Made by a program: the position numbers and the translations under genes. From Litchfieldia sinesaloumensis (GTDB lineage Bacteria > Bacillota > Bacilli > Bacillales > Bacillaceae_L): a stretch of 64,000 nucleotides of DNA. The stretch lies in contig NZ_LT732529.1 in assembly GCF_900156865.1 (NCBI RefSeq), forward strand, positions 2,792,460-2,856,459, read 5' to 3'. Below are positions 1 through 64,000 of this stretch, in pieces. Within the stretch, counting starts at the first letter, position 1; each line of letters starts with the position of its first letter. The notes beneath the pieces are model-generated. The model did not search any database. It had not been told where the DNA came from and saw only the letters and a program-made list of their open reading frames with translations.

Positions 1-216
1 AACTTCGTACTTCCATTCTGTCCCTTTTATGTAGACTAATGAAGGTGCCAACGCTTCGTCTAATTGGACCATCATATACGATTGCGGTTTATCTATTGTT
101 ACTTCAATTGAATCTCCATCTTGATATTCTTCTAAAAATTCAACGTACGTAAAATCTTGCCCTTCTCTTTCCCTTTTTACGTTTCCCTTATCATCTCTTA
201 TTACTAACTTGATCAT
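1..216 (-). CDS. Unrecognised protein, N-terminal part only
   Basis: An open frame of 72 codons starts at ATG 214-216, behind a GGGGGA ribosome binding site, and runs off the left edge of the window. The visible N-terminus starts MIKLVIRDDKGN and contains a QLDEALAPSLVYIKG stretch. It alternates hydrophobic and polar residues as a beta-rich domain would, and shows no signal peptide. It lies downstream of tkt and is separated from it by a hairpin. I do not recognise the family, and no function is assigned. Confidence 0.6.
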   Translation of the reverse strand, partial: MIKLVIRDDKGNVKREREGQDFTYVEFLEEYQDGDSIEVTIDKPQSYMMVQLDEALAPSLVYIKGTEWKYEV

Positions 217-343
217 TGTTGTGTCCCCCAATCTCTTAGTATGAACCGATTCTCAACCATCTCTTTGAGCGTAACCAATAATTAAGATAGCAGCAATGTC
301 CTTTATTACTCCACGTTGTGTTTTTTTACGTTTTTCAAATTAA

Positions 344-369
344 TAAGCCAGCAAGTAGCTGCTGGCTTA
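344..369 (-). terminator. Hairpin after tkt
   Basis: Perfect 10-bp inverted repeat TAAGCCAGCA/TGCTGGCTTA with a 6-nt loop, 14 nt past the tkt stop. On the minus strand it is followed by only a weak T-rich tail, so termination may be partial. Confidence 0.6.
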
Positions 370-382
370 ATTTACCGATTAT

Positions 383-2395
383 TTATGCTTGCAAAAGTTT
401 CTCTACTTGTCTCACTACATTCTCAACGGTAAAACCAAACTCTTCAATCAGTTTATCTCCATTTCCCGATGCACCGAATGTATCGACTGAAAGTACACAA
501 CCTTTATCTCCAATGTATTTATGCCAGCCCATTGATGAAGCCATTTCAATCGCAACCCTAGACTGCACATTTTCAGGTAGTACACTATTTTTATATGCCT
601 CATCTTGTTTTTCAAAGCGGTCCCATGACGGCACACTAATCACATGAACATCAATGCCCTTATCTTTTAAAACAGATTGGGCACGCACAGCTAGTTGTAC
701 CTCTGAGCCAGTTGCTAATAGTAACGCGTCAGGTACTTCCTTTTTACCTTTACTTATGACATATGCACCTGCTTTGACTCCTTCATAGGCATGTTCTTTA
801 GTGCCTTCAAGAGTCGGTAAGTTTTGTCTCGTTAATACGAGCGCTGTCGGTTGATCTTTACTTTCAACAGCCAGGCGCCATGCTGCAGCAACTTCATTCC
901 CATCAGCTGGTCGAATTACAGAAAGATTAGGAATTGAACGCAAACCAGCTAACTGTTCTACCGGTTCATGAGTCGGACCATCCTCACCAACAGCAATCGA
1001 ATCATGTGTAAGTACATACGTCACAGGCGCATTCATCAGTGCGGATAGTCGCATAGCAGGTTTTAGATAGTCACTGAATACGAAGAAGGTTCCACCGAAT
1101 GCTTTAACACCACCATGAAGAGCCATCCCATTTAATGCTGCCCCCATCGCAAATTCACGGACACCAAACCAAATATTTCTTCCAGCAAAATTGTTTGGGG
1201 TAAAATCCTCTTCACTAGTAATTGTCGTTTTGTTAGAGCCTGCTAAGTCTGCACTTCCGCCAATAAAGGTTGGAACAGCTTTTGCGATTTCATTTAAGAC
1301 TTTTCCTGAAGACGCACGAGTCGCAAGTGTATCAATACCTGGTGTGAATACCGGAAGGCTTTGCTCCCATTCGTCTGGGAGCTCCCCTATGATTGCTACT
1401 TCTAGCTCAGTTGCAGCATCAATGTTTTCCCCTTTATACTCTTTAAACAATTCATTCCACTTTTGTTCTGCGGCTTTACCTGGTTCAACAATCTTATCAG
1501 CAAAGTCTTGATAAACTTCCGCTGGAATAACAAATTCCTCGTAATCCCACTGATAGGATTGTTTTACTAATTGAATCTCGTCCTTCCCAAGCGGTGCACC
1601 ATGAGCGTCCGAAGAGCCTGCTTTATTTGGTGAACCGTACCCAATGACGGTTTTTATTTCAATTAAGGTTGGTTGATTTGTATTCTCTTTTGCTTGTTTA
1701 ATTGCATCGCGAATCTCATCTAAATTGTTACCATCCTCAACTCGCAATACCTGCCAGCCATAAGCCTTAAATCGCTCTTCTGTGTTGTCAGAGAAGGAGC
1801 GGTTCAAGTCCCCATCTAACGAAATATCATTGGAATCATATAAAACAATTAATTTGCCCAGTTTTAAATGACCTGCCAAGGATGCCGCTTCATGTGAGAT
1901 TCCCTCCATGAGGTCGCCGTCACCAACAAGCGCATATGTATAATGGTCAATAATTGAAAACTTATCTTTATTGTATTTTGCTGCTAAAAAGCGTTCTGCC
2001 ATTGCCATCCCTACAGACATCGCAATGCCCTGTCCCAATGGTCCAGTTGTTGCTTCAACTCCATCCGTATGATGGACTTCTGGATGGCCAGGTGTCTTCG
2101 AGCCAAATTGACGGAAGTTTTTCAAGTCATCAATGGATACATTGTAGCCTGAGAGATGTAAAAGGCTATATAAAAGTGCAGAGCCATGGCCAGCAGATAG
2201 AATAAAGCGGTCACGATCAAACCACTTTGAATTTTTGGGATTATGCTTTAAGAAGTCTGTCCATACGACATATGCCATTGGTGCTGCACCCATTGGCAAG
2301 CCTGGGTGTCCAGAGTTTGCTTTTTCAATCATATCAATCGATAATGTACGAATGGCATTTATGGATAATTGATCAACTGAAACTACACTTACCAT
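383..2395 (-). CDS. tkt: Transketolase
   Basis: Thiamine-diphosphate enzyme that moves two-carbon ketol units between sugar phosphates, for example erythrose 4-phosphate plus xylulose 5-phosphate to fructose 6-phosphate plus glyceraldehyde 3-phosphate. It is cytosolic and has 670 residues, the usual transketolase length. The ThDP-binding GDGDLMEG motif lies near residue 156 and the N-terminal [11 protein letters not shown] near residue 29. The pyrimidine domain contains GEDGPTHEP. The start has a GGGGGA site 7 nt upstream. It is the last gene of rpiB-glpX-tkt, divergent from a DeoR regulator, so this is probably a pathway-dedicated copy rather than the housekeeping one. That last point is inference: no other copy is visible here. 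Confidence 0.95.
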
Positions 2396-2473
2396 TTCTT
2401 TTCCCCCTTTTACAAATCGAAAAGCAACTGAATTCTATCAATTGCTTTCCATTAAATACTTATGTTTACTACA

Positions 2474-3454
2474 TTAAGAGTTTGTTATTAGTACCCTCAT
2501 CTTTTTGTATTCTTCTTCATTTATCAAATGTACAGTCTCGGTACATCGTAAATTTTTATCGTTTCCATTTATCATAATGGAATGGGTAGTGATTTTATTT
2601 TGTTCTCGTTTGATGCCATTTAGAAGCATATTACTAGTAATACCAGTTGCAATAAATGCACAATCATTGGTTGCCACTAAGTTGTCGTGTGATAAGGGTT
2701 TATTCACATCTTGAATTCCCATGCTTCTGCATCGTTCAAACTCTTCCTCTGTTCTTGGAAGAAGTCTAGCCTGCATGTCTCCGCCTAGACTTTTAATACC
2801 TACAGCCGCTAAGACACCTTCAGGGGCACCTCCAATTCCAATAAACAAATCAGCCTGTATAGATTCAATACAAGTTGAAATGGCAGGAATTACATCGCCA
2901 TCCTCAAACAAATATGTTTTTGCACCTAGTTCACGCACCGTATCTATCCAATGCTGATGTCTCTCACGGTCCTGGATAAGCACAGTCAGTTCATGAATGT
3001 CCTTCCCCGTAGCATTTGCAACCGCATACAAATTTTCCTCAAGGGAGGCTGTAATATCAATTTTGCCAGCAGCCTTCGGACCTGTAGCAATTTTTTCCAT
3101 GTACATATCTGGTGCATGTAGTAATGTGCCTTTGGGTGCTGCTGCGATAACGGCGATTGCGTCATTTTGTCCTTTCGATGTTGACGTAGTTCCATCTATC
3201 GGATCTACTGCAATATCAATTTGTTTCCCTGTACCAGTTCCGACTTTTTCTCCAATATATAACATTGGCGCTTCATCGATTTCCCCTTCACCGATTACTA
3301 CAATGCCATCCATTTCGACCTGACTAAGCATCGCCCTCATGGAGTTCGTTGCAGCTCTATCAGCCTCCACCTTGTTGCCGCTTCCAACCCATGGTAGCGA
3401 TGCAATCGCAGCAGATTCAGTTACACGTAAGAAATCATAGATTAATTGATTCAT
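2474..3454 (-). CDS. glpX: Class II fructose-1,6-bisphosphatase (GlpX type)
   Basis: Metal-dependent phosphatase of the lithium-sensitive phosphatase superfamily. It removes the 1-phosphate of fructose 1,6-bisphosphate, and many family members also act on sedoheptulose 1,7-bisphosphate. Visible motifs are GEGEIDEAP (residues 55-63), DPIDGTT (84-90) and IGGAPEG in the second half. The 326-residue length is normal for GlpX. It lies 43 bp after rpiB and 78 bp before tkt, in one transcription unit. Between an erythrose-4-phosphate-producing isomerase and transketolase, a sedoheptulose-bisphosphatase role is attractive. That is inference from context. Confidence 0.92.
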   Translation of the reverse strand: MNQLIYDFLRVTESAAIASLPWVGSGNKVEADRAATNSMRAMLSQVEMDGIVVIGEGEIDEAPMLYIGEKVGTGTGKQIDIAVDPIDGTTSTSKGQNDAIAVIAAAPKGTLLHAPDMYMEKIATGPKAAGKIDITASLEENLYAVANATGKDIHELTVLIQDRERHQHWIDTVRELGAKTYLFEDGDVIPAISTCIESIQADLFIGIGGAPEGVLAAVGIKSLGGDMQARLLPRTEEEFERCRSMGIQDVNKPLSHDNLVATNDCAFIATGITSNMLLNGIKREQNKITTHSIMINGNDKNLRCTETVHLINEEEYKKMRVLITNS

Positions 3455-3497
3455 TGGAGATCACTCCTTATCAAATGCTTTACGACCGAATAATCGA

Positions 3498-3980
3498 TTA
3501 GCTACAAGAATTCGCAGATATTTCTTTACTGATCTCAGTGAAAAATTCTTTTTCTTTTTCAACGATTTTGTCGACTTTTGCCTGAGAACCACCAGCCCAT
3601 TGAGATTCTAGGTAAGCCGCAACAACCTTTTTCGTTGCTTCTGGACCTAAAATTTGAGAGCCAATTGTAATAATTTGTGCATCATTACTTAATTGAGCTC
3701 TTTCAGCTGAATATACATCATGCGTAAGTGCTGCACGAATTCCCGGATATTTATTTGCTGCAATACACATTCCGATACCCGTACCACATAGTAATATTCC
3801 ACGTGTTACTTCACCATTGCTTACACCAGCAGATACCTTGAAAGCAACATCTGGATAATCGATTGCGTCCTTTGAATAACATCCATAATCCTCTACCTCA
3901 TGACCTAGCTCCTGAACGAAGCTTTTTACAAGTTCTTTTAATTCAAAAGCATTGTGATCGCACCCAATACCAATTTTCAT
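3498..3980 (-). CDS. rpiB: RpiB/LacAB-family sugar-phosphate isomerase (candidate D-erythrulose-4-phosphate isomerase)
   Basis: Aldose-ketose phosphate isomerase of the RpiB/LacA/LacB family, 160 residues. The N-terminal GCDHNAFELK, the catalytic-type Cys65 in LLCGTGIGMCIAANK, and DVYSAERA are all present. Where typical RpiB enzymes have an HN-x-AN segment, this protein reads LSNDAQIITIG, so a substrate other than ribose 5-phosphate is plausible. RpiB-like DerI and EryI enzymes convert erythrulose 4-phosphate to erythrose 4-phosphate in threitol/erythritol pathways, and the dhaKL, tpi-like and tkt neighbours fit that. It is the first gene of its unit, with an AAGGGG site, and is divergent from the DeoR regulator. 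Confidence 0.85.
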   Translation of the reverse strand: MKIGIGCDHNAFELKELVKSFVQELGHEVEDYGCYSKDAIDYPDVAFKVSAGVSNGEVTRGILLCGTGIGMCIAANKYPGIRAALTHDVYSAERAQLSNDAQIITIGSQILGPEATKKVVAAYLESQWAGGSQAKVDKIVEKEKEFFTEISKEISANSCS

Positions 3981-4039
3981 TTTCGAATCCCCTTTCGTTT
4001 GTTCACATGAAGTTAATGTTTCGTTATTACTATACTATT

Positions 4040-4068
4040 ATTCTATTACATTCATTTTCTTTTATCAA
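4040..4068 (-). promoter_or_regulatory. Sigma-A promoter of rpiB-glpX-tkt
   Basis: On the minus strand TTGATA (4063-4068) and TAGAAT (4040-4045) are separated by 17 bp. The start point would fall about 55 nt before the rpiB start. The spacer and -35 are embedded in the T-rich DeoR-type motif described separately. Confidence 0.7.
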
Positions 4069-4108
4069 TATTTATTTTCGTTTATTTTTGTTTTGTTTAA
4101 AAACAAAA
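4053..4108. promoter_or_regulatory. Candidate DeoR-family operator between rpiB and deoR
   Basis: On the plus strand there is a run of related units, TTTTCTTTTAT, TTTTCGTTTAT and TTTTTGTTTTG, followed by the inverted repeat TTTTGTTTAAAAACAAAA. TTTCRTTT-type repeats are typical of DeoR-family operators such as AgaR sites. The run overlaps the rpiB promoter and lies 140-195 bp upstream of deoR. Assignment to the adjacent regulator is inference. Confidence 0.5.
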
Positions 4109-4248
4109 TACCGCTAATATATTAAACAAACCCCTTGCCATCCTTGTAAATATTGATTAAACTTTAAATATAATTATATTTAGCGTTCCTTACTATTTTA
4201 CTTTTTAATTCTTTTTATTTTTATTTGCGTTCAAAATGAGGGGGAAAT

Positions 4249-5019
4249 ATGAATAAATTATTTGCTACTGAAAGAAGACAATTAATATTAAATATACTTG
4301 AAGAAAAAAAACGAGTAACGGTTAAGGATTTAGCAAAGGATGTAAACGTTTCCGAAGCTACCTTACGAACTGACCTCAACGTGTTAGAGGAAGAAGGATT
4401 ATTGACACGAACTCATGGTGGCGCTGTTTTAAATGAAGATTTAACATCTTCAAAGGTAAGCTTTTCTGAGCGCGAAAAGAAGAATCCTGACTCTAAAAAC
4501 ATTATTGCTCAAAAGGCAATTGATCTTATTAATCAGAAGGACTGTATCGTCCTTGATGCAAGTACCACTGCACTTGCATTAGCTAGAAAAATTAGAGAAT
4601 CTCATCTAAATATTACAGTTGTTACCAATGGAATCTCTGCAGCTATCGAGTTGAAAGAAAACCCTGGTATCAATGTCATATTAGTCGGCGGAATGGCTCG
4701 TATGGGCTCAATGGCACTTGAAGGCTTACTTGGCACGAATGTGTTAAATAAAATCAATATTGACACGATGTTTACATCTGCAAGAGGCTTTACGATTGAT
4801 GAAGGACTAACCGATTTTAATGTGTATGAGGTTGAGTTGAAGAGAGTCATGGCTGATAAAGCTGATAAAATTGTTGCCCTATTAGACCATTCAAAAATTG
4901 GCTCTAGCTCTATTGCCACTTTTGCAACGAGTGATCAGATTGACACGATTATCTCCGATCAAGATTTAGATCTTGAATTTCAGATAGAGCTAACAAAACG
5001 AAACATATCTATTTTATAA
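4249..5019 (+). CDS. DeoR-family transcriptional regulator of sugar metabolism
   Basis: DNA-binding repressor of the DeoR/GlpR family, 256 residues. The N-terminal winged helix-turn-helix starts ERRQLILNILEEKKRVTVKDL. The recognition helix region is SEATLRTDLNVLEEEGLLTRTHGGAV (about residues 35-60). The C-terminal DeoR sensor domain binds a sugar phosphate in this family (VVTNGISAA, ILVGGMARMGS). An AGGGGGAA site precedes the ATG. It is the only plus-strand gene among the first 14 kb and sits between rpiB-glpX-tkt and dhaK-dhaL-tpi. It is therefore the likely local repressor, with an erythrulose or erythrose phosphate as a plausible inducer (inference). Confidence 0.92.
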   Translation: MNKLFATERRQLILNILEEKKRVTVKDLAKDVNVSEATLRTDLNVLEEEGLLTRTHGGAVLNEDLTSSKVSFSEREKKNPDSKNIIAQKAIDLINQKDCIVLDASTTALALARKIRESHLNITVVTNGISAAIELKENPGINVILVGGMARMGSMALEGLLGTNVLNKINIDTMFTSARGFTIDEGLTDFNVYEVELKRVMADKADKIVALLDHSKIGSSSIATFATSDQIDTIISDQDLDLEFQIELTKRNISIL

Positions 5020-5102
5020 ATAGAAAGTATTAGCCTAGCTACTAAGCCCCCATTTGAAAGAAAATGAAAGGGGCAAGGTTGCTTGTGCTAAACACAGCAC
5101 GC

Positions 5103-5132
5103 AAAAGGGATACTCAAGTGAGTATCCCTTTT
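5103..5132. terminator. Bidirectional terminator between deoR and the tpi-like gene
   Basis: Perfect 13-bp stem AAAAGGGATACTC/GAGTATCCCTTTT with a 4-nt loop. A T-run follows on the plus strand (ending deoR) and a shorter one on the minus strand (ending the convergent dhaK-dhaL-tpi unit). Confidence 0.85.
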
Positions 5133-5906
5133 TTATTCGCTTATATGTTTTTCTAGCTCTTTTAGAAGAATTGTAAATGTCTCCATATTCCATGCCGTCC
5201 GACCTACGAATAAGCCATTGACATCCTTCTGATCAATATACGGTAGGAAATTATCAAGATTCACACTACCCCCGTACAGTAATGGAATTTCATGCCCAAT
5301 ATTGGGGTACATTTCTATTAATGTACGACGTAAGAAGGTATGTATTTCACCTACATATTCTGCATCTGCTGGTATTCCGTTTTCCCCAATCGCCCAAACA
5401 GGCTCATATGCAACAAGAACCTGTTTAACCTGATCACCTGAAAGACCTTTTAGACATACTTTAAGCTGTGCAGCAAGAACTTCTTGTGAAATCTCATTAT
5501 TCTTTTGATCAATATTTTCACCAATACAAACTAAAGGTTTCATGCCATATTTTAATGCAGCACGTACCTTTTTATTTATTTCAGCATCAGTTTCATTATA
5601 GTATTGTCTTCGCTCTGAATGACCAAGTTCAACTAAATCCAAACCAATCTCATCAAGCATTTTGGGAGAAATTTCGCCAGTATAAGCTCCTGTATCCTCC
5701 CAGTGCATATTTTGTGCACCTAGCTTGATTCTTGAATCAGAGACTTCCTTCTTAATATCCACTAATGCGGTATGAGAAGGAATGATAAATAACTCAATAG
5801 TCGAGGTAAGTTCGTTAGCAATTTGCTTAAGTTCCTTTGTGTAGGAAATACCTTCTGCGATTGTTTTGGTCATTTTCCAATTCGTACCGACCCAAATCTT
5901 ACTCAT
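5133..5906 (-). CDS. Triose-phosphate-isomerase-like enzyme (candidate L-erythrulose-1-phosphate isomerase)
   Basis: TIM-barrel isomerase of the TpiA family, 257 residues from ATG 5904-5906. An in-frame TTG 15 bp upstream is less likely. Catalytic features of TPI are kept: Lys11 in GTNWKMTK, His96 in GHSERR, Glu168 in AYEPVWAIG, and YGGSVN. The housekeeping tpiA is at 27532-28299, so this is a second, divergent copy. TpiA-like LerI and EryH enzymes convert L-erythrulose 1-phosphate to D-erythrulose 4-phosphate, which fits the upstream ketose kinase genes. The start overlaps dhaL by 8 bp, implying translational coupling. The substrate is inferred from context. Confidence 0.85.
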   Translation of the reverse strand: MSKIWVGTNWKMTKTIAEGISYTKELKQIANELTSTIELFIIPSHTALVDIKKEVSDSRIKLGAQNMHWEDTGAYTGEISPKMLDEIGLDLVELGHSERRQYYNETDAEINKKVRAALKYGMKPLVCIGENIDQKNNEISQEVLAAQLKVCLKGLSGDQVKQVLVAYEPVWAIGENGIPADAEYVGEIHTFLRRTLIEMYPNIGHEIPLLYGGSVNLDNFLPYIDQKDVNGLFVGRTAWNMETFTILLKELEKHISE

Positions 5907-6561
5907 TGTCTCCGCCTTCAACCCATTCCTTCATTGATCTAAAGATAATTGAAACAGTGGTTGCGCCCGCATCCTGATGCCCTACTGCTCTTTCACCTAG
6001 AGATTTAGCTCGACCAAATTTCGCAATATAGTCCTTTGAGGCTTCCACGCCTTCTAAAGCAGCAAGCTCAGCTTTACGAAGACCTTCTACGAAACTATCG
6101 TTGTTTGCTGCACTTGCTTTTAAAGCTTCCACTGCAGGTTGGAAAGCATCAATCATTGTCTTGTCCCCAAGTTCAGCTTTACCACGTGTTTTAATGGCTA
6201 CTAAAGCCTTTTCAAAAATTTCGGCAAGTAAAGGCAAATCTAGTGTTTCTTTTGCATCTAGACCTTTAATCCCACCAACAAACATGGTTCCGAAAATAAC
6301 ACCAGATGCCCCTCCCATTGAGGAAATCATCGACATCCCGATTGTTTTAAAAACATCATTTACTGTTGAAATATCATTTACTTTTAAATTTTCATCCGCT
6401 TTTGTAAAACCAACTGACATCCCGATCCCATGGTCACCGTCACCGATTGCACTATCAATCTTCGTTAGTAAAGGCTTGCTCTCTACTACTTTCTCTCCCA
6501 CATACAAAAACATATCTTTTACTTGGTTTGCTGTTAAGCTATTTACAATTTGTGTAGACAT
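5899..6561 (-). CDS. dhaL: Dihydroxyacetone/ketotetrose kinase, nucleotide-binding subunit DhaL
   Basis: All-helical DhaL subunit that holds the nucleotide used to phosphorylate the ketose bound by DhaK. It has 220 residues. The Mg-ADP-binding residues are visible in AIGDGDHGIGMSVGF (residues 39-53), with GGASGVIFGTMF and the C-terminal SLGERAVGHQDAGATTV. Its start overlaps the dhaK stop (TAATG), and its stop overlaps the tpi-like start. No DhaM (PTS phosphodonor subunit) is visible, so whether ATP or PEP is the donor is open. In L-erythrulose pathways the kinase is of this DhaK/DhaL type. Confidence 0.9.
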   Translation of the reverse strand: MSTQIVNSLTANQVKDMFLYVGEKVVESKPLLTKIDSAIGDGDHGIGMSVGFTKADENLKVNDISTVNDVFKTIGMSMISSMGGASGVIFGTMFVGGIKGLDAKETLDLPLLAEIFEKALVAIKTRGKAELGDKTMIDAFQPAVEALKASAANNDSFVEGLRKAELAALEGVEASKDYIAKFGRAKSLGERAVGHQDAGATTVSIIFRSMKEWVEGGDNE

Positions 6562-7577
6562 TATTTTACTCCTCCTTTAACCTTCTCTGCTTTGTTATAG
6601 TATGGTGAGTTCGCTGGAGCATTATATAATTCTTTTAATTCATCATCTAGTTTTAAGAATGTAATAGAAAATCCGCCCATCTCTTGCGTTGTGCAATAGC
6701 TATTTACGTCCATATCATATATTTTAATACCTTTTTCTTCTAGAACTTGAGCAACTCTACGATTTACAATTAATAATTCTAATAATGTAGTAGAACCTAA
6801 ACCGTTTACATAAACAGCTACCTCATCACCTGTTTGAATCTTACTTTCTTCTAATAACTTATCTAGCAGTTCATCTGTTAGCGGATCTGCAGGCATTAGT
6901 TTTGTGCGTTTCATACCAGGTTCACCGTGAATACCCATTCCAAGCTCAATTTCATCTTCACCAAGTTCAAATGGAGGTTCTGTTTCACCAGGTATCGAAC
7001 CTGGAGCTGTTGCTACACCGATAGAGAATGTTTGGTCAGTTGCCTTTTGTGTTACACGTGTTACCTCTTCTAAATTCCATCCTTTTTCAGAAGCTGCACC
7101 TGCAATTTTTATAACAAATACGTCACCCGCAATGCCTCTACGGTCCTCTTTGCGCTCTTCTGGAGCTGATGCTACGTCATCGGCTACCAAAACAGTTCGC
7201 GTTTGAATGTCTTCGAAATCTAATAATTCGGCTGCCATATCAAAATTAAGTACATCACCAGCATAATTACCATAAACGAATAATACGCCTTTGCCTTGAT
7301 CAACCGCTTTTGCAACATCTTGGACTGTGTTTGGAGTTGGAGCTGCGAATACGTTTCCAATTGCGACACCGTCAGCGAGGCCTTCTCCTACGAAGCCAAG
7401 GAATAATGGTTCATGTCCACTTCCACCACCCGTTACGATGGCAACTTTGTCTTTCATGTCTTTACGGATGATGCCGTTTACATTTTCTACTTTTATAAGT
7501 GAATCATTATATGCATACATAAACCCTTCGATAGCTTCTTGTACAACTTGACTAGGATTGTTAATTATCTTTTTCAC
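6561..7577 (-). CDS. dhaK: Dihydroxyacetone/ketotetrose kinase, substrate-binding subunit DhaK
   Basis: Binds a small ketose covalently as a hemiaminal to a histidine and presents it to DhaL for phosphorylation. It has 338 residues. GGGSGHEP (50-57, His55), Asp108 in YAGDVLNF and the hemiaminal His217 in GMGIHGEPGMKR are all present. The start is GTG at 7577 behind GGGGGG. It is the first gene of dhaK-dhaL-tpi. Dihydroxyacetone is the textbook substrate. With an adjacent TPI-like isomerase, RpiB-like isomerase and transketolase, L-erythrulose is a better guess (inference). Confidence 0.92.
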   Translation of the reverse strand: MKKIINNPSQVVQEAIEGFMYAYNDSLIKVENVNGIIRKDMKDKVAIVTGGGSGHEPLFLGFVGEGLADGVAIGNVFAAPTPNTVQDVAKAVDQGKGVLFVYGNYAGDVLNFDMAAELLDFEDIQTRTVLVADDVASAPEERKEDRRGIAGDVFVIKIAGAASEKGWNLEEVTRVTQKATDQTFSIGVATAPGSIPGETEPPFELGEDEIELGMGIHGEPGMKRTKLMPADPLTDELLDKLLEESKIQTGDEVAVYVNGLGSTTLLELLIVNRRVAQVLEEKGIKIYDMDVNSYCTTQEMGGFSITFLKLDDELKELYNAPANSPYYNKAEKVKGGVK

Positions 7578-7643
7578 TTGTTGTCCCCCCTGTTTTTGAA
7601 AATCGAATATAAATTACGGAAGTGTTTTATTTATTTTTATTTA

Positions 7644-7654
7644 CTTTCATTTAC
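7644..7654. promoter_or_regulatory. Candidate DeoR-type operator at the dhaK start point
   Basis: CTTTCATTTAC lies directly downstream of the dhaK -10 hexamer, where a bound repressor would block the start site. The same 11-mer recurs, inverted, at 14002-14012 upstream of the isomerase-tct operon. It matches the TTTCRTTT core in the rpiB-deoR gap. Confidence 0.5.
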
Positions 7655-7655
7655 T

Positions 7656-7684
7656 ATTTTAATCTTTTATTTCAGTGCTGTCAA
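7656..7684 (-). promoter_or_regulatory. Sigma-A promoter of dhaK-dhaL-tpi
   Basis: Consensus TTGACA (7679-7684) and TAAAAT (7656-7661) with a 17-bp spacer on the minus strand, about 80 bp before the dhaK start. Confidence 0.8.
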
Positions 7685-7728
7685 TTTACAATTTTTATAT
7701 TCTTCTGCAAAAAAGAGATTAATAGAAA

Positions 7729-7770
7729 GGGAGCACCAAATAGTCAATTAGTTGACTGATTAGGTACCCC
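7729..7770 (-). terminator. Probable terminator after pdxA2
   Basis: In the minus-strand transcript GGGGTACC pairs with GGTGCTCC using two G-U pairs. It encloses a second hairpin, AGTCAA/TTGACT, and is followed by CTTTCTATT. The G-U pairs work only in the minus transcript, which fits an end for the operon that includes pdxA2. Confidence 0.5.
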
Positions 7771-7786
7771 CTCCTTTGATTTCGTA

Positions 7787-8785
7787 TTATTTGTAGCCGT
7801 TATTGATTAGTTTAATACCAAGTTTAAGTGCTTCTTCGAATGCACTAGGATCTACAATGTTTTTACCTGCGATGTCAAATGCAGTACCGTGTGCTGGGGT
7901 TGTGATTACGATTGGTAAACCACCACTAATTGTAACACCTTTATTGAATCCTAATGTTTTCATTCCGATTTGTGCTTGGTCGTGGTACATACCAAGTAAG
8001 CAATTGTAGTTATCCTTCTTCAAACGGAGGAAAATAGTATCTGCCGGGAATGGTCCGTGTGCATTTACTCCTTGACTCTTCGCTTCTTCAACTGCAGGAG
8101 AAATGATTTCATTTTCCTCATCTCCCAATAGTCCGTTATCGCCAGCATGCGGGTTTAGACCAGCAATTGCAATCTTAGGCTCAATACCTGCTTTCGAAAC
8201 AATCTTGTCTGCAAAGAGAATACTATTCAATACATTCTCTTTCGTAATATTTTCTGCAACTTCTTTCAGTGGAATATGGGAGGTAACACGCGTAAACCAA
8301 ACACCGTCCATCACATTTACTTCCATGAACCCTGATTCAAGACCAAATACAGAAGCGACTAAATGGATATCATCTTTAAATGCATAACCACCTTGATAAA
8401 GTGCGCTCTTGTTCATCGGTCCGTATGATAAACCATCAATTTTTTCTTTTTTCGCTAATTCTAATGCGTATACTAAATTATCTCCAGCAGCCTTACCTGA
8501 CTTCTCACTCAATACGCCCATTTCGATTTCAGCAGGATCTGTATTTTTTGTATCAATTAACCAAATTGAAGCTTCTTCTGGATTGACGTCTTCGATATCT
8601 TCTACTTTTTGATAATTTAACTCAAGACCCGCTGTGCTTGCACCACGATTAAAAATACGCTCGTCACCGATTAATACCCAAGTCGCTGATTCTACGATTT
8701 CATTATTTGCTAATGATTTTGCAACGACCTCTGGTCCAACTCCTGCAGCATCCCCATATATTAATCCAATTGTTGGTTTAGTCAT
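7787..8785 (-). CDS. pdxA2: PdxA2-like 4-phospho-tetronate / 4-hydroxythreonine-4-phosphate dehydrogenase
   Basis: NAD-dependent dehydrogenase-decarboxylase of the PdxA family, 332 residues. Family motifs seen are GDAAGVGPE (residues 11-19), metal-ligand histidines in SHIPL, AGLNPHAGDNG and YHDQAQIGMK, and the C-terminal TTPAHGTAFDIAGK. PdxA acts in pyridoxal phosphate synthesis. PdxA2 paralogues oxidise 4-phospho-D-threonate or 4-phospho-D-erythronate to dihydroxyacetone phosphate and CO2. Its place in a catabolic operon with TctABC and an isomerase favours the second role. The partner kinase (DUF1537 family) is not visible in this window. A good AGGAGG site precedes the ATG. Confidence 0.85.
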   Translation of the reverse strand: MTKPTIGLIYGDAAGVGPEVVAKSLANNEIVESATWVLIGDERIFNRGASTAGLELNYQKVEDIEDVNPEEASIWLIDTKNTDPAEIEMGVLSEKSGKAAGDNLVYALELAKKEKIDGLSYGPMNKSALYQGGYAFKDDIHLVASVFGLESGFMEVNVMDGVWFTRVTSHIPLKEVAENITKENVLNSILFADKIVSKAGIEPKIAIAGLNPHAGDNGLLGDEENEIISPAVEEAKSQGVNAHGPFPADTIFLRLKKDNYNCLLGMYHDQAQIGMKTLGFNKGVTISGGLPIVITTPAHGTAFDIAGKNIVDPSAFEEALKLGIKLINNGYK

Positions 8786-8816
8786 GTTAATTCCTCCTAT
8801 AGTAAGTAAATTCTAG

Positions 8817-9710
8817 TTAACTTAAAATATTTAATAAAATAGTTACTGTAATAATACTAATGAACGTGTTGAAGATAGTTGCGACAGATACAAACTTTGG
8901 TTGGATGTTAAATTCCAGAGAATATAATGTTACATTTACCGCTGTTGGCATTGCCGCAAGGGTTATAATGACGTTTCGGTAGATTGGTTCAACCGGTAGC
9001 AGCATGGTAATAACCAGAGCCACCAACGGTGAAACGATCAACCTCATTGATGTGACATAGGAAATTTGTTTCCAATTCAAAACTTCCATTTTTAAATTTG
9101 CTAGCTGCATCCCCAACAGGAGCATAATAATTGGAATTGCTCCATTTGCTAAAAGGTCAACAATTGAGTAAATATTCTCAGGTAAAATCGGAAAGTTCCT
9201 AAATAGAAAAGCAAATAGGACAGCATAGATGGCAGGTAACTTAAATATGTTTTTAAAGCCCTGTAGTAGACTTTCCTTGCTCCTTGTTGCGTAATAGATT
9301 CCAACTGTATTAAATAAAATCAATTGGATGACATAAAATGAAATAGCAATATGGAACGCTTCTTCTCCAAACACAAATAACACAATCGGCGTTCCATAAT
9401 TTCCTGCATTCATAAATACAGTTGACAGGATAAATGCACTCTCTGTATCAGCATCTAATTTGCGAAACTTAACCACAAGCTTATCAATCGTAATAGTAAT
9501 AATCATCAGCAATAACACAATGAAAACCATCATGATGTACTGCTGCTCAATCTTTGTTTCAAGTAATGATCGAAACACAAGGCACGGAATTAACACATAT
9601 ACCGTAACGGTTGATAACGGTTTAACATCCAAGCCTTTTGCTTTTTGTAGAATAAAACCAATAAAAAACACTGTAAATACTGGTAGCATAGCTCCAATAA
9701 TAATACTCAT
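8817..9710 (-). CDS. AEC-family transporter
   Basis: Membrane carrier of the auxin efflux carrier (AEC) family, 297 residues with about ten hydrophobic segments. These include the N-terminal GAMLPVFTVFFIGFIL and a re-entrant-type segment NAGNYGTPIVLFVFGEEA. Bacterial members are linked to dicarboxylate or malonate transport, and substrates are mostly unknown. It lies between tctA and pdxA2 with gaps of about 30 bp, so it is part of the sugar-acid operon. It may export a product or offer a second uptake route. The substrate is unassigned. Confidence 0.85.
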   Translation of the reverse strand: MSIIIGAMLPVFTVFFIGFILQKAKGLDVKPLSTVTVYVLIPCLVFRSLLETKIEQQYIMMVFIVLLLMIITITIDKLVVKFRKLDADTESAFILSTVFMNAGNYGTPIVLFVFGEEAFHIAISFYVIQLILFNTVGIYYATRSKESLLQGFKNIFKLPAIYAVLFAFLFRNFPILPENIYSIVDLLANGAIPIIMLLLGMQLANLKMEVLNWKQISYVTSMRLIVSPLVALVITMLLPVEPIYRNVIITLAAMPTAVNVTLYSLEFNIQPKFVSVATIFNTFISIITVTILLNILS

Positions 9711-9737
9711 CTAGTGAAAACCTTCTATCAAATTTAC

Positions 9738-11249
9738 TTATGCTTGAATGCTAGCTTTTTCAGCTTTGCGTTTTTTCACATAATCATTAATCATTGGATA
9801 GAACAACATTAATGCTGAAATGATTAATAGTACTAAACTAATTGGTCTTGTAAAGAAGATTGTGAAATCACCATCTGCCATTTGAATGGAACGTCGGAAT
9901 TCACTCTCTGTTAGAGGGCCTAACACAACCCCTAAAATGATTGTTGCAAGTGGAAACTTGTATTTTTCAAGAATATAACCAATAATCGCAAACCCTACCA
10001 TTATAAGTATATCAATGTAATTGTTTCGTACTGTGTATGTACCAATCACACAGAATACAACAACAAGAGGACCTAATACATAGTAAGGAATATTTACTAC
10101 CTTTTTGAAGATCTTAATAAACGGTTTTGAAACTAGAAGCATTGCAATATTTGCTAATAATAGACCTGCAAAGATGGTATACATTAAATTTGGTTCTGTT
10201 TTAAATAACATTGGACCTGGCTGCATTCCGTGAAGAACGAAAGCCCCTAATAAAACGGCAGCTGTTGCTCCACCAGGAATCCCTAATGAAAGTAGTGGTA
10301 CTAAAGTTCCCATTGCTGCAGCGTTATTCGCTGTTTCTGATGCCGCAATCCCTTTTGGGTTTCCTTTACCGTAAGAATCTTTTTCCTTATCCTTTGACCA
10401 TCTTACTGTTTCACTGTAGCTTAGCATCGAAGCGGTTGTTGCCCCAACACCTGGTAATATCCCAATGAAAACCCCGATGAGGTTTGAGCGAGCAATTGTT
10501 CCTTGAATTTTCTTAAAGATTTCTTTTTCAAAGATTTTTGTTTTTACATTTGTAATAGCTTCTTGGACAACATGGCTATCCTTTGACTTCTTTAAGAATT
10601 CAGATAAAGCAAAAAGGCCAATGATTACAGGAATTAAATTAATACCTGATGATAGAGAAGCTGCTCCAAACGTATAGCGCAGGGTACCAGTTAATGGATC
10701 CATTCCGATTACTGAAATCATTAATCCGAAGAATACCCCTATCAATCCTTTTGTTAATTCCTTACCACTTAGTGAAGCAACAACGGTTAGACCCATTACT
10801 GCTAAAGCGAAATATTCAGGAGAAGAAAAGGATAATGCCACTTGTGCTAATGCAGGTGTGATAAAAATTAAACATAACGTACCAAATACTCCACCAATAA
10901 CTGAGCACAAAATTGCAATTCCTAATGCACGTCCTGGATTGCCTTGCTGTGCCATGGGATATCCATCAAAGGTGGTTACAACTGCTTCCGGAGTACCGGG
11001 TGTTCGAAGTAAAATCGCACTAATGGCTCCAGAAAATGCGGTAATCGCATAAATACCAGTCAATAGAATAAAGGCTGCTTCAGGTTCTAAGGCATACGTT
11101 ACAGGAAGCATGATAACAACTAACATGGTTCCACTAACCCCTGGAATTGCTCCACCGATATAGCCGATTGCAATTGCAGCTAATAGCATTGCAATATTCA
11201 TAGGATCCGTAACTATCGTAAGTAAACCATTCATTAAATATTCAAGCAT
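9738..11249 (-). CDS. tctA: Tripartite tricarboxylate transporter, large membrane subunit TctA
   Basis: Large integral-membrane subunit (503 residues, about 11-12 hydrophobic segments) of a binding-protein-dependent secondary transporter. The GGAIPGVSGTM segment (about 31-41) and its second-half echo IGILPGVGATTASM are the duplicated TctA signature. LGIPGGATAAVLLGA is also typical. The order tctC-tctB-tctA is contiguous, with a 16-bp gap to tctB. The family carries citrate and other organic acids. The pdxA2 neighbour points to a C4 sugar acid (inference). A GGGGGG site precedes the ATG. Confidence 0.93.
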   Translation of the reverse strand: MLEYLMNGLLTIVTDPMNIAMLLAAIAIGYIGGAIPGVSGTMLVVIMLPVTYALEPEAAFILLTGIYAITAFSGAISAILLRTPGTPEAVVTTFDGYPMAQQGNPGRALGIAILCSVIGGVFGTLCLIFITPALAQVALSFSSPEYFALAVMGLTVVASLSGKELTKGLIGVFFGLMISVIGMDPLTGTLRYTFGAASLSSGINLIPVIIGLFALSEFLKKSKDSHVVQEAITNVKTKIFEKEIFKKIQGTIARSNLIGVFIGILPGVGATTASMLSYSETVRWSKDKEKDSYGKGNPKGIAASETANNAAAMGTLVPLLSLGIPGGATAAVLLGAFVLHGMQPGPMLFKTEPNLMYTIFAGLLLANIAMLLVSKPFIKIFKKVVNIPYYVLGPLVVVFCVIGTYTVRNNYIDILIMVGFAIIGYILEKYKFPLATIILGVVLGPLTESEFRRSIQMADGDFTIFFTRPISLVLLIISALMLFYPMINDYVKKRKAEKASIQA

Positions 11250-11265
11250 CTATTATCCCCCCTTA

Positions 11266-11775
11266 TTAATAGAATAGATAACTAAGTTCTCTGAAGATCC
11301 CTGTTCCTCGAGGTAACGGAATTTGTAATAACACTGAGAATAAAACAACGAATACAACGGTTGTTATAATTGAAAAGATAATTGTACCAACTTGTTTTTT
11401 TGCCCCAAGTAAAAAGGATATTCCGTATAGGAATAGAATGGTAGAAATGATAAATCCGACAAAATTGAGTAAAACTACATATATAATGACAGTGACTAAT
11501 GAAAGCATAGGAATTGAAAGGTTAAATACCTTTCTACCAGGTTCCTCTTTTTCAATAGTTTCTGTAGCTTTCGATATTTTAGATTTAACAAACGTTTTGA
11601 TGATGCCATAGGCTCCCATAATCAACATTAATGTTAATAAAATATACGGCCATGACCTTGGACCAACTGCAAAGGATGCGTTTGTAATTTTGATTGTTGG
11701 TGTCACACTTAAGAAAAAACCAGCAAATAGAATTACAATACTATAAAATATATAGTCCTTCTTAACATTACTCAT
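11266..11775 (-). CDS. tctB: Tripartite tricarboxylate transporter, small membrane subunit TctB
   Basis: Small four-helix membrane subunit, 169 residues. The hydrophobic segments are around residues 8-25, 40-58, 87-115 and 120-155, with the family-like GPRSWPYIL motif after the first helix. It pairs with TctA to form the transport channel. It starts at ATG 11775 with a GGGAG site, between tctC and tctA. Confidence 0.88.
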   Translation of the reverse strand: MSNVKKDYIFYSIVILFAGFFLSVTPTIKITNASFAVGPRSWPYILLTLMLIMGAYGIIKTFVKSKISKATETIEKEEPGRKVFNLSIPMLSLVTVIIYVVLLNFVGFIISTILFLYGISFLLGAKKQVGTIIFSIITTVVFVVLFSVLLQIPLPRGTGIFRELSYLFY

Positions 11776-11804
11776 CTTAATTCACTCCCTACTACAGAAG
11801 ATTA

Positions 11805-11829
11805 AAGCAAGAGGCAAAGCCTCCTGCTT
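11805..11829 (-). terminator. Intercistronic hairpin between tctC and tctB
   Basis: AAGCAAGAGGC/GCCTCCTGCTT with a 3-nt loop, 8 nt after the tctC stop. The T-tail is weak. Such hairpins after binding-protein genes often stabilise the upstream mRNA and reduce downstream expression. That role is inferred here. Confidence 0.55.
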
Positions 11830-11837
11830 CGCTTGTC

Positions 11838-12845
11838 TTATTTTTGAAGTTCTTCCATTACCACTTTGTACTTCTCAATTAATTCTTCAGTGCGCTTTGT
11901 AAAGTCCTCAGAATTCAACCAACCTTCACGTAGGTGTAAAAAGCTATCTTCCTCGTACTGTTGATATTCTTCTGAATCATACGCCTTTTTCATTGCTTCT
12001 TCTAAGATCTTAATGATTTCTTCGTCAGTTCCTTTTTTAACATAGAAACCACGTTCGTTACCATCTGCTAATTCCCAACCATTTTCAAAAGTTGTTGGTA
12101 GATCTGGGAATTGTTCTAATCTTTCTTCAGCAAATACAACAAGTGGCTTAATTGACTCATCTTCGTATAATGCTTTTGTTGGACCAAATTCATCGACCAT
12201 TGCATCTAAGTGACCACCAATTACACCAGCGTGCATTTCTCCAGAACCTTGCATTGGTACGAAGCTTAACTCAACCTCTGCTGCTTGACCAAGTTGGAAT
12301 ACAGTAATTTCATCCATACCCATTGATCCTGTACCACCAACTGTTATTTTTCCAGGGTTATCCTTTGCTGCTTGAATAAAGTCCTCAATGCTGTCATATT
12401 TCTTAGGGTCTACCCATAATGCATACGTATCAGCTTGGAAACGTGCGATTGGAACAAAGTCATCTAATCCATGTTCATTTGTTCCAGCTGCAGTCGTAAT
12501 TGGGAATGCAGCATCACCTACTAATGTATAACCATCCGCAGGAGCATTGAACGCATTTTTAGCTGCGATAACACCAGCTCCACCTTCTTGGTTGATTACA
12601 TTGATGTTAACATCAAGAAGCTCTTCAAGTTGTTTTGTTACTGCTCTTGTAAATAAATCAGTACCACCACCAGCACCATGTCCTACAAGCACTTCAATAT
12701 TTTTTGTTGGATAATCAACAGTCTTTTTATCGCCATCACCACTTGATGAAGAACCATTTGATTCCTCTGAACCTCCGCCGCATGCAGCTAAAAGCATTGT
12801 AAGACCAATTAATAATATTGCTATAAAATTAAACTTTCTTTTCAT
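11838..12845 (-). CDS. tctC: Tripartite tricarboxylate transporter, substrate-binding lipoprotein TctC
   Basis: Extracytoplasmic solute receptor of the TctC/BUG family, 335 residues. The signal peptide MKRKFNFIAILLIG ends in the lipobox LLAAC, with Cys22 as lipid anchor, followed by a Gly/Ser-rich linker. The mature domain has the family motifs VGHGAGGGTDLFTRA and GGTGSMGMDEI. It delivers an organic or sugar acid to TctAB. It lies downstream of the isomerase with a 145-bp gap. A GGGGGA site precedes the ATG. Confidence 0.93.
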   Translation of the reverse strand: MKRKFNFIAILLIGLTMLLAACGGGSEESNGSSSSGDGDKKTVDYPTKNIEVLVGHGAGGGTDLFTRAVTKQLEELLDVNINVINQEGGAGVIAAKNAFNAPADGYTLVGDAAFPITTAAGTNEHGLDDFVPIARFQADTYALWVDPKKYDSIEDFIQAAKDNPGKITVGGTGSMGMDEITVFQLGQAAEVELSFVPMQGSGEMHAGVIGGHLDAMVDEFGPTKALYEDESIKPLVVFAEERLEQFPDLPTTFENGWELADGNERGFYVKKGTDEEIIKILEEAMKKAYDSEEYQQYEEDSFLHLREGWLNSEDFTKRTEELIEKYKVVMEELQK

Positions 12846-12990
12846 CTCGTTTGTCCCCCTTTATTTGGTATACATTTTCTCAAGGCATTTGCTCCTAATA
12901 TACTGTTACAATTAACCGTTATTATTGGAAGCTTTCACCTCCCCAAGTAGAATAGATTCATATTTTTATAGTTTCAAATCAATATTGTGA

Positions 12991-13827
12991 CTAGTTCTTA
13001 TTCGTTTCTACTTCATTCGTAATCGGTTCCAAATTAGCTTGAACATATTTTCCAACATCTACTATGACATTGTGTGGATTTCGGGCTGCTTCTTCTGTTT
13101 CTTCCTCAACCATAATCCAACCGTTATAGTTTGAGTTTTTTAGAATCTCCGCAATAGCTGGAAAATCGATATCACCCGTACCCATTTTTCTCCATTCAAA
13201 TGTATTGGAACAGTCTTTGATATGAACATGTTTTATGATAGAAAGGTTATCTTTGATAATGTCGACTGGATTCATTCCACCAGCTTTAATATGACCAGCA
13301 TCAGGAGTATAACCCAAGTATCTTCTATCGATTAAGTCAAACATGACATCATAATCTTCTTTCGTTCTAAAAAAAGAAGTTTCTGGTGATGCAGGATGAA
13401 AGGAAGCGATTACACCATTTTCATGTGCTCGTTTCCCAAGTGCATTTACACAATTAATGATGTCCTTTTGGCGTTTTAGCAAGTTGTCTCTGTTTGGACC
13501 GACTCTCGCAGGAACATTCATGATAGCTCCAGGGAAATGCGTTAGGAAGTTTATGTAATAATCCGCATGTTCCTTTTCCTCTTCGGATTCATTCTCTCCT
13601 GCCCATGTAAATGGTACAGTCAGCGCTGCTAGCTCTAGTTCTCTTTTTGCGAGTTCTTCTTTAAGTCGTTCAGGCTGGTTTTTATACCTTCCTAGTAATG
13701 CAACCTGCACATCTATACCTTTGAAACCCGCTTCTTTAACGGTATCCATAATCTGATCGAGATAATCACATTCCTTATCATAATCAAGCTCCCATGTTGA
13801 TCCATGGCATCCAAATTTTATTGCCAA
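12991..13827 (-). CDS. TIM-barrel sugar isomerase/epimerase (hydroxypyruvate isomerase / OtnI-like)
   Basis: Xylose-isomerase-like TIM-barrel protein of the AP-endonuclease-2 superfamily, 278 residues. KFGCHGSTWELD, ASFHPASPETSF, GYTPDAGHIKAGG, HVHIKDC and WIMVEEETE give the metal-ligand pattern (Glu/Asp/His/Glu). I place the start at TTG 13825-13827 because GAGGAGGG lies 7 nt before it. The longer frame from 13920 would run through the promoter and cre site. In C4 acid pathways OtnI (2-oxo-tetronate isomerase) belongs to this superfamily, so that is a candidate role. The family is certain, the substrate is not. Confidence 0.82.
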   Translation of the reverse strand: MAIKFGCHGSTWELDYDKECDYLDQIMDTVKEAGFKGIDVQVALLGRYKNQPERLKEELAKRELELAALTVPFTWAGENESEEEKEHADYYINFLTHFPGAIMNVPARVGPNRDNLLKRQKDIINCVNALGKRAHENGVIASFHPASPETSFFRTKEDYDVMFDLIDRRYLGYTPDAGHIKAGGMNPVDIIKDNLSIIKHVHIKDCSNTFEWRKMGTGDIDFPAIAEILKNSNYNGWIMVEEETEEAARNPHNVIVDVGKYVQANLEPITNEVETNKN

Positions 13828-13880
13828 CTGAGTTCCCTCCTCATATACTAGTAATATCAGAGTTTTATTAATAGTCGAAC

Positions 13881-13894
13881 TGCAAACGTTTCCA
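13881..13894. promoter_or_regulatory. CcpA binding site (cre)
   Basis: TGCAAACGTTTCCA matches the cre consensus TGWAARCGYTWNCW with one mismatch (C at position 3). It lies just downstream of the -10 of the isomerase-tct operon, a position that gives carbon catabolite repression in Bacillus. Confidence 0.75.
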
Positions 13895-13910
13895 ACCTCT
13901 TTTTTTCTTA

Positions 13911-13938
13911 ATTTTATCATTTATTTTCACTTTGTCAA
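13911..13938 (-). promoter_or_regulatory. Sigma-A promoter of isomerase-tctCBA-AEC-pdxA2
   Basis: Consensus TTGACA (13933-13938) and TAAAAT (13911-13916) with a 16-bp spacer, followed by the cre site and then the GAGGAGGG site of the TTG start. Confidence 0.8.
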
Positions 13939-14121
13939 TAATAAATAACAATAAATAAAACATATCGATAATATAAATCGGTTATCAAAAACTCTTTGAA
14001 TGTAAATGAAAGGGATTTATAATATAATTTTCTCTTATTTAAATTAATAATTTCAAGTTTTTGTAAAAAACAACTCCATTCTAGTCGTTTTTAAGTATCT
14101 TTCGTTTTATTATCGAAATAA
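13939..14121. other. AT-rich upstream region of the isomerase operon
   Basis: No gene seen. It contains GTAAATGAAAG (14002-14012), the inverse of the CTTTCATTTAC motif at the dhaK start, and TTTCGTTTTATTATCGAAA (14101-14119), another DeoR-like TTTCGTTT core. These may be upstream operators. Confidence 0.4.
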
Positions 14122-14160
14122 AAAAAATCCGTAACACAGAAAAGTGTTCACGGATTTTTT
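14122..14160. terminator. Strong bidirectional terminator
   Basis: Stem AAAAAATCCGT(a)ACAC paired with GTGTT(c)ACGGATTTTTT, with long A and T runs on both sides. It separates the sugar region from the two acidic small-protein genes and would end their minus-strand transcript. Confidence 0.85.
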
Positions 14161-14294
14161 ATTTCTATCTTCCTATTTAATAATGTAAAGGATAATCAAG
14201 ATTTTATAGTAATTCAGTCGCAACAAAATCAAAAAGAATAAACAACTCATAAGCCATCATCAGCTCGAAGCCACTATGTAAAGAGGACACAGGT

Positions 14295-14588
14295 TTAGAA
14301 CCATCCTCTTTTTGTGTTTACGTGTGGAAAGTCGAATAATTTTGCGTTATTTTCACTAGATTTATTCTTTGCTGTTTGTTTTTTTCTGTCTCTTTCAAGT
14401 AGTCCGTCCAATTTTTGTATTGCCTTTTCTAACTGCATGTCATTTAGCTCACCCTTGGCATATAAACTACATAGCATCCCATACGCAATTGCTTTTGTAT
14501 CAACATCTACAGTTACGACTACGTCTACATCTGAGTTACCGCTATGGCCAAGATTATTATTTAATTTATTTTCAATAGGTCTCTGCAT
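14295..14588 (-). CDS. Small Asp/Val-rich protein, possibly spore-associated
   Basis: 97 residues from ATG 14586-14588, chosen because AAAGGAG lies 7 nt upstream. The N-terminal part carries the alternating acidic/hydrophobic run SDVDVVVTVDVDTKAIAYG. A helical part follows (YAKGELNDMQLEKAIQKL), then a basic tail. Alternating DVDV stretches resemble those of some Bacillus spore coat proteins such as CotX. That is only a resemblance, and no family is assigned. It forms a pair with the acidic gene at 14654-14983, separated by a hairpin. Confidence 0.7.
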   Translation of the reverse strand: MQRPIENKLNNNLGHSGNSDVDVVVTVDVDTKAIAYGMLCSLYAKGELNDMQLEKAIQKLDGLLERDRKKQTAKNKSSENNAKLFDFPHVNTKRGWF

Positions 14589-14611
14589 TTTAAATCTCCT
14601 TTCTTTCAAAT

Positions 14612-14640
14612 AAAGGGATACTAATATCTAGTATCCCTTT
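14612..14640 (-). terminator. Hairpin between the two acidic-protein genes
   Basis: Perfect 12-bp arms AAAGGGATACTA/TAGTATCCCTTT with a 5-nt loop, followed on the minus strand by ATTT. It is probably a partial terminator between the genes at 14654-14983 and 14295-14588. Confidence 0.6.
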
Positions 14641-14653
14641 TGAAAACCATGAC

Positions 14654-14983
14654 TTAAAACTCAAAATCTTGGCGTTGACGCTGGTCCTGATCTTGGTCCT
14701 GCTCCTGATCGGAGTCAGCTTCAGATCTTGCACGCACTCTTGCACGAGAATCGCTATCTACTCTAATATCAAGATCCAATCTAGAGTTTCCACTATTGAA
14801 TACTTTTGCTTTTGCGATATTTGTGTTCTTATCTTTTACACTCACATCGTTTTCATTGTCTACATCTTGATCAGATCTAAAGTCAAGATCAGTATCTACA
14901 TCACTACGAACTTCAGTTTCATTATTATTTCTAGAGCCACGATTGTTCCCAAAGATATCTGGGTTTCTCCATACATTACTCAT
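14654..14983 (-). CDS. Highly charged Asp/Asn/Gln-rich small protein, possibly spore-associated
   Basis: 109 residues from ATG 14983 behind a strong GGAGGAAG site. The composition is extreme: repeats such as RSDVDTDLDFRSDQDVDNEN, then DLDIRVDSDSRARVRARSEA, and a C-terminal DQEQDQDQDQRQRQ. No hydrophobic core or membrane segment is visible, so it is probably disordered. It forms a likely two-gene unit with the gene at 14295-14588. A spore surface role is a guess from composition and from the host being a Bacillaceae member. Confidence 0.7.
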   Translation of the reverse strand: MSNVWRNPDIFGNNRGSRNNNETEVRSDVDTDLDFRSDQDVDNENDVSVKDKNTNIAKAKVFNSGNSRLDLDIRVDSDSRARVRARSEADSDQEQDQDQDQRQRQDFEF

Positions 14984-15235
14984 ACTCTTCCTCCTTTCCT
15001 ATGTGATACTGTATTTTATTCATAGGAAATGGATTCGATTGGACAAGTGTGGGAAGACAATGGTGTATTTTTGCATACATGTGTAATATAACGGACGATT
15101 TTTTTACCATATTTATCCCCAAAACATTAGATTATCGTAATATTATTTAAGAAAAAAGGGTTCTTGCAATCTAATTGCAGAGAGTCTAAAATAAAAAGAA
15201 ACGTATGTTCTGCAAAAGAGAGGAGGAATGCTATA

Positions 15236-15643
15236 TTGCAGACCTGGGAGGCATCTTATATTGCAGGTATAATTGATGGAGAAGGTAGTATATCATTAAC
15301 TAGAATGCATGAGAAAGAACATCGTAGGCCATGTATTTCAATTGCGTCAACAGATTTCGAACTCCTTAGATATGTTCAAAAATTAACTGGGGGAGTTATA
15401 AATAATAAAAAGAATTATAAGCCTGATCGGCATATGGACTCCTATACTCTCACTATAAAGAAAAAGGAAGATGTTTTTTATACGCTAGAGCATATTATGC
15501 CATTTTTAAGAGTAAATAAGAAAAAGAATCGATCTGTTTGGATCCTCGAAAACTATAATAATGTTACCCCTCGAAATGGAAAATATAGCCCTGAATTATT
15601 AAAAAAGAAAGCGATTTTTGAAGAATATTTTTTTGAAATGTAA
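15236..15643 (+). CDS. LAGLIDADG homing endonuclease
   Basis: Small single-motif LAGLIDADG protein, 135 residues. The motif reads YIAGIIDGEGSISL near residue 9, with the acidic catalytic residue in DGEG. Residues 17-110 show the usual beta-sheet-plus-helix pattern and end in NKKKNRSVWILENY. Single-motif members work as homodimers that cut long asymmetric sites. I chose the TTG at 15236 because AGGAGG lies 9 nt before it and the protein then begins directly with the motif. It is convergent with ssrA, and its stop is 2 nt before the ssrA terminator. Its natural target is therefore likely the ssrA T-loop (inference). Confidence 0.85.
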   Translation: MQTWEASYIAGIIDGEGSISLTRMHEKEHRRPCISIASTDFELLRYVQKLTGGVINNKKNYKPDRHMDSYTLTIKKKEDVFYTLEHIMPFLRVNKKKNRSVWILENYNNVTPRNGKYSPELLKKKAIFEEYFFEM

Positions 15644-15644
15644 A

Positions 15645-15672
15645 ACGGACTCACCATAATCGGTGAGTCCGT
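15645..15672 (-). terminator. ssrA terminator
   Basis: Perfect 11-bp stem ACGGACTCACC/GGTGAGTCCGT with a 6-nt loop, followed on the minus strand by TTTTA. It lies between the tmRNA 3' end and the endonuclease stop codon. Confidence 0.85.
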
Positions 15673-15707
15673 GTAAGTTCGTATTTAACCACCAAGTTTT
15701 ATGTATT

Positions 15708-16350
15708 TGGTGGAGACGGTGGGACGTGCTTTTCCATGCTTTCGTCATGGCACTGACTATATCTTGAACCTGGTAGTTACAGGTCCTCCGGCGTATTATG
15801 CGTAATATATTTTGTACCTATATCAGGTAGGATTACGCATCCTAGTACTACCATAACCTAGATGGCAGCCTATAAGTCGATACACGGCTGTTAGATTACT
15901 CTACATACCGCTCGGCATTGCCTTATCGCATCAAGTACGACTTAGGTTTCACCGATAAAGCCGGATTATCACTTATGTGTTACCACATAAGGCGACTAAT
16001 TACTAATCGAACCCACGTCCAAAGATATTGGCACTTAAGCTTCTACGAGTGTAGTCGATATATTAGCATTTCGCTAACTTTTCGGCCTATCGACAGGCTT
16101 CCAAGCAGCTAGTCTGGTTGTTCTCTTCCTTTGTCCTCAGACGGCGAACTCCGGCGTAGCCCACTTAAAGTGAGTCCCTGACCCTACCACATGGGCGATG
16201 GAGGGAGGAACCGCTATAGACTGTTATTAAGCAGCTAAAGCGAAGTTGTTGTTTTCTTTGCCAGTTATAGGCGTTGACGTTTTAACGAGGCCGATCCCCT
16301 CGACTCGCAACTTAAGCTCAAACTACCCCTGTCGAATCCGTAGCGTCCCC
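15708..16350 (-). ncRNA. ssrA: tmRNA gene, interrupted by a group I intron
   Basis: Transfer-messenger RNA that rescues stalled ribosomes together with SmpB. The 5' end GGGGACGCTACGGATTCGAC pairs with the 3' end CGTCTCC, which is followed by an encoded ACCA. The tag frame reads GGC AAA GAA AAC, giving the tag (A)GKENNNFALAA ending in TAA (about 16228-16263). The T-arm is split: GTGGGTTCGAT lies at 16006-16016 and TCCCAC at 15719-15724, with 281 nt between. Without the insert the mature RNA is about 362 nt, a normal length. It lies just after smpB and has its own promoter and terminator. Confidence 0.95.
15725..16005 (-). ncRNA. Group I self-splicing intron in the tmRNA T-loop
   Basis: 281-nt insert in the ssrA T-loop. 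P1 can form between exon CGAU plus intron UA and the downstream UAGUCG, giving the required U-G wobble at the 5' splice site. P2 is a perfect hairpin CUUAUGUG/CACAUAAG closed by a GUAA tetraloop. The S motif AAGATATAGTC and its P7 partner GACTTATA are present near the 3' part. The intron ends in G, immediately before exon TCCCAC. Removal restores a 7-nt T-loop, TTCGATT. There is no open reading frame inside. T-loop group I introns are known from tmRNA genes of other bacteria. Confidence 0.9.
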
Positions 16351-16482
16351 ATATGTCGAATGATAAGCTAATTTCGCTCACATTCTAAAATGATAATGAT
16401 GAACTTAATCACCAGTTATCTGGGTGTTTCGGATGAAGTGTTTTTGCTTATGTTGACTATTCAATTGTCAACTACAAGTCTT

Positions 16483-16510
16483 ATTATAGCACATGTATTT
16501 ACAAATTCAA
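16483..16510 (-). promoter_or_regulatory. ssrA promoter
   Basis: TTGAAT (16505-16510) and a perfect TATAAT (16483-16488) with a 16-bp spacer on the minus strand, directly after the smpB stop. The mature tmRNA 5' end is about 125 nt downstream, so 5' processing (RNase P) is expected. The leader holds a GTTGACaattgaatAGTCAAC hairpin. Confidence 0.7.
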
Positions 16511-16537
16511 TTGTAAATTACTGTAAGCTATGCCATC

Positions 16538-17005
16538 TTACATCTTCTGTCGTTCTCTGAATGCACGCTCAATATCACGCTTTGCTTCCTTTTTCTTGAG
16601 GTCTTCACGTTTGTCGTATTTTTTCTTACCCTTACCGAGACCTAGCAAAAGCTTTGCATAGCCATTTTTTAAATAAATCTTAATTGGCACCAGTGCGTAT
16701 CCTTCTTCTTTTGTGAGTCCAATCAGCTTATTGATTTCTTTTTTATGAAGAAGTAGCTTTCGTGTCCGAAGTGGATCATGATTATAACGGTTACCTTGTT
16801 CATAAGGGCTAATATGCAGGTTATAGAGAAACATTTCCCCATTATGAACTCGCGCGTATGAATCCTTTAGATTTGCACGGCCATTTCGAAGAGATTTAAT
16901 CTCGGTACCTTGAAGAACGATCCCTGTTTCATAGGTTTCTTCAATAAAATAATCATGATTCGCTTTTTTATTTTGTGCGATTACCTTGCCTACACCTTTT
17001 GGCAT
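16538..17005 (-). CDS. smpB: SsrA-binding protein
   Basis: Cytosolic OB-fold protein that binds the tRNA-like domain of tmRNA and takes it to stalled ribosomes. It has 155 residues. Typical motifs are the N-terminal [40 protein letters not shown], and the basic C-terminal tail [20 protein letters not shown] that enters the mRNA channel. It starts with an AGGGGGAA site. It sits directly upstream of ssrA, the standard Bacillus order, which supports the ssrA call. Confidence 0.97.
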
Positions 17006-17071
17006 ATTGATTTCCCCCTTAAGACGGTACCTCTTATTTTAGCAAAAATTGGACAGCACCACAAGGATAGG

Positions 17072-17869
17072 CTACTGATTACAAGGTAAGCTTGCCTCAA
17101 TCTCACAATTAATAAACCATGAAATGATTGTTGTACTGTCTCTCACATTAAGTGATTTAATTTTATTTAACATGGCTTCAATTGCTATTTCATTTGCGTT
17201 GTGATCAAATTCAGTTTGAATTTTTTCAGGTTTGTTGTAAGGTAAACCAGGACATTCAATTAAACCATCTGTTGTTATTACTAAATGATTCATCCCTTTC
17301 CGCAGTTCCTTACGTCCTGTGCTGTAGCAAGGGACCGGAAGTTCAAATGTATTTACCTGTCCAACCCATTCAAAGAAATGCCGTTGATTGACTTGGTATT
17401 GTCCTAGTTTCATCAACTCTGGATGAAAGAGATAGAAAATACAATCGCCTACTGAAAACCACCAAATATATTTATCTTTTCGAAGAACTATAAGACAGGA
17501 TGTTGAACCAGTTACATTCCGACATGAGGCAAGGAAGTCAGGGTTTTGAAAAATATCCAAGATTGCTCCCTCGATGCGCTTAAAGGTTTCTTCAATCGAC
17601 ATTGCTAACAACGTTCTTAACAACGCTTTTTGTTTACTAAATGTTTGTAAAATTAATTCAGCACTCTCGGCAGTTTGGTGGGCATCTAGGAGGATGACAA
17701 ACTCCCAGTCCTCCGATTCACTTTGCCACACTAAACAGCCATCTTCGTTCTTGGTTTGACCGGCTGAGGACTTACCACCAAACCGACCTATACCTATTTT
17801 TCCTTGTTTCCTAACAGATAATGTATCAACAAAACTTTCCTGTGAGCCTATCCATTCAAAATCACTCAC
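17072..17869 (-). CDS. PP2C-family protein phosphatase-like protein
   Basis: 265 residues with a PP2C (PPM) fold pattern: KNEDGCLVW near residue 40, FVILLDAHQT (about 57-66), FSVGDCIFYLF (about 138), VITTDGLIECPG (about 199) and a final RDSTTIISWF. The metal-binding Asp positions are kept. The usual DGH of the second motif is DAH here, and the last motif lacks the second Asp. It may be a divergent serine/threonine phosphatase. The GTG start overlaps the HIT gene by 8 bp, so the two are co-transcribed. The target is unknown. Confidence 0.75.
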   Translation of the reverse strand: MSDFEWIGSQESFVDTLSVRKQGKIGIGRFGGKSSAGQTKNEDGCLVWQSESEDWEFVILLDAHQTAESAELILQTFSKQKALLRTLLAMSIEETFKRIEGAILDIFQNPDFLASCRNVTGSTSCLIVLRKDKYIWWFSVGDCIFYLFHPELMKLGQYQVNQRHFFEWVGQVNTFELPVPCYSTGRKELRKGMNHLVITTDGLIECPGLPYNKPEKIQTEFDHNANEIAIEAMLNKIKSLNVRDSTTIISWFINCEIEASLPCNQ

Positions 17870-18314
17870 CAGTCGTATTCTCCAACGTTGCTCTTAGTCT
17901 TTTACAAACTTGCATAATCTGTTCGTTGTTTCCCTTTGGAGCATCCGGCCAGTCATATACAGCGCCTGGTCCCCAGTATTCCTTTGGTGTGTCCGGATAG
18001 CGTGGAATTAAATGCATATGAAGATGAGGAACAGCATCTCCAGAGACAAGTGCATATACATGGTCTGCATTTTCAGTTTCTTTTAATGCCCTGCTTACTT
18101 TTGCCACTATTAAACCAAATGCCTTTGCTTCCTCGGTTGTCATATCTGCAAGACTTGGTGCATGGCGTTTTAAATCAATCATGATATGACCTAGATACCC
18201 ATCTTTGCCATTATGATCAATATGCCCAACGTATACAAACTCGTCCTCATAAATTGTCTCCCCTGCGGTTTGAATCAATCCGCTATGCTTTTTACAAATA
18301 AAGCAATCCTCCAT
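17862..18314 (-). CDS. HIT-family nucleotide-binding hydrolase
   Basis: Histidine-triad protein, 150 residues from ATG 18312-18314 behind GGGGGG. The catalytic triad motif is HLHMHLIPRYPD in the second half. The N-terminal CFICKKH looks like the Cys pair of a metal-binding HIT subgroup, and GYLGHIMIDLKRHAPS is the conserved mid-region. Such proteins cleave AMP-lysine-like or dinucleoside phosphates, and the exact substrate is not predictable. It overlaps the downstream PP2C-like gene. Confidence 0.85.
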   Translation of the reverse strand: MEDCFICKKHSGLIQTAGETIYEDEFVYVGHIDHNGKDGYLGHIMIDLKRHAPSLADMTTEEAKAFGLIVAKVSRALKETENADHVYALVSGDAVPHLHMHLIPRYPDTPKEYWGPGAVYDWPDAPKGNNEQIMQVCKRLRATLENTTGE

Positions 18315-18390
18315 CACTATCCCCCCTACTAATTTACACAAGTATAAATCATGGCATTTTGATTTGGAATAAATTTCATGAAAAAATATA

Positions 18391-18420
18391 AAAATCCAGG
18401 AGCTTAGACCCCTGAATTTT
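18391..18420. terminator. Terminator after the FNT gene
   Basis: AAAATcCAGG/CCTGaATTTT stem with an A-run and T-run on either side, 7 nt beyond the FNT stop. Confidence 0.65.
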
Positions 18421-18426
18421 TGCTTT

Positions 18427-19203
18427 TCACTCTATATTTGCTTTATTTGCATAGAAATACATCCATGCCATGAATCCTCCACCACCAATTAGATTACCGA
18501 TGGTAACAGGTATTAAATTTCGAATGACTCCTTCTAGCGTGACAGAATTCGGATGATACATTACAAAGGATACCGCAAAGGTGCACATATTGGCTATGCT
18601 GTGTTCATATCCAGAGATAAAAAAGCAATACACCAATAACATCATAATAAAAATTTTTGGGCCGTCCCCTTGCATGCCAATCGGTAGAAAGAAGGCGAGA
18701 CATACAAGCCAGTTACATAGGATAGCTCTAAAGAAAAGCTGGTGAATAGGAAATTCTGTTTTATTTTTAGCAATCGTTAATAGAAATTCATTGGCAAACT
18801 CACCTTCAAACAAACCGGTCATATAAATTAAAAAGGCAAAGAAGATAGCACCAACAATATTGCCAATATAGCTATACAGCCACATCTGGCCAACCACGTT
18901 CCACTTCATACGCCTTCGCAGTGCTGCATAGGTATAATAAAATGTATCACCAGTAAACAAGTCTCCCCCACCATATGCAATCAGGATAATGGCTGCACCA
19001 AATGTAATGGCTGCAATAGGGGAAGCAAAAGGAGATTGTTGCGCGAAAAAGAAATTACCTGTTCGAAATGCAACAATCACCCCAAACCCGATAAACATAC
19101 TTGCTAAAACAGCCCGTAAAAAATAAATCAATTTACTGTTCTGAAATGTATCACGGCGAGACAGTGCTAATTTTTCAATACTTGATAGTAGTTTTGCTTC
19201 CAT
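18427..19203 (-). CDS. Formate/nitrite transporter (FNT) family channel, possible lactate exporter
   Basis: Pentameric six-helix anion channel family, 258 residues. Hydrophobic segments start around residues 27, 62, 105, 153, 180 and 228. A conserved-type GGDLFTGDT loop (about 79-87) and NWLVCLA (about 163) are visible. The gene begins 23 bp after ldh, so the two form an operon. FNT channels carry formate, nitrite, hydrosulphide and, in some cases, lactate. Pairing with lactate dehydrogenase makes fermentative lactate (or formate) export the best guess (inference). Confidence 0.85.
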   Translation of the reverse strand: MEAKLLSSIEKLALSRRDTFQNSKLIYFLRAVLASMFIGFGVIVAFRTGNFFFAQQSPFASPIAAITFGAAIILIAYGGGDLFTGDTFYYTYAALRRRMKWNVVGQMWLYSYIGNIVGAIFFAFLIYMTGLFEGEFANEFLLTIAKNKTEFPIHQLFFRAILCNWLVCLAFFLPIGMQGDGPKIFIMMLLVYCFFISGYEHSIANMCTFAVSFVMYHPNSVTLEGVIRNLIPVTIGNLIGGGGFMAWMYFYANKANIE

Positions 19204-19226
19204 ATATATTCACCCGCTAACGGAAA

Positions 19227-20210
<984 letters not shown>

Positions 20211-20265
20211 TTATCCTCCATACTTCCATTAATAACAACTAGTAGTATTTGTACCAGCAAGTAAA

Positions 20266-20280
20266 CTATTCAGTGAATAG
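20266..20280. promoter_or_regulatory. Palindrome upstream of ldh
   Basis: CTATTCA-G-TGAATAG is a perfect 7-bp-arm palindrome about 60 bp before the ldh start, in the likely promoter region. It is not a close match to the Rex consensus TTGTGAA(N4)TTCACAA, although the TTCA/TGAA core is shared. Confidence 0.4.
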
Positions 20281-20281
20281 C

Positions 20282-20316
20282 AAAAAAAAGGACTCCACAT
20301 CAGTGGAGCACCTTTT
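20282..20316 (-). terminator. rnr terminator
   Basis: Stem with arms around CTCCAC/GTGGAG, and eight T on the minus strand directly after it, 6 nt past the rnr stop. Confidence 0.85.
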
Positions 20317-20321
20317 CTCGA

Positions 20322-22664
20322 TTATCTTTTCTTTTTCCGTTTCTTACTTTTTTGCGGTGGAACATTATCAAACTTCTTCTTTTTCTTACGAGGCTTGCGG
20401 GTTGACCATTCGCCATCCTTGTCAGAATCACGCTTCTTACTATCATCATTTGATTTACGAAGATTTCTACCTTTTTCAGATCTAATGATTGTCGGTTTAT
20501 CTTTCGAAAGCTTTTGGCGGCTACCTTTCATACCAACAACTTCAAAATCAACAGATCGCTCATCTTTATTTACATTGATTACACGTACAGTAATTTCATC
20601 TCCGATACGGAATACATTACCGGTACGTTCGCCAATCATGGCATAGCTTCTTTCATCATAACGGTAGTAGTCATCGGTGAGATAGCTTACGTGAACAAGT
20701 CCCTCAATCGTATTTGGAAGCTCAACAAACATTCCGAAGTTAGTTACAGAACTAATGATGCCATCGTATTCCTCGCCGATTTTATCCATCATATACTCTG
20801 CCTTTTTCATGCTATCCGTCTCACGCTCTGCCTCGACCGCACGACGTTCCATATTAGAGGAATGGTCTGCAATTTCCGGTAGTTTTTCCTTCCATTTATC
20901 CTGAGTAGCATTGTCTAGCTTTCCTTGGATTAAATAGGTTCGGATTAATCGGTGGACGATTAAGTCTGGATAACGTCGAATTGGTGACGTGAAATGTGTG
21001 TAAAAATCAGTTGATAATCCAAAGTGTCCGATACTTTCCGGATCATATTTTGCTTGCTTCATCGACCGTAACATGACAGTTGAAACAACCATTTCTTCAG
21101 GCTTCCCTTGTACAGCTTCGATTACCTCCTGCAGAGCACGTGGATGAATCGAATTTCCTGCACCACGAACTAGATAGCCAAAGTTTGTAATAAATTCTAA
21201 GAAGCGTCTTAGCTTTTCCTCATTCGGGTCTTCGTGGATTCGGTAAATAAACGGTACATTCATCCAATGGAAATGCTCCGCAACCGTTTCGTTTGCAAGC
21301 AACATAAATTCTTCAATTAAACGTTCACCAACAGAGCGCTCACGTAATACAACATCATACGGTGCTCCCTCTTCATCTACAAGTACCTTTGCTTCTTTAA
21401 AATCAAAGTCAATTGCACCACGCTTCATTCGTTTTTCACGAAGAATCGCAGCAAGTTGCTCCATGTCTTCGAACATTGGAACAAGAGACTCATAGCGTGA
21501 ACGTAATTCCTCATCTTTATCAGCGAGAATACTGTTCACATCTGAATACGTCATTCGTTCCGTTGTTTTAATCACACTTTGGAAAATATCGTGTTTAACA
21601 ACAGCACCATTTTGGTCAACTTCCATCTCACAAGATAGAGTTAGTCGGTCAACCTTCGGATTTAATGAGCATATCCCGTTTGAAAGTCGATGTGGAATCA
21701 TTGGGATAACTCGATCGACTAGGTAAATACTTGTTCCGCGTTCACTTGCTTCTTTATCAATAGGCGAGCCTTCTGTCACATAATGCGTTACGTCCGCGAT
21801 ATGTACACCCAGTTTGTAATTACCATTTTCAAGCTTTGTAACAGTTACAGCATCGTCCAAATCTTTTGCGTCAGCACCATCAATCGTTACAATGACTTCA
21901 TCTCGTAAGTCTCGTCGATCAACGAGATCTTTAGGATCGATTGTATCTGGTGTATTGTTTGCTTGGTCCAATACCTCTCTCGGAAATTCCTGTGGAAGGC
22001 CGTGCTTATGGATAACCGAAAGAATATCGATTCCCGGGTCATTCTTGTGACCTAAAATTTCAACAACTTCTCCTTCAGCGCTCATTCTTCCTTCAGGATA
22101 TGTGACAAGCTTGACGACAACCTTATGACCCTCAATTGCACCGTTAGATGCTTGTTTCGGTATAAAAATATCATTTGCAATCTTTTTATCATCTGGAATA
22201 ACAAAACCAAAGTTTTTACTTTCGGTATACGTACCCACGATGGTTTGGACGCCACGTTCGATAATCCGAACGACGGTTCCTTCCTTACGCTGTCCAGTTG
22301 ATTCTGTGCTAATACGTACAAGTACGGTATCTCCATGCATGGCGTTTTTTAATTCATTAGGCGGTATAAACACGTCATCCATTGATTTATCGTCCGGCAT
22401 TACAAACGCAAAACCTTTAGCATGCCCTGTAAGTTTCCCACGGATAAGGTTCATCTTTTCCGGAAGACCATAGCGATTACTACGAGTTCGAACAACCAAA
22501 CCTTTTTCTTCCATAATAACAAGGGCTTTTACAAAGTCCTTAAAATCCTCCGAACCTGAAATTCCAAAGGCTTCCTCAAGTTCTTGGACGGTTAAGGGCT
22601 TATACGCCTCTTCCTTCATAAAATCTAATAGTTTATTGATGTGATTTTGGATTTCCTGCTCCAT
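20322..22664 (-). CDS. rnr: Ribonuclease R
   Basis: Processive 3'-5' exoribonuclease of the RNB/RNase II family that degrades structured RNA. It is also linked to tmRNA-mediated decay. It has 780 residues: N-terminal winged-helix, two cold-shock domains ([12 protein letters not shown] near 78 and NFGFVIPDD near 150), RNB catalytic domain ([14 protein letters not shown], with metal-binding Asp, near 262) and a C-terminal S1 domain ([17 protein letters not shown]). It ends in a very Lys-rich tail. It lies 15 bp after the esterase gene. In B. subtilis smpB follows directly; here four genes intervene. Confidence 0.97.
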
Positions 22665-22679
22665 TTTTTATCCCTCCCG

Positions 22680-23420
22680 TTACCAATCTAACTGCTCTAG
22701 GAAAGCATATACATCCTCATGCAGTTGGTCACGTTCTTTGTCTAGGGTGATGACATGTCCGGACTCTTCGTACCATTTTATCTTTTTAAAATCATTCTCT
22801 ACTGCTTCGTAGATAATATTGGCACTATCCGGATTTATCATGTGGTCATGACGAGCTTGCGCCACAAAAGTAGGGGAGTAGATCATATCGACGTTATCCC
22901 TAACTTCAGCAATCAAGTTTTGTAATTCTTTTAATGTATTCATTGGGGTTTTCTTGAAGGCTTCGATTTCTGTTTCAATTTGCTCAGGTGATTTTCCTTC
23001 AAACCGCTTATACTCACGTGCATACTCAACTACACCCTCATACATTACCTCTTCGCTTTTCAAATACATAGGCGCACACATTGTCACAATCCCTTTTATA
23101 GGTACAGTGTATCCCAATTTAAGCGAAAATACCCCACCTAGAGACAATCCTGCTACTGCAATATTCTCGTATCCTTTATCCTTTAAAAATTGATAAGCAT
23201 CCGTGACATCCTTCCACCAATCCTCAGGTCCGGTATGAACTAATTCTTCAGGAGGGACACCGTGTCCTTTGTAGATTGGCGCATGACAAGTGTATCCCTT
23301 ATTCTCAAGAAATCGACCAAGCATCCGAACATCAGCTGAATTCCCTGTGAAACCATGCAATAATAAAACGGCCCTCTCCCCTCCTTCAAAAAAGAAAGGT
23401 TGTGGTAATTTGATTTTCAT
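22680..23420 (-). CDS. est: Carboxylesterase (Est30/YvaK type)
   Basis: Alpha/beta hydrolase, 246 residues. [14 protein letters not shown] (18-31) forms the oxyanion region, the nucleophile elbow is GLSLGG with Ser near residue 94, and the acid and base are in ARHDHMINP and SGHVITLD. It hydrolyses short-chain esters, and its physiological substrate is unknown. The position between secG and rnr is conserved in Bacillus. An AAGGAG site precedes the ATG. Confidence 0.93.
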
Positions 23421-23519
23421 TATGTAAAACTCCTTTGTGATGACTTCTGATATGTACTATTTTGTGCTTATTTTCGGTATTCTACTATCGTACCGGAAAG
23501 TTCGATTTACGTGCAATAA

Positions 23520-23550
23520 AAAAGGCTAGACATTTACCTGTCTAACCCTT
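23520..23550 (-). terminator. Terminator after secG
   Basis: GGcTAGACA/TGTCTAaCC stem. On the minus strand CCTTTTTTATTG follows, just beyond the secG stop, so est-rnr probably also have their own promoter in 23421-23519. Confidence 0.75.
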
Positions 23551-23554
23551 GTTT

Positions 23555-23791
23555 TTATAAATCAAAGTATGAAACTGCAACTGTAAGAACAAAGAATAAT
23601 ACCGCTAAAACAACTGTAATACGGTGTAACACTGCGTCTAGTCCGCGAGCCTTTTGTTTTCCGAATAACTGCTCAGCTCCACCAGAAATAGCCCCAGATA
23701 AACCTGCGCTTTTACCCGATTGTAATAAGACAACCACAATCAACGCAATACATACAATTACTAATAATGTAACTAGAACTCCATGCAACAT
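23555..23791 (-). CDS. secG: Protein translocase subunit SecG
   Basis: Small two-helix membrane subunit of the SecYEG export channel, 78 residues. I chose ATG 23789-23791, 9 nt after AGGAGG; the longer frame adds 22 residues that are not SecG-like. The first helix is about residues 2-24. The family loop [20 protein letters not shown] and [14 protein letters not shown] follow, then the second helix. The secG-est-rnr order matches B. subtilis. Confidence 0.95.
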
Positions 23792-23856
23792 ATAAAACGA
23801 CACCTCCTGAACAAGAACGCATATGACGTTAAGATAAATGTACCATAAAATAACCA

Positions 23857-24020
23857 TGTGGACAATACTGCATTTTCAGACATTAGTCAAAAAATGTAAA
23901 GATATTTTAATGTTTGTCATTTTTTGGATGTTAAGTATGACTTTTCTAGGGCTAGAGGTTAGGATTGGTGTTAGTCGCGGTTATGATGACATTCCTATAG
24001 ATACTGCTTTTTTCGTTCGT
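23857..24020. other. Intergenic sequence leading into the minisatellite
   Basis: No gene is supported. The last part (about 23974-24020) is a degenerate copy of the 53-bp unit that follows, sharing GGTTATGATGACA-like sequence. Confidence 0.4.
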
Positions 24021-24395
24021 GTCTTCATCCCGGCCATGATGACACTTCGGAACCTTACTTTCTCTCAAATCATGTCCTCATCCCTACCATGATAACAATT
24101 TCGAACCCTACTTTCTCTCCAAACATGTCCTCATCCCGGCCATGATGACACTTTTGCCCCCACTTGCTCTTCAATCTCGTCCTCATCCCTACCATGATGA
24201 CACTTCGGAACCCTACTTTCTCTCCAATCTCGTCCTCATCCCTACCATGATGACACTTCGGAACCCTACTTTCTCTCCAATCATGTCCTCATCCCTACCA
24301 TGATAACAATTTCGAACCCTACTTTCTCTCCAAACATGTCCTCATCCCTACCATGATGACACTTTGAAACCGAAAACTATTTGCTCTCAAATCAT
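24021..24395. repeat. 53-bp tandem repeat (minisatellite), seven copies
   Basis: Units begin with GTCCTCATCCCTACCATGAT at 24021 (variant), 24074, 24127, 24179, 24232, 24285 and 24338. The period is 53 bp, with one 52-bp unit. Units 2 and 6 look identical, and units 4 and 5 nearly so. The period is not a multiple of three and no frame stays open, so it is non-coding. It lies between secG and the glycolytic operon end. There are no spacers, so it is not a CRISPR. Confidence 0.9.
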
Positions 24396-24503
24396 ATCTT
24401 CATCTTCTGTTTTCCTCATCAAACTTAATTACCAACGATTCACTTGATGATTTCCTCAGTAAACGACCATATTAAAACTGACTATCTTGAAAGGGTGATA
24501 TGA

Positions 24504-24623
24504 GTGATCAATTGGGATTTCGATCAGATGATAAAAGAACAGAAAAAACATAAAACGACTTATCTAGGTGAAAATACACAACAGGGCAAGGAAAAGAAAC
24601 AACAAACTAAAAAGAATAAATAA
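24504..24623 (+). CDS. Possible small basic protein, 39 residues
   Basis: GTG-started frame (24504) preceded by AAAGGGTGA. It encodes INWDFDQMIKEQKKHKTTY followed by a Lys/Gln-rich tail ending KKQQTKKNK. The stop TAA at 24621-24623 is followed at once by a strong terminator. No homologue is recognised. The ribosome binding site and terminator are the only support. Confidence 0.4.
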   Translation: MINWDFDQMIKEQKKHKTTYLGENTQQGKEKKQQTKKNK

Positions 24624-24626
24624 AGA

Positions 24627-24655
24627 AAAACGACAAGCTCCTCGCTTGTCGTTTT
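24627..24655. terminator. Bidirectional terminator at the end of the glycolytic operon
   Basis: AAAACGACAAGC/GCTTGTCGTTTT perfect stem with a 5-nt loop. It ends eno on the minus strand and the small frame 24504-24623 on the plus strand. Confidence 0.85.
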
Positions 24656-24667
24656 CCTTTTATGAGA

Positions 24668-28302
<3,635 letters not shown>

Positions 28303-28477
28303 TCACCATCCCTTTCGATTAGTAAAGTGCAAGGCGCTAAAGGGCTAAGTGGGTAAGACATCACAAATAGATGATAGATTTTCATTCCAAAGCAAGCTTA
28401 TCCATAGAGCCAACTGCACCAGGAACTAGAGATTAAATCTAGGATTATTTTACCCCTAGAAAAAACTAGTCACACTA

Positions 28478-29662
28478 TTATTTATCGTTAAGTAAAACAA
28501 CTCCTGGAAGCTCTTTACCTTCCATGAATTCTAGTGATGCTCCACCACCAGTTGAAATGTGGCTCATTTTATCAGCTAAACCGAATTTCTCAACTGCTGC
28601 AGCTGAGTCTCCTCCACCGATAACAGAGTATGTGTCAGTAGCATCTGCTAACGCTTGACCTACTGCTTTTGTTCCAGTCGCAAATGTATCTAGTTCAAAC
28701 ACACCCATTGGTCCGTTCCAGATAACTAGCTTTGAATTTAATATGACATCTCTGTAAAGCTCTTGTGTTTTTGGTCCAATATCAAGTGCTTCCCAATCGC
28801 TAGGAATCTCGTCAATTGGAACAATCTTAGTGTTTGCATCGTTTGAGAAGTCATCTGCAACTTTTACGTCAACAGGCATGTAGAAGTTAACGCCTTTTTC
28901 TTTTGCCATGTTCATAAATTGGTTAGCAAGATCAATCTTATCTTCTTCTAAAAGAGATTTACCGATTTCATGACCTTGTGCTTTTACAAATGTATAAGCG
29001 AGTCCTCCACCAATGATTAAGTTATCTACTTTTTCTAAGAGGTTCTCAATGACACCGATTTTGTCTTTTACTTTCGCTCCACCAATGATTGCTGTGAACG
29101 GACGCTCTGGATTAGAAAGTGCTTTACCTAATACTTCAATTTCTTTTTCCATTAAGAAACCTGCAACTGCTGGAATGTGTTCAGCAATACCAGCTGTAGA
29201 AGCATGGGCACGGTGAGCTGCACCGAATGCATCGTTTACGTAAACATCTGCAAGTGAAGCAAATTGTTTCGCTAGCTCTGCATCATTCTTTTCTTCTCCA
29301 GGGTAGAAACGAACGTTTTCTAATAATAGAACATCACCTTCGTTCATTTCAGAGATCGCTTGTTCAACCTCAGGACCGTATGCTTCATTTGTTTTGCGTA
29401 CTTCAATTCCTAGGTGCTCACCTAGACGCTTAGCAACTGGATCTAGACGAAGCTCGTCTACCGCTTGACCTTTTGGACGGCCAAGATGACTCGCTAAAAT
29501 AACCTTTGCGCCTTGAGAACGTAGGTGTTCAATTGTTGGTAATGCTGCTCGGATACGTGTTTCATCCGTTACTTGCCCATCTTTCATCGGAACATTAAAA
29601 TCAACTCGACAAAAAACTCGTTTGCCTTTTACATCAATATCTCTTACTGATTTCTTATTCAC
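28478..29662 (-). CDS. pgk: Phosphoglycerate kinase
   Basis: Transfers phosphate between 1,3-bisphosphoglycerate and ADP. It has 394 residues from GTG 29660-29662. I chose this start because GGAGG lies upstream and the length then equals the B. subtilis enzyme; an upstream frame adds 12 unlikely residues. [24 protein letters not shown], and the C-terminal nucleotide loop [15 protein letters not shown] are seen. Separated from gapA by 214 bp that include a partial terminator, as expected when gapA is made in excess. Confidence 0.97.
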
Positions 29663-29697
29663 TAGGGAAGGCCTCCGTTCTATGTAGTGTTTTTGCA

Positions 29698-29720
29698 CCT
29701 AAACCCCGTGGGGGATTTCA
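29698..29720 (-). other. Hairpin in the pgk leader
   Basis: CCTAAACCCC/GGGGATTTCAGG forms a stem directly upstream of the pgk ribosome binding region. It may be an mRNA stability element. No function is shown. Confidence 0.35.
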
Positions 29721-29754
29721 GGCACATATAATAGGGTTATCTCACATCAACATC

Positions 29755-29781
29755 AAAAAGGGAAGGGAATATTCCCTCCCC
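29755..29781 (-). terminator. Partial terminator between gapA and pgk
   Basis: On the minus strand GGGGAGGGAAT pairs with ATTCCCTTCCC and is followed by TTTTTG. A read-through terminator here would lower pgk-eno expression relative to gapA. Confidence 0.7.
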
Positions 29782-29876
29782 TTCACAAGTTCTATTATAG
29801 TGATTGTAGCTATCGTATCAAAGAACAATATGCTTCACTACTAAGTTAATGTGACATAGTCATTTAAAAGGTTAAA

Positions 29877-30884
29877 TTATAGACCTTTTGATGCGATGTA
29901 ATCTACTAAGTCAACTACACGGTGAGAGTATCCACTTTCGTTGTCATACCAAGAGATAACTTTAACCATGCTGCCTTCCATAACCATAGTAGAAAGAGCA
30001 TCGATAGTTGAAGAATTTGAATTACCGTTGTAGTCACTTGAAACAAGTGGCTCTTCACTGTAACCCATGATTCCGTTTAATTCATTTTCAGAAGCTTTAC
30101 GTAACGCTGCATTTACTTCTTCAACAGTTACGTCTTTTTCTAACTCAGCTACTAAGTCTACAAGAGACACGTTAGGAGTTGGAACACGCATTGCTCCACC
30201 ATTTAATTTACCTTTTAATTCAGGTAAAACTAGAGAAACAGCTTTTGCAGCACCAGTTGATGTTGGAATGATGTTTTCAGCTGCTGCACGAGCACGACGG
30301 TAGTCCTTGTGTGGTAAGTCAAGAATTTGTTGGTCATTTGTGTAAGAGTGAACAGTTGTCATCATACCGCGCTTAATTCCAAAGTTTTCATTTAGAACTT
30401 TAGCAAATGGAGCTAAACAGTTTGTTGTACAAGACGCATTAGAAATTACGTCATGGCTTGCTGCATCGTATTTATCTTCGTTAACACCCATAACAATAGT
30501 AATATCTTCATCAGTTGCAGGAGCAGAAATGATAACTTTCTTAGCGCCAGCTTCTAAATGTTTTGCTGCATCAGAACGCTTAGTGAAACGACCAGTTGAC
30601 TCGATTACAACCTCAACGCCTAGGTCTCCCCATCCAAGTTGTGCTGGGTCACGCTCAGCTTTAACTAAAATTTCTTTTCCATTAACAACAAGGTTGTTTC
30701 CATTAACAGATACTTCTGCTTCAAGAACACCATGAACTGTATCATACTTTAATAGATGAGCTAACATGTTTGCATCAGTTAGATCGTTTACTGCAACTAC
30801 CTCTACATTAGGATTTTTTAGCGCCGCACGTAATACGTTACGACCAATACGTCCAAAACCATTAATACCAACTTTTACTGCCAT
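29877..30884 (-). CDS. gapA: Glyceraldehyde-3-phosphate dehydrogenase (glycolytic)
   Basis: NAD-dependent oxidative phosphorylation of glyceraldehyde 3-phosphate. It has 335 residues. [16 protein letters not shown] (Rossmann) and the catalytic Cys in [12 protein letters not shown] (about residue 152) are present, with the His in the TVHSYTNDQ segment. Being in the CggR operon, it is the glycolytic GapA rather than the gluconeogenic GapB. AGGAGG precedes the ATG. Confidence 0.98.
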
Positions 30885-30927
30885 TTTGATTTCCTCCTTT
30901 TGTATATGAAACCTAAGTAATCAATTG

Positions 30928-30984
30928 TGCCTTGGCGTAACCGCCGGAGGCATTAACAATATTCAGTAAACTGAATGCTGTTAA
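30928..30984 (-). other. Two hairpins in the cggR-gapA gap
   Basis: The first (30928-30952) pairs TGCCTTGGCG with CGCCGGAGGCA. The second (30953-30984) pairs TTAACA/TGTTAA and ATTCAGT/ACTGAAT. In B. subtilis the cggR-gapA transcript is cut near here and a stem-loop protects gapA mRNA; these hairpins are placed to do that (inference). The first is also related to the repeat at 38651. Confidence 0.6.
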
Positions 30985-31000
30985 TTATAATAAGGGATAA

Positions 31001-32026
31001 TTATTTATACCCCTTTAATAACTCTTTCGCAGCCCCTTCATCTGTAATTAACAGAGTGTCCGGCGCTTGCTTTAAGTATGCTTGGATGGCTATCGCTTTC
31101 GAAGCCCCACCGGCAACTGCAATCACATCATGGATTGCCGGGAGATCACTTAGCTGGATGCCAATTGTTTGAACCCGATGAACGACTTCTCCATCTTCGT
31201 CAAAGTAATACCCAAAGGCTTCTGCGACCGCATGTGATTCAATGATTTTCTTCATATCCTCATCATCAGTTCTGCGACGCGTTGCCATTGTAATAGCGTC
31301 TCCTATTCCGTGAACAACCATACTTGATGACTTAATCAAGTTAAGTACATCTCGAATCGATGGTTCTGCCACAAAGGAGTTGTACGCTTCATTGCTTACA
31401 ACATCTGGTACGTGTAGGAGTCGATAATCACCAGATGCTTTTTCAGCCATCTTAGCGCAAATCGTATTTGCCTGATTTTCTACTCGTTCTCCAAGTCCAC
31501 CTCTTGCTGGAACAAACAAAATGCTTCTTCCCCGTGAATCCGGCGTCATCATTTCTGCTACCTCAGCAAGGGTTGTACCACCAGTAACTGCGACGATATT
31601 TTCTCCAAAAAGCCTTTGTTTTATACGCAAAACGCAAGCTCTTCCCATTTCTTTTTTCACCCAAGGAGTTGTGTCACTGTCGCCTGAAACGACAATTACT
31701 TCTTTTATCTTTAACTTTTCCTTAAGCTTAGATTCTAAAACCCGTAAACCTAAAACTTCCTTCATGACATCCTCTAAGTCTTTCAATAACTCTGCGCCTT
31801 CTTTTGTTAGGCTCATTCCAGCTGTGCTAAATTCCACTAGGTTCTGTTCTTTTAAAAACTGAACTTCACCGCGGAGGACGCGCTCGCTGTGACCAAGACT
31901 TGTAGAAAGATTTCTCCTTCCAATCGGCTGCATAAGTCGTATGTATTTGAGGATCTCGTGGCGTTTTTGCATAACCTCGAGTAAATCAGGTAATAATTTC
32001 TGTTGTACTTCAATGATTGAACTCAT
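31001..32026 (-). CDS. cggR: Central glycolytic genes regulator
   Basis: SorC/DeoR-type repressor of the glycolytic operon, released by fructose 1,6-bisphosphate. It has 341 residues. The N-terminal winged helix-turn-helix is within IRLMQPIGRRNLSTSLGHSERVLRGEV. The C-terminal sugar-binding domain has VSGDSDTTPWVKKEMGR, AVTGGTTLAEVAEMM and FVPARGGLGERVENQANTI. A matching CggR operator lies 28 bp upstream of the start. First gene of the operon. Confidence 0.97.
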   Translation of the reverse strand: MSSIIEVQQKLLPDLLEVMQKRHEILKYIRLMQPIGRRNLSTSLGHSERVLRGEVQFLKEQNLVEFSTAGMSLTKEGAELLKDLEDVMKEVLGLRVLESKLKEKLKIKEVIVVSGDSDTTPWVKKEMGRACVLRIKQRLFGENIVAVTGGTTLAEVAEMMTPDSRGRSILFVPARGGLGERVENQANTICAKMAEKASGDYRLLHVPDVVSNEAYNSFVAEPSIRDVLNLIKSSSMVVHGIGDAITMATRRRTDDEDMKKIIESHAVAEAFGYYFDEDGEVVHRVQTIGIQLSDLPAIHDVIAVAGGASKAIAIQAYLKQAPDTLLITDEGAAKELLKGYK

Positions 32027-32053
32027 TAATTCATTTCCCCTTTTTTACCATAA

Positions 32054-32091
32054 GGGACTTTTTTTGTCCCGGTGTGACATATTGTGTCCCA
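32054..32091 (-). promoter_or_regulatory. CggR operator
   Basis: On the minus strand GGGAC-N6-TGTC-N4-CGGGAC-N6-GTC follows the direct-repeat architecture known for the B. subtilis CggR operator. It lies just upstream of cggR, so the operon is autoregulated. The promoter itself should be upstream (about 32092-32140), but I could not settle on hexamers. Confidence 0.88.
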
Positions 32092-32185
32092 CTTACAGTA
32101 AAAAAAAACAATCAATATCGTCGTCGATGTTACCTCTATATAGTACCAGTAGTTTTTATAGAAAGCAATAAATAAAGTGAAACTT

Positions 32186-32344
32186 CTATTAATAGGGGAT
32201 TATATCCCCGATTAATAGTTAGTTGAACCAATTGCGCATTTACGGGCAGTTGATTCCCTCCAATACTTCATAGAAACTATTAAGACCTAAAGAAGGGTCT
32301 TACTGCCCGTTGATGCGGGAAAACTGCATAAATTTTATGCAGTT
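32186..32344. other. Cluster of three strong hairpins between grx and cggR
   Basis: Hairpin 1 (32186-32218) has CTATTAAT-a-GGGGA arms with one mismatch. Hairpin 2 is a long-range stem ACGGGCAGT (32242-32250) with ACTGCCCGT (32302-32310), enclosing AAGACC/GGTCTT. Hairpin 3 (32322-32344) pairs AACTGCATAAA with TTTATGCAGTT and is followed by TTTTCCC on the minus strand, so it probably ends grx. No gene is seen in the gap. Confidence 0.6.
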
Positions 32345-32357
32345 ATGTTAATTTTCA

Positions 32358-32612
32358 CTACTTTTTGTAATTTTCACTTAAATATTCTTCAATAACTTCC
32401 TTATGAATAATCCCAAATTCAACTTCATTTCCGTCTATTTCGATCACCGGAATCATGATCTGATATTTTTCAAGAAGTTCATCATCCTTATAAATATCAA
32501 CTTCTTGTAGTTCTAATGGGTATTCTTCATTTAGTTCATCAATTATCTTTTTGGCTTTTACGCAAAGCGAGCAATTTTCCTTTGAATACATCGTTACCAA
32601 AATGCGTTTCAA
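32358..32612 (-). CDS. Glutaredoxin-family thiol protein
   Basis: 84-residue thioredoxin-fold protein. The redox motif is CSLC (Cys14, Cys17) after a beta strand RILVTMYSK. The cis-Pro is in the IMIPVIEIDGNEVEFG segment. It likely reduces disulphides or serves as a small electron carrier. Its partner is unknown in this low-GC context, where bacillithiol may replace glutathione. It lies 17 bp downstream of rpoN on the same strand. Confidence 0.85.
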   Translation of the reverse strand: MKRILVTMYSKENCSLCVKAKKIIDELNEEYPLELQEVDIYKDDELLEKYQIMIPVIEIDGNEVEFGIIHKEVIEEYLSENYKK

Positions 32613-32629
32613 CTTGATACACTTCCATT

Positions 32630-33940
32630 CTACTTGCTATACCTTTTTCTCTTCGATGATGAAGGTATATTTAATTGATCACGGTACTTTGCAATCGTTC
32701 GTCTTGATACTAAAATTCCGTGACTTTCCTCCAGTATACTGACAATCTCTTGGTCTGACAAAGGCTTTTCTTTATCTTCTCCATCAACCAATTGTCTCAA
32801 TACATTTTTTACTTGGGTTGAAGATGTATCGGTTGCCCCAGTGGTTTGAATCGTACTGCTAAAGAAATACCTCATCTCAAAAATCCCATAAGGAGTCTGC
32901 ACAAATTTATCCTTTACCGCTCTACTAACCGTTGATTCATGAATGTCTAAGTTTTCTGCTACCTCACTCATTATCATTGGTTTTAGATGGCTAGGTCCTT
33001 TTATAAAGAAATCATTTTGTCGATTGATAATTTCATTCATGACATTTTGCAGCGTTGACTTACGTTGCTCTAAACTCCGGATAATCCATTGACACTGTTC
33101 TACTTTTTCCTGTAGATAGGACTTAGTTTTTGTATCCTTTTCTTCTAAGAAATGTTGATAATATTGTAAGTTTAACGAGACCTTTGGTTGGTATGAGTCC
33201 TGCATACTCATTGTAATTACGCCATTTTCAACCTGAATATCAAAATCCGGTACAATGTATTGCGCTTCGCCTCCATGAAAGGCTGCGCCTGGCCTTGGCT
33301 GAAGTGTTTGAATGAGATCGAAAATCTGTTGTATTTCAAAAAGTTTCACATTCAAGTCTTTGGCGATTTCCTTCCATGACTTTTCGGCAAAGAGTGTAAA
33401 ATGATGTTCAATAATGGTTTCTGCTAATTCATTTCGGTGAGGAAGTGCCCTCAGTTGGAGTAAAAGACATTCTTGTAGAGATCGTGCTCCAACACCATTT
33501 GGATCCAAACCTTGTATAAAGCGAATCGCATTACCAACGGTTTCAATGTTGGTATCTAGGTCGGTTGCAATCTCTTCAGCAGAAAAATACAAATATCCGT
33601 TACTATCCAGTAGCTGGATGATATATTCAATGGTAGCTCTTTTCTTCTTATTCAATTTCATATATGAAAGTTGTGTCAGTAAATGCTCGTAAAGTGATGA
33701 TTCTTTTTTCTCAATATAATCGATAGGATTCGTGTGCGTGTCTTTTGAAACCCTTGACTTCGCCCTGCGTCCAAAATCACTTGATCTAACCTCAATTAGG
33801 GGATTCTCGAGTGTCTGTTCTTCTAAAAATTTGGTCAAATCCAAAGTAGAATATTGTAAAAGAGTAATAGCTTGGGTTAGTTCCTTTGTCATGACTAGTT
33901 TTAGAGATTGCTGTTGGAAAAGTCCAGTATGCATATTCAC
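32630..33940 (-). CDS. rpoN: RNA polymerase sigma-54 factor
   Basis: Alternative sigma factor SigL/RpoN, which directs transcription from -24/-12 promoters with enhancer-binding activators. It has 436 residues. The Gln/Leu-rich region I is at the N-terminus (LFQQQSLKLVMTKELTQAITLLQYS). The core-binding and HTH region includes ESTVSRAVKDKFVQTPYGIF. The RpoN box reads SRRTIAKYR near the C-terminus. The start is GTG 33940 with GGGGGG 7 nt upstream; an ATG two codons later is possible. In B. subtilis SigL governs levanase and amino-acid catabolism. Confidence 0.96.
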   Translation of the reverse strand: MNMHTGLFQQQSLKLVMTKELTQAITLLQYSTLDLTKFLEEQTLENPLIEVRSSDFGRRAKSRVSKDTHTNPIDYIEKKESSLYEHLLTQLSYMKLNKKKRATIEYIIQLLDSNGYLYFSAEEIATDLDTNIETVGNAIRFIQGLDPNGVGARSLQECLLLQLRALPHRNELAETIIEHHFTLFAEKSWKEIAKDLNVKLFEIQQIFDLIQTLQPRPGAAFHGGEAQYIVPDFDIQVENGVITMSMQDSYQPKVSLNLQYYQHFLEEKDTKTKSYLQEKVEQCQWIIRSLEQRKSTLQNVMNEIINRQNDFFIKGPSHLKPMIMSEVAENLDIHESTVSRAVKDKFVQTPYGIFEMRYFFSSTIQTTGATDTSSTQVKNVLRQLVDGEDKEKPLSDQEIVSILEESHGILVSRRTIAKYRDQLNIPSSSKRKRYSK

Positions 33941-34124
33941 TTACATTCCCCCCTTCTTTGATGTATTTCATTATGTGTAAGCGTTTACTTTTTGTTATGA
34001 AATAAATGGAAAATATGTGTTATTTATGAATAGTACTCTTACTTATATGGTATCGAAAAAGTTAAAAATTAGCACGCATTTTATTCTCTTTTTGAAAGAT
34101 TCTAGATTAAAGAGGTGAATGGTG

Positions 34125-34301
34125 TTGAAAAAGGATGAAATAATTTACACTGGCCCAGTTACAGGTACATTGGATGAGGCGAAAAAAAGCAGCCAAAAAG
34201 AAGAGTTTGCGTCGGAGTTTAGTGCCATCCAAACCATGTGGGCTGTGAATCCAGTTGATGAAGATGTGTACGATGGAACAGTAGGGTACAAGGATAATTA
34301 A
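34125..34301 (+). CDS. Small conserved-looking protein of unknown function
   Basis: 58 residues if started at TTG 34125, which sits 7 nt after AGAGGTG. The upstream ATG 34119 is too close to that site. The sequence begins KKDEIIYTGPVTGTLDEAKK and ends in an acidic segment VNPVDEDVYDG. No signal or membrane segment is seen. It has a strong terminator 8 nt after the stop. I do not recognise the family. Confidence 0.6.
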   Translation: MKKDEIIYTGPVTGTLDEAKKSSQKEEFASEFSAIQTMWAVNPVDEDVYDGTVGYKDN

Positions 34302-34308
34302 AGTACAT

Positions 34309-34347
34309 AAAAAAACTGACCAAGTAAAGTTCATGGTCAGTTTTTTT
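34309..34347. terminator. Bidirectional terminator between the small gene and tRNA-Arg
   Basis: AAAAAAACTGACC/GGTCAGTTTTTTT with a 13-nt loop. It can end both the plus-strand small gene and the minus-strand tRNA transcript. Confidence 0.9.
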
Positions 34348-34353
34348 GTGTAG

Positions 34354-34425
34354 CGCCCTCGGCAGGATTCGAACCCACGATAAGAGAACCGGAATCTCTT
34401 GTGCTATCCACTACACTACGAGGGC
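34354..34425 (-). tRNA. tRNA-Arg (anticodon CCG)
   Basis: Cloverleaf with acceptor GCCCTCG/CGAGGGC and D-arm within TAGTGTAGTGGATAGCAC. The anticodon arm is AGAGA-TTCCGGT-TCTCT (anticodon CCG, reading CGG) and the T-arm is CGTGGGTTCGAATCCTGCC-like. CCA is not encoded. The position next to clpP is as in B. subtilis. Confidence 0.95.
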
Positions 34426-34603
34426 ATTTCAGTATTTGAATTGCACACATCATTATAGAATAGAAAGAATGTGATTGCAAGATGTATGTTTTAAAACGCT
34501 GCAAATCGGGTATGATGGTATACGTATGAAATTTGTTTTTTTCGTATCCATAGAGGTATGACATAAATGCTTGTAGAATAGTATAAGGTAGTAAAGCGAA
34601 ATG

Positions 34604-34633
34604 TTTGACCTTTACTGACCTTAATTGTATCAT
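34604..34633 (+). promoter_or_regulatory. clpP promoter overlapped by a CtsR box
   Basis: TTGACC (34605-34610) and TATCAT (34628-34633) are 17 bp apart. TTTGACC-N3-ACTGACC (34604-34620) fits the CtsR heptad repeat and covers the -35. ClpP is therefore expected to be induced by heat and protein stress through CtsR. Confidence 0.85.
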
Positions 34634-34682
34634 GGAATTACATAGTAAAGTTTTTTAATTCGTTCTTAAAGGAGGAAGTAAT

Positions 34683-35273
34683 ATGAATTTAATCCCTACA
34701 GTTATTGAGCAAACAAACCGTGGAGAGCGTGCCTATGATATTTACTCACGTTTATTAAAAGACCGTATTATCATGCTAGGAAGTGCAATTGATGATAATG
34801 TTGCCAACTCAATCGTTTCTCAGTTATTGTTCTTAGCAGCTGAGGATCCTGAGAAAGATATCTCTTTATACATTAACAGCCCTGGTGGATCAATCACGGC
34901 TGGAATGGCTATCTATGACACAATGCAGTTCATTAAGCCAAAAGTTTCAACAATTTGTATCGGTATGGCAGCATCAATGGGTGCTTTCTTACTCGCTGCT
35001 GGTGAAAAAGGCAAGCGTTTTGCCCTTCCAAACAGTGAAGTAATGATTCACCAACCACTTGGTGGAGCACAAGGTCAAGCAACTGAAATTGAGATTGCGG
35101 CTAAGCGTATTTTATTCCTTCGTGAAAAGCTAAACGGTATTTTAGCAGAGCGCACTGGTCAACCAATCGAAATTATTGAAAAAGACACAGACCGTGATAA
35201 CTTCATGACTGCTGAAAAGGCGATGGAGTATGGATTAATCGATAAGGTTATGTATCCACAAGACGCAAAATAA
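34683..35273 (+). CDS. clpP: ATP-dependent Clp protease proteolytic subunit
   Basis: Serine protease that forms a tetradecameric barrel and works with ClpC, ClpX or ClpE. It has 196 residues. The catalytic triad is exact: Ser98 in GMAASMGAF, His123 in VMIHQPLGG and Asp172 in TDRDNFM. A Bacillus-type IGF-docking N-terminus ([22 protein letters not shown], split here by position 1-23) is present. AGGAGGAAG precedes the ATG. CtsR box upstream, strong terminator downstream. Confidence 0.98.
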
Positions 35274-35276
35274 GAT

Positions 35277-35317
35277 AAAAAATCCTCTCACATTCCGTTG
35301 TGAGAGGATTTTTTTAT
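35277..35317. terminator. Bidirectional clpP/crh terminator
   Basis: AATCCTCTCAC/GTGAGAGGATT stem with an 8-nt loop, flanked by A- and T-runs, between convergent clpP and crh. Confidence 0.9.
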
Positions 35318-35571
35318 GCTTCTTTTTGAACAAATTCAGTTAACGCTTCAACCGCTGCTTCTTCATCATTTCCTTCAGCAATTAATGTAACTGTAGAACC
35401 AGACCCAACCGCTAGACTCATTAGCCCCATAATGCTCTTTGCATTTACTTTTTTGCCATCCTTTTCTAAAAAGATGTCTGCAGAAAATTTATTAGCTTCT
35501 TGAACAAACATTGCTGCAGGACGCGCTTGTAATCCCGTCCTTAATGCTACCTCAACATGTCTCTCAACCAT
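35314..35571 (-). CDS. crh: HPr-like catabolite repression protein Crh
   Basis: HPr paralogue that lacks the PTS phosphorylation histidine (Gln15 in TGLQARPAA) but keeps the regulatory Ser46 (NAKSIMGLMSLAV). When phosphorylated at Ser46 by HPrK it is a CcpA co-factor; it also interacts with methylglyoxal synthase. It has 85 residues from ATG 35569-35571, 8 nt after GAGGAGG; the longer frame is not HPr-like. It is downstream of whiA. Confidence 0.97.
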   Translation of the reverse strand: MVERHVEVALRTGLQARPAAMFVQEANKFSADIFLEKDGKKVNAKSIMGLMSLAVGSGSTVTLIAEGNDEEAAVEALTEFVQKEA

Positions 35572-35702
35572 TTCTTTTTCCTCCTCAGATTTGCGTATAT
35601 ATTCTAAAGTTGATTTCCTATTCTTACGTAGAATAAACCAAAAAGGTTTCACTATTTCCTAAAAATGATAACGCTTTATTTTTATGATAGTGAGCAAAAG
35701 GC

Positions 35703-36644
35703 TCACTTGATGGACTGCCCTGCTCGTAGCTTATCGGCTATCTCATCTATTTTACGAAGACGGTGATTAATACCAGACTTACTAATTTGCCCACTTGATA
35801 CCATTTCACCAAGTTCTTTAAGGGTGACATCCTGATAGGCGACACGTAACTCAGCAATTTCTCTTAATTTATCAGGTAAAATACCTAGACCAACAGTTTC
35901 ATCAATATATCTAATATTTTCTACCTGGCGGATAGAGGCCCCGATTGTCTTGTTTAAATTAGCTGTTTCGCAATTCACCAAACGGTTGACTGAGTTTCTC
36001 ATATCTCGAACAATGCGAACATCCTCAAACCTAAGTAGTGCCTGGTGAGCACCGATTATATTAAGGAATTCGGTAATCTTTTCAGCTTCTTTTAGATAGG
36101 TAATAAAACCCTTTTTTCGTTCTAGTGTTTTAGCATTAAGATCAAAAACGTTCATTAATTCACAAAGTGAGTCATTATGTTCTTTATACGATGAATAAAT
36201 CTCAAGATGGTACGAGGATGTTTCAGGATTATTAACAGATCCACCTGCTAAAAATGCACCACGTAAGTAGGATCGTTTGCAGCATTTCTTGGCTACTAAT
36301 TCTGAAGAAATCTCTTGTCTTAAAGAAAAGCCTTCAAAAATCTTTAAATCTTTTAAAATATCCTTTGCATCTTCAATTAAGCGAACTATATATACGTTGT
36401 TCTTCTTGAGTCTCATTTTTTTTCGAACAAGGAGTTCAACACCAACATTATAGCATTTTTTCAGTAAAGTATAAATTCTTCTCGCAATAGCGGCGTTCTC
36501 CGTTTGGATATCCACCACTATTTTTTGATTGGAGAAGGAAAGTGCGCCATTCATTCGAATCAAAGCAGAAAGCTCAGCTTTTGCGCAGCAATCTTTGGTG
36601 TCTATATTTGTAAGTTCTTTTTTCGTCTCTGAAGCAAATGACAC
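35703..36644 (-). CDS. whiA: DNA-binding protein WhiA
   Basis: Protein with a degenerate LAGLIDADG-type homing-endonuclease domain plus a helix-turn-helix, affecting cell division and chromosome segregation. It has 313 residues from GTG 36642-36644, which follows AAGGAGGTGG by 5 nt; the earlier GTG falls inside that site. The N-terminus [12 protein letters not shown] and [17 protein letters not shown] are typical. [14 protein letters not shown] is the LAGLIDADG remnant. The C-terminal [17 protein letters not shown] is the HTH. Confidence 0.96.
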
Positions 36645-36747
36645 AGGTTCCACCTCCTTACTATACTTAATGTAGCTAGGCTTATTTTTTGCCCGATTTT
36701 TTCTAGCTTACTTTTAAAAAAATCCGATGAATAAGGGTAATCAAAAG

Positions 36748-36776
36748 CTAGGGTGACGTTATGCAAAACACCCTAG
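36748..36776 (-). terminator. Hairpin at the yvcK stop
   Basis: CTAGGGTG/CACCCTAG with a 13-nt loop, then CTTTTGATT on the minus strand. Probably partial, as whiA follows in the same direction. Confidence 0.5.
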
Positions 36777-37735
36777 TTATTTTTAAGCATGTCGTATAAA
36801 AGATTTGCCACTTTTGTTGTATCATGTCTAATTACATTATTATCGTATGAAATGATTTTATCATGGATGATGGATAAACCTAAAGTAGAAAGCCTTTCTG
36901 TATCGTACACAACCGGCTTTGCCAACTCTTTTGCATATTTTTCTTTAATATGAGTAGGAATTTCACCATCATTCACTAAAATCGTATCAATAAATTTCAC
37001 ACCCATATGATCGTACAAGGCTTGCACATGGTCACTCGCTGTAAAATTCAACGTTTCTCCTGCTTGTGTCATCACATTACAGATGTATACCTTTTTTGCT
37101 TTTGCCTTTAAAATTTCCTCACCAATTTTTGGCACGAGTAAATTCGGTAAGATACTTGTATAAAGGCTTCCCGGACCAAGTACAATCATGTCTGCCTGTC
37201 GAATGATTTCAACCGATTCACTTAATGGTTCAATATCGTCTGGTGATAAAAAGACACGCTTAATTTTTTTGCCTGAGTACGGAATTTTTGATTCACCAGA
37301 TACAACAGTACCATCCTCCATTTCAGCATGTAAAATCACACTTTTATTAGCTGCTGGAAGTACTTTTCCTCTCACTTTTAAAACCTTGCTCATCTCACCA
37401 ACTGCGTGAACGAAGTCCCCAGTTATTGTTGTCATTGCTGCAAGTATCAAGTTTCCTAGTGAGTGACCGGATAACCCATTCCCACCGGCAAAGCGGTGTT
37501 GAAATAAATCCTCAATTAATGGCTCCACATCTGATAATGCGGCTAATACATTTCGAATATCACCGGGTGGTGGAATATCCATCTCATTGCGGAGACGACC
37601 AGAAGACCCTCCATCATCCGCAACTGTCACAATTGCCGTAATATCAACAGGTTGATATTTTAACCCTCGTAAAAGTACGGAAAGTCCAGTTCCTCCCCCA
37701 ATGATGACAATCTTGGGCTGTCTTGGTTCTGTCAT
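36773..37735 (-). CDS. yvcK: Gluconeogenesis factor YvcK/GlmR
   Basis: CofD-like Rossmann protein, 320 residues, needed in Bacillus for growth on gluconeogenic carbon sources. It links UDP-sugar levels and c-di-AMP to GlmS and cell-wall precursor supply. The N-terminal nucleotide loop IIGGGTGLSVLLRGLK, VADDGGSSGRLR and the NLILAAMTTI segment are characteristic. The start overlaps the rapZ stop by 1 nt (TAATG). Second gene of rapZ-yvcK-whiA-crh. Confidence 0.96.
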   Translation of the reverse strand: MTEPRQPKIVIIGGGTGLSVLLRGLKYQPVDITAIVTVADDGGSSGRLRNEMDIPPPGDIRNVLAALSDVEPLIEDLFQHRFAGGNGLSGHSLGNLILAAMTTITGDFVHAVGEMSKVLKVRGKVLPAANKSVILHAEMEDGTVVSGESKIPYSGKKIKRVFLSPDDIEPLSESVEIIRQADMIVLGPGSLYTSILPNLLVPKIGEEILKAKAKKVYICNVMTQAGETLNFTASDHVQALYDHMGVKFIDTILVNDGEIPTHIKEKYAKELAKPVVYDTERLSTLGLSIIHDKIISYDNNVIRHDTTKVANLLYDMLKNN

Positions 37736-38625
37736 TACTTTCTGTCCTTTCTCTTCTCAATATCGCGGTGAGAAACATGGGGGTGGTATTCTTCTTTAAA
37801 ATGATTTGCGATATATTCAGCAAGTGTAACGGAACGATGCTGTCCACCTGTACAACCAATTCCAATGACAAGCTGACTCTTACCTTCCCGCTTATATTGT
37901 GGCAACATAAATGCAAGTAAGTCGGTTACCTTTTCGATAAACTTCTGTGTTTCCGTCCATTTTAACACATAGCTTGAAACATCATCATCGAGTCCCGTTT
38001 TCGGTCTCATTGCCTCGATATAATGTGGATTTGGTAGAAAACGCACATCAAATACAAGGTCAGCATCAATCGGAATGCCATATTTAAAACCGAACGACAT
38101 CACGTTAACTGTAAAAGTTGGTCTTGATTGTGATGCAAATTGCTTTAAAATTTTTTCCCGCAATTCTCTTGGTTTTAAATCGGATGTATCATATATATAC
38201 TGTGCTCTTCCCTTTAATTCTTCTAAGATTTCCCGCTCTGCCTGAATTCCTTCAAGTGGGGAACCAGTAGGAGCTAGTGGATGTGATCGTCTAGTCTCTT
38301 TGTAGCGTGTAACAAGTGTAGTATCTTTAGCATCGAGGAATAGAATTTGTGGAGCAATCCATGACTTTTCAGATAAATCATCAAGTGACGCAAATAAACT
38401 ATCGAAAAACTCGCGACCTCGCAAGTCCATCACAAGTGCTACTTTATTCATTTTTCCGCCAGATTCCTTCATCAACTCAAGAAACTTTGGAAGCAAGGTT
38501 GGTGGAAGGTTATCGACGCAAAAATACCCTAAATCCTCAAAGCTTTGAATGGCAACTGTTTTTCCGGCACCTGACATTCCCGTAATAATGACTAACTGTA
38601 TTTCATTTGTTGAACCAACACTCAT
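37735..38625 (-). CDS. rapZ: RNase adapter / nucleotide-binding protein RapZ (YvcJ)
   Basis: P-loop ATPase/GTPase of the RapZ/YvcJ family, 296 residues. Walker A is [15 protein letters not shown] (14-28), [12 protein letters not shown] is the next conserved block, and the C-terminal [17 protein letters not shown] is the putative sugar-phosphate-sensing domain. In E. coli RapZ controls GlmZ decay; in Bacillus YvcJ affects competence. GGGAGG precedes the ATG. A repeat-bearing gap separates it from the Nudix gene. Confidence 0.96.
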
Positions 38626-38650
38626 TTTTTTGCCTCCCTAAAATCAAATA

Positions 38651-38735
38651 TGCCTTGACGAATTTGCGCCCAGATTCCACTTTAGATCTGAAGCATCCGC
38701 CGGAGGCACTAACTTTACGCATTCGGTGCATGAAT
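38651..38735. repeat. Dispersed imperfect-palindrome repeat upstream of rapZ
   Basis: TGCCTTGACG at the left pairs loosely with CCGCCGGAGGCA at 38698-38708. Its ends match the hairpin at 30928-30957: TGCCTTGRCG on the left and CCGCCGGAGGCAYTAAC on the right, with one difference. Here about 40 bp more lies between the arms. A second hairpin ACGCATTCGGTGCAT follows. Confidence 0.6.
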
Positions 38736-38750
38736 CCCAACAGACAAATG

Positions 38751-39209
38751 TTAGCTTGGATCCAATCGGTACGATAGTAATTGGAAATCTGGTGTATATG
38801 TAAAGGTACCATATATAACCCCAGAACCTTGAAGGACATAATCTAAAATATGATAATCACCAGGGGCCATTGGCAGATTAGGGATGTCCTTGATATCCTG
38901 CCATTTAAGGATTCCTTCTTCAGACTCATCAACGTTTTCACCTGCATAGTCAGTTGCTAAGAAGGAAAACATCATCCATTCCGAAGTCACCTTGTCGCCT
39001 TCCTTGATGATAAATGTAAATATCCCTTTAATATCTGGGTTTTTCAGATATAATCCGGTTTCTTCTCGGTACTCACGGATACAGGAATCACGAACTGATT
39101 CACCAGGTTCCATTTTCCCACCAGGGGCAACCCACCACCCACGACGGGGCTTTTGTAAAAGCAATACTTTATCATCTTTGCGTACCACGCAATTTGTTAC
39201 TCTTTGCAC
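38751..39209 (-). CDS. Nudix hydrolase (YvcI type)
   Basis: 152-residue Nudix enzyme that hydrolyses a nucleoside diphosphate linked to another group. The Nudix box GGKMEPGESVRDSCIREYRE continues ETGL (about residues 30-54). The N-terminal VTNCVVRKDDKVLLLQKPRR is typical. GTG start at 39209 with GGGGTGA upstream. The place between rapZ and trxB agrees with B. subtilis yvcI; the MutT-like substrate is undefined. Confidence 0.9.
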   Translation of the reverse strand: MQRVTNCVVRKDDKVLLLQKPRRGWWVAPGGKMEPGESVRDSCIREYREETGLYLKNPDIKGIFTFIIKEGDKVTSEWMMFSFLATDYAGENVDESEEGILKWQDIKDIPNLPMAPGDYHILDYVLQGSGVIYGTFTYTPDFQLLSYRLDPS

Positions 39210-39354
39210 TCTCTTTCACCCCAAGTCGATCTCTACTTTGAAGACCGTTGTAAGCAATCTATTGTTATTATTATACTATTTCTATCAGGTAGTCACAACG
39301 AACAAGATTTTCATATTAATTATTGTTTCAATTATAAGGTGTAATCTTAAAGGA
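39210..39354. other. Upstream region of the Nudix gene
   Basis: AT-rich gap with no gene seen. It ends in AAAGGAGG at 39349-39356, which is not followed by a usable frame. Confidence 0.4.
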
Positions 39355-39473
39355 GGTTGAAAAGGACCGAGAATTTCAAGGCGGCGCAGCTTTGAGTACC
39401 GGAGCGTATGTAGTTAATACGTGAGGAACGGAGAAGCAAGCCAACGCGGAAATTCGATGTGTCATTTTCGGCC
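39355..39473. repeat. 119-bp element with imperfect terminal inverted repeats
   Basis: The left end GGTTGAAAAGGAC and the inverted right end GGCCGAAAATGAC match at 10 of 13 positions, and GAATTTC recurs inside both arms. The centre has CGTAT/ATACG. It has no coding frame. It looks like the long GC-richer intergenic hairpin repeats scattered in Bacillaceae genomes (recollection, not searched). Confidence 0.65.
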
Positions 39474-39487
39474 GACTCAAAAAAAGG

Positions 39488-39512
39488 GGGCACGGGGGAT
39501 GTACCCGTGCCC
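39488..39512 (-). terminator. Orphan strong terminator upstream of the Nudix gene
   Basis: GGGCACGGG/CCCGTGCCC stem with a 7-nt loop; the minus strand then has CCTTTTTTTGAG. There is no minus-strand gene immediately upstream (39513-39743), so it may end a small RNA or be part of the repeat neighbourhood. Confidence 0.6.
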
Positions 39513-39743
39513 AAAATAAATCTATTTTATAAAAAGGGGGTCAATTACTACTATTATCATACTCAAAATATATTTCATCCGTGTTACAGGAGAGTTAAAA
39601 CATAATTACGTTTCAAAGTTAGATTTAATATATACGTAACATAAATCTTAAAAGGACTAGTTCTATTCCAGTTTCGTTGTTCAAAAGCTTGAACTTGACG
39701 CATACAATGCATTAATAGCCTATTTAACGAAGGAGGAATGTGA
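39513..39743. other. Leader region of the aminotransferase gene
   Basis: AT-rich with no gene seen. TTGACG at 39696-39701 lacks a good -10 partner. The sequence ACGCATACAATGCATTAATAGCC near 39699 (interrupted at 20 bases: ACGCATACAATGCATTAATA) resembles the tail of the repeat at 38717-38735. Confidence 0.35.
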
Positions 39744-41057
39744 ATGAACGAAAGACTCATGTTACGACAGGAACTAATGGAGCTTGATCAGAAACACTTT
39801 TTACATCCAACCTCTCCTATTCAACAACAACAAGATTTCGGTCCAGCGTTTATTTTTACAAAAGGAGAAGGTATATTTCTTGAGGATGTAAACGGAAAGC
39901 GAGTTCTTGATGGCATGTCCTCATTATGGAATGTCAATGTCGGACACGGTCGGAGAGAATTAGGACAAGCGGCAATGGAGCAGATGAACAAATTAGCATT
40001 TAGCTCGAGCTTTGCCACATTTAGCAATGAGCCAGCAATCCGCTTAGCTACCAAGCTTGCAGAGGTAGCACCTGGGAATTTATCCACCACCTTTTTTACT
40101 TCTGGTGGCTCTGAAGCAAATGACACAGCTTATAAATTAGCACGCCATTACTGGATTTTACGTGGGATGCCTGAGAAAAAGAAAATTATCTCTCGAAAAC
40201 GGTCTTATCATGGAGTTGCCATGGGATCAACGAGTGCTACAGGCTTGAAACCTTTTCGTGATTTTACAAACTCACTAGCTCCCGATTTTTATTATAGTGA
40301 TAATTTGTCCACTGAAGATTTGCGCCAAACAATTGAGGTCGAAGGTCCGGAAACAATAGCCGCATTTGTAGCTGAACCCGTGCAAGGGGCAGGTGGCGTT
40401 CATATTGCATCAGATGAGTATTTTAGAGACGTTCGTGAAATTTGTGATGAATACAATATCTTATGGATAACAGACGAAGTCATTACTGGATTTGGTCGAA
40501 CGGGTGAATATTTTGGAGTCGATCATTATGGTGTAGCTCCGGACATGATGTGCTTCGCCAAAGGAGTGACCAGTGGCTACGCACAGTTAGGTGGGGTCAT
40601 ATTGTCCGAAGCTATTTTTGAAGATTTGAAGGAGCTATCAACAGGAACGCTGTTGCACGGGTATACCTATAGTGGTCACCCGATGGCATGTGCAGTTGCC
40701 TTAGCAAATATTGAAATCATTGAAAATGAGGGGTTAATTGAGAACTCCAAAAGAATGGGAGCAAAAATGCTCGATGGATTTTCCTGGATTCAGGGAGAAT
40801 CTAGTATCGTCAGCCATGTTCGCGCACTAGGACTCATGGGAGCAGTTGAAATCAATACACCTCAGCATGTAAAAGGTCCGCTCGCACCTAGAATCGTGAC
40901 GGAGGCTTCGAAAATCGGGTTAATCTGTAGATCTGTCGTCTTTGATGGTCAAGATACTCTTGTTTTCGCCCCGCCACTGTGCATAAACAAAGAGGAAATC
41001 GAACTCATGATTGAAATGCTGCACCATGCGATATTTAGAATAGAGCGAAGTGTATAA
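39744..41057 (+). CDS. Class III (omega-amino acid) aminotransferase
   Basis: PLP-dependent transaminase, 437 residues. SGGSEANDTAYKLAR (about 115-129) binds the cofactor phosphate, SYHGVAMGSTSATG follows, and ITDEVITGFGRTG (about 247) holds the ring Asp. The Schiff-base Lys is in CFAKGVTSGYAQLGG (about 273). The family includes beta-alanine/taurine-pyruvate, putrescine and DAPA aminotransferases; the substrate is not predictable. GGAGGA lies 6 nt before the ATG. It is a plus-strand gene inserted, with repeats, into the minus-strand yvcI-trxB neighbourhood. Confidence 0.92.
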   Translation: MNERLMLRQELMELDQKHFLHPTSPIQQQQDFGPAFIFTKGEGIFLEDVNGKRVLDGMSSLWNVNVGHGRRELGQAAMEQMNKLAFSSSFATFSNEPAIRLATKLAEVAPGNLSTTFFTSGGSEANDTAYKLARHYWILRGMPEKKKIISRKRSYHGVAMGSTSATGLKPFRDFTNSLAPDFYYSDNLSTEDLRQTIEVEGPETIAAFVAEPVQGAGGVHIASDEYFRDVREICDEYNILWITDEVITGFGRTGEYFGVDHYGVAPDMMCFAKGVTSGYAQLGGVILSEAIFEDLKELSTGTLLHGYTYSGHPMACAVALANIEIIENEGLIENSKRMGAKMLDGFSWIQGESSIVSHVRALGLMGAVEINTPQHVKGPLAPRIVTEASKIGLICRSVVFDGQDTLVFAPPLCINKEEIELMIEMLHHAIFRIERSV

Positions 41058-41065
41058 ATTTCATA

Positions 41066-41282
41066 TTAATTACCATTTTTTGTATTTGCTTTTTGGCAGG
41101 TTTTTCGATTGGTCAATGGACAATGGGACTACCATTTATTTGTTTACTCTTTGCTATCGGTTATAGCTTTAAGTGGACTCGAACAAAGGTAGCGTACATT
41201 CATTATCGGGGTATTGATCGCGTATGTGTTGGTGGTGAATGTAGATGATGCCTATTGGTTTATCCTTTCTGTTTTTTCGTAA
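41066..41282 (+). pseudogene. Frameshifted remnant of a small membrane protein
   Basis: No intact gene. One frame reads ITIFCICFLAGFSIGQWTMG then LPFICLLFAIGYSFKWTRTK. About 41195 the membrane-like frame continues one position over as TFIIGVLIAYVLVVNVDD and stops at 41280-41282. Joined, they make a protein with three hydrophobic segments. No start codon or ribosome binding site is seen, so it is both frameshifted and probably 5'-truncated. The parent family is not recognised. Confidence 0.5.
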
Positions 41283-41310
41283 TATGAGAGTGGTTGATTA
41301 CTAAATAAAA

Positions 41311-41340
41311 AAGTCGAGCTCGATTACGTTGGCTCGACTT
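41311..41340 (-). terminator. Terminator after the lipoprotein gene
   Basis: AAGTCGAGC/GCTCGACTT with a 12-nt loop and TTTTATTT next on the minus strand. Confidence 0.85.
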
Positions 41341-41350
41341 GATTGGTACC

Positions 41351-42061
41351 TTATCGCACTGGTATTTCAAATTCTTCCTCATCCATTGTAACTTTGAGCA
41401 CTAATGGCTTATCTGTTTCAGAAACAGCTTTCGGTACTTGGAAATAAATATGTACCTTTCCTTCTGTTAAAGACGATACACTCGCACTGCCAATTTTTGT
41501 ACCTTCCTCTTCTTCAGTTCCAGCTAGGCCTTCAAACTCATGCTTTCCATCATAAAGTAAAAAGAATTTAACCGGGGCAAGCTTGTGTCCATAATGAAAT
41601 ATGTCTGTAGTATCATTATTGATGGTTCCTGATATATGTAAAAAAGTCTCAGAATCCGAGTTAATTGTACGTGATCCTAGTACAGTATCAGCTTCTGCAT
41701 TAGTAGCTTTAAACTCCTGAACAAACGAGGCATTCGTAAGTTTAATTTCTACAGCATCATCTGCATAATAAAACACTTTATCTGAATCAAATAGATTTTC
41801 TGTTGGTTCTGTATTTTCTTTATCGTCATTACCTGAGGCTCTAAACACCTCTTCTTCCTTGCCATCCGATTCTTCACTATCTGTTGCTTCTTCTTTTTCT
41901 TTTTCTTCAATGTTCTCTTCTTCCGCATTTTGGCCTGTTTCTTCGGTACCTACTCCTGAGGCTTTTTCATTATCTTCTTGTGCTCCATTAGAACTACCAC
42001 AAGCTGCTAACGTAATTGCCAGTAAGATTGTTAAAAGGAATCCAAACCACTTTTTCTCCAT
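41351..42061 (-). CDS. Secreted lipoprotein with acidic linker and Ig-like domain
   Basis: 236 residues. The signal peptide MEKKWFGFLLTILLAITLAA ends at lipidated Cys21. A long Glu/Asp-rich linker follows (about residues 28-85). The C-terminal ~130 residues (ADDAVEIKLTNASFVQEF, HISGTINNDTTDIFHYG, VHIYFQVPKAVSETDKPLVL) look like the Ig-like DUF4352/DUF5067 type of fold found in many Firmicute lipoproteins. The function is unknown. It has its own terminator and lies between trxB and the aminotransferase insert. Confidence 0.85.
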   Translation of the reverse strand: MEKKWFGFLLTILLAITLAACGSSNGAQEDNEKASGVGTEETGQNAEEENIEEKEKEEATDSEESDGKEEEVFRASGNDDKENTEPTENLFDSDKVFYYADDAVEIKLTNASFVQEFKATNAEADTVLGSRTINSDSETFLHISGTINNDTTDIFHYGHKLAPVKFFLLYDGKHEFEGLAGTEEEEGTKIGSASVSSLTEGKVHIYFQVPKAVSETDKPLVLKVTMDEEEFEIPVR

Positions 42062-42252
42062 TTTGTTTACCCTCCAAGTTTCATTCGCTCAAGGACTTAT
42101 TATATTATCCAAATTTCTGGGTAACAACTAAAAAAGAGATAACGAAGATAAAATAGGTAAAACATCCTTTGTATCGTCACGCAGCATTCGATACCTTTTG
42201 CCTATTATTGGTAATAAATACCTATATCATATGCAATATATCACTAAAAAAA

Positions 42253-42272
42253 CACCTCCACAAGTGGAGGTG
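42253..42272 (-). terminator. trxB terminator
   Basis: CACCTCCAC/GTGGAGGTG with a 2-nt spacer in the loop; seven T follow on the minus strand. Confidence 0.85.
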
Positions 42273-42282
42273 CCCTCATATG

Positions 42283-43278
<996 letters not shown>

Positions 43279-43324
43279 CTACCCCTATCCTATAAAAACC
43301 TGTCAAAATCCGCTATTAATATGC

Positions 43325-44815
43325 TCACTGAAGTAGCTCTTTTACATATTTTACATATTTCATAACAGTGGCCTTCGAAATTTTGTATTTCTCTGCAACT
43401 TGCTTTTGGGTAATCGTACGAGAGACATGGTTACGCCAGATGTATTCTGTCGCCGCCGCCCATGCCTGCCAATTAGATACATTGAACTGACGCTTTACTG
43501 CCTCATCATAAATCATAAGCCATGTTAAATAGAGTTCCTCATTCGCAGTATCGTCATGTTTGTTTTTTGAAAATAACGTATCAGCAATCTGATAACCATC
43601 AATTATATAGGAAGGAACTTTACTTGATTTTTTCTTTTTGCTTAGGACATAATTTGCAAATTCTTGTTCGAGAGTTGCATGAAATTGAATATGCTTTATA
43701 TCTTTTCGCGCTAGAGACGAATTTGTTTTACTCGCTAAAAATAAACCATATAAACGTTCCTCGATAAAGTCACCCGTTAACCAGCGGTCGAGTACGTCGC
43801 TAATTTGTTTGGTGCGATCAGACTCCCAAGGGGCAGAGCCCTTTTTACTTGGATTTTCCTCCAGTACTCGTTTCCACGCATTTTGAGCAATATCATGATG
43901 CTCTGTAAAATATGCAGAATAGGAAAGCCAGTAATAGAAGGTTTCATCTCCATCAAACCCGCTTCTCTGAAGACTTCTCAGCCATTTAAAAGCTAAGTCA
44001 TACCTTCCAATCAAACCAAATGTAGCACCAAGTTTATAACGATGCTCAAAAAGAATTGGATGAATATGCGACAAACGGTTCGTTAATTCTTTTACCTGTT
44101 GAGTTTTTCGTTGATAATATAAAAAGACTAGGGAGTTACAGAGCGCATGAAGATTACCGGGATTTTTACTTAACACATCTTCAAGAATCTCTGATGCGTT
44201 ATCCACATCTCCTGAATAAAAATAGGCAAGGGCCAAATTATTATAAGCTGACCAAAATTCAGGATACTCACGTATGATTTCTTTTAATAAGCATACTGCT
44301 TCGTCCAATCGACCACTTTCAAGATAGTCACGTGCTTGTTCTTGCTTGATAATCAGTTCATCCTGTTGGTTAGCGGAATCTTCAAATTCAACTTCCTCGA
44401 ATCGAAGTAAATCAAGAAGATCCTCAGCATCCTCCACAAAATCGCCCTCAGGTTCACGCTCTAAATAAGTTTGTGCATATTTTCCGGCCTCTTGAAATAA
44501 ACCTAAATGTGCATAATTATTAGCCATAAAGTAAAAACACTCTGGCATATCAAACTTCGGATTATCAATTATTTTTGTAAGATATTGATTGGACAGAACG
44601 TAATCACCAATTTCAGTTAATGCCACTGATAATTGACATAGAAACATTGGCTCTTTCGGTTCAAGTTCTATCGCTCGTTTAAAATGTTTAATGGATTTAT
44701 ATATATCATGCTGGCGGTACGCCTTAAGTCCTTTTTTAAAATAATATTCTCCCGTCTGGATAAACGGAATTACCTTAGAACCATGCTGTCTTTCTTTTCT
44801 GTTTTGTTTTTCCAT
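43325..44815 (-). CDS. TPR-repeat protein with C-terminal helix-turn-helix (YvcD-like)
   Basis: 496 residues from ATG 44813-44815, 7 nt after GGAGG. Several tetratricopeptide repeats are visible: YYFKKGLKAYRQHDIYKSI, the repeat around residues 184-220 (YNNLALAYFYSGDVDNASEI), and others. The C-terminus ISKATVMKYVKYVKELLQ, preceded by ITQKQVAEKY, is an HTH. The position between trxB and his matches B. subtilis yvcD, whose function is not established. A scaffold or regulatory role is likely. Confidence 0.85.
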   Translation of the reverse strand: MEKQNRKERQHGSKVIPFIQTGEYYFKKGLKAYRQHDIYKSIKHFKRAIELEPKEPMFLCQLSVALTEIGDYVLSNQYLTKIIDNPKFDMPECFYFMANNYAHLGLFQEAGKYAQTYLEREPEGDFVEDAEDLLDLLRFEEVEFEDSANQQDELIIKQEQARDYLESGRLDEAVCLLKEIIREYPEFWSAYNNLALAYFYSGDVDNASEILEDVLSKNPGNLHALCNSLVFLYYQRKTQQVKELTNRLSHIHPILFEHRYKLGATFGLIGRYDLAFKWLRSLQRSGFDGDETFYYWLSYSAYFTEHHDIAQNAWKRVLEENPSKKGSAPWESDRTKQISDVLDRWLTGDFIEERLYGLFLASKTNSSLARKDIKHIQFHATLEQEFANYVLSKKKKSSKVPSYIIDGYQIADTLFSKNKHDDTANEELYLTWLMIYDEAVKRQFNVSNWQAWAAATEYIWRNHVSRTITQKQVAEKYKISKATVMKYVKYVKELLQ

Positions 44816-45118
44816 CGGGGATCCTCCAAAATAAATCAATAATGCGTTACTTTATAAAATTATTTCCCAACGTAGTATAACACATAAAACCAGTTGAAAT
44901 ATAGGGATGCTTGACCAAATGTTAAATTCTTTTATAGAAAATAAACTGGTATTTTGTGGGTTATGTGGATAATGTGGACAACTTTACACTTTTTGTGAAT
45001 AGTTCCTTGTTATTACTGAATCGATGAAACATATGCACAATTCCAACATTTAACCTGTGGATAGTGTGGATATCGTGGATAAATAATACACATTCCAGTA
45101 AAGTAGGAGATTGAAAAA
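44816..45118. other. Gap between hisI and the TPR gene
   Basis: AT-rich, with no gene seen. It holds the DnaA-box-like 9-mers described at 44964 and 45056-45082, and presumably the TPR gene promoter. Confidence 0.5.
44964..45082. repeat. Tandem DnaA-box-like 9-mers downstream of the his operon
   Basis: TGTGGATAA (inverse of the DnaA box TTATCCACA) lies at 44964-44972. Then three 9-mers abut head to tail with no gap: TGTGGATAG at 45056, TGTGGATAT at 45065 and CGTGGATAA at 45074. A further TGTGGATAA at 45130 is part of the his terminator loop and stem. Confidence 0.75.
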
Positions 45119-45144
45119 GGGTGCTTATTTGTGGATAAGCACCC
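45119..45144 (-). terminator. his operon terminator
   Basis: GGGTGCTTA/TAAGCACCC stem, with TTTTTCAATC next on the minus strand, 10 nt past the hisI stop. Confidence 0.9.
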
Positions 45145-45153
45145 TTGGGAATT

Positions 45154-45774
45154 TTATCTTCGTTTTTCTAAAACTGTTAATACTTCATCAAGCGGAAGCT
45201 TTTGTTCACGAAGTAGGACAAGCAAGTGATAAATTAAATCCGCTGCTTCCCATTTAAGCTCTTCGTGGTCGCGGTTTTTTGCAGCAATTATGACTTCAGA
45301 TGCCTCTTCGCCAACCTTTTTCAGTATTTTGTCTACGCCCTTATCAAATAGGTATGTAGTATAGGCACCCTCTGGCATTTCTGCCTCACGTTCAGCAATC
45401 ACTTTCTCGAGTTCGTTTAGAATCGCAAAGCGGTCACCACTTACTTCTTTTGTATCCCCAATGACTGATTCGCTAAAGCAAGTATAGCTCCCTGTGTGAC
45501 AGGCAGGTCCCGCTGGTTCAACTAGAACAAGGATAGCATCTTTGTCGCAATCATACTTCATCTCAACGATCTTTTGTGTATTTCCTGATGTTTCCCCTTT
45601 ATGCCACAACTCTTGTCGAGAACGACTAAAGAACCACGTTTCACGTGTTTCAATCGATTTGCGTAGGGATTCTTCATTCATATAAGCAAGCGTTAAAACC
45701 TCTTTACTAATTGCATCCTGAACGATGGCTGGAGCAAGTCCTTTTTCATCGAATTTAATATCTGGTATGTTCAT
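45154..45774 (-). CDS. hisI: Bifunctional phosphoribosyl-AMP cyclohydrolase / phosphoribosyl-ATP pyrophosphatase
   Basis: Catalyses the second and third steps of histidine synthesis. It has 206 residues. The N-terminal cyclohydrolase domain has [14 protein letters not shown] and the metal-binding [16 protein letters not shown]. The C-terminal all-alpha pyrophosphatase domain (from about 115) has [20 protein letters not shown]. The start overlaps hisF by 4 bp (ATGA). Last gene of the operon. Confidence 0.97.
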
Positions 45775-46529
45775 CGGACATTGACCCCTTTCTCTTTTAA
45801 TACGTTTTTTACTTCTCTCACAGACGTTTCTTTGTAATGGAAAATACTTGCTGCTAAGGCTGCATCTGCTTTTCCTTCATTAAAAGCATCTACGAAATGC
45901 TCTGCATTACCTGCACCACCTGAAGCGATAACAGGTACCGAAACAGCTTCACTTACACGACGTGTCAACTCAAGATTAAAACCAACCTTGCTGCCGTCAT
46001 CATCCATACTAGTCAATAATATCTCTCCAGCCCCAAGTGTAACTACTTCCTGCGCCCAATCGACAACTTCCCAATCAGTTGCCTTTCGTCCACCGTGTGT
46101 ATACACTCTCCAGCTACCCAGTTCTTCATCAAACTTTGCATCAATAGCAACAACGATGCACTGGGAACCAAAAAAGTCTGCACCTTCTTTGATTAACTCA
46201 GGGTTTGTTACTGCTGCAGTATTAAGCGATACCTTATCAGCACCAGCACGAAGTATCTTTTTCATATCATCTAATGAATTAATTCCTCCACCGACTGTAA
46301 ATGGAATCGCAAGCTCTGCCGCTACTTTCTCCACGACCTCAACCATTGTCTTTCGTCCTTCATGAGAGGCTGAAATATCGAGAAAAACGAGTTCATCTGC
46401 ACCTTCAGAATCATAGAATTTCGCAAGTTCAACAGGATCCCCAGCATCACGAAGCCCGACAAATTGAACTCCTTTTACAACACGGCCGTCTTTAACGTCC
46501 AAACATGGAATGATTCGTTTAGTGATCAT
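45771..46529 (-). CDS. hisF: Imidazole glycerol phosphate synthase, cyclase subunit
   Basis: TIM-barrel half of the HisFH glutamine amidotransferase complex; makes imidazole glycerol phosphate and AICAR. It has 252 residues. [19 protein letters not shown] carries the catalytic Asp11, [12 protein letters not shown] and the second Asp region [13 protein letters not shown] are present, then VIASGGAGN. Overlaps hisA by 1 bp and hisI by 4 bp. Confidence 0.97.
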
Positions 46530-47263
46530 CAGCCCTTCACCTCTTCTAATGCCTCTTGGACAGTGAATTGATTGGTGTAGATTGCTTTACCCACAATTGC
46601 ACCAGAAACGCCTTGTTCTGCTAACTTACTGAGTGCTTTTAAGTCTTCGATGGAGCTAACCCCACCAGAAGCAATTACTTGCTTTCCTGTAACAGTCGCA
46701 AGTGTGGCAACCGCATCGATATTAGGACCACTCAACATTCCGTCCGTAGCAATATCTGTAAAAATAAATACCTCTGCACCCGCATTTGCAAGCTCTACTC
46801 CTAAGTCAGTCGCTTTAACAGACGAGGTATTTAGCCAACCCTCCGTTGCTACATAACCATCTTTGGCATCTATACCAATAGCAATTTTATCGTTGTATTT
46901 CTTGAGCATGTCCTTTACAAATTCAGAATTAGAAATGGCAGCACTTCCTAAAATCACACGGTCAACGCCGTTTTCAATATAATAGGCCACATCCTCTTCC
47001 GTGCGAATCCCACCGCCAATTTGAACTTTTGCGTCTAGCTTCTTTGCCACTTCGAGTACATATTGGTCATTTACACGTTTACCTGCTTTTGCGCCATCTA
47101 AATCAACCATATGAATCCACTCGGCACCAGCATCCGCAAAAGCTTTTGCCATATCGAAGGGAGAATCCCCATAAACCGTTTCTTTATTGTAGTTACCCTG
47201 AAGCAATCGAACACATTTGCCACCACGCATATCAATTGCAGGGTAAATTGTAAAAGTACTCAT
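46529..47263 (-). CDS. hisA: ProFAR isomerase
   Basis: Amadori isomerase 1-(5-phosphoribosyl)-5-[(5-phosphoribosylamino)methylideneamino]imidazole-4-carboxamide isomerase. It has 244 residues and a TIM barrel related to His[18 protein letters not shown] holds the first catalytic Asp, [12 protein letters not shown] and [14 protein letters not shown] the second, and [13 protein letters not shown] binds phosphate. Overlaps hisH by 4 bp. Confidence 0.97.
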
Positions 47264-47892
47264 ATTGTCACCTTCTTTTCTACGATTGCTGCGTAGTTTT
47301 GGAGAATCTTTAATCCTAGGTCACTGCTTTTTTCTGGGTGAAATTGGGTTCCAAACACATTTCCTTTTCCGACGACAGCTGGAACCTCAACATCATAGGT
47401 GCTGCTCGCAATTACATTCTCATTGTCTGTTGTCGCATAGTAAGAGTGCACAAAATAGACATGCCCACCGTTGATATCATTTAGGAGTGGAGATGGGTTT
47501 TTCAGTTCTAGATCATTCCATCCCATATGTGGCACCTTGTATGTTTCACCTTTACCTGTTATGCCAGGTATTTTCGCAATTCTACCTTTTAAAAAGCCAA
47601 ATCCCTGTGTAAGTCCATTTTCTTCGCTTTCTTCAAATAACAATTGCATACCAAGACAGATTCCTAAAATGGGAGTCCCTTTTGCAACGGACTCCTTTAT
47701 AAAACGAACTAACCCTTTTTCGTGTAAAATGCCCATTGCGTCTTTGAAGGAGCCAACTCCAGGTAAAATCAGGCCGTCTGCTTTTGCGAGCTCTTCAGGT
47801 GAACTAGAAATAAAATAATCGTAGTTCATCCGTTCAAGTGCTTTAGAGACGCTGTATAAATTGCCCATCCCATAATCGATTATCCCTATCAT
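47260..47892 (-). CDS. hisH: Imidazole glycerol phosphate synthase, glutamine amidotransferase subunit
   Basis: Class I glutaminase that supplies ammonia to HisF. It has 210 residues. The catalytic Cys is in [13 protein letters not shown] (about residue 79), and the His-Glu pair in [22 protein letters not shown] forms the oxyanion-side loop. It starts directly after the hisB stop. Confidence 0.97.
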
Positions 47893-48480
47893 CTACAACA
47901 TCCCTTTCGTTGATGGGACCCCCTTAACTCGCGGGTCAATCATCGTTGCCTCATCTAGTGCGCGACCTAGTGCTTTAAAAACAGCCTCAATCATGTGATG
48001 TGTATTGTGACCATAATGAACAATCACATGAAGATTAATTCTTGCTTCTAATGCCAACTTCCATAAAAATTCATGGACAAGTTCCGTATCAAATGTACCA
48101 ACACGGGAGCTTGGGAAATCAGCTTTCAACTCGAAGTGAGGGCGATTCCCTAAATCAATCACTACCTGTGCAAGTGCCTCATCCATTGGAACGAATGCAT
48201 TACCATATCGTTTAATTCCTTTTTTATCTCCGAGCGCTTCACGTAATGCCTGTCCTAAACAGATTCCAATGTCCTCTGTTGTGTGGTGATCATCGATTTC
48301 AGTATCACCATTTGCATTAACTGTTAAATTAAATTTTCCATGTTGAGTAAAGAGGTCTAGCATGTGGGACATAAAAGGAACCCCTGTATCAAGCTTTGAG
48401 ATACCTTCTCCATCAACTGAAAAATCTAATTTTATATCTGTTTCATTTGTTTTACGTTCAACCTTTGCTTGTCTTGTCAT
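47893..48480 (-). CDS. hisB: Imidazoleglycerol-phosphate dehydratase
   Basis: Mn-dependent dehydratase, monofunctional Gram-positive form, 195 residues. I chose ATG 48478-48480, which gives the usual length and the N-terminus TRQAKVERKTNETDIKL. Metal ligands sit in MSHMLDLFTQHG, DDHHTTEDIGI, VHYGHNTHHMIEA. There is a 107-bp gap to hisD that contains DnaA-box-like 9-mers. Confidence 0.96.
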   Translation of the reverse strand: MTRQAKVERKTNETDIKLDFSVDGEGISKLDTGVPFMSHMLDLFTQHGKFNLTVNANGDTEIDDHHTTEDIGICLGQALREALGDKKGIKRYGNAFVPMDEALAQVVIDLGNRPHFELKADFPSSRVGTFDTELVHEFLWKLALEARINLHVIVHYGHNTHHMIEAVFKALGRALDEATMIDPRVKGVPSTKGML

Positions 48481-48494
48481 CATTACACCTACCG

Positions 48495-48575
48495 TTATCC
48501 ACATTTTAAAAACTAGTAAAGAAAGAAAACTCCATTTTTTCTAGGTTCTGTGAATTACTATCCACATTATCCACA
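48495..48575. repeat. DnaA-box-like 9-mers between hisD and hisB
   Basis: TTATCCACA at 48495-48503 and 48567-48575 are perfect consensus DnaA boxes. CTATCCACA at 48558-48566 abuts the last one head to tail. They occupy the largest gap within the his operon. Confidence 0.75.
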
Positions 48576-48587
48576 TAATTTTGTGAA

Positions 48588-49853
48588 TTATTTTAATCGT
48601 TCCTCAACCGCTCGAGCATGTGCTTCAAGACCTTCTAGCCTTGCGAATGCTGCAATCTTTGGAGCGTTTTCGTCAATTGCTCGTTTACTATATGAAATGA
48701 TACTCGATTTTTTTGTAAAATCATCCACACTTAGCGGACTTGAAAAACGTGCTGTTCCGTTTGTCGGAAGAACATGGTTTGGTCCTGCAAAATAGTCACC
48801 AACAGGCTCTGAGCTGTACCGCCCAATAAAAATCGCACCTGCATGCCTAATTTTTCCTACCTGCTCCATCGGTTCTTTCGTCATGATCTCCAAATGCTCA
48901 GGAGCAAGTTCATTCACAATTTGAACAGCTTCATCCAAATCACTTGTGACGTAAATCGCTCCAAAGTCGTTGATGGAAGCTCTTGCAATCTCCTCACGCG
49001 GTAGAATAGCTAACTGTTTTTCAACCTCTACGGAAACGGCTTCTGCAAGCTCCATTGACGGGGTGACGAGAATACTTGATGCTCGCTCATCGTGTTCAGC
49101 TTGGGATAATAAATCTGCCGCAACTTCATTTGGTAAGGCAGTTTCATCTGCCAACACAACAATCTCACTTGGTCCTGCAATCATATCAATATCGACATTT
49201 CCATATACTTCGCGTTTTGCTAGCGCAACAAATATATTTCCAGGTCCGACAATTTTATCAACAGGCTTAATCGTTTCCGTTCCATACGCCAATGCCCCTA
49301 CTGCTTGTGCTCCGCCCACCTTATAAATTTCCGCAACACCTAAAATATCAGCTGCAACTAATACCCCAGCTGGAATGGTGCCATCTTTACCAGGTGGGGA
49401 AACCATCACGATTCTCTCCACACCCGCTACCTGTGCTGGAATCACATTCATTAACACAGATGATGGATACGCCGCCTTTCCTCCAGGTACATAAACACCT
49501 ACAGCATCAAGTGGAGTAATTTTTTGGCCAAGAATGGTTCCATTATCCTTCATGGTCATCCACGATTGCTTCACTTGACGACTGTGGTAATCACGGATAT
49601 TTTCAGCAGCCTCCCTTATAATAGGAGTATATTTTTCATCTAAATTTTGATAGGCTAGTTTGATGTCTTGCTCGGTTACTTTTAACTCATCAAGTAGAAC
49701 ACCATCAAATTCTTTAGTATAGGTACGAAGAGCGGTGTCTCCTTCTTTTTGCACGTTAGCCAAAATGTCTAAGACCGCTCTTCTCTGCTCTTCTGTTCCA
49801 CTATCAATCGTCCGTTTCAGTGAAACATTCTTTGTTACACGTTGAATTTGCAT
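48588..49853 (-). CDS. hisD: Histidinol dehydrogenase
   Basis: Zn- and NAD-dependent four-electron oxidation of histidinol to histidine. It has 421 residues. [43 protein letters not shown] and the metal/catalytic region [12 protein letters not shown] are typical. C-terminal [19 protein letters not shown] is well conserved. Starts 19 bp after hisG. Confidence 0.97.
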
Positions 49854-49872
49854 GATGGGTCTGTCCTTTCTT

Positions 49873-50502
49873 CTATTGACTTATAACTTTTGATAGACGC
49901 TCTACTATCTCGTCAATTTGCTGATCCTTTAAGCGATAGCTCACAGGATTGACGATGAGCCGTGAAGTGATGTCTGCAATATGTTCAAGTTCCACTAACC
50001 CGTTTTCCTTTAAAGTGCGTCCAGTTGAAACAATATCCACGATTCGGTCGGCTAATCCAATTAATGGAGCAAGCTCGATTGAACCGTTCAATTTAATAAT
50101 TTCAACTTGCTCGCCATTTTCACGAAAATAGCTTGATGCGATATTCGGGTATTTCGTCGCAATTTTTGGTGCAACACCATTCATTTTTACATTTGGAAGC
50201 CCTGCAACCGCGAGATAGCATTTGCTAATCTGCAAGTCCAACACTTCATACACGTCACGTTCTTCCTCTAGCATAACATCCTTACCAGCGATACCGATGT
50301 CTGCCACACCATGCTCCACATATGTCGTTACATCTGTCGGTTTCGCTAGCATGAATCGAAACGGCTCATCAGGTACATCGATAATCAATTTTCTTGAATC
50401 CTCAAATTCAGGAGGAAGATTATAGCCTGCTTTCTTCAATAACTCTACTGCTTCTTCAAAAATACGACCTTTAGGCATGGCAATCGTTAATTTTTCAGTC
50501 AT
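49873..50502 (-). CDS. hisG: ATP phosphoribosyltransferase, short catalytic subunit
   Basis: First, committed step of histidine synthesis (ATP plus PRPP). It has 209 residues, the short form that lacks the C-terminal regulatory domain and therefore needs His[18 protein letters not shown] at the N-terminus, [19 protein letters not shown] and the PRPP loop [14 protein letters not shown] are visible. It starts immediately after the hisZ stop. Confidence 0.97.
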
Positions 50503-51675
50503 TTACACTTCCTCCTTCCTTGTTGTTCCTAAGAAAAAGGTATTTTTAGCATAGGCGTTCGTGCATGCATCCACATCTTTAACGCCCGCAATATCTTGAA
50601 GGATGACTCGCTCACCCTGTTCTCTTTTACTCATCGCAAAACGAATGGCATCTTCACGCTGTTCAGAACTATATATGACACAATGTATCTCAGGCTTTTC
50701 CTGAGGTAAATCAAGTGCTTCAAGTAGTCGGTCAATCCTTATTCCAAAGCCTGTCGCAGGCGCAGGACGATCAAATTTTTCAAAAAGGTGATCATAGCGC
50801 CCACCGTTTCCAACCAAGAAGCCCACATTCTCTGCATATACTTCAAACAGTATGCCTGTGTAGTAGCTCATGTGGCTAACAAGATTGAAATCAATTTTAA
50901 TATGCTCTGTCACACCAAAGGCTTCTAACTTATTCCACAACATGTCAAGTTCTTCCGCTGCTTGTTTTCCTTCTTCACATTCGACTAGCTCTTTTGCTTT
51001 TGCTATTTTCGTTTCATTTCCTCTTAGTTGTAAGAGAGAAAGTAAACGTTGCCTATCGATGGAAGAGAGCGGTAATTTATTCACATGTTCTCTATAACCA
51101 ACATAATTTTTTTCGTATAAATAACGTTGTAAAACATCAGCTCTCGCTTCATTCCCTACAATCTCCATAAACAATGATTTTACATAACCAATATGTCCGA
51201 TTGGCACGGTAAAATTAGTAAGGCCAGCTTGTTTGAGAGTTGTAATCAGAAGGGAAATCACTTCTGCATCTGCACTTGTTGTCGTATCTCCGATGTATTC
51301 AATCCCGATTTGCTCAAATTCTGCGGGTCTTCCGCCTTCATGTTGCTGAGCACGGAACACATTTGCAGAGTATGCAATACGTTGTGGATACCCATCTTGA
51401 TATAAACGTGATGCCGCAACACGTGCGATTGGTGCAGTCATATCAGGTCGTAACACCAGAGTGTGTCCCTGTGAATCCAGTAACTTAAAAAGCTGACGGT
51501 CAAGGATTGCTGACGCCTCACCAATTGTTTCGTAGTATTCAAGAGTTGGAGTTTCAATAAATTGATAGCCCCAGCTTTCAATTTGAGCAGACATTGCATC
51601 TCTTATTTTCTTTTTTGCTTCATATAAAGCCGGTAAAGTATCTCTCATCCCTAAGGGTTTTTCAAACATAAACAC
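50503..51675 (-). CDS. hisZ: ATP phosphoribosyltransferase regulatory subunit
   Basis: Class II aminoacyl-tRNA-synthetase-like (HisRS paralogue) protein that activates and feedback-regulates short HisG. It has 390 residues. Motif 2-like LVLRPDMTAPIARVAASR and FEQIGIEYIG, and motif 3-like GFGIRIDRLLEAL are seen; the tRNA-binding domain is absent. GTG start 51675, 8 nt after GGTGGTGA. First gene of hisZGDBHAFI. Confidence 0.96.
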   Translation of the reverse strand: MFMFEKPLGMRDTLPALYEAKKKIRDAMSAQIESWGYQFIETPTLEYYETIGEASAILDRQLFKLLDSQGHTLVLRPDMTAPIARVAASRLYQDGYPQRIAYSANVFRAQQHEGGRPAEFEQIGIEYIGDTTTSADAEVISLLITTLKQAGLTNFTVPIGHIGYVKSLFMEIVGNEARADVLQRYLYEKNYVGYREHVNKLPLSSIDRQRLLSLLQLRGNETKIAKAKELVECEEGKQAAEELDMLWNKLEAFGVTEHIKIDFNLVSHMSYYTGILFEVYAENVGFLVGNGGRYDHLFEKFDRPAPATGFGIRIDRLLEALDLPQEKPEIHCVIYSSEQREDAIRFAMSKREQGERVILQDIAGVKDVDACTNAYAKNTFFLGTTRKEEV

Positions 51676-51777
51676 GATTTACGTCACCACCAAAGTTTGT
51701 ATACATTTTATTTTATCATACTTATCTAATAATTTAGTTTTGCTTTAGTTCGCTAATATACTACCAAGATAAAGTAT

Positions 51778-51806
51778 ATATTACACCTATCCCTTTTATG
51801 CGTCAA
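51778..51806 (-). promoter_or_regulatory. his operon promoter
   Basis: TTGACG (51801-51806) and TAATAT (51778-51783) with a 17-bp spacer on the minus strand, about 105 bp before hisZ. I see no T-box or terminator-antiterminator in the short leader. Confidence 0.75.
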
Positions 51807-51874
51807 CAGAAAAGTCAGAATTGAGTTGTAAGAGTTTGGATAATTTTGGTTGAGTAAAAAAATCCGGTTCAGAC

Positions 51875-51966
51875 TGTGGATAAGTTGGGTGCGTGGTCAA
51901 TTCAACTTGTGGATTATATTAATAATGTGATTGGGCGGTTGTGGATAATGTGGATTTTGTGGATAA
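51875..51966. repeat. Tandem DnaA-box-like 9-mers upstream of the his promoter
   Basis: TGTGGATAA at 51875, TGTGGATTA at 51908, then three abutting units: TGTGGATAA at 51940, TGTGGATTT at 51949 and TGTGGATAA at 51958. Three of the five are the exact inverse of the DnaA box TTATCCACA. They lie 70-190 bp upstream of the his promoter. Confidence 0.75.
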
Positions 51967-52103
51967 AATAATAGAGTTTGTAAGCAAGAGAGGAAGAAAG
52001 GAGCCAGATGTTGGAAGTGACTAATAAATAGCAGAAGAAGAACAGAAGGTTAAAAAATTGAGAAAATGCAAATTGGGGCTCTCTAAAAAGCACCTATAAT
52101 AGT
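51967..52103. other. Spacer upstream of the his promoter region
   Basis: No supported gene. AAAGGAG at 52000 precedes an ATG that gives only a 7-residue frame. Confidence 0.4.
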
Positions 52104-52149
52104 AAAGCAGCGAAAGAAAAATTTTATATTTTCCTTTCGCTGCTTTTTT
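52104..52149 (+). terminator. Strong terminator, plus orientation
   Basis: AAAGCAGCGAAAG/CTTTCGCTGCTTT, with six T on the plus strand. No plus-strand gene precedes it, so its transcript is unknown. Confidence 0.7.
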
Positions 52150-52182
52150 GTTGGATTTTGATTATTAGAAGTAGCAACCACT

Positions 52183-52314
52183 TTGTTGATTGGAGTGGAA
52201 GGTGTGAGACTCCTGCGGGAAAAGCGAGGCCAGGGGAGACCCCGCAGGAGCGCTAGCGACGAGGAGGCTTCCGGACCGCCCGCGGAAAGCGAGCACCTGC
52301 AGCGGAAATCAACA
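52183..52314. repeat. 132-bp GC-rich palindromic repeat of Bacillaceae type
   Basis: Ends TGTTGATT and AATCAACA are inverted; AGGTG/CACCT extends the pairing. Inside, GACTCCTGCGGG pairs loosely with CCCCGCAGGAG. The sequence (AGACTCCTGCGGGAAAAGCG and GAGACCCCGCAGGAGCG) matches, from memory, an abundant intergenic repeat in Bacillus-group genomes. Its GC content is far above its surroundings. No coding frame. Confidence 0.8.
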
Positions 52315-52348
52315 CTATGTTTTCACCAGAAAATAATATAAAAGAAGA

Positions 52349-52391
52349 GGCTGTCCTCAAAAACCACTTTTCAATGACTTTTCGGACAGCC
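52349..52391 (-). terminator. Terminator after the GH95 gene
   Basis: GGCTGTCC/GGACAGCC arms with a 27-nt loop, then TCTTTTAT on the minus strand, 12 nt past the stop. Confidence 0.65.
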
Positions 52392-52402
52392 CCAACTCCA
52401 AA

Positions 52403-54784
52403 TTAAGTAGACTCAATTATTAATGTACAGCCTTTTTCCATTTTAATACGATAATAATTTTCTCCAAGACTCGAGCCAGTTATTAAAACACCTTCCCCAG
52501 ATAGATTTGTTGTCTCTGCAAAAGTAGGTAGCTTTATCGTCAAGTCTGTTTCCCGCTCAGCAATTATTTTTGCATATAGAGATTTGGCTTCAACATCCCA
52601 GCTTACAGAAACACGACCAGTCATTATCCAAAAATCCTTTACGCTCCCTCTTTTCCATCTGTCTGGAAGTGCCGGCAAAAGCTTAACAAGGCTTGGTGAC
52701 GAGTATAGAAGCATCTCTTGTATCGCATTAATTATTCCCATACTTGCATCAAGTTGCACCGGTGCTGTCTCAATTTCCATACTTAGGCCCATATTTCTCC
52801 AATCATTGTGAAGCGTAAATAAATTTGGCAATAGACAAGACCGAGACAGAATATCTAAACATTCTAATGCCTTTTCCCCGTCACCTAACCTCGCCCAAAT
52901 ACTTGCCATGTGAGCAAGCGACCAGCCGGTTTGTGCACCTAATTCCCTTTTAGAGACAGCAACCTTAAATGCCTCAAATAGCTCACTATCTTCCTCAGCG
53001 TTACTTTCTCTACCAGGGAAAACCGGATAGAAATGGGAGACATGACGGTGGTTATAGCGGTCTTCAAATGCCGGATGCATCCATTCCCGAATGGCTCCAT
53101 CCTGATTGACTTCATAGTCAGGAATTCGATCAAGCATCTCCTTCCACTTAGCCATTTCATCCCTATAGATTGATACAGCACTTGCCCCTTTTATTAGATG
53201 AGTTAACACCTCTTTTAGGATTGCAAAATCCATAGTTGCATTTATAGTTGTTGGCATTGGATGTGCAAGTTGTAGTCCATCCTCAGGCATAAAATTCAAT
53301 GGTGTGTTCTCAGGAGAAACGGAAGGGTAAAATTGATACAGCCCTCTCTCGTCAGTAGTGAGAAAATCTTCATAAAACAGAACTACTTCTTTCATAAATG
53401 GGAGGACTTTTTCTACTAAGAATTCTTTATCCCCTGTGTAAAGATAATATTCATAAAAATGTTGTGCTAGCCACCCCGCTGCACCTGTCCAATTCATAAT
53501 GACAGGTACAATTTGGTTGGGTACACCAATACCTGGTGTTGTACCTGCTGGAATATAAATCCCACGACATCCATATAGCTTTCTAGCATTTTCTCGAAAA
53601 TCATCCATCATTTCTTCATAATAACTGAATAATGAAGGGATAAAGTATGATAACCCACCCACTGGTGCATGCCAGTACATCATTTGAATATTCTCATTTG
53701 CCATTCGGTGACACCACATAAGTTGATAGTCCCCTCCCCAGAGACCATACATCCCAAATGGTTGACTCTCTGGACTAGTACCTGAGATAAATAAATATCT
53801 CCCATACTTCCACAGTGTCTCTAATAGCGAGAGAGGCGCTTCACCATCATAAGCATCTAAAAGAAGTTCTTCATTTGATTGTTCAGTTTCAGATTCATCT
53901 AGTTGTAAGGATGCTGTATGGAATAATGATGTATGTAGAGGAATATGACGTTCCAACAAACTCTGATAACCTCCTTGTGCTTCTGAAAGTTCTTTTTGAA
54001 GTCGAGGCCATTCTTGTAAATGGTCTCCTTTTATAAAAACCTTCATCTTCATTTGGATGTTCGTTACATTCTCACAACGAAATCTATTATTCTCAATGAT
54101 TACTTTTCCATCAGTAGGGATTATTTGTAATACTGCACCGAATTCGGTGTCATCATCATTTTTTACTGCAAAAAAGATAAAATGATCATGTATTCTAATT
54201 TTTACGGTGCTTTCCAACTCTTTAATTCTTTGTTCCATTTTTGCACTGTTCGTCTTACAAAGACCTAGCTGACACTCAGCAGAAAGCGTCTCCCCATTTG
54301 AACTAATCTCGTAAACTACCATATCGTCTGCGCGAGAAACAAACAATTTTCGCTCAAAGTGGTTATTCCCTTCTTCCCAACTTACGGTTACCTCACCTGT
54401 TTCCATATTCACTTCACGTTTGTAGTGTTTGAATCCTTCTGTCTGTTGCATTCGAACCGTTAATTCAACAAGCGGCAAGACTGATGCTAAGCGAGTTTGA
54501 TACCCTGACTCTTTTACTCTATTCGTTAAATGCCAGCTTGCCTCTTTGTATCGTTCCTGTTTCATTAATTCTCTCGTTTCATTTAAGGTGCTTCCCAAGT
54601 CTGGAAGTGTGTCCTTTTTTCCCATATGCCATAATCCTTCATGGTTGATGATGATCCTCTCTAAACCTACCCCGCCTGAGACAGCTGCACCTATTTTTCC
54701 ATTGCCCGATGGGAGAGCTTCCCTCCACATATTTCGCCACCATGAAGCAGGATATTTCATAGAGATTCGATTCCTATTCTTCAC
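52403..54784 (-). CDS. Glycoside hydrolase family 95-type enzyme (alpha-L-fucosidase / alpha-L-galactosidase)
   Basis: 793 residues. N-terminal beta-sandwich domain starts PASWWRNMWREALPSGNGKI and continues GAAVSGG. The (alpha/alpha)6 barrel has MANENIQMMYWHAPVGG (substrate-binding Asn pair of GH95), YPSVSPENTP (catalytic Glu region) and NHRHVSHFYPVFPG. The third catalytic-region motif reads QLDASMG rather than the common QIDGNFG. No signal peptide, so intracellular. GTG start 9 nt after GGGAGGT. In a rhamnogalacturonan locus it could remove fucosyl or L-galactosyl side groups (inference). Confidence 0.82.
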   Translation of the reverse strand: MKNRNRISMKYPASWWRNMWREALPSGNGKIGAAVSGGVGLERIIINHEGLWHMGKKDTLPDLGSTLNETRELMKQERYKEASWHLTNRVKESGYQTRLASVLPLVELTVRMQQTEGFKHYKREVNMETGEVTVSWEEGNNHFERKLFVSRADDMVVYEISSNGETLSAECQLGLCKTNSAKMEQRIKELESTVKIRIHDHFIFFAVKNDDDTEFGAVLQIIPTDGKVIIENNRFRCENVTNIQMKMKVFIKGDHLQEWPRLQKELSEAQGGYQSLLERHIPLHTSLFHTASLQLDESETEQSNEELLLDAYDGEAPLSLLETLWKYGRYLFISGTSPESQPFGMYGLWGGDYQLMWCHRMANENIQMMYWHAPVGGLSYFIPSLFSYYEEMMDDFRENARKLYGCRGIYIPAGTTPGIGVPNQIVPVIMNWTGAAGWLAQHFYEYYLYTGDKEFLVEKVLPFMKEVVLFYEDFLTTDERGLYQFYPSVSPENTPLNFMPEDGLQLAHPMPTTINATMDFAILKEVLTHLIKGASAVSIYRDEMAKWKEMLDRIPDYEVNQDGAIREWMHPAFEDRYNHRHVSHFYPVFPGRESNAEEDSELFEAFKVAVSKRELGAQTGWSLAHMASIWARLGDGEKALECLDILSRSCLLPNLFTLHNDWRNMGLSMEIETAPVQLDASMGIINAIQEMLLYSSPSLVKLLPALPDRWKRGSVKDFWIMTGRVSVSWDVEAKSLYAKIIAERETDLTIKLPTFAETTNLSGEGVLITGSSLGENYYRIKMEKGCTLIIEST

Positions 54785-54820
54785 TTTGCTATTACCTCCC
54801 GAAACAAATCTTCTAAGAAA

Positions 54821-54854
54821 AAGGACTGTCCCGTTTGTATTGTGACAGCCCTTT
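54821..54854 (-). terminator. Hairpin between the GH105 and GH95 genes
   Basis: AAGGaCTGTC/GACAGcCCTT arms; CCTTTTTCTTAG follows on the minus strand. It resembles the hairpin at 52349-52391 (shared GGCTGTC). Confidence 0.65.
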
Positions 54855-54873
54855 CCTTTTCATGTATTTGTTC

Positions 54874-56010
54874 TTACACTTCTACTAATTCAACATTCCT
54901 GGCTTTCGCCAATTTCTCCATCTCAATACTCGCAAGTAAAAATGGCGCTACTCCCATTAAATCATCGCTAACAATTTCCTCGCTCATATAATAGTCGTAT
55001 GAACCATCTCGGTACTTAGCACCTCCCAGACCTGCACCTTTACAGATATGGTGGAGATGAACACCCTTTTCATCTTCAGTCACGAAATGCTTATGAATTC
55101 CTTCATAGGATTTAAAAACCACCTCCGGATTAATTCCAGATAAATAGCCTAAACGTATTCCTTTTGCTAATGCATATGTGAGCATACAGGATCCTGATGC
55201 TTCAAGGTAATTTTGGTTACGTCCATTTTGGTCCATCAGTTGATACCAGAGGCCACTGTTTTGATCTTGGACATGTATAATCGCGTGAGCCATTCTCTCG
55301 AAAATCCCCATAATCTGACCACGCTTTGGGTGATCAACAGGAAAATGCTCGAGGGAATCTACAATTGCCATCGAATACCAGCCCATACCACGACCCCAAA
55401 CATGAAAAGAACGCCCTGTTTCTTTATCACACCAACGTTGTTCCCGACTTTCATCCCAGGCATGATGCAAAAGTCCGGTTTGTGGGTTACGCGTTTTTTC
55501 CTCAATTAATAAGATTTGTCTTGCCACCTCATCAAATCCCTCTGCTGCATGAAAGCTCTTAGCGTATTGAGCCAAGAATGGAGAAGACATATACACCCCA
55601 TCAAGCCACATCTGAAAAGGATAAATCTTTTTATGCCAGTAACCGCCTTCGCTAGTTCTTGGCTGTCCTTTAAGCTGCGTAACTAGCTGTCCGATGGCCT
55701 TCTCATATTTCTCGTCACCACTCTGTTCCCAGAGTAAAAATAAGTTTTTTCCTTTATTAATATGATCTAAATTATATTCCTCGATGGTATAATCCTTTAT
55801 CGCTCCATTTTCATGAATGAATAAGTCCATATGCTTTTTAACTATTTCATGGTATTTTCCAATGCCACTCCAATCAGAAAGGAAGTCAAAAGCCTTTAAT
55901 GTCATTCCTGCAACATAGCCCCATTTATTTGCTATTTTCGGATGGTATCCGTTTTCACAATTTGATAGAATTGTTTCTGCTATTTTGATTGACCACTGGG
56001 TTGATTGCAC
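54874..56010 (-). CDS. Unsaturated rhamnogalacturonyl hydrolase (GH105, YteR/YesR type)
   Basis: 378-residue (alpha/alpha)6-barrel enzyme that removes the unsaturated galacturonyl residue left by rhamnogalacturonan lyases. YNLDHINKGKNLF (Asp82) and QMWLDGVYMSSPFLA (general-acid Asp137, equivalent to YteR Asp143) are visible, with WGRGMGWYSMAIVDSLE. No signal peptide, so it acts on imported oligosaccharides in the cytosol. GTG start 7 nt after AAGGAGA. Next to GH95 and a GH65/95-like gene. Confidence 0.92.
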   Translation of the reverse strand: MQSTQWSIKIAETILSNCENGYHPKIANKWGYVAGMTLKAFDFLSDWSGIGKYHEIVKKHMDLFIHENGAIKDYTIEEYNLDHINKGKNLFLLWEQSGDEKYEKAIGQLVTQLKGQPRTSEGGYWHKKIYPFQMWLDGVYMSSPFLAQYAKSFHAAEGFDEVARQILLIEEKTRNPQTGLLHHAWDESREQRWCDKETGRSFHVWGRGMGWYSMAIVDSLEHFPVDHPKRGQIMGIFERMAHAIIHVQDQNSGLWYQLMDQNGRNQNYLEASGSCMLTYALAKGIRLGYLSGINPEVVFKSYEGIHKHFVTEDEKGVHLHHICKGAGLGGAKYRDGSYDYYMSEEIVSDDLMGVAPFLLASIEMEKLAKARNVELVEV

Positions 56011-56076
56011 CTGTTCATCTCCTTTACAGATTACTCTTCTAACTAAGTTCTGTTTATTGGTTTCTTCACTTTGGCC

Positions 56077-58131
56077 TTACAATAAAGGATATAGACCTTC
56101 CCATTTCACTTTCCATGAACCATCCTGGGGGAATCCAGGACACTGATTGTCTGAGCCATCTTTCCATCCACAAACCATCATCGCAACAGCTGTTAAAAGC
56201 CCTCCGTTGCCTGGCAAGTAAGCCGTTAATCCTGGTCTCTGATAATTATGTCCGTTTACTAAATACGTATTTTTAGTGGCATTCATCATCAGGAAGTCTA
56301 TCGCCAATTCGCGTTCTCCTAATCTAGCAGCTGTCATCGCACACATTGGAAAATCCCAGCCCCATGCAGACTCCCAATCCCAAACTTCCTTTACCTTATT
56401 TAATGTATTCCTCATAATATCTCGTTCCACTAATGTTCCAGGTAATATCCCTAGGGCACCAAGCATTGAAGGATGGTCATGATTTTTTTCTGTAAATGTA
56501 TTATGACAATTCTCATGGGCTAGATAAACGCCATCTTCGTGTTTCGGTGTTGCCATTGAATTTGCAACCTTTTCCCATAAAGGATTTGCTGGCAGATTTA
56601 GCCTTTTAGCCCACTTCACTGCTATCTCAAGCCCGTACTTCCAATATTCAAGCTCATAAGGAGGGTTTTTGCTTTCCGTAATATAATGACACTCCTGCGC
56701 TGGTATAAGTGGCGGACCTAGTACGTATTCACCCGTTTCTTCGTCCAAATGAGCATAAGAGACCATAAAGTCTGCTGCCTCAAACACAATCGATTGAAAT
56801 TGTTCTAAAAAGGAGGCGCTCGGTTGTACCTGATAACACATTTCGGCCAGTACCATTGGGTGTGGTTGTTGCCATATCAACCCCGGAGCGACAGGGGAAG
56901 GACTTTGTTTCCCATCAATACCGACCATCTTTGGCCATCTAACTCCAGCATAACCTTGTAACTCAGCAAGCTCCCTTGCTTGTGGCAAGATGGATAGATA
57001 CCAATTAAGGCTGTTCTTTAAAAATTCCTCTCTCCCCCATATTGGAAAATGCGCACTATGCCACCAGTGCATCTCTAAATGAAATTTTCCGAACCAACTA
57101 TTATACATATAGCCGGTTTCTTGAGGAGGTAACGAACCACCACTATGAATCGCTGTTAGGTATTGAGACAAAACAACTCTCCGTTCCAATTCGGATGCAC
57201 GTGGGTCTGTACTCTCCGAAAAGTCGATTGCCGCGCCTTTCTGCCAGTACGTCTCCCAAAAAGAAGAACTTGCTTCAAAAACCTCATCCGTCGTCATTTC
57301 TGTTGGGATTTCTGGAGCAAATGCTATGGTACAATCTAAACTGTCCATACCTCCGTCGGTTTTAAGGGTATACTCATGTGTAGCTGTTTGTTCAACTACA
57401 CCATTGCTCCAATCCCATCTGACAAAATAGTGATCTTGATCCATCGTACGTGTCAACAAACCTGCCTTTTCCGAGATAGAATCATAGTTTGTTTGATGCC
57501 TTTCATCATGGATCCAGTCTGGGTGTGTAGCTTTTGCCCAACTATTATGCGTAATATCAGGTGCTGGAAATTTTATAAACACCTGAACTCGGTTCTCCTT
57601 TACTAATGGTGAAGTGACGCGTACAGCTACCGTATCAACCCTCGAATGGCACGCTGTCCTTACTGTGACCGGTGACCCGCCCACACAAAATTCACTTTCA
57701 ACAACCCCAGTCCATAAATTAAGCTTTTGGTGAATATCTGTAATTTCAGCAGCCTGTATAACCTGACCACTTTCAGATAAAAAACGGAATGAAACCCTGC
57801 CTAGCTGCAATCTGTGAGGATTTTGTCGCAACCAGTGATAGGCTTCATCTTTTCCATCAGGCTTCATTGGATAATTTACCTGTCTCCCATACGTTTCATA
57901 CTGTTGATAGACAATATCTTTTTCTGAATAAAGGTTCGGTTCACCAGTGTAATGCCAACCCCAATTTGATTGAGTCCCAAGCGGTGTTTCGTATGCTTCC
58001 GGAAAGGTTTGTAACCCCGTAAAGTCACAGCTAAATCCAAACTCTCTGTTTCCAATTGACAATGGAGCAAGTGGCTCTACCTTGTTAATAACCGGATGAT
58101 TCCTGTCAACAATTTGCCTTCTATTTAACAT
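56077..58131 (-). CDS. Six-hairpin glycosidase-like protein (GH65/GH95-like)
   Basis: 684 residues. The N-terminal ~270 residues look like a beta-sandwich (LSIGNREFGFSCDFTGLQTF, VAVRVTSPLVKENRVQVFIK). The rest is helical and barrel-like, with SWFGKFHLEMHWWHSAHFPI, a GLIWQQPHPMVLAEM segment and VWDWESAWGWDFPMCAMTAA. These Trp/Glu-rich helices are characteristic of clan GH-L-like enzymes, but I cannot name a family with certainty. No signal peptide. GGAGG precedes the ATG. Likely acts on pectin-derived oligosaccharides, given its neighbours. Confidence 0.75.
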   Translation of the reverse strand: MLNRRQIVDRNHPVINKVEPLAPLSIGNREFGFSCDFTGLQTFPEAYETPLGTQSNWGWHYTGEPNLYSEKDIVYQQYETYGRQVNYPMKPDGKDEAYHWLRQNPHRLQLGRVSFRFLSESGQVIQAAEITDIHQKLNLWTGVVESEFCVGGSPVTVRTACHSRVDTVAVRVTSPLVKENRVQVFIKFPAPDITHNSWAKATHPDWIHDERHQTNYDSISEKAGLLTRTMDQDHYFVRWDWSNGVVEQTATHEYTLKTDGGMDSLDCTIAFAPEIPTEMTTDEVFEASSSFWETYWQKGAAIDFSESTDPRASELERRVVLSQYLTAIHSGGSLPPQETGYMYNSWFGKFHLEMHWWHSAHFPIWGREEFLKNSLNWYLSILPQARELAELQGYAGVRWPKMVGIDGKQSPSPVAPGLIWQQPHPMVLAEMCYQVQPSASFLEQFQSIVFEAADFMVSYAHLDEETGEYVLGPPLIPAQECHYITESKNPPYELEYWKYGLEIAVKWAKRLNLPANPLWEKVANSMATPKHEDGVYLAHENCHNTFTEKNHDHPSMLGALGILPGTLVERDIMRNTLNKVKEVWDWESAWGWDFPMCAMTAARLGERELAIDFLMMNATKNTYLVNGHNYQRPGLTAYLPGNGGLLTAVAMMVCGWKDGSDNQCPGFPQDGSWKVKWEGLYPLL

Positions 58132-58179
58132 ATTTATCCTCCAATAAGGTTGAAAATCTCATCTTTAGAAACTCTATTG

Positions 58180-60471
58180 TTACATAACTTCCTTTTTTCC
58201 TTTATAAAGCTCTCTATATTTACCTGGTGTAATATTATTACACTTACGAAATGCCCGAATAAAGCTATTTTCATGCTGATACCCAACCTTTATTGCGATA
58301 TCAGAAATCTTCTCTTCTGTATTTACTAATAAATCTGCAGCAAGCTTCATTCTTAAATTCGTAAAATACCCATAAATCGTTTCGTTCATCTCTTTCTTAA
58401 AAATGGAGCTGGCTAAACTCACGCTAATACCAATTGAATCGACAATTTCCGTAATACCAATTGGTTCATCTATGTGTGCTTTCATATATTCAATCATTTT
58501 TTGAATTAAAATTGATTCCTTACTTGTTTCAAGAGCCTGGATTTCCTGAATCTTATGTTCTGCTTGTTCTATTAGGAAATCTGCAATATCATCAATATAC
58601 ATGGTGTGAAGTTGATTAAAGAATTCTCTCTCTTTTCTTTTTGCCTCATCATCACCTAGGCGTAAGGATCGATCTCCTATCCTGTTAATAATGATGAATG
58701 CTCTTTCTGGCATCAAACAACTATTCCTAATCTCTTCAATGATTTGGTCAATCAAGTTGTTTGCCCGGATGCTATCACCTGTATTAATTGCCTCTGATAA
58801 TTGGTCTAAAACTTTGTCATTGATTGCTAGCTTCTTTTTCTGCTGGTGCGAGATATCCTCATATTTTAGTAAGCTCCCATACCCCAAGAATAATCTTTGT
58901 CCTAATGCTGTTTCAGCTTCTACGATAGCATCTACGATTTTCCCAAAGTCTGATTTCGTATCAGAGACTCCAACGGAGATACTGAACTCAAGTAATGAAG
59001 AGATTGTAGAAAGCGCTTCCTCTATTTTGTCTTCGAAAAGTGTTTCTTTTCGTTCTGCCTTCAAGACAATCATCAATTTGTCTTTACCTAGATCAACGCA
59101 GTCGGTTTGGGAAGCCAACGCTAGAGATTCAGTTAGAATATTGGTTAATGCAAACTTTAACAGCGAGTGGTCACAGCTAGGGTATTTGTTTGTCCAATGA
59201 TAGAAATGATCAATAGAAATGATTGCAACTTTATAAGTAGGATGTGATGAATCTTGAAAATACCCTTTACACTTTTCTCTTATTTCTTTTATATTTGTTA
59301 TGTTTTTATGATAAATATCGCTAAAAAACTTTGCAGATGCTTCCGATCTAACTCTTCGAATCTTATATGACAATTGCGCATAATCACTTAAAAGTTCTCC
59401 AGCCAGTGTTTCCAAATGTAATAGATCCTGATGATCCTTGTCCATGTCTCTATTCCCCATATTAAACAGCTCTTTCATTCTTCGTATTGGCCTGAACGCT
59501 ATACTATTAATATAGAAAATTGCTACTCCGCTAACTAATAAAGCAAAGATTGAAACAAGGAGAACTACATTACCCACCTTTTTAGACTTAGCTAGTAAAC
59601 TATCTTGAGGAACAAGGGAAATATATTTCCAACCAGTTAGTGGAGAAATATTCTGGCTGACTAAATATTGTTTACCGTTATATGTGATATCACCCAAATG
59701 ATTTTCATCCAGTTGAATAACAGCTTCTATTACCTCATTTGTATCTAGCTTTTCACTAGAAGAAACTGAAGTAGAGTATACTAGGTCATTATTCTGATCA
59801 ATAATCAGTTTCGAGCTACTTAAATTAGCCATACTCGGTGAATGAAATGGTTCAAACAGATGGTGATAACCCAGATTAATCGCGATAATCCCTTTAAGCT
59901 CACCTTGATTCATGATTTTTCTAAACAAGGTTACTTCTGAACGATTTGATGCTTTGCCGTTATGAACCTTTCTTTTCTTCACCAACATCATTTCATCGCC
60001 GAACTCATCAGCTACATCCACCCATTTCGAATCATAAAAAGTTGATTTACGTGAGCTAAAGCCTTGGGGCATCGACACAAAACTATCATGTTCAATATCA
60101 TATATGTAGATACTATTGATGAAGGATGAGCTATTGATAAAGGTAGACAGTAGCTGATAAATTTCAGTAATATCGTTGTAGGAATTCTGAATATCACTAT
60201 TTAAAAATCGATTAATACTAGGATTCAACGCTAACATAATCGCAACATTATCGCTGTCACTAATATGCTGTTCAATGACATTCATACTAACCTGCAGCAT
60301 TTGTTGTTGAGGTTCGTTCAATTCCTCCTGCAGTACTGACTTGGACGTTTGGTAAGATGTAATACTGACTATCAGAATTACAAAAAACACAGCAATGGTT
60401 AAAAATAAAATCAATCTCGTCTCTGTTTTTCGAAGTGGATATTTGAGCCATTTTTGGAAAGTCTGGAGCAC
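58180..60471 (-). CDS. Membrane-bound AraC-family regulator (YesS/YtdP type)
   Basis: 763 residues. TM helix 1 is about residues 20-42. The extracellular dCache-like sensor covers about 43-295, TM helix 2 (VVLLVSIFALLVSGVAIFYI) about 300-320, then a HAMP-like linker and a GGDEF-like degenerate middle region. The C-terminal AraC HTH pair spans about 660-755 (GITEIVDSIGISVSLASSIF and ISDIAIKVGYQHENSFIRAF). B. subtilis YesS and YtdP of this architecture control rhamnogalacturonan genes. It lies in the middle of the operon it probably activates. GTG start after AAAGGAGG. Confidence 0.9.
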   Translation of the reverse strand: MLQTFQKWLKYPLRKTETRLILFLTIAVFFVILIVSITSYQTSKSVLQEELNEPQQQMLQVSMNVIEQHISDSDNVAIMLALNPSINRFLNSDIQNSYNDITEIYQLLSTFINSSSFINSIYIYDIEHDSFVSMPQGFSSRKSTFYDSKWVDVADEFGDEMMLVKKRKVHNGKASNRSEVTLFRKIMNQGELKGIIAINLGYHHLFEPFHSPSMANLSSSKLIIDQNNDLVYSTSVSSSEKLDTNEVIEAVIQLDENHLGDITYNGKQYLVSQNISPLTGWKYISLVPQDSLLAKSKKVGNVVLLVSIFALLVSGVAIFYINSIAFRPIRRMKELFNMGNRDMDKDHQDLLHLETLAGELLSDYAQLSYKIRRVRSEASAKFFSDIYHKNITNIKEIREKCKGYFQDSSHPTYKVAIISIDHFYHWTNKYPSCDHSLLKFALTNILTESLALASQTDCVDLGKDKLMIVLKAERKETLFEDKIEEALSTISSLLEFSISVGVSDTKSDFGKIVDAIVEAETALGQRLFLGYGSLLKYEDISHQQKKKLAINDKVLDQLSEAINTGDSIRANNLIDQIIEEIRNSCLMPERAFIIINRIGDRSLRLGDDEAKRKEREFFNQLHTMYIDDIADFLIEQAEHKIQEIQALETSKESILIQKMIEYMKAHIDEPIGITEIVDSIGISVSLASSIFKKEMNETIYGYFTNLRMKLAADLLVNTEEKISDIAIKVGYQHENSFIRAFRKCNNITPGKYRELYKGKKEVM

Positions 60472-60535
60472 CTATTATAACCTCCTTTTTTCGCATTATA
60501 CTATATATCCACTGATTCCGAATGAATATTTCTAA

Positions 60536-62695
60536 CTATTCACAATCTTTATTACCATTTAAAGCCTCTAGCATTCTCCTCGTTTCAGTTCCTGCTAATA
60601 GAACAATTCCGATTCCATGTGTATCATTTAGCTTCCAAGGTAGTTCATGCTTATAATAGAAATTAGAAAAGGAGTAACTAGATCCTTGGCATACCCCATA
60701 AAGATTTCCATGTTTATCAATAGCCCTCTCTGTTAGACCCTTCCATCCAGCCATAACCGCTTGTATATACTTTGATGGATTTTCAATCCAGCCATATCGA
60801 ACCCCGTTTGCAAAGGCATAGATGAACATTGATGTACAAGACGACTCCTCATAGGATTCTGAATCAATTAATACTTGATGCCACAGACCATTTTGACCTT
60901 GAACCTTTAAGCATCCCTCGGCAAGTTGACGATAGAACGTAAGTATACCCTGATAGTACTCATGGTCAGATGGAAGTACCTTCAACAACTCTGTTAATGA
61001 GAACAGTACCCAGCCATTGCCTCGTCCCCAAGTTGTTAATGTAGGCTTTTCTTTTAAAACATGATACACATGTGACATGAGTTGAATTTCTTCCATATAA
61101 AGATAGCTTTTATAAAGCAGAAGTTGTCTAGCAGCCTCATCTACATACGTGCGATCACCGCTATACTTAGCATAACGGCATAAAAATGGAACGCTCATGT
61201 ACATATCATCACACCACATTGTATTGTGCATGCTCTCTGAAACACCGACTTTTCTGTAAAGGGCACCATCTTCTAAACGGCTCTGCTTATTCATGATATA
61301 ATCTGCTATTGTTTCCGCAATTTTGTGAGAACCTTTTATAGAATACTCTTTTGCTGTTAGTAACATAAGGGCACCAAATGAACCGCAATCATCAAGACTA
61401 TCAATATATGAAAGTTGATTATTTATCCCTGCTGCACCGTATTGTTTTTGATCCCAAATCGAATATTCATATCTTGAGGTAGCAAATTCAACATGCTTGC
61501 AAACATAATCAATGATTTCAGGTCTGGAAAATTCCTTTGCCATTTCGATTAACCCATACATCGTTACACCTAAAGGATAGTTCCATTTTCCAAATAACGG
61601 GTTTTCTAGAAATGCTCTTACATTTGCTCCTTTGTTCGTACACCAAAAAAATGTGTCATAGTCTTTGTTTGTTGCTACTGTATCTAGTGACATATAGTCA
61701 GAAATTACAACCTTTTCTTCGTTCGAAAACGGACCTAGATAGAGCCAATCATCTTGACTTCCCTTTACCCCATGTGGAATTTGAATCGTTGCGGTATTCG
61801 AGTTGCATTTTATACTAAAGCCCCAGTCCTCATCTCCGCAGGCACTTCTAACCACCAGATCATGATTGCCAACTGGTAGGTCAATGTTAATTTCAAACTC
61901 CCCATTTTCTTCTTTTCGTACTAGCTCTATATCATTTAGAAAAAGTTGTATTGGGCCATTTGTTTTGCCACTTAGGTTTATTGATTCTAAGGAGTGGTTT
62001 ACTATTTTTGTCCAAGCATAAGCTGCATACCCTTTTTTTAATCCATAGATTGTGGCGAGTTGGTTATCGTGCTCCTCTATTTGTGCAATTTTAGGAAGCC
62101 ATTTGTAGCCTGTTTGTGCTTCCTCACAAGATACAGAGGGAATGAGAGTAAGGTTTTCCTCCGTAGGTTCAGTGTATATCCATCCCTCTTCTCCGTCCCG
62201 GTCATAAGATGGGGCTAAAAAATGATAGGGAAAATTTTTGTGTCTTGATGTACCAAATATAGCGCCACATCCTTGTGCACCCTTTTCAATTTCGATTACA
62301 ATATGATTCCATCCCTCTTCTAAATCCAATTTAAGTTTTATATCATTTGCTTCTTCTTCAAGACTAGAGCCAAACTTCTTAATCCCATTATGAAACAATC
62401 GAACAGGACCTAAGCAGTTGAGAAGAAAAACAAAGGAATGTTTTTCTTCAGCCCACAGTTTTGCCCAAGCATAGACTCTTTGACCATCTTTAATATCAGG
62501 AAACATCTTCAAGACTGGAAACTTATATCGATGATATTGGTCTTTCTTAATTAAACTATCTCTTGTTATCCGATACACTGGAGGTTTAGTTGGATTAGCA
62601 CCAATATAGCGTTGCGCTACTGTCAGAAGTGCATCTTTTATACCTTGATAATCAGCGATGCCGTCTTCTTTTGAAAAATAGATAGACTCTTTCAT
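60536..62695 (-). CDS. GH105-like protein with duplicated N-terminal beta domain
   Basis: 719 residues, nearly twice a normal GH105. The C-terminal ~360 residues form the (alpha/alpha)6 barrel, with TMWCDDMYMSVPFLCRYAK (Asp496/Asp497 at the general-acid position) and WGRGNGWVLFSLTELL. The N-terminal ~320 residues contain two similar units: VYAWAKLWAEEKHSF...LGPVRLFHNGIKK (about 74-107) and AYAWTKIVNHSLES...NGPIQLFLNDIEL (about 225-258). They are probably galactose-binding-like sandwiches. No signal peptide. It starts 1 nt after the oxidoreductase stop. The substrate is likely an unsaturated or rare uronic oligosaccharide (inference). Confidence 0.82.
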   Translation of the reverse strand: MKESIYFSKEDGIADYQGIKDALLTVAQRYIGANPTKPPVYRITRDSLIKKDQYHRYKFPVLKMFPDIKDGQRVYAWAKLWAEEKHSFVFLLNCLGPVRLFHNGIKKFGSSLEEEANDIKLKLDLEEGWNHIVIEIEKGAQGCGAIFGTSRHKNFPYHFLAPSYDRDGEEGWIYTEPTEENLTLIPSVSCEEAQTGYKWLPKIAQIEEHDNQLATIYGLKKGYAAYAWTKIVNHSLESINLSGKTNGPIQLFLNDIELVRKEENGEFEINIDLPVGNHDLVVRSACGDEDWGFSIKCNSNTATIQIPHGVKGSQDDWLYLGPFSNEEKVVISDYMSLDTVATNKDYDTFFWCTNKGANVRAFLENPLFGKWNYPLGVTMYGLIEMAKEFSRPEIIDYVCKHVEFATSRYEYSIWDQKQYGAAGINNQLSYIDSLDDCGSFGALMLLTAKEYSIKGSHKIAETIADYIMNKQSRLEDGALYRKVGVSESMHNTMWCDDMYMSVPFLCRYAKYSGDRTYVDEAARQLLLYKSYLYMEEIQLMSHVYHVLKEKPTLTTWGRGNGWVLFSLTELLKVLPSDHEYYQGILTFYRQLAEGCLKVQGQNGLWHQVLIDSESYEESSCTSMFIYAFANGVRYGWIENPSKYIQAVMAGWKGLTERAIDKHGNLYGVCQGSSYSFSNFYYKHELPWKLNDTHGIGIVLLAGTETRRMLEALNGNKDCE

Positions 62696-62696
62696 T

Positions 62697-64000
62697 CTAG
62701 TTCACCTTCCCGCTAGATACGTACTCATTCTGTTTAAGTACCTCATCAATTGAAATGGGCCGGTGTTCTTTTACAGATTTCCAAACAGCCTCACCAGTCG
62801 CAACAGAATACGCTCCATCAGTAGCTCCAGACAAGATTTTATATGGTCTTGTATGATCCTCCCCTAAGAATAAGTCATCTAGTAGAATTGGATCTCCTCC
62901 CCCATGACCTCCTTCTCGATGGACAACATGGATTGTTTCTTTTGACCCGAATAAAGGAAAATAATCAATGGTTTGCACTGGAGTAGGGAATGGAATGCGT
63001 CCTTTCGCATGATACTCGATGGTTTCAAGTCTTCCTTTTGTTCCATTAATGGCTAAACGATAGCCTTCATATGGCAGAGAAAAGTTAACAGAGTAGCTAA
63101 GCAGTGCTCCTCCACTGTATTTAACCGTTGCTGAATAGGTATCCTCTATATTAATTTCCGAATCAAAAATACATTGGTCTGGACGGTATTCCGTATACGG
63201 GTATTTATTCCCTTCGCCTCTTAAAGAGCCGAGATGGTCATCAGGAACTTGAAGCTGCTCTCTTCTTGAATTCCATCTAGAATAATAGGTACAATCCTGG
63301 GTATAGCTACATGTTTCACAATGTCTTCCATCTTCTTTCTTCGGATTCAACTCACCTTCAGGTCCATAATAATTCAGTGCTCCATACGCAAAGACCTCGA
63401 CTGGTTTTTGATCAATCCACCAATTAACCAAGTCAAAGTGGTGAGTACTTTTATGAATCGATAGACCTCCGGAAAATTCCCTCACTCTGTTCCAGCGCTT
63501 AAAATAGCTAGAGCCGTGATGCGTATCTAAATACCAATTCAAATCAATAGAAGTTACTCTACCAATCTTACCCTCACGAATGATTTCTTTAATCTTTGTA
63601 TGTATAGGTGAATATCTGTAGTTAAAGGTAACTGTGACTTTTCCTTTACTGGCTTGTTCAGCATCTAATACTCTTCTACAATCCTCACCTGTTGTGACCA
63701 TCGGCTTTTCAGTTATTACATCTAAATCATGATTTAATGCTGCAATAATATATTTGGCGTGACTATCATCACGACCTGCAACGATAATGACATCAGGCTT
63801 CGTTTCAGCAACCATTTGTTCAAAATCATGTTCTCCGTACATTTTTACGCCAGTTTCATTAGGGAACCTTGTTTGAAATAATTCGAAACGCTTACTATCA
63901 CGATCTAATAAACTGACAATCTCACAGGTTTGAGAAAATGTTGTCGTAATTGGAGCAGCAAACATACCAAGCGCTCTTCCGCTTACGCCACAAATCGCAT
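62697..64000 (-). CDS. Gfo/Idh/MocA-family oxidoreductase, N-terminus beyond the window
   Basis: The frame stays open to the right edge. Before the first internal Met (63965) it reads AICGVSGRALG, a Rossmann glycine-rich loop, so the real start is outside. The EKP motif (VITEKPMVTT) and NYRYSPIHTKIKE are typical of Gfo/Idh/MocA NAD(P)-dependent sugar dehydrogenases. The C-terminal domain has KSTHHFDLVNWW with a likely catalytic His. An unusual cysteine group is CETCSYTQDC (about residue 220 of the visible part). First known gene of the pectin-type locus, perhaps acting on a released sugar or uronate. Confidence 0.88.
   Translation of the reverse strand, partial: AICGVSGRALGMFAAPITTTFSQTCEIVSLLDRDSKRFELFQTRFPNETGVKMYGEHDFEQMVAETKPDVIIVAGRDDSHAKYIIAALNHDLDVITEKPMVTTGEDCRRVLDAEQASKGKVTVTFNYRYSPIHTKIKEIIREGKIGRVTSIDLNWYLDTHHGSSYFKRWNRVREFSGGLSIHKSTHHFDLVNWWIDQKPVEVFAYGALNYYGPEGELNPKKEDGRHCETCSYTQDCTYYSRWNSRREQLQVPDDHLGSLRGEGNKYPYTEYRPDQCIFDSEINIEDTYSATVKYSGGALLSYSVNFSLPYEGYRLAINGTKGRLETIEYHAKGRIPFPTPVQTIDYFPLFGSKETIHVVHREGGHGGGDPILLDDLFLGEDHTRPYKILSGATDGAYSVATGEAVWKSVKEHRPISIDEVLKQNEYVSSGKVN

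Follow-up and report, generated by a model that had tools for sequence, protein, structure and literature searches.

Introduction

The first intron in a tmRNA gene was reportedly described by Williams in 2002. Passages of a later survey used here give 883 unique tmRNA intron sequences in 21 phyla, of which 36 (4.1%) hold an internal endonuclease gene (PMC11915505), and the tmRNA intron of Clostridium botulinum is stated, in an excerpted source, to have been shown to self-splice (PMC2729099).

Collaborative (trans) homing of the F-CphI type, as outlined in the excerpts used here, joins an ORF-less group I intron to an adjacent free-standing endonuclease. To our knowledge, such homing is known only from phages. 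The partial accounts describe F-CphI with the psbA intron of a cyanophage and a second phage system (PMC6083498, PMC3984707).

The window, by which we mean the whole 64,000-nucleotide stretch of Litchfieldia sinesaloumensis DNA that was analysed, carries both an intron in its ssrA (tmRNA) gene and, just outside that gene, a LAGLIDADG endonuclease gene. The protein resembles the homodimeric enzymes I-MsoI, I-CvuI and I-CreI in its single motif, its fold and its sequence profile. Those enzymes are encoded within introns and have 23S rRNA genes as their targets, whereas the gene described here lies outside the intron, beside ssrA, and its product is shorter (135 aa) and has a TPRNGKY-type end. 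The intron agrees with the published tmRNA form in gene, T-loop position 7, length of about 280-290 nt, -1U and terminal G, as far as the excerpts go (PMC11915505, PMC2729099), where we take a site between T-loop nucleotides 6 and 7 as the "position 7" of the survey (PMC11915505); it belongs to the known class of 883 sequences. The available text of that survey counts internal endonuclease genes only and mentions none beside the gene, whereas the window has none inside and one outside (PMC11915505). The setting also differs from the phage systems: a bacterial chromosome, an RNA gene, a LAGLIDADG protein and dozens of loci, as against phage protein genes and, for F-CphI, an Endo VII type enzyme, as described in the same excerpts. 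In the open-access literature, taken apart from supplements and subscription papers, we found no report of an endonuclease gene next to a tmRNA gene that carries an intron. The introns are already known as a class; what is new is the endonuclease gene paired with one outside the gene, and this gene is a more unusual part of the locus than the intron.

The interrupted ssrA gene

The features of the locus, in window coordinates, are:

15236..15643, plus strand: free-standing gene for a single-motif LAGLIDADG homing endonuclease of 135 aa, with a TTG start preceded by GAGGAGG (15220-15226); from Pfam, homologue alignment and model fold
15645..15672, minus strand: terminator-like hairpin in the gap that separates ssrA from the endonuclease gene, followed by a T-rich tail when read in the ssrA direction; from a pattern scan, 12 pairs
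15708..15724, minus strand: ssrA 3' exon, TCCCAC + acceptor CGTCTCC + ACCA; from sequence, pairing with the 5' exon and the complete tmRNA once the exons are joined
15725..16005, minus strand: group I intron, 281 nt, without ORF match, between T-loop nucleotides 6 and 7, first base after -1U and last base G; from RF00028 and covariation
16006..16350, minus strand: ssrA 5' exon, comprising the 5' strand of the acceptor stem (GGGGACG), the part that codes for the tag, the pseudoknots and the T-arm 5' half ending GTGGGTTCGAT; from RF00023, acceptor-stem pairing for the 5' end and ARAGORN on joined exons
16224..16262, minus strand: proteolysis tag frame GKENNNFALAA; from ARAGORN on script-joined exons, gene positions 89-127
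16538..17005, minus strand: smpB, the tmRNA partner, upstream of ssrA; from Pfam SmpB, E 1.3e-63

The Rfam tmRNA model RF00023 matches the minus strand at 16342-16004 (166.2 bits, E 7.7e-66) and its match stops abruptly at the T-loop. ARAGORN found no tmRNA in the whole window and none in the unspliced ssrA stretch; given the exons joined by script, it returned one complete tmRNA with the tag GKENNNFALAA, in agreement with the first-pass annotation, which had held that removing the intron gives a perfect 7-nt T-loop. The signs by which that annotation recognised a group I intron inside the ssrA T-loop were all found again. On the minus strand the T-arm halves GTGGGTTCGAT (16016-16006) and TCCCAC (15724-15719) are 281 nt apart, with the insert at 16005-15725; the P1 U.G at the 5' splice site is present, and invariant in 33/33 aligned introns; a P2 hairpin with a GUAA loop (CUUAUGUG-GUAA-CACAUAAG) and an S motif AAGAUAUAGUC with a P7 partner GACU are in place; and the terminal G recurs in 58/58 introns extracted by script. 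Rfam, covariation and ARAGORN on the joined exons support the identification.

The Rfam models for tmRNA and for the intron were named at that stage as a check. The former matches, as given above. The latter, RF00028 (Intron_gpI), matches 15734-16015 on the minus strand with E 3.4e-8 (801 bases searched) and 38.5 bits, below the Rfam gathering cut-off of 50 bits, which is a curated value and not a biological criterion; because of this shortfall a whole-window scan at gathering scores gives no RF00028 match. The remark that introns at this site are known from a few other bacteria was too low an estimate, given the 883 sequences and 21 phyla in the survey's available text (PMC11915505) and the 90 of 397 genomes of the order reported below.

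A group I fold drawn by hand, with 82 pairs in 14 helices including the P3-P8 core, was compared with 33 homologous introns and their 8-9 nt exon flanks, a deliberately diverse set that covers Bacillales, Clostridium and other Bacillota. The drawn pairs were formed in 94.4% of cells, as against 32-39% in slid controls. Changes on both sides occurred in 51 of the 82 pairs (shuffle mean 27.7) and in 263 cells (shuffled mean 76.7), values that none of 500 shuffles reached. The four pairs of P7 give no covariation because they are invariant in the 33 introns, and the weak helix P7.2a, the outer arm of P7.2, is paired in 57.3% of cells. A chance structure was ruled out by covariation set against the shuffled and slid controls. 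It is reasonable to predict that ribosome rescue in this organism depends on splicing of the intron.

Elsewhere, two loci (L128, L274) have introns of 430 and 425 nt, compared with the usual 270-290. The terminator-like hairpin is weak by itself, because shuffled sequences averaged 0.7 such sites. Beyond the endonuclease gene, at 14295-14983 on the minus strand, the window encodes two small charged repeat-like proteins with no Pfam match.

The LAGLIDADG gene beside ssrA

The endonuclease gene, which lies outside the intron coordinates and was overlooked in the first-pass annotation, is convergent with ssrA, its stop being 64 bp from the tmRNA CCA. The open reading frame at 15164-15643 on the plus strand matches PF14528 LAGLIDADG_3 (28.2 bits, cut-off 22.5, E 2.4e-6) and PF00961 LAGLIDADG_1 (23.8 bits, cut-off 23.1, E 8.6e-5); although this longer frame opens at 15164, 21 aligned homologues set the start near 15236. 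The protein has a single motif, AGIIDGEGSI, whose D and E are invariant in the 21 homologues and align to DGDG of I-MsoI, and its C-terminus is the TPRNGKY block. Since the motif is single, the enzyme is probably homodimeric. I-MsoI is also the nearest among solved sequences (1m5x, E 4.1e-7; single-chain 3fd2, E 6e-16), and the best PDB folds for an AlphaFold model (mean pLDDT 92.2, pTM 0.85) are I-MsoI (Foldseek E 2.0e-7), I-CvuI and I-CreI. In motif, fold and a Pfam score over cut-off the window protein bears the marks of a LAGLIDADG endonuclease.

The nearest PHROG family is phrog_5046 (E 1.2e-16). It is labelled HNH endonuclease, a label that does not fit because the sequence and fold are those of a LAGLIDADG protein; the same naming of LAGLIDADG proteins occurs in PHROGs and in several phage records (phrog_5046; Lacusarx, WilliamBoone, CcrRogue).

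Phage relatives

Some members of the family phrog_5046, the nearest one in phages, are relatives that lie at the tmRNA or tRNA genes of phages. A scan of viral contigs returned 172 relatives, and the best 80 of the 172 were analysed. The TxxNGxY motif was one of two search seeds and so motif bearers are enriched among the matches, but their linkage to tmRNA is not enriched in this way. The ten nearest viral relatives, at 31-41% identity, are exactly the ten of the best 80 with this motif; nine are at a tmRNA (two of these below the Rfam cut-off) and one is at a tRNA-Ser. At the Rfam gathering score a tmRNA adjoins the gene in five of them (L178, L180, L181, L182, L183), a permuted tmRNA surrounds it in two (L185, L186), where it occupies the intervening segment just after the CCA, and a tRNA-Ser lies beside it in L177. 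At this score, then, 8/10 of ranks 1-10 are linked (7 tmRNA, 1 tRNA-Ser) versus 0/10 of ranks 11-20; a permissive Rfam scan of ranks 1-10 adds a tmRNA at L179 (44.6 bits) and a weak one at L184 (35.4 bits). Further down, ARAGORN on the 60 loci L191-L250 (L251-L256 being outside the scan) found one tRNA and no tmRNA.

A search with the window protein listed nine records. In Sphingobium phage Lacusarx the endonuclease gene overlaps ssrA, and in Gordonia phage WilliamBoone it is part of a tRNA cluster, between two tRNA-Ser genes. In the stretches covered for the more distant relatives in Caulobacter CcrRogue, Streptomyces Sushi23 and Navo and Gordonia Hans, neither a tRNA nor a tmRNA is annotated, and the linkage is therefore confined to the nearest branch. 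The intron pattern had no match in the viral contigs, so that no vehicle for the intron was seen there. The position of these ten viral relatives, at tmRNA or tRNA-Ser genes with no visible intron, points to tmRNA as the target of the endonuclease, and within it the T-arm is the likely target, because it is a feature common to tmRNA and tRNA-Ser genes.

Association of intron and endonuclease gene

In a family sample of 17 genomes, tmRNA was found in all 17, the intron in 11 and an endonuclease match in 10. The six intronless genomes have the T-loop TTCGACT, and in one of them (G011) endonuclease remnants adjoin the tmRNA; two genomes of the same genus as the window (G005, G006) have introns 95% identical to the window intron and no endonuclease match. 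The order was sampled with 397 genomes drawn evenly, counting as endonuclease matches all those with E <= 1e-3, remnants included. There were 390 genomes with tmRNA, 90 with an intron-type T-arm and 55 with an endonuclease match, and the reversed T-arm pattern had no match in the same 397. G031 was an extra intron candidate by its tmRNA score, for which the T-arm pattern gave no confirmation. An endonuclease or its remnant is present in 49/90 intron-bearing genomes versus 6/307 others, the latter including 7 without a tmRNA match, and the two elements are thus statistically associated (odds ratio 60, Fisher p 6e-31).

The arrangement is conserved. Each of the 40 copies within 1.5 kb lies on the 3' side of the tmRNA and is convergent with it, at 309-1440 bp from the T-arm, and five others (G001, G007, G144, G278, G312) keep the same side and orientation at 6.6-43 kb. 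In G156 the gene is 454 kb from its own tmRNA, and four matches are on other contigs than the tmRNA, although one of these genomes (G106) also has a second, adjacent copy. Intron presence is patchy within genera. A subfamily of endonucleases 33-39% identical and without the TPRNGKY block was found at L305 (G273), L306 (G332) and L307 (G129); the first faces a tmRNA, as described below, and the stretches around the other two contain no tmRNA.

These counts bear on a reading as intronless homing, in which the protein is an ordinary free-standing homing enzyme that cuts elsewhere near ssrA, for instance at the tmRNA 3' end, the intron being a passenger in the same conversion tracts. We consider it rather unlikely. 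It accords with the phage relatives at tmRNA and tRNA genes with no visible intron, with the six endonuclease-positive genomes that are intronless and with G273, in which the intact 33-39% relative faces an intronless tmRNA, but the association is far stronger with the intron than with tmRNA as such (49/90 vs 6/307).

LAGLIDADG proteins can also act as maturases, and with the gene linked to an intron a role in aiding its splicing might be imagined for this one. The 41/90 intron-bearing genomes of the order with no endonuclease match, among them G005 and G006 with introns 95% identical to that of the window, speak against such a role as a strict need; the acids of the endonuclease motif are, moreover, invariant, and relatives accompany phage tmRNAs that have no visible intron. 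A maturase is very unlikely on this evidence.

Distribution in the wider Bacillota

A profile scan of genome contigs returned 172 relatives, of which the best 80 were analysed. Among these best 80 of 172, 65 face an intron-bearing tmRNA, 57 with a CCA and 8 without an encoded CCA (L103, L106, L107, L108, L116, L126, L149, L171); two face an intronless tmRNA, in Gracilibacillus timonensis and, at 1.1 kb, in Clostridium manihotivorum; and 13 have no tmRNA within the 2.5-kb flank, some of them at contig ends. The gap between endonuclease and CCA in the 57 CCA-bearing loci has a median of 52 bp (range 33-605), and none of the best 80 of 172 has the endonuclease inside the intron. The window's nearest relatives in this set include Fredinandcohnia quinoae. 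One record, Chryseobacterium sp. ISL-80 (L110), has a Bacillota-type intron and endonuclease and is probably mislabelled or a mixed assembly.

The pairing of intron and endonuclease is also found in Clostridium and other Bacillota. A phylum sample of 398 genomes gave seven endonuclease matches at E <= 1e-8, five of them outside the order: three with the intron and a convergent endonuclease (L258, L259, L260) and two with an endonuclease remnant beside an intronless tmRNA (L261, L263). A search of the orders to which three of these loci belong (22, 21 and 20 genomes) added L318 and L320, both with the intron and a convergent endonuclease, the latter with two tRNA genes between tmRNA and endonuclease.

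Insertions were noted at two loci. In G312 (L310, 1987-6367), the one of the five displaced copies whose inserted DNA was analysed, a 1171-aa helicase lies between tmRNA and endonuclease; it matches HamB (Hachiman) in PADLOC at E 1.2e-45, its top PADLOC match being the candidate PDC-M23B (2.8e-48), and the block also encodes a 290-aa protein without a PADLOC match. It is possible that this block is a defence island at the tmRNA 3' end. In G055 (L316, 1749-3481) a 1.7-kb insertion is bounded by a repeated intron tail and tmRNA 3' end, as if it had integrated where the intron meets the 3' exon.

With tmRNA genes described as integration sites in passages of the survey (PMC11915505), the endonuclease gene might itself have arrived as island cargo, through integration at the 3' end of the tmRNA, and its link to the intron be the outcome of a shared hotspot, as the HamB-like helicase block of G312 and the insertion of G055 could suggest. 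Most copies, however, keep one and the same orientation at a distance of tens of bp from the CCA, intronless genomes seldom carry the endonuclease, and in the displaced cases the insertion is between tmRNA and endonuclease, so that the endonuclease looks older than the island. We regard cargo status as highly improbable.

Selection and co-inheritance

The endonuclease gene is under purifying selection. Of the best 80 of 172 loci, which as a selection favour good matches, 69 have a full-length open frame, and dN/dS was 0.04-0.20 in 7 of 12 pairs with computable dS, several of these having dS > 1. The open frames, the low dN/dS, the invariant motif D and E and the I-MsoI-like model fold together suggest that the endonuclease is likely to be active.

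Across the 53 loci in which intron, endonuclease and smpB are all present, distances between introns correlate with those between endonucleases (r 0.63), and a partial Mantel r of 0.45 remained after removing smpB and tmRNA-exon distance, a value that none of 1000 permutations reached. Endonuclease and smpB are still correlated after removing the intron (r 0.36), and vertical descent therefore contributes. The endonuclease tree had weak deep forks and long branches and was not used for rooting. Intron distance was less than half the exon distance in 4 of 1378 pairs; introns closer than their exons in distant pairs are suggestive at most of transfer. A sign of co-conversion was sought at T-loop base 59, where all intron-bearing alleles have T and 52 matched intronless sisters have T (24) or C (28), and was dropped: T59 versus C59 does not discriminate, because splicing needs that U.

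Another account would have the intron inherited vertically, or moved by reverse splicing, with its neighbour uninvolved. The 41/90 introns that have no neighbour are in its favour, but the association, the correlated divergence of intron and endonuclease and the patchiness of the intron within genera all speak against it, and we judge it extremely improbable.

Collaborative homing as the probable explanation

An ORF-less intron with a free-standing endonuclease gene adjoining the interrupted gene is the arrangement of collaborative homing, and we class the locus as one that works like such systems. The comparative sequence evidence favours the interpretation that an ORF-less intron and a homing endonuclease dedicated to tmRNA probably have one target in common and spread together. 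In the simplest account, tmRNA-like genes are what this branch of endonucleases aims at, and in Bacillota it works jointly with the ORF-less intron found there, much as F-CphI does in its cyanophage (PMC6083498). Mobility would be supplied by the separate single-motif endonuclease gene, which lies on the opposite strand a short way beyond the 3' end of the tmRNA. Its product would cut intronless ssrA alleles at the T-arm, and the intron, by filling the cut site in its own host, would make that host immune while presumably being removed from the tmRNA by splicing. With an allele that carries the intron as template, mending of the break would copy the intron, the exon beside it and the neighbouring endonuclease gene in one event. 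Later, the endonuclease gene may decay, or islands integrating at the tmRNA 3' end may displace it, which would leave the endonuclease-less introns that dominate the published catalogue.

Several observations count against collaborative homing: the 41/90 genomes with the intron only and the six endonuclease-positive intronless genomes, the G156 copy 454 kb away and the 13/80 loci without tmRNA within 2.5 kb, and the absence of intron matches in the viral contigs. Nor is the T-arm an obvious site for a homodimer: its inverted repeat is imperfect and has a centre of 7 nt.

A broader reading extends collaborative homing to the family, and we would argue for it about as readily as against it. A branch of LAGLIDADG endonucleases with a C-terminal TxRNGxY-type mark, present in phages and bacteria, would be dedicated to tmRNA and some tRNA genes. 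In phages it would home beside tmRNA genes or inside permuted ones with no intron; in Bacillota it would act together with an ORF-less intron located there, which would amount to collaborative homing in a cellular form that extends across a phylum.

If this is true, it would explain the spread of tmRNA introns, only about 4% of which hold an internal endonuclease: the endonuclease would be outside the gene, where intron surveys do not look. Collaborative homing, described for two phages in the excerpts cited above, would extend to bacterial chromosomes, and the dozens of natural variants (intact, decayed, displaced and intronless) would allow tests of the route by which composite mobile introns are proposed to arise. 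Gene exchange between phages and their hosts would also have a likely bridge in a family that, in both, homes to a near-universal RNA gene.
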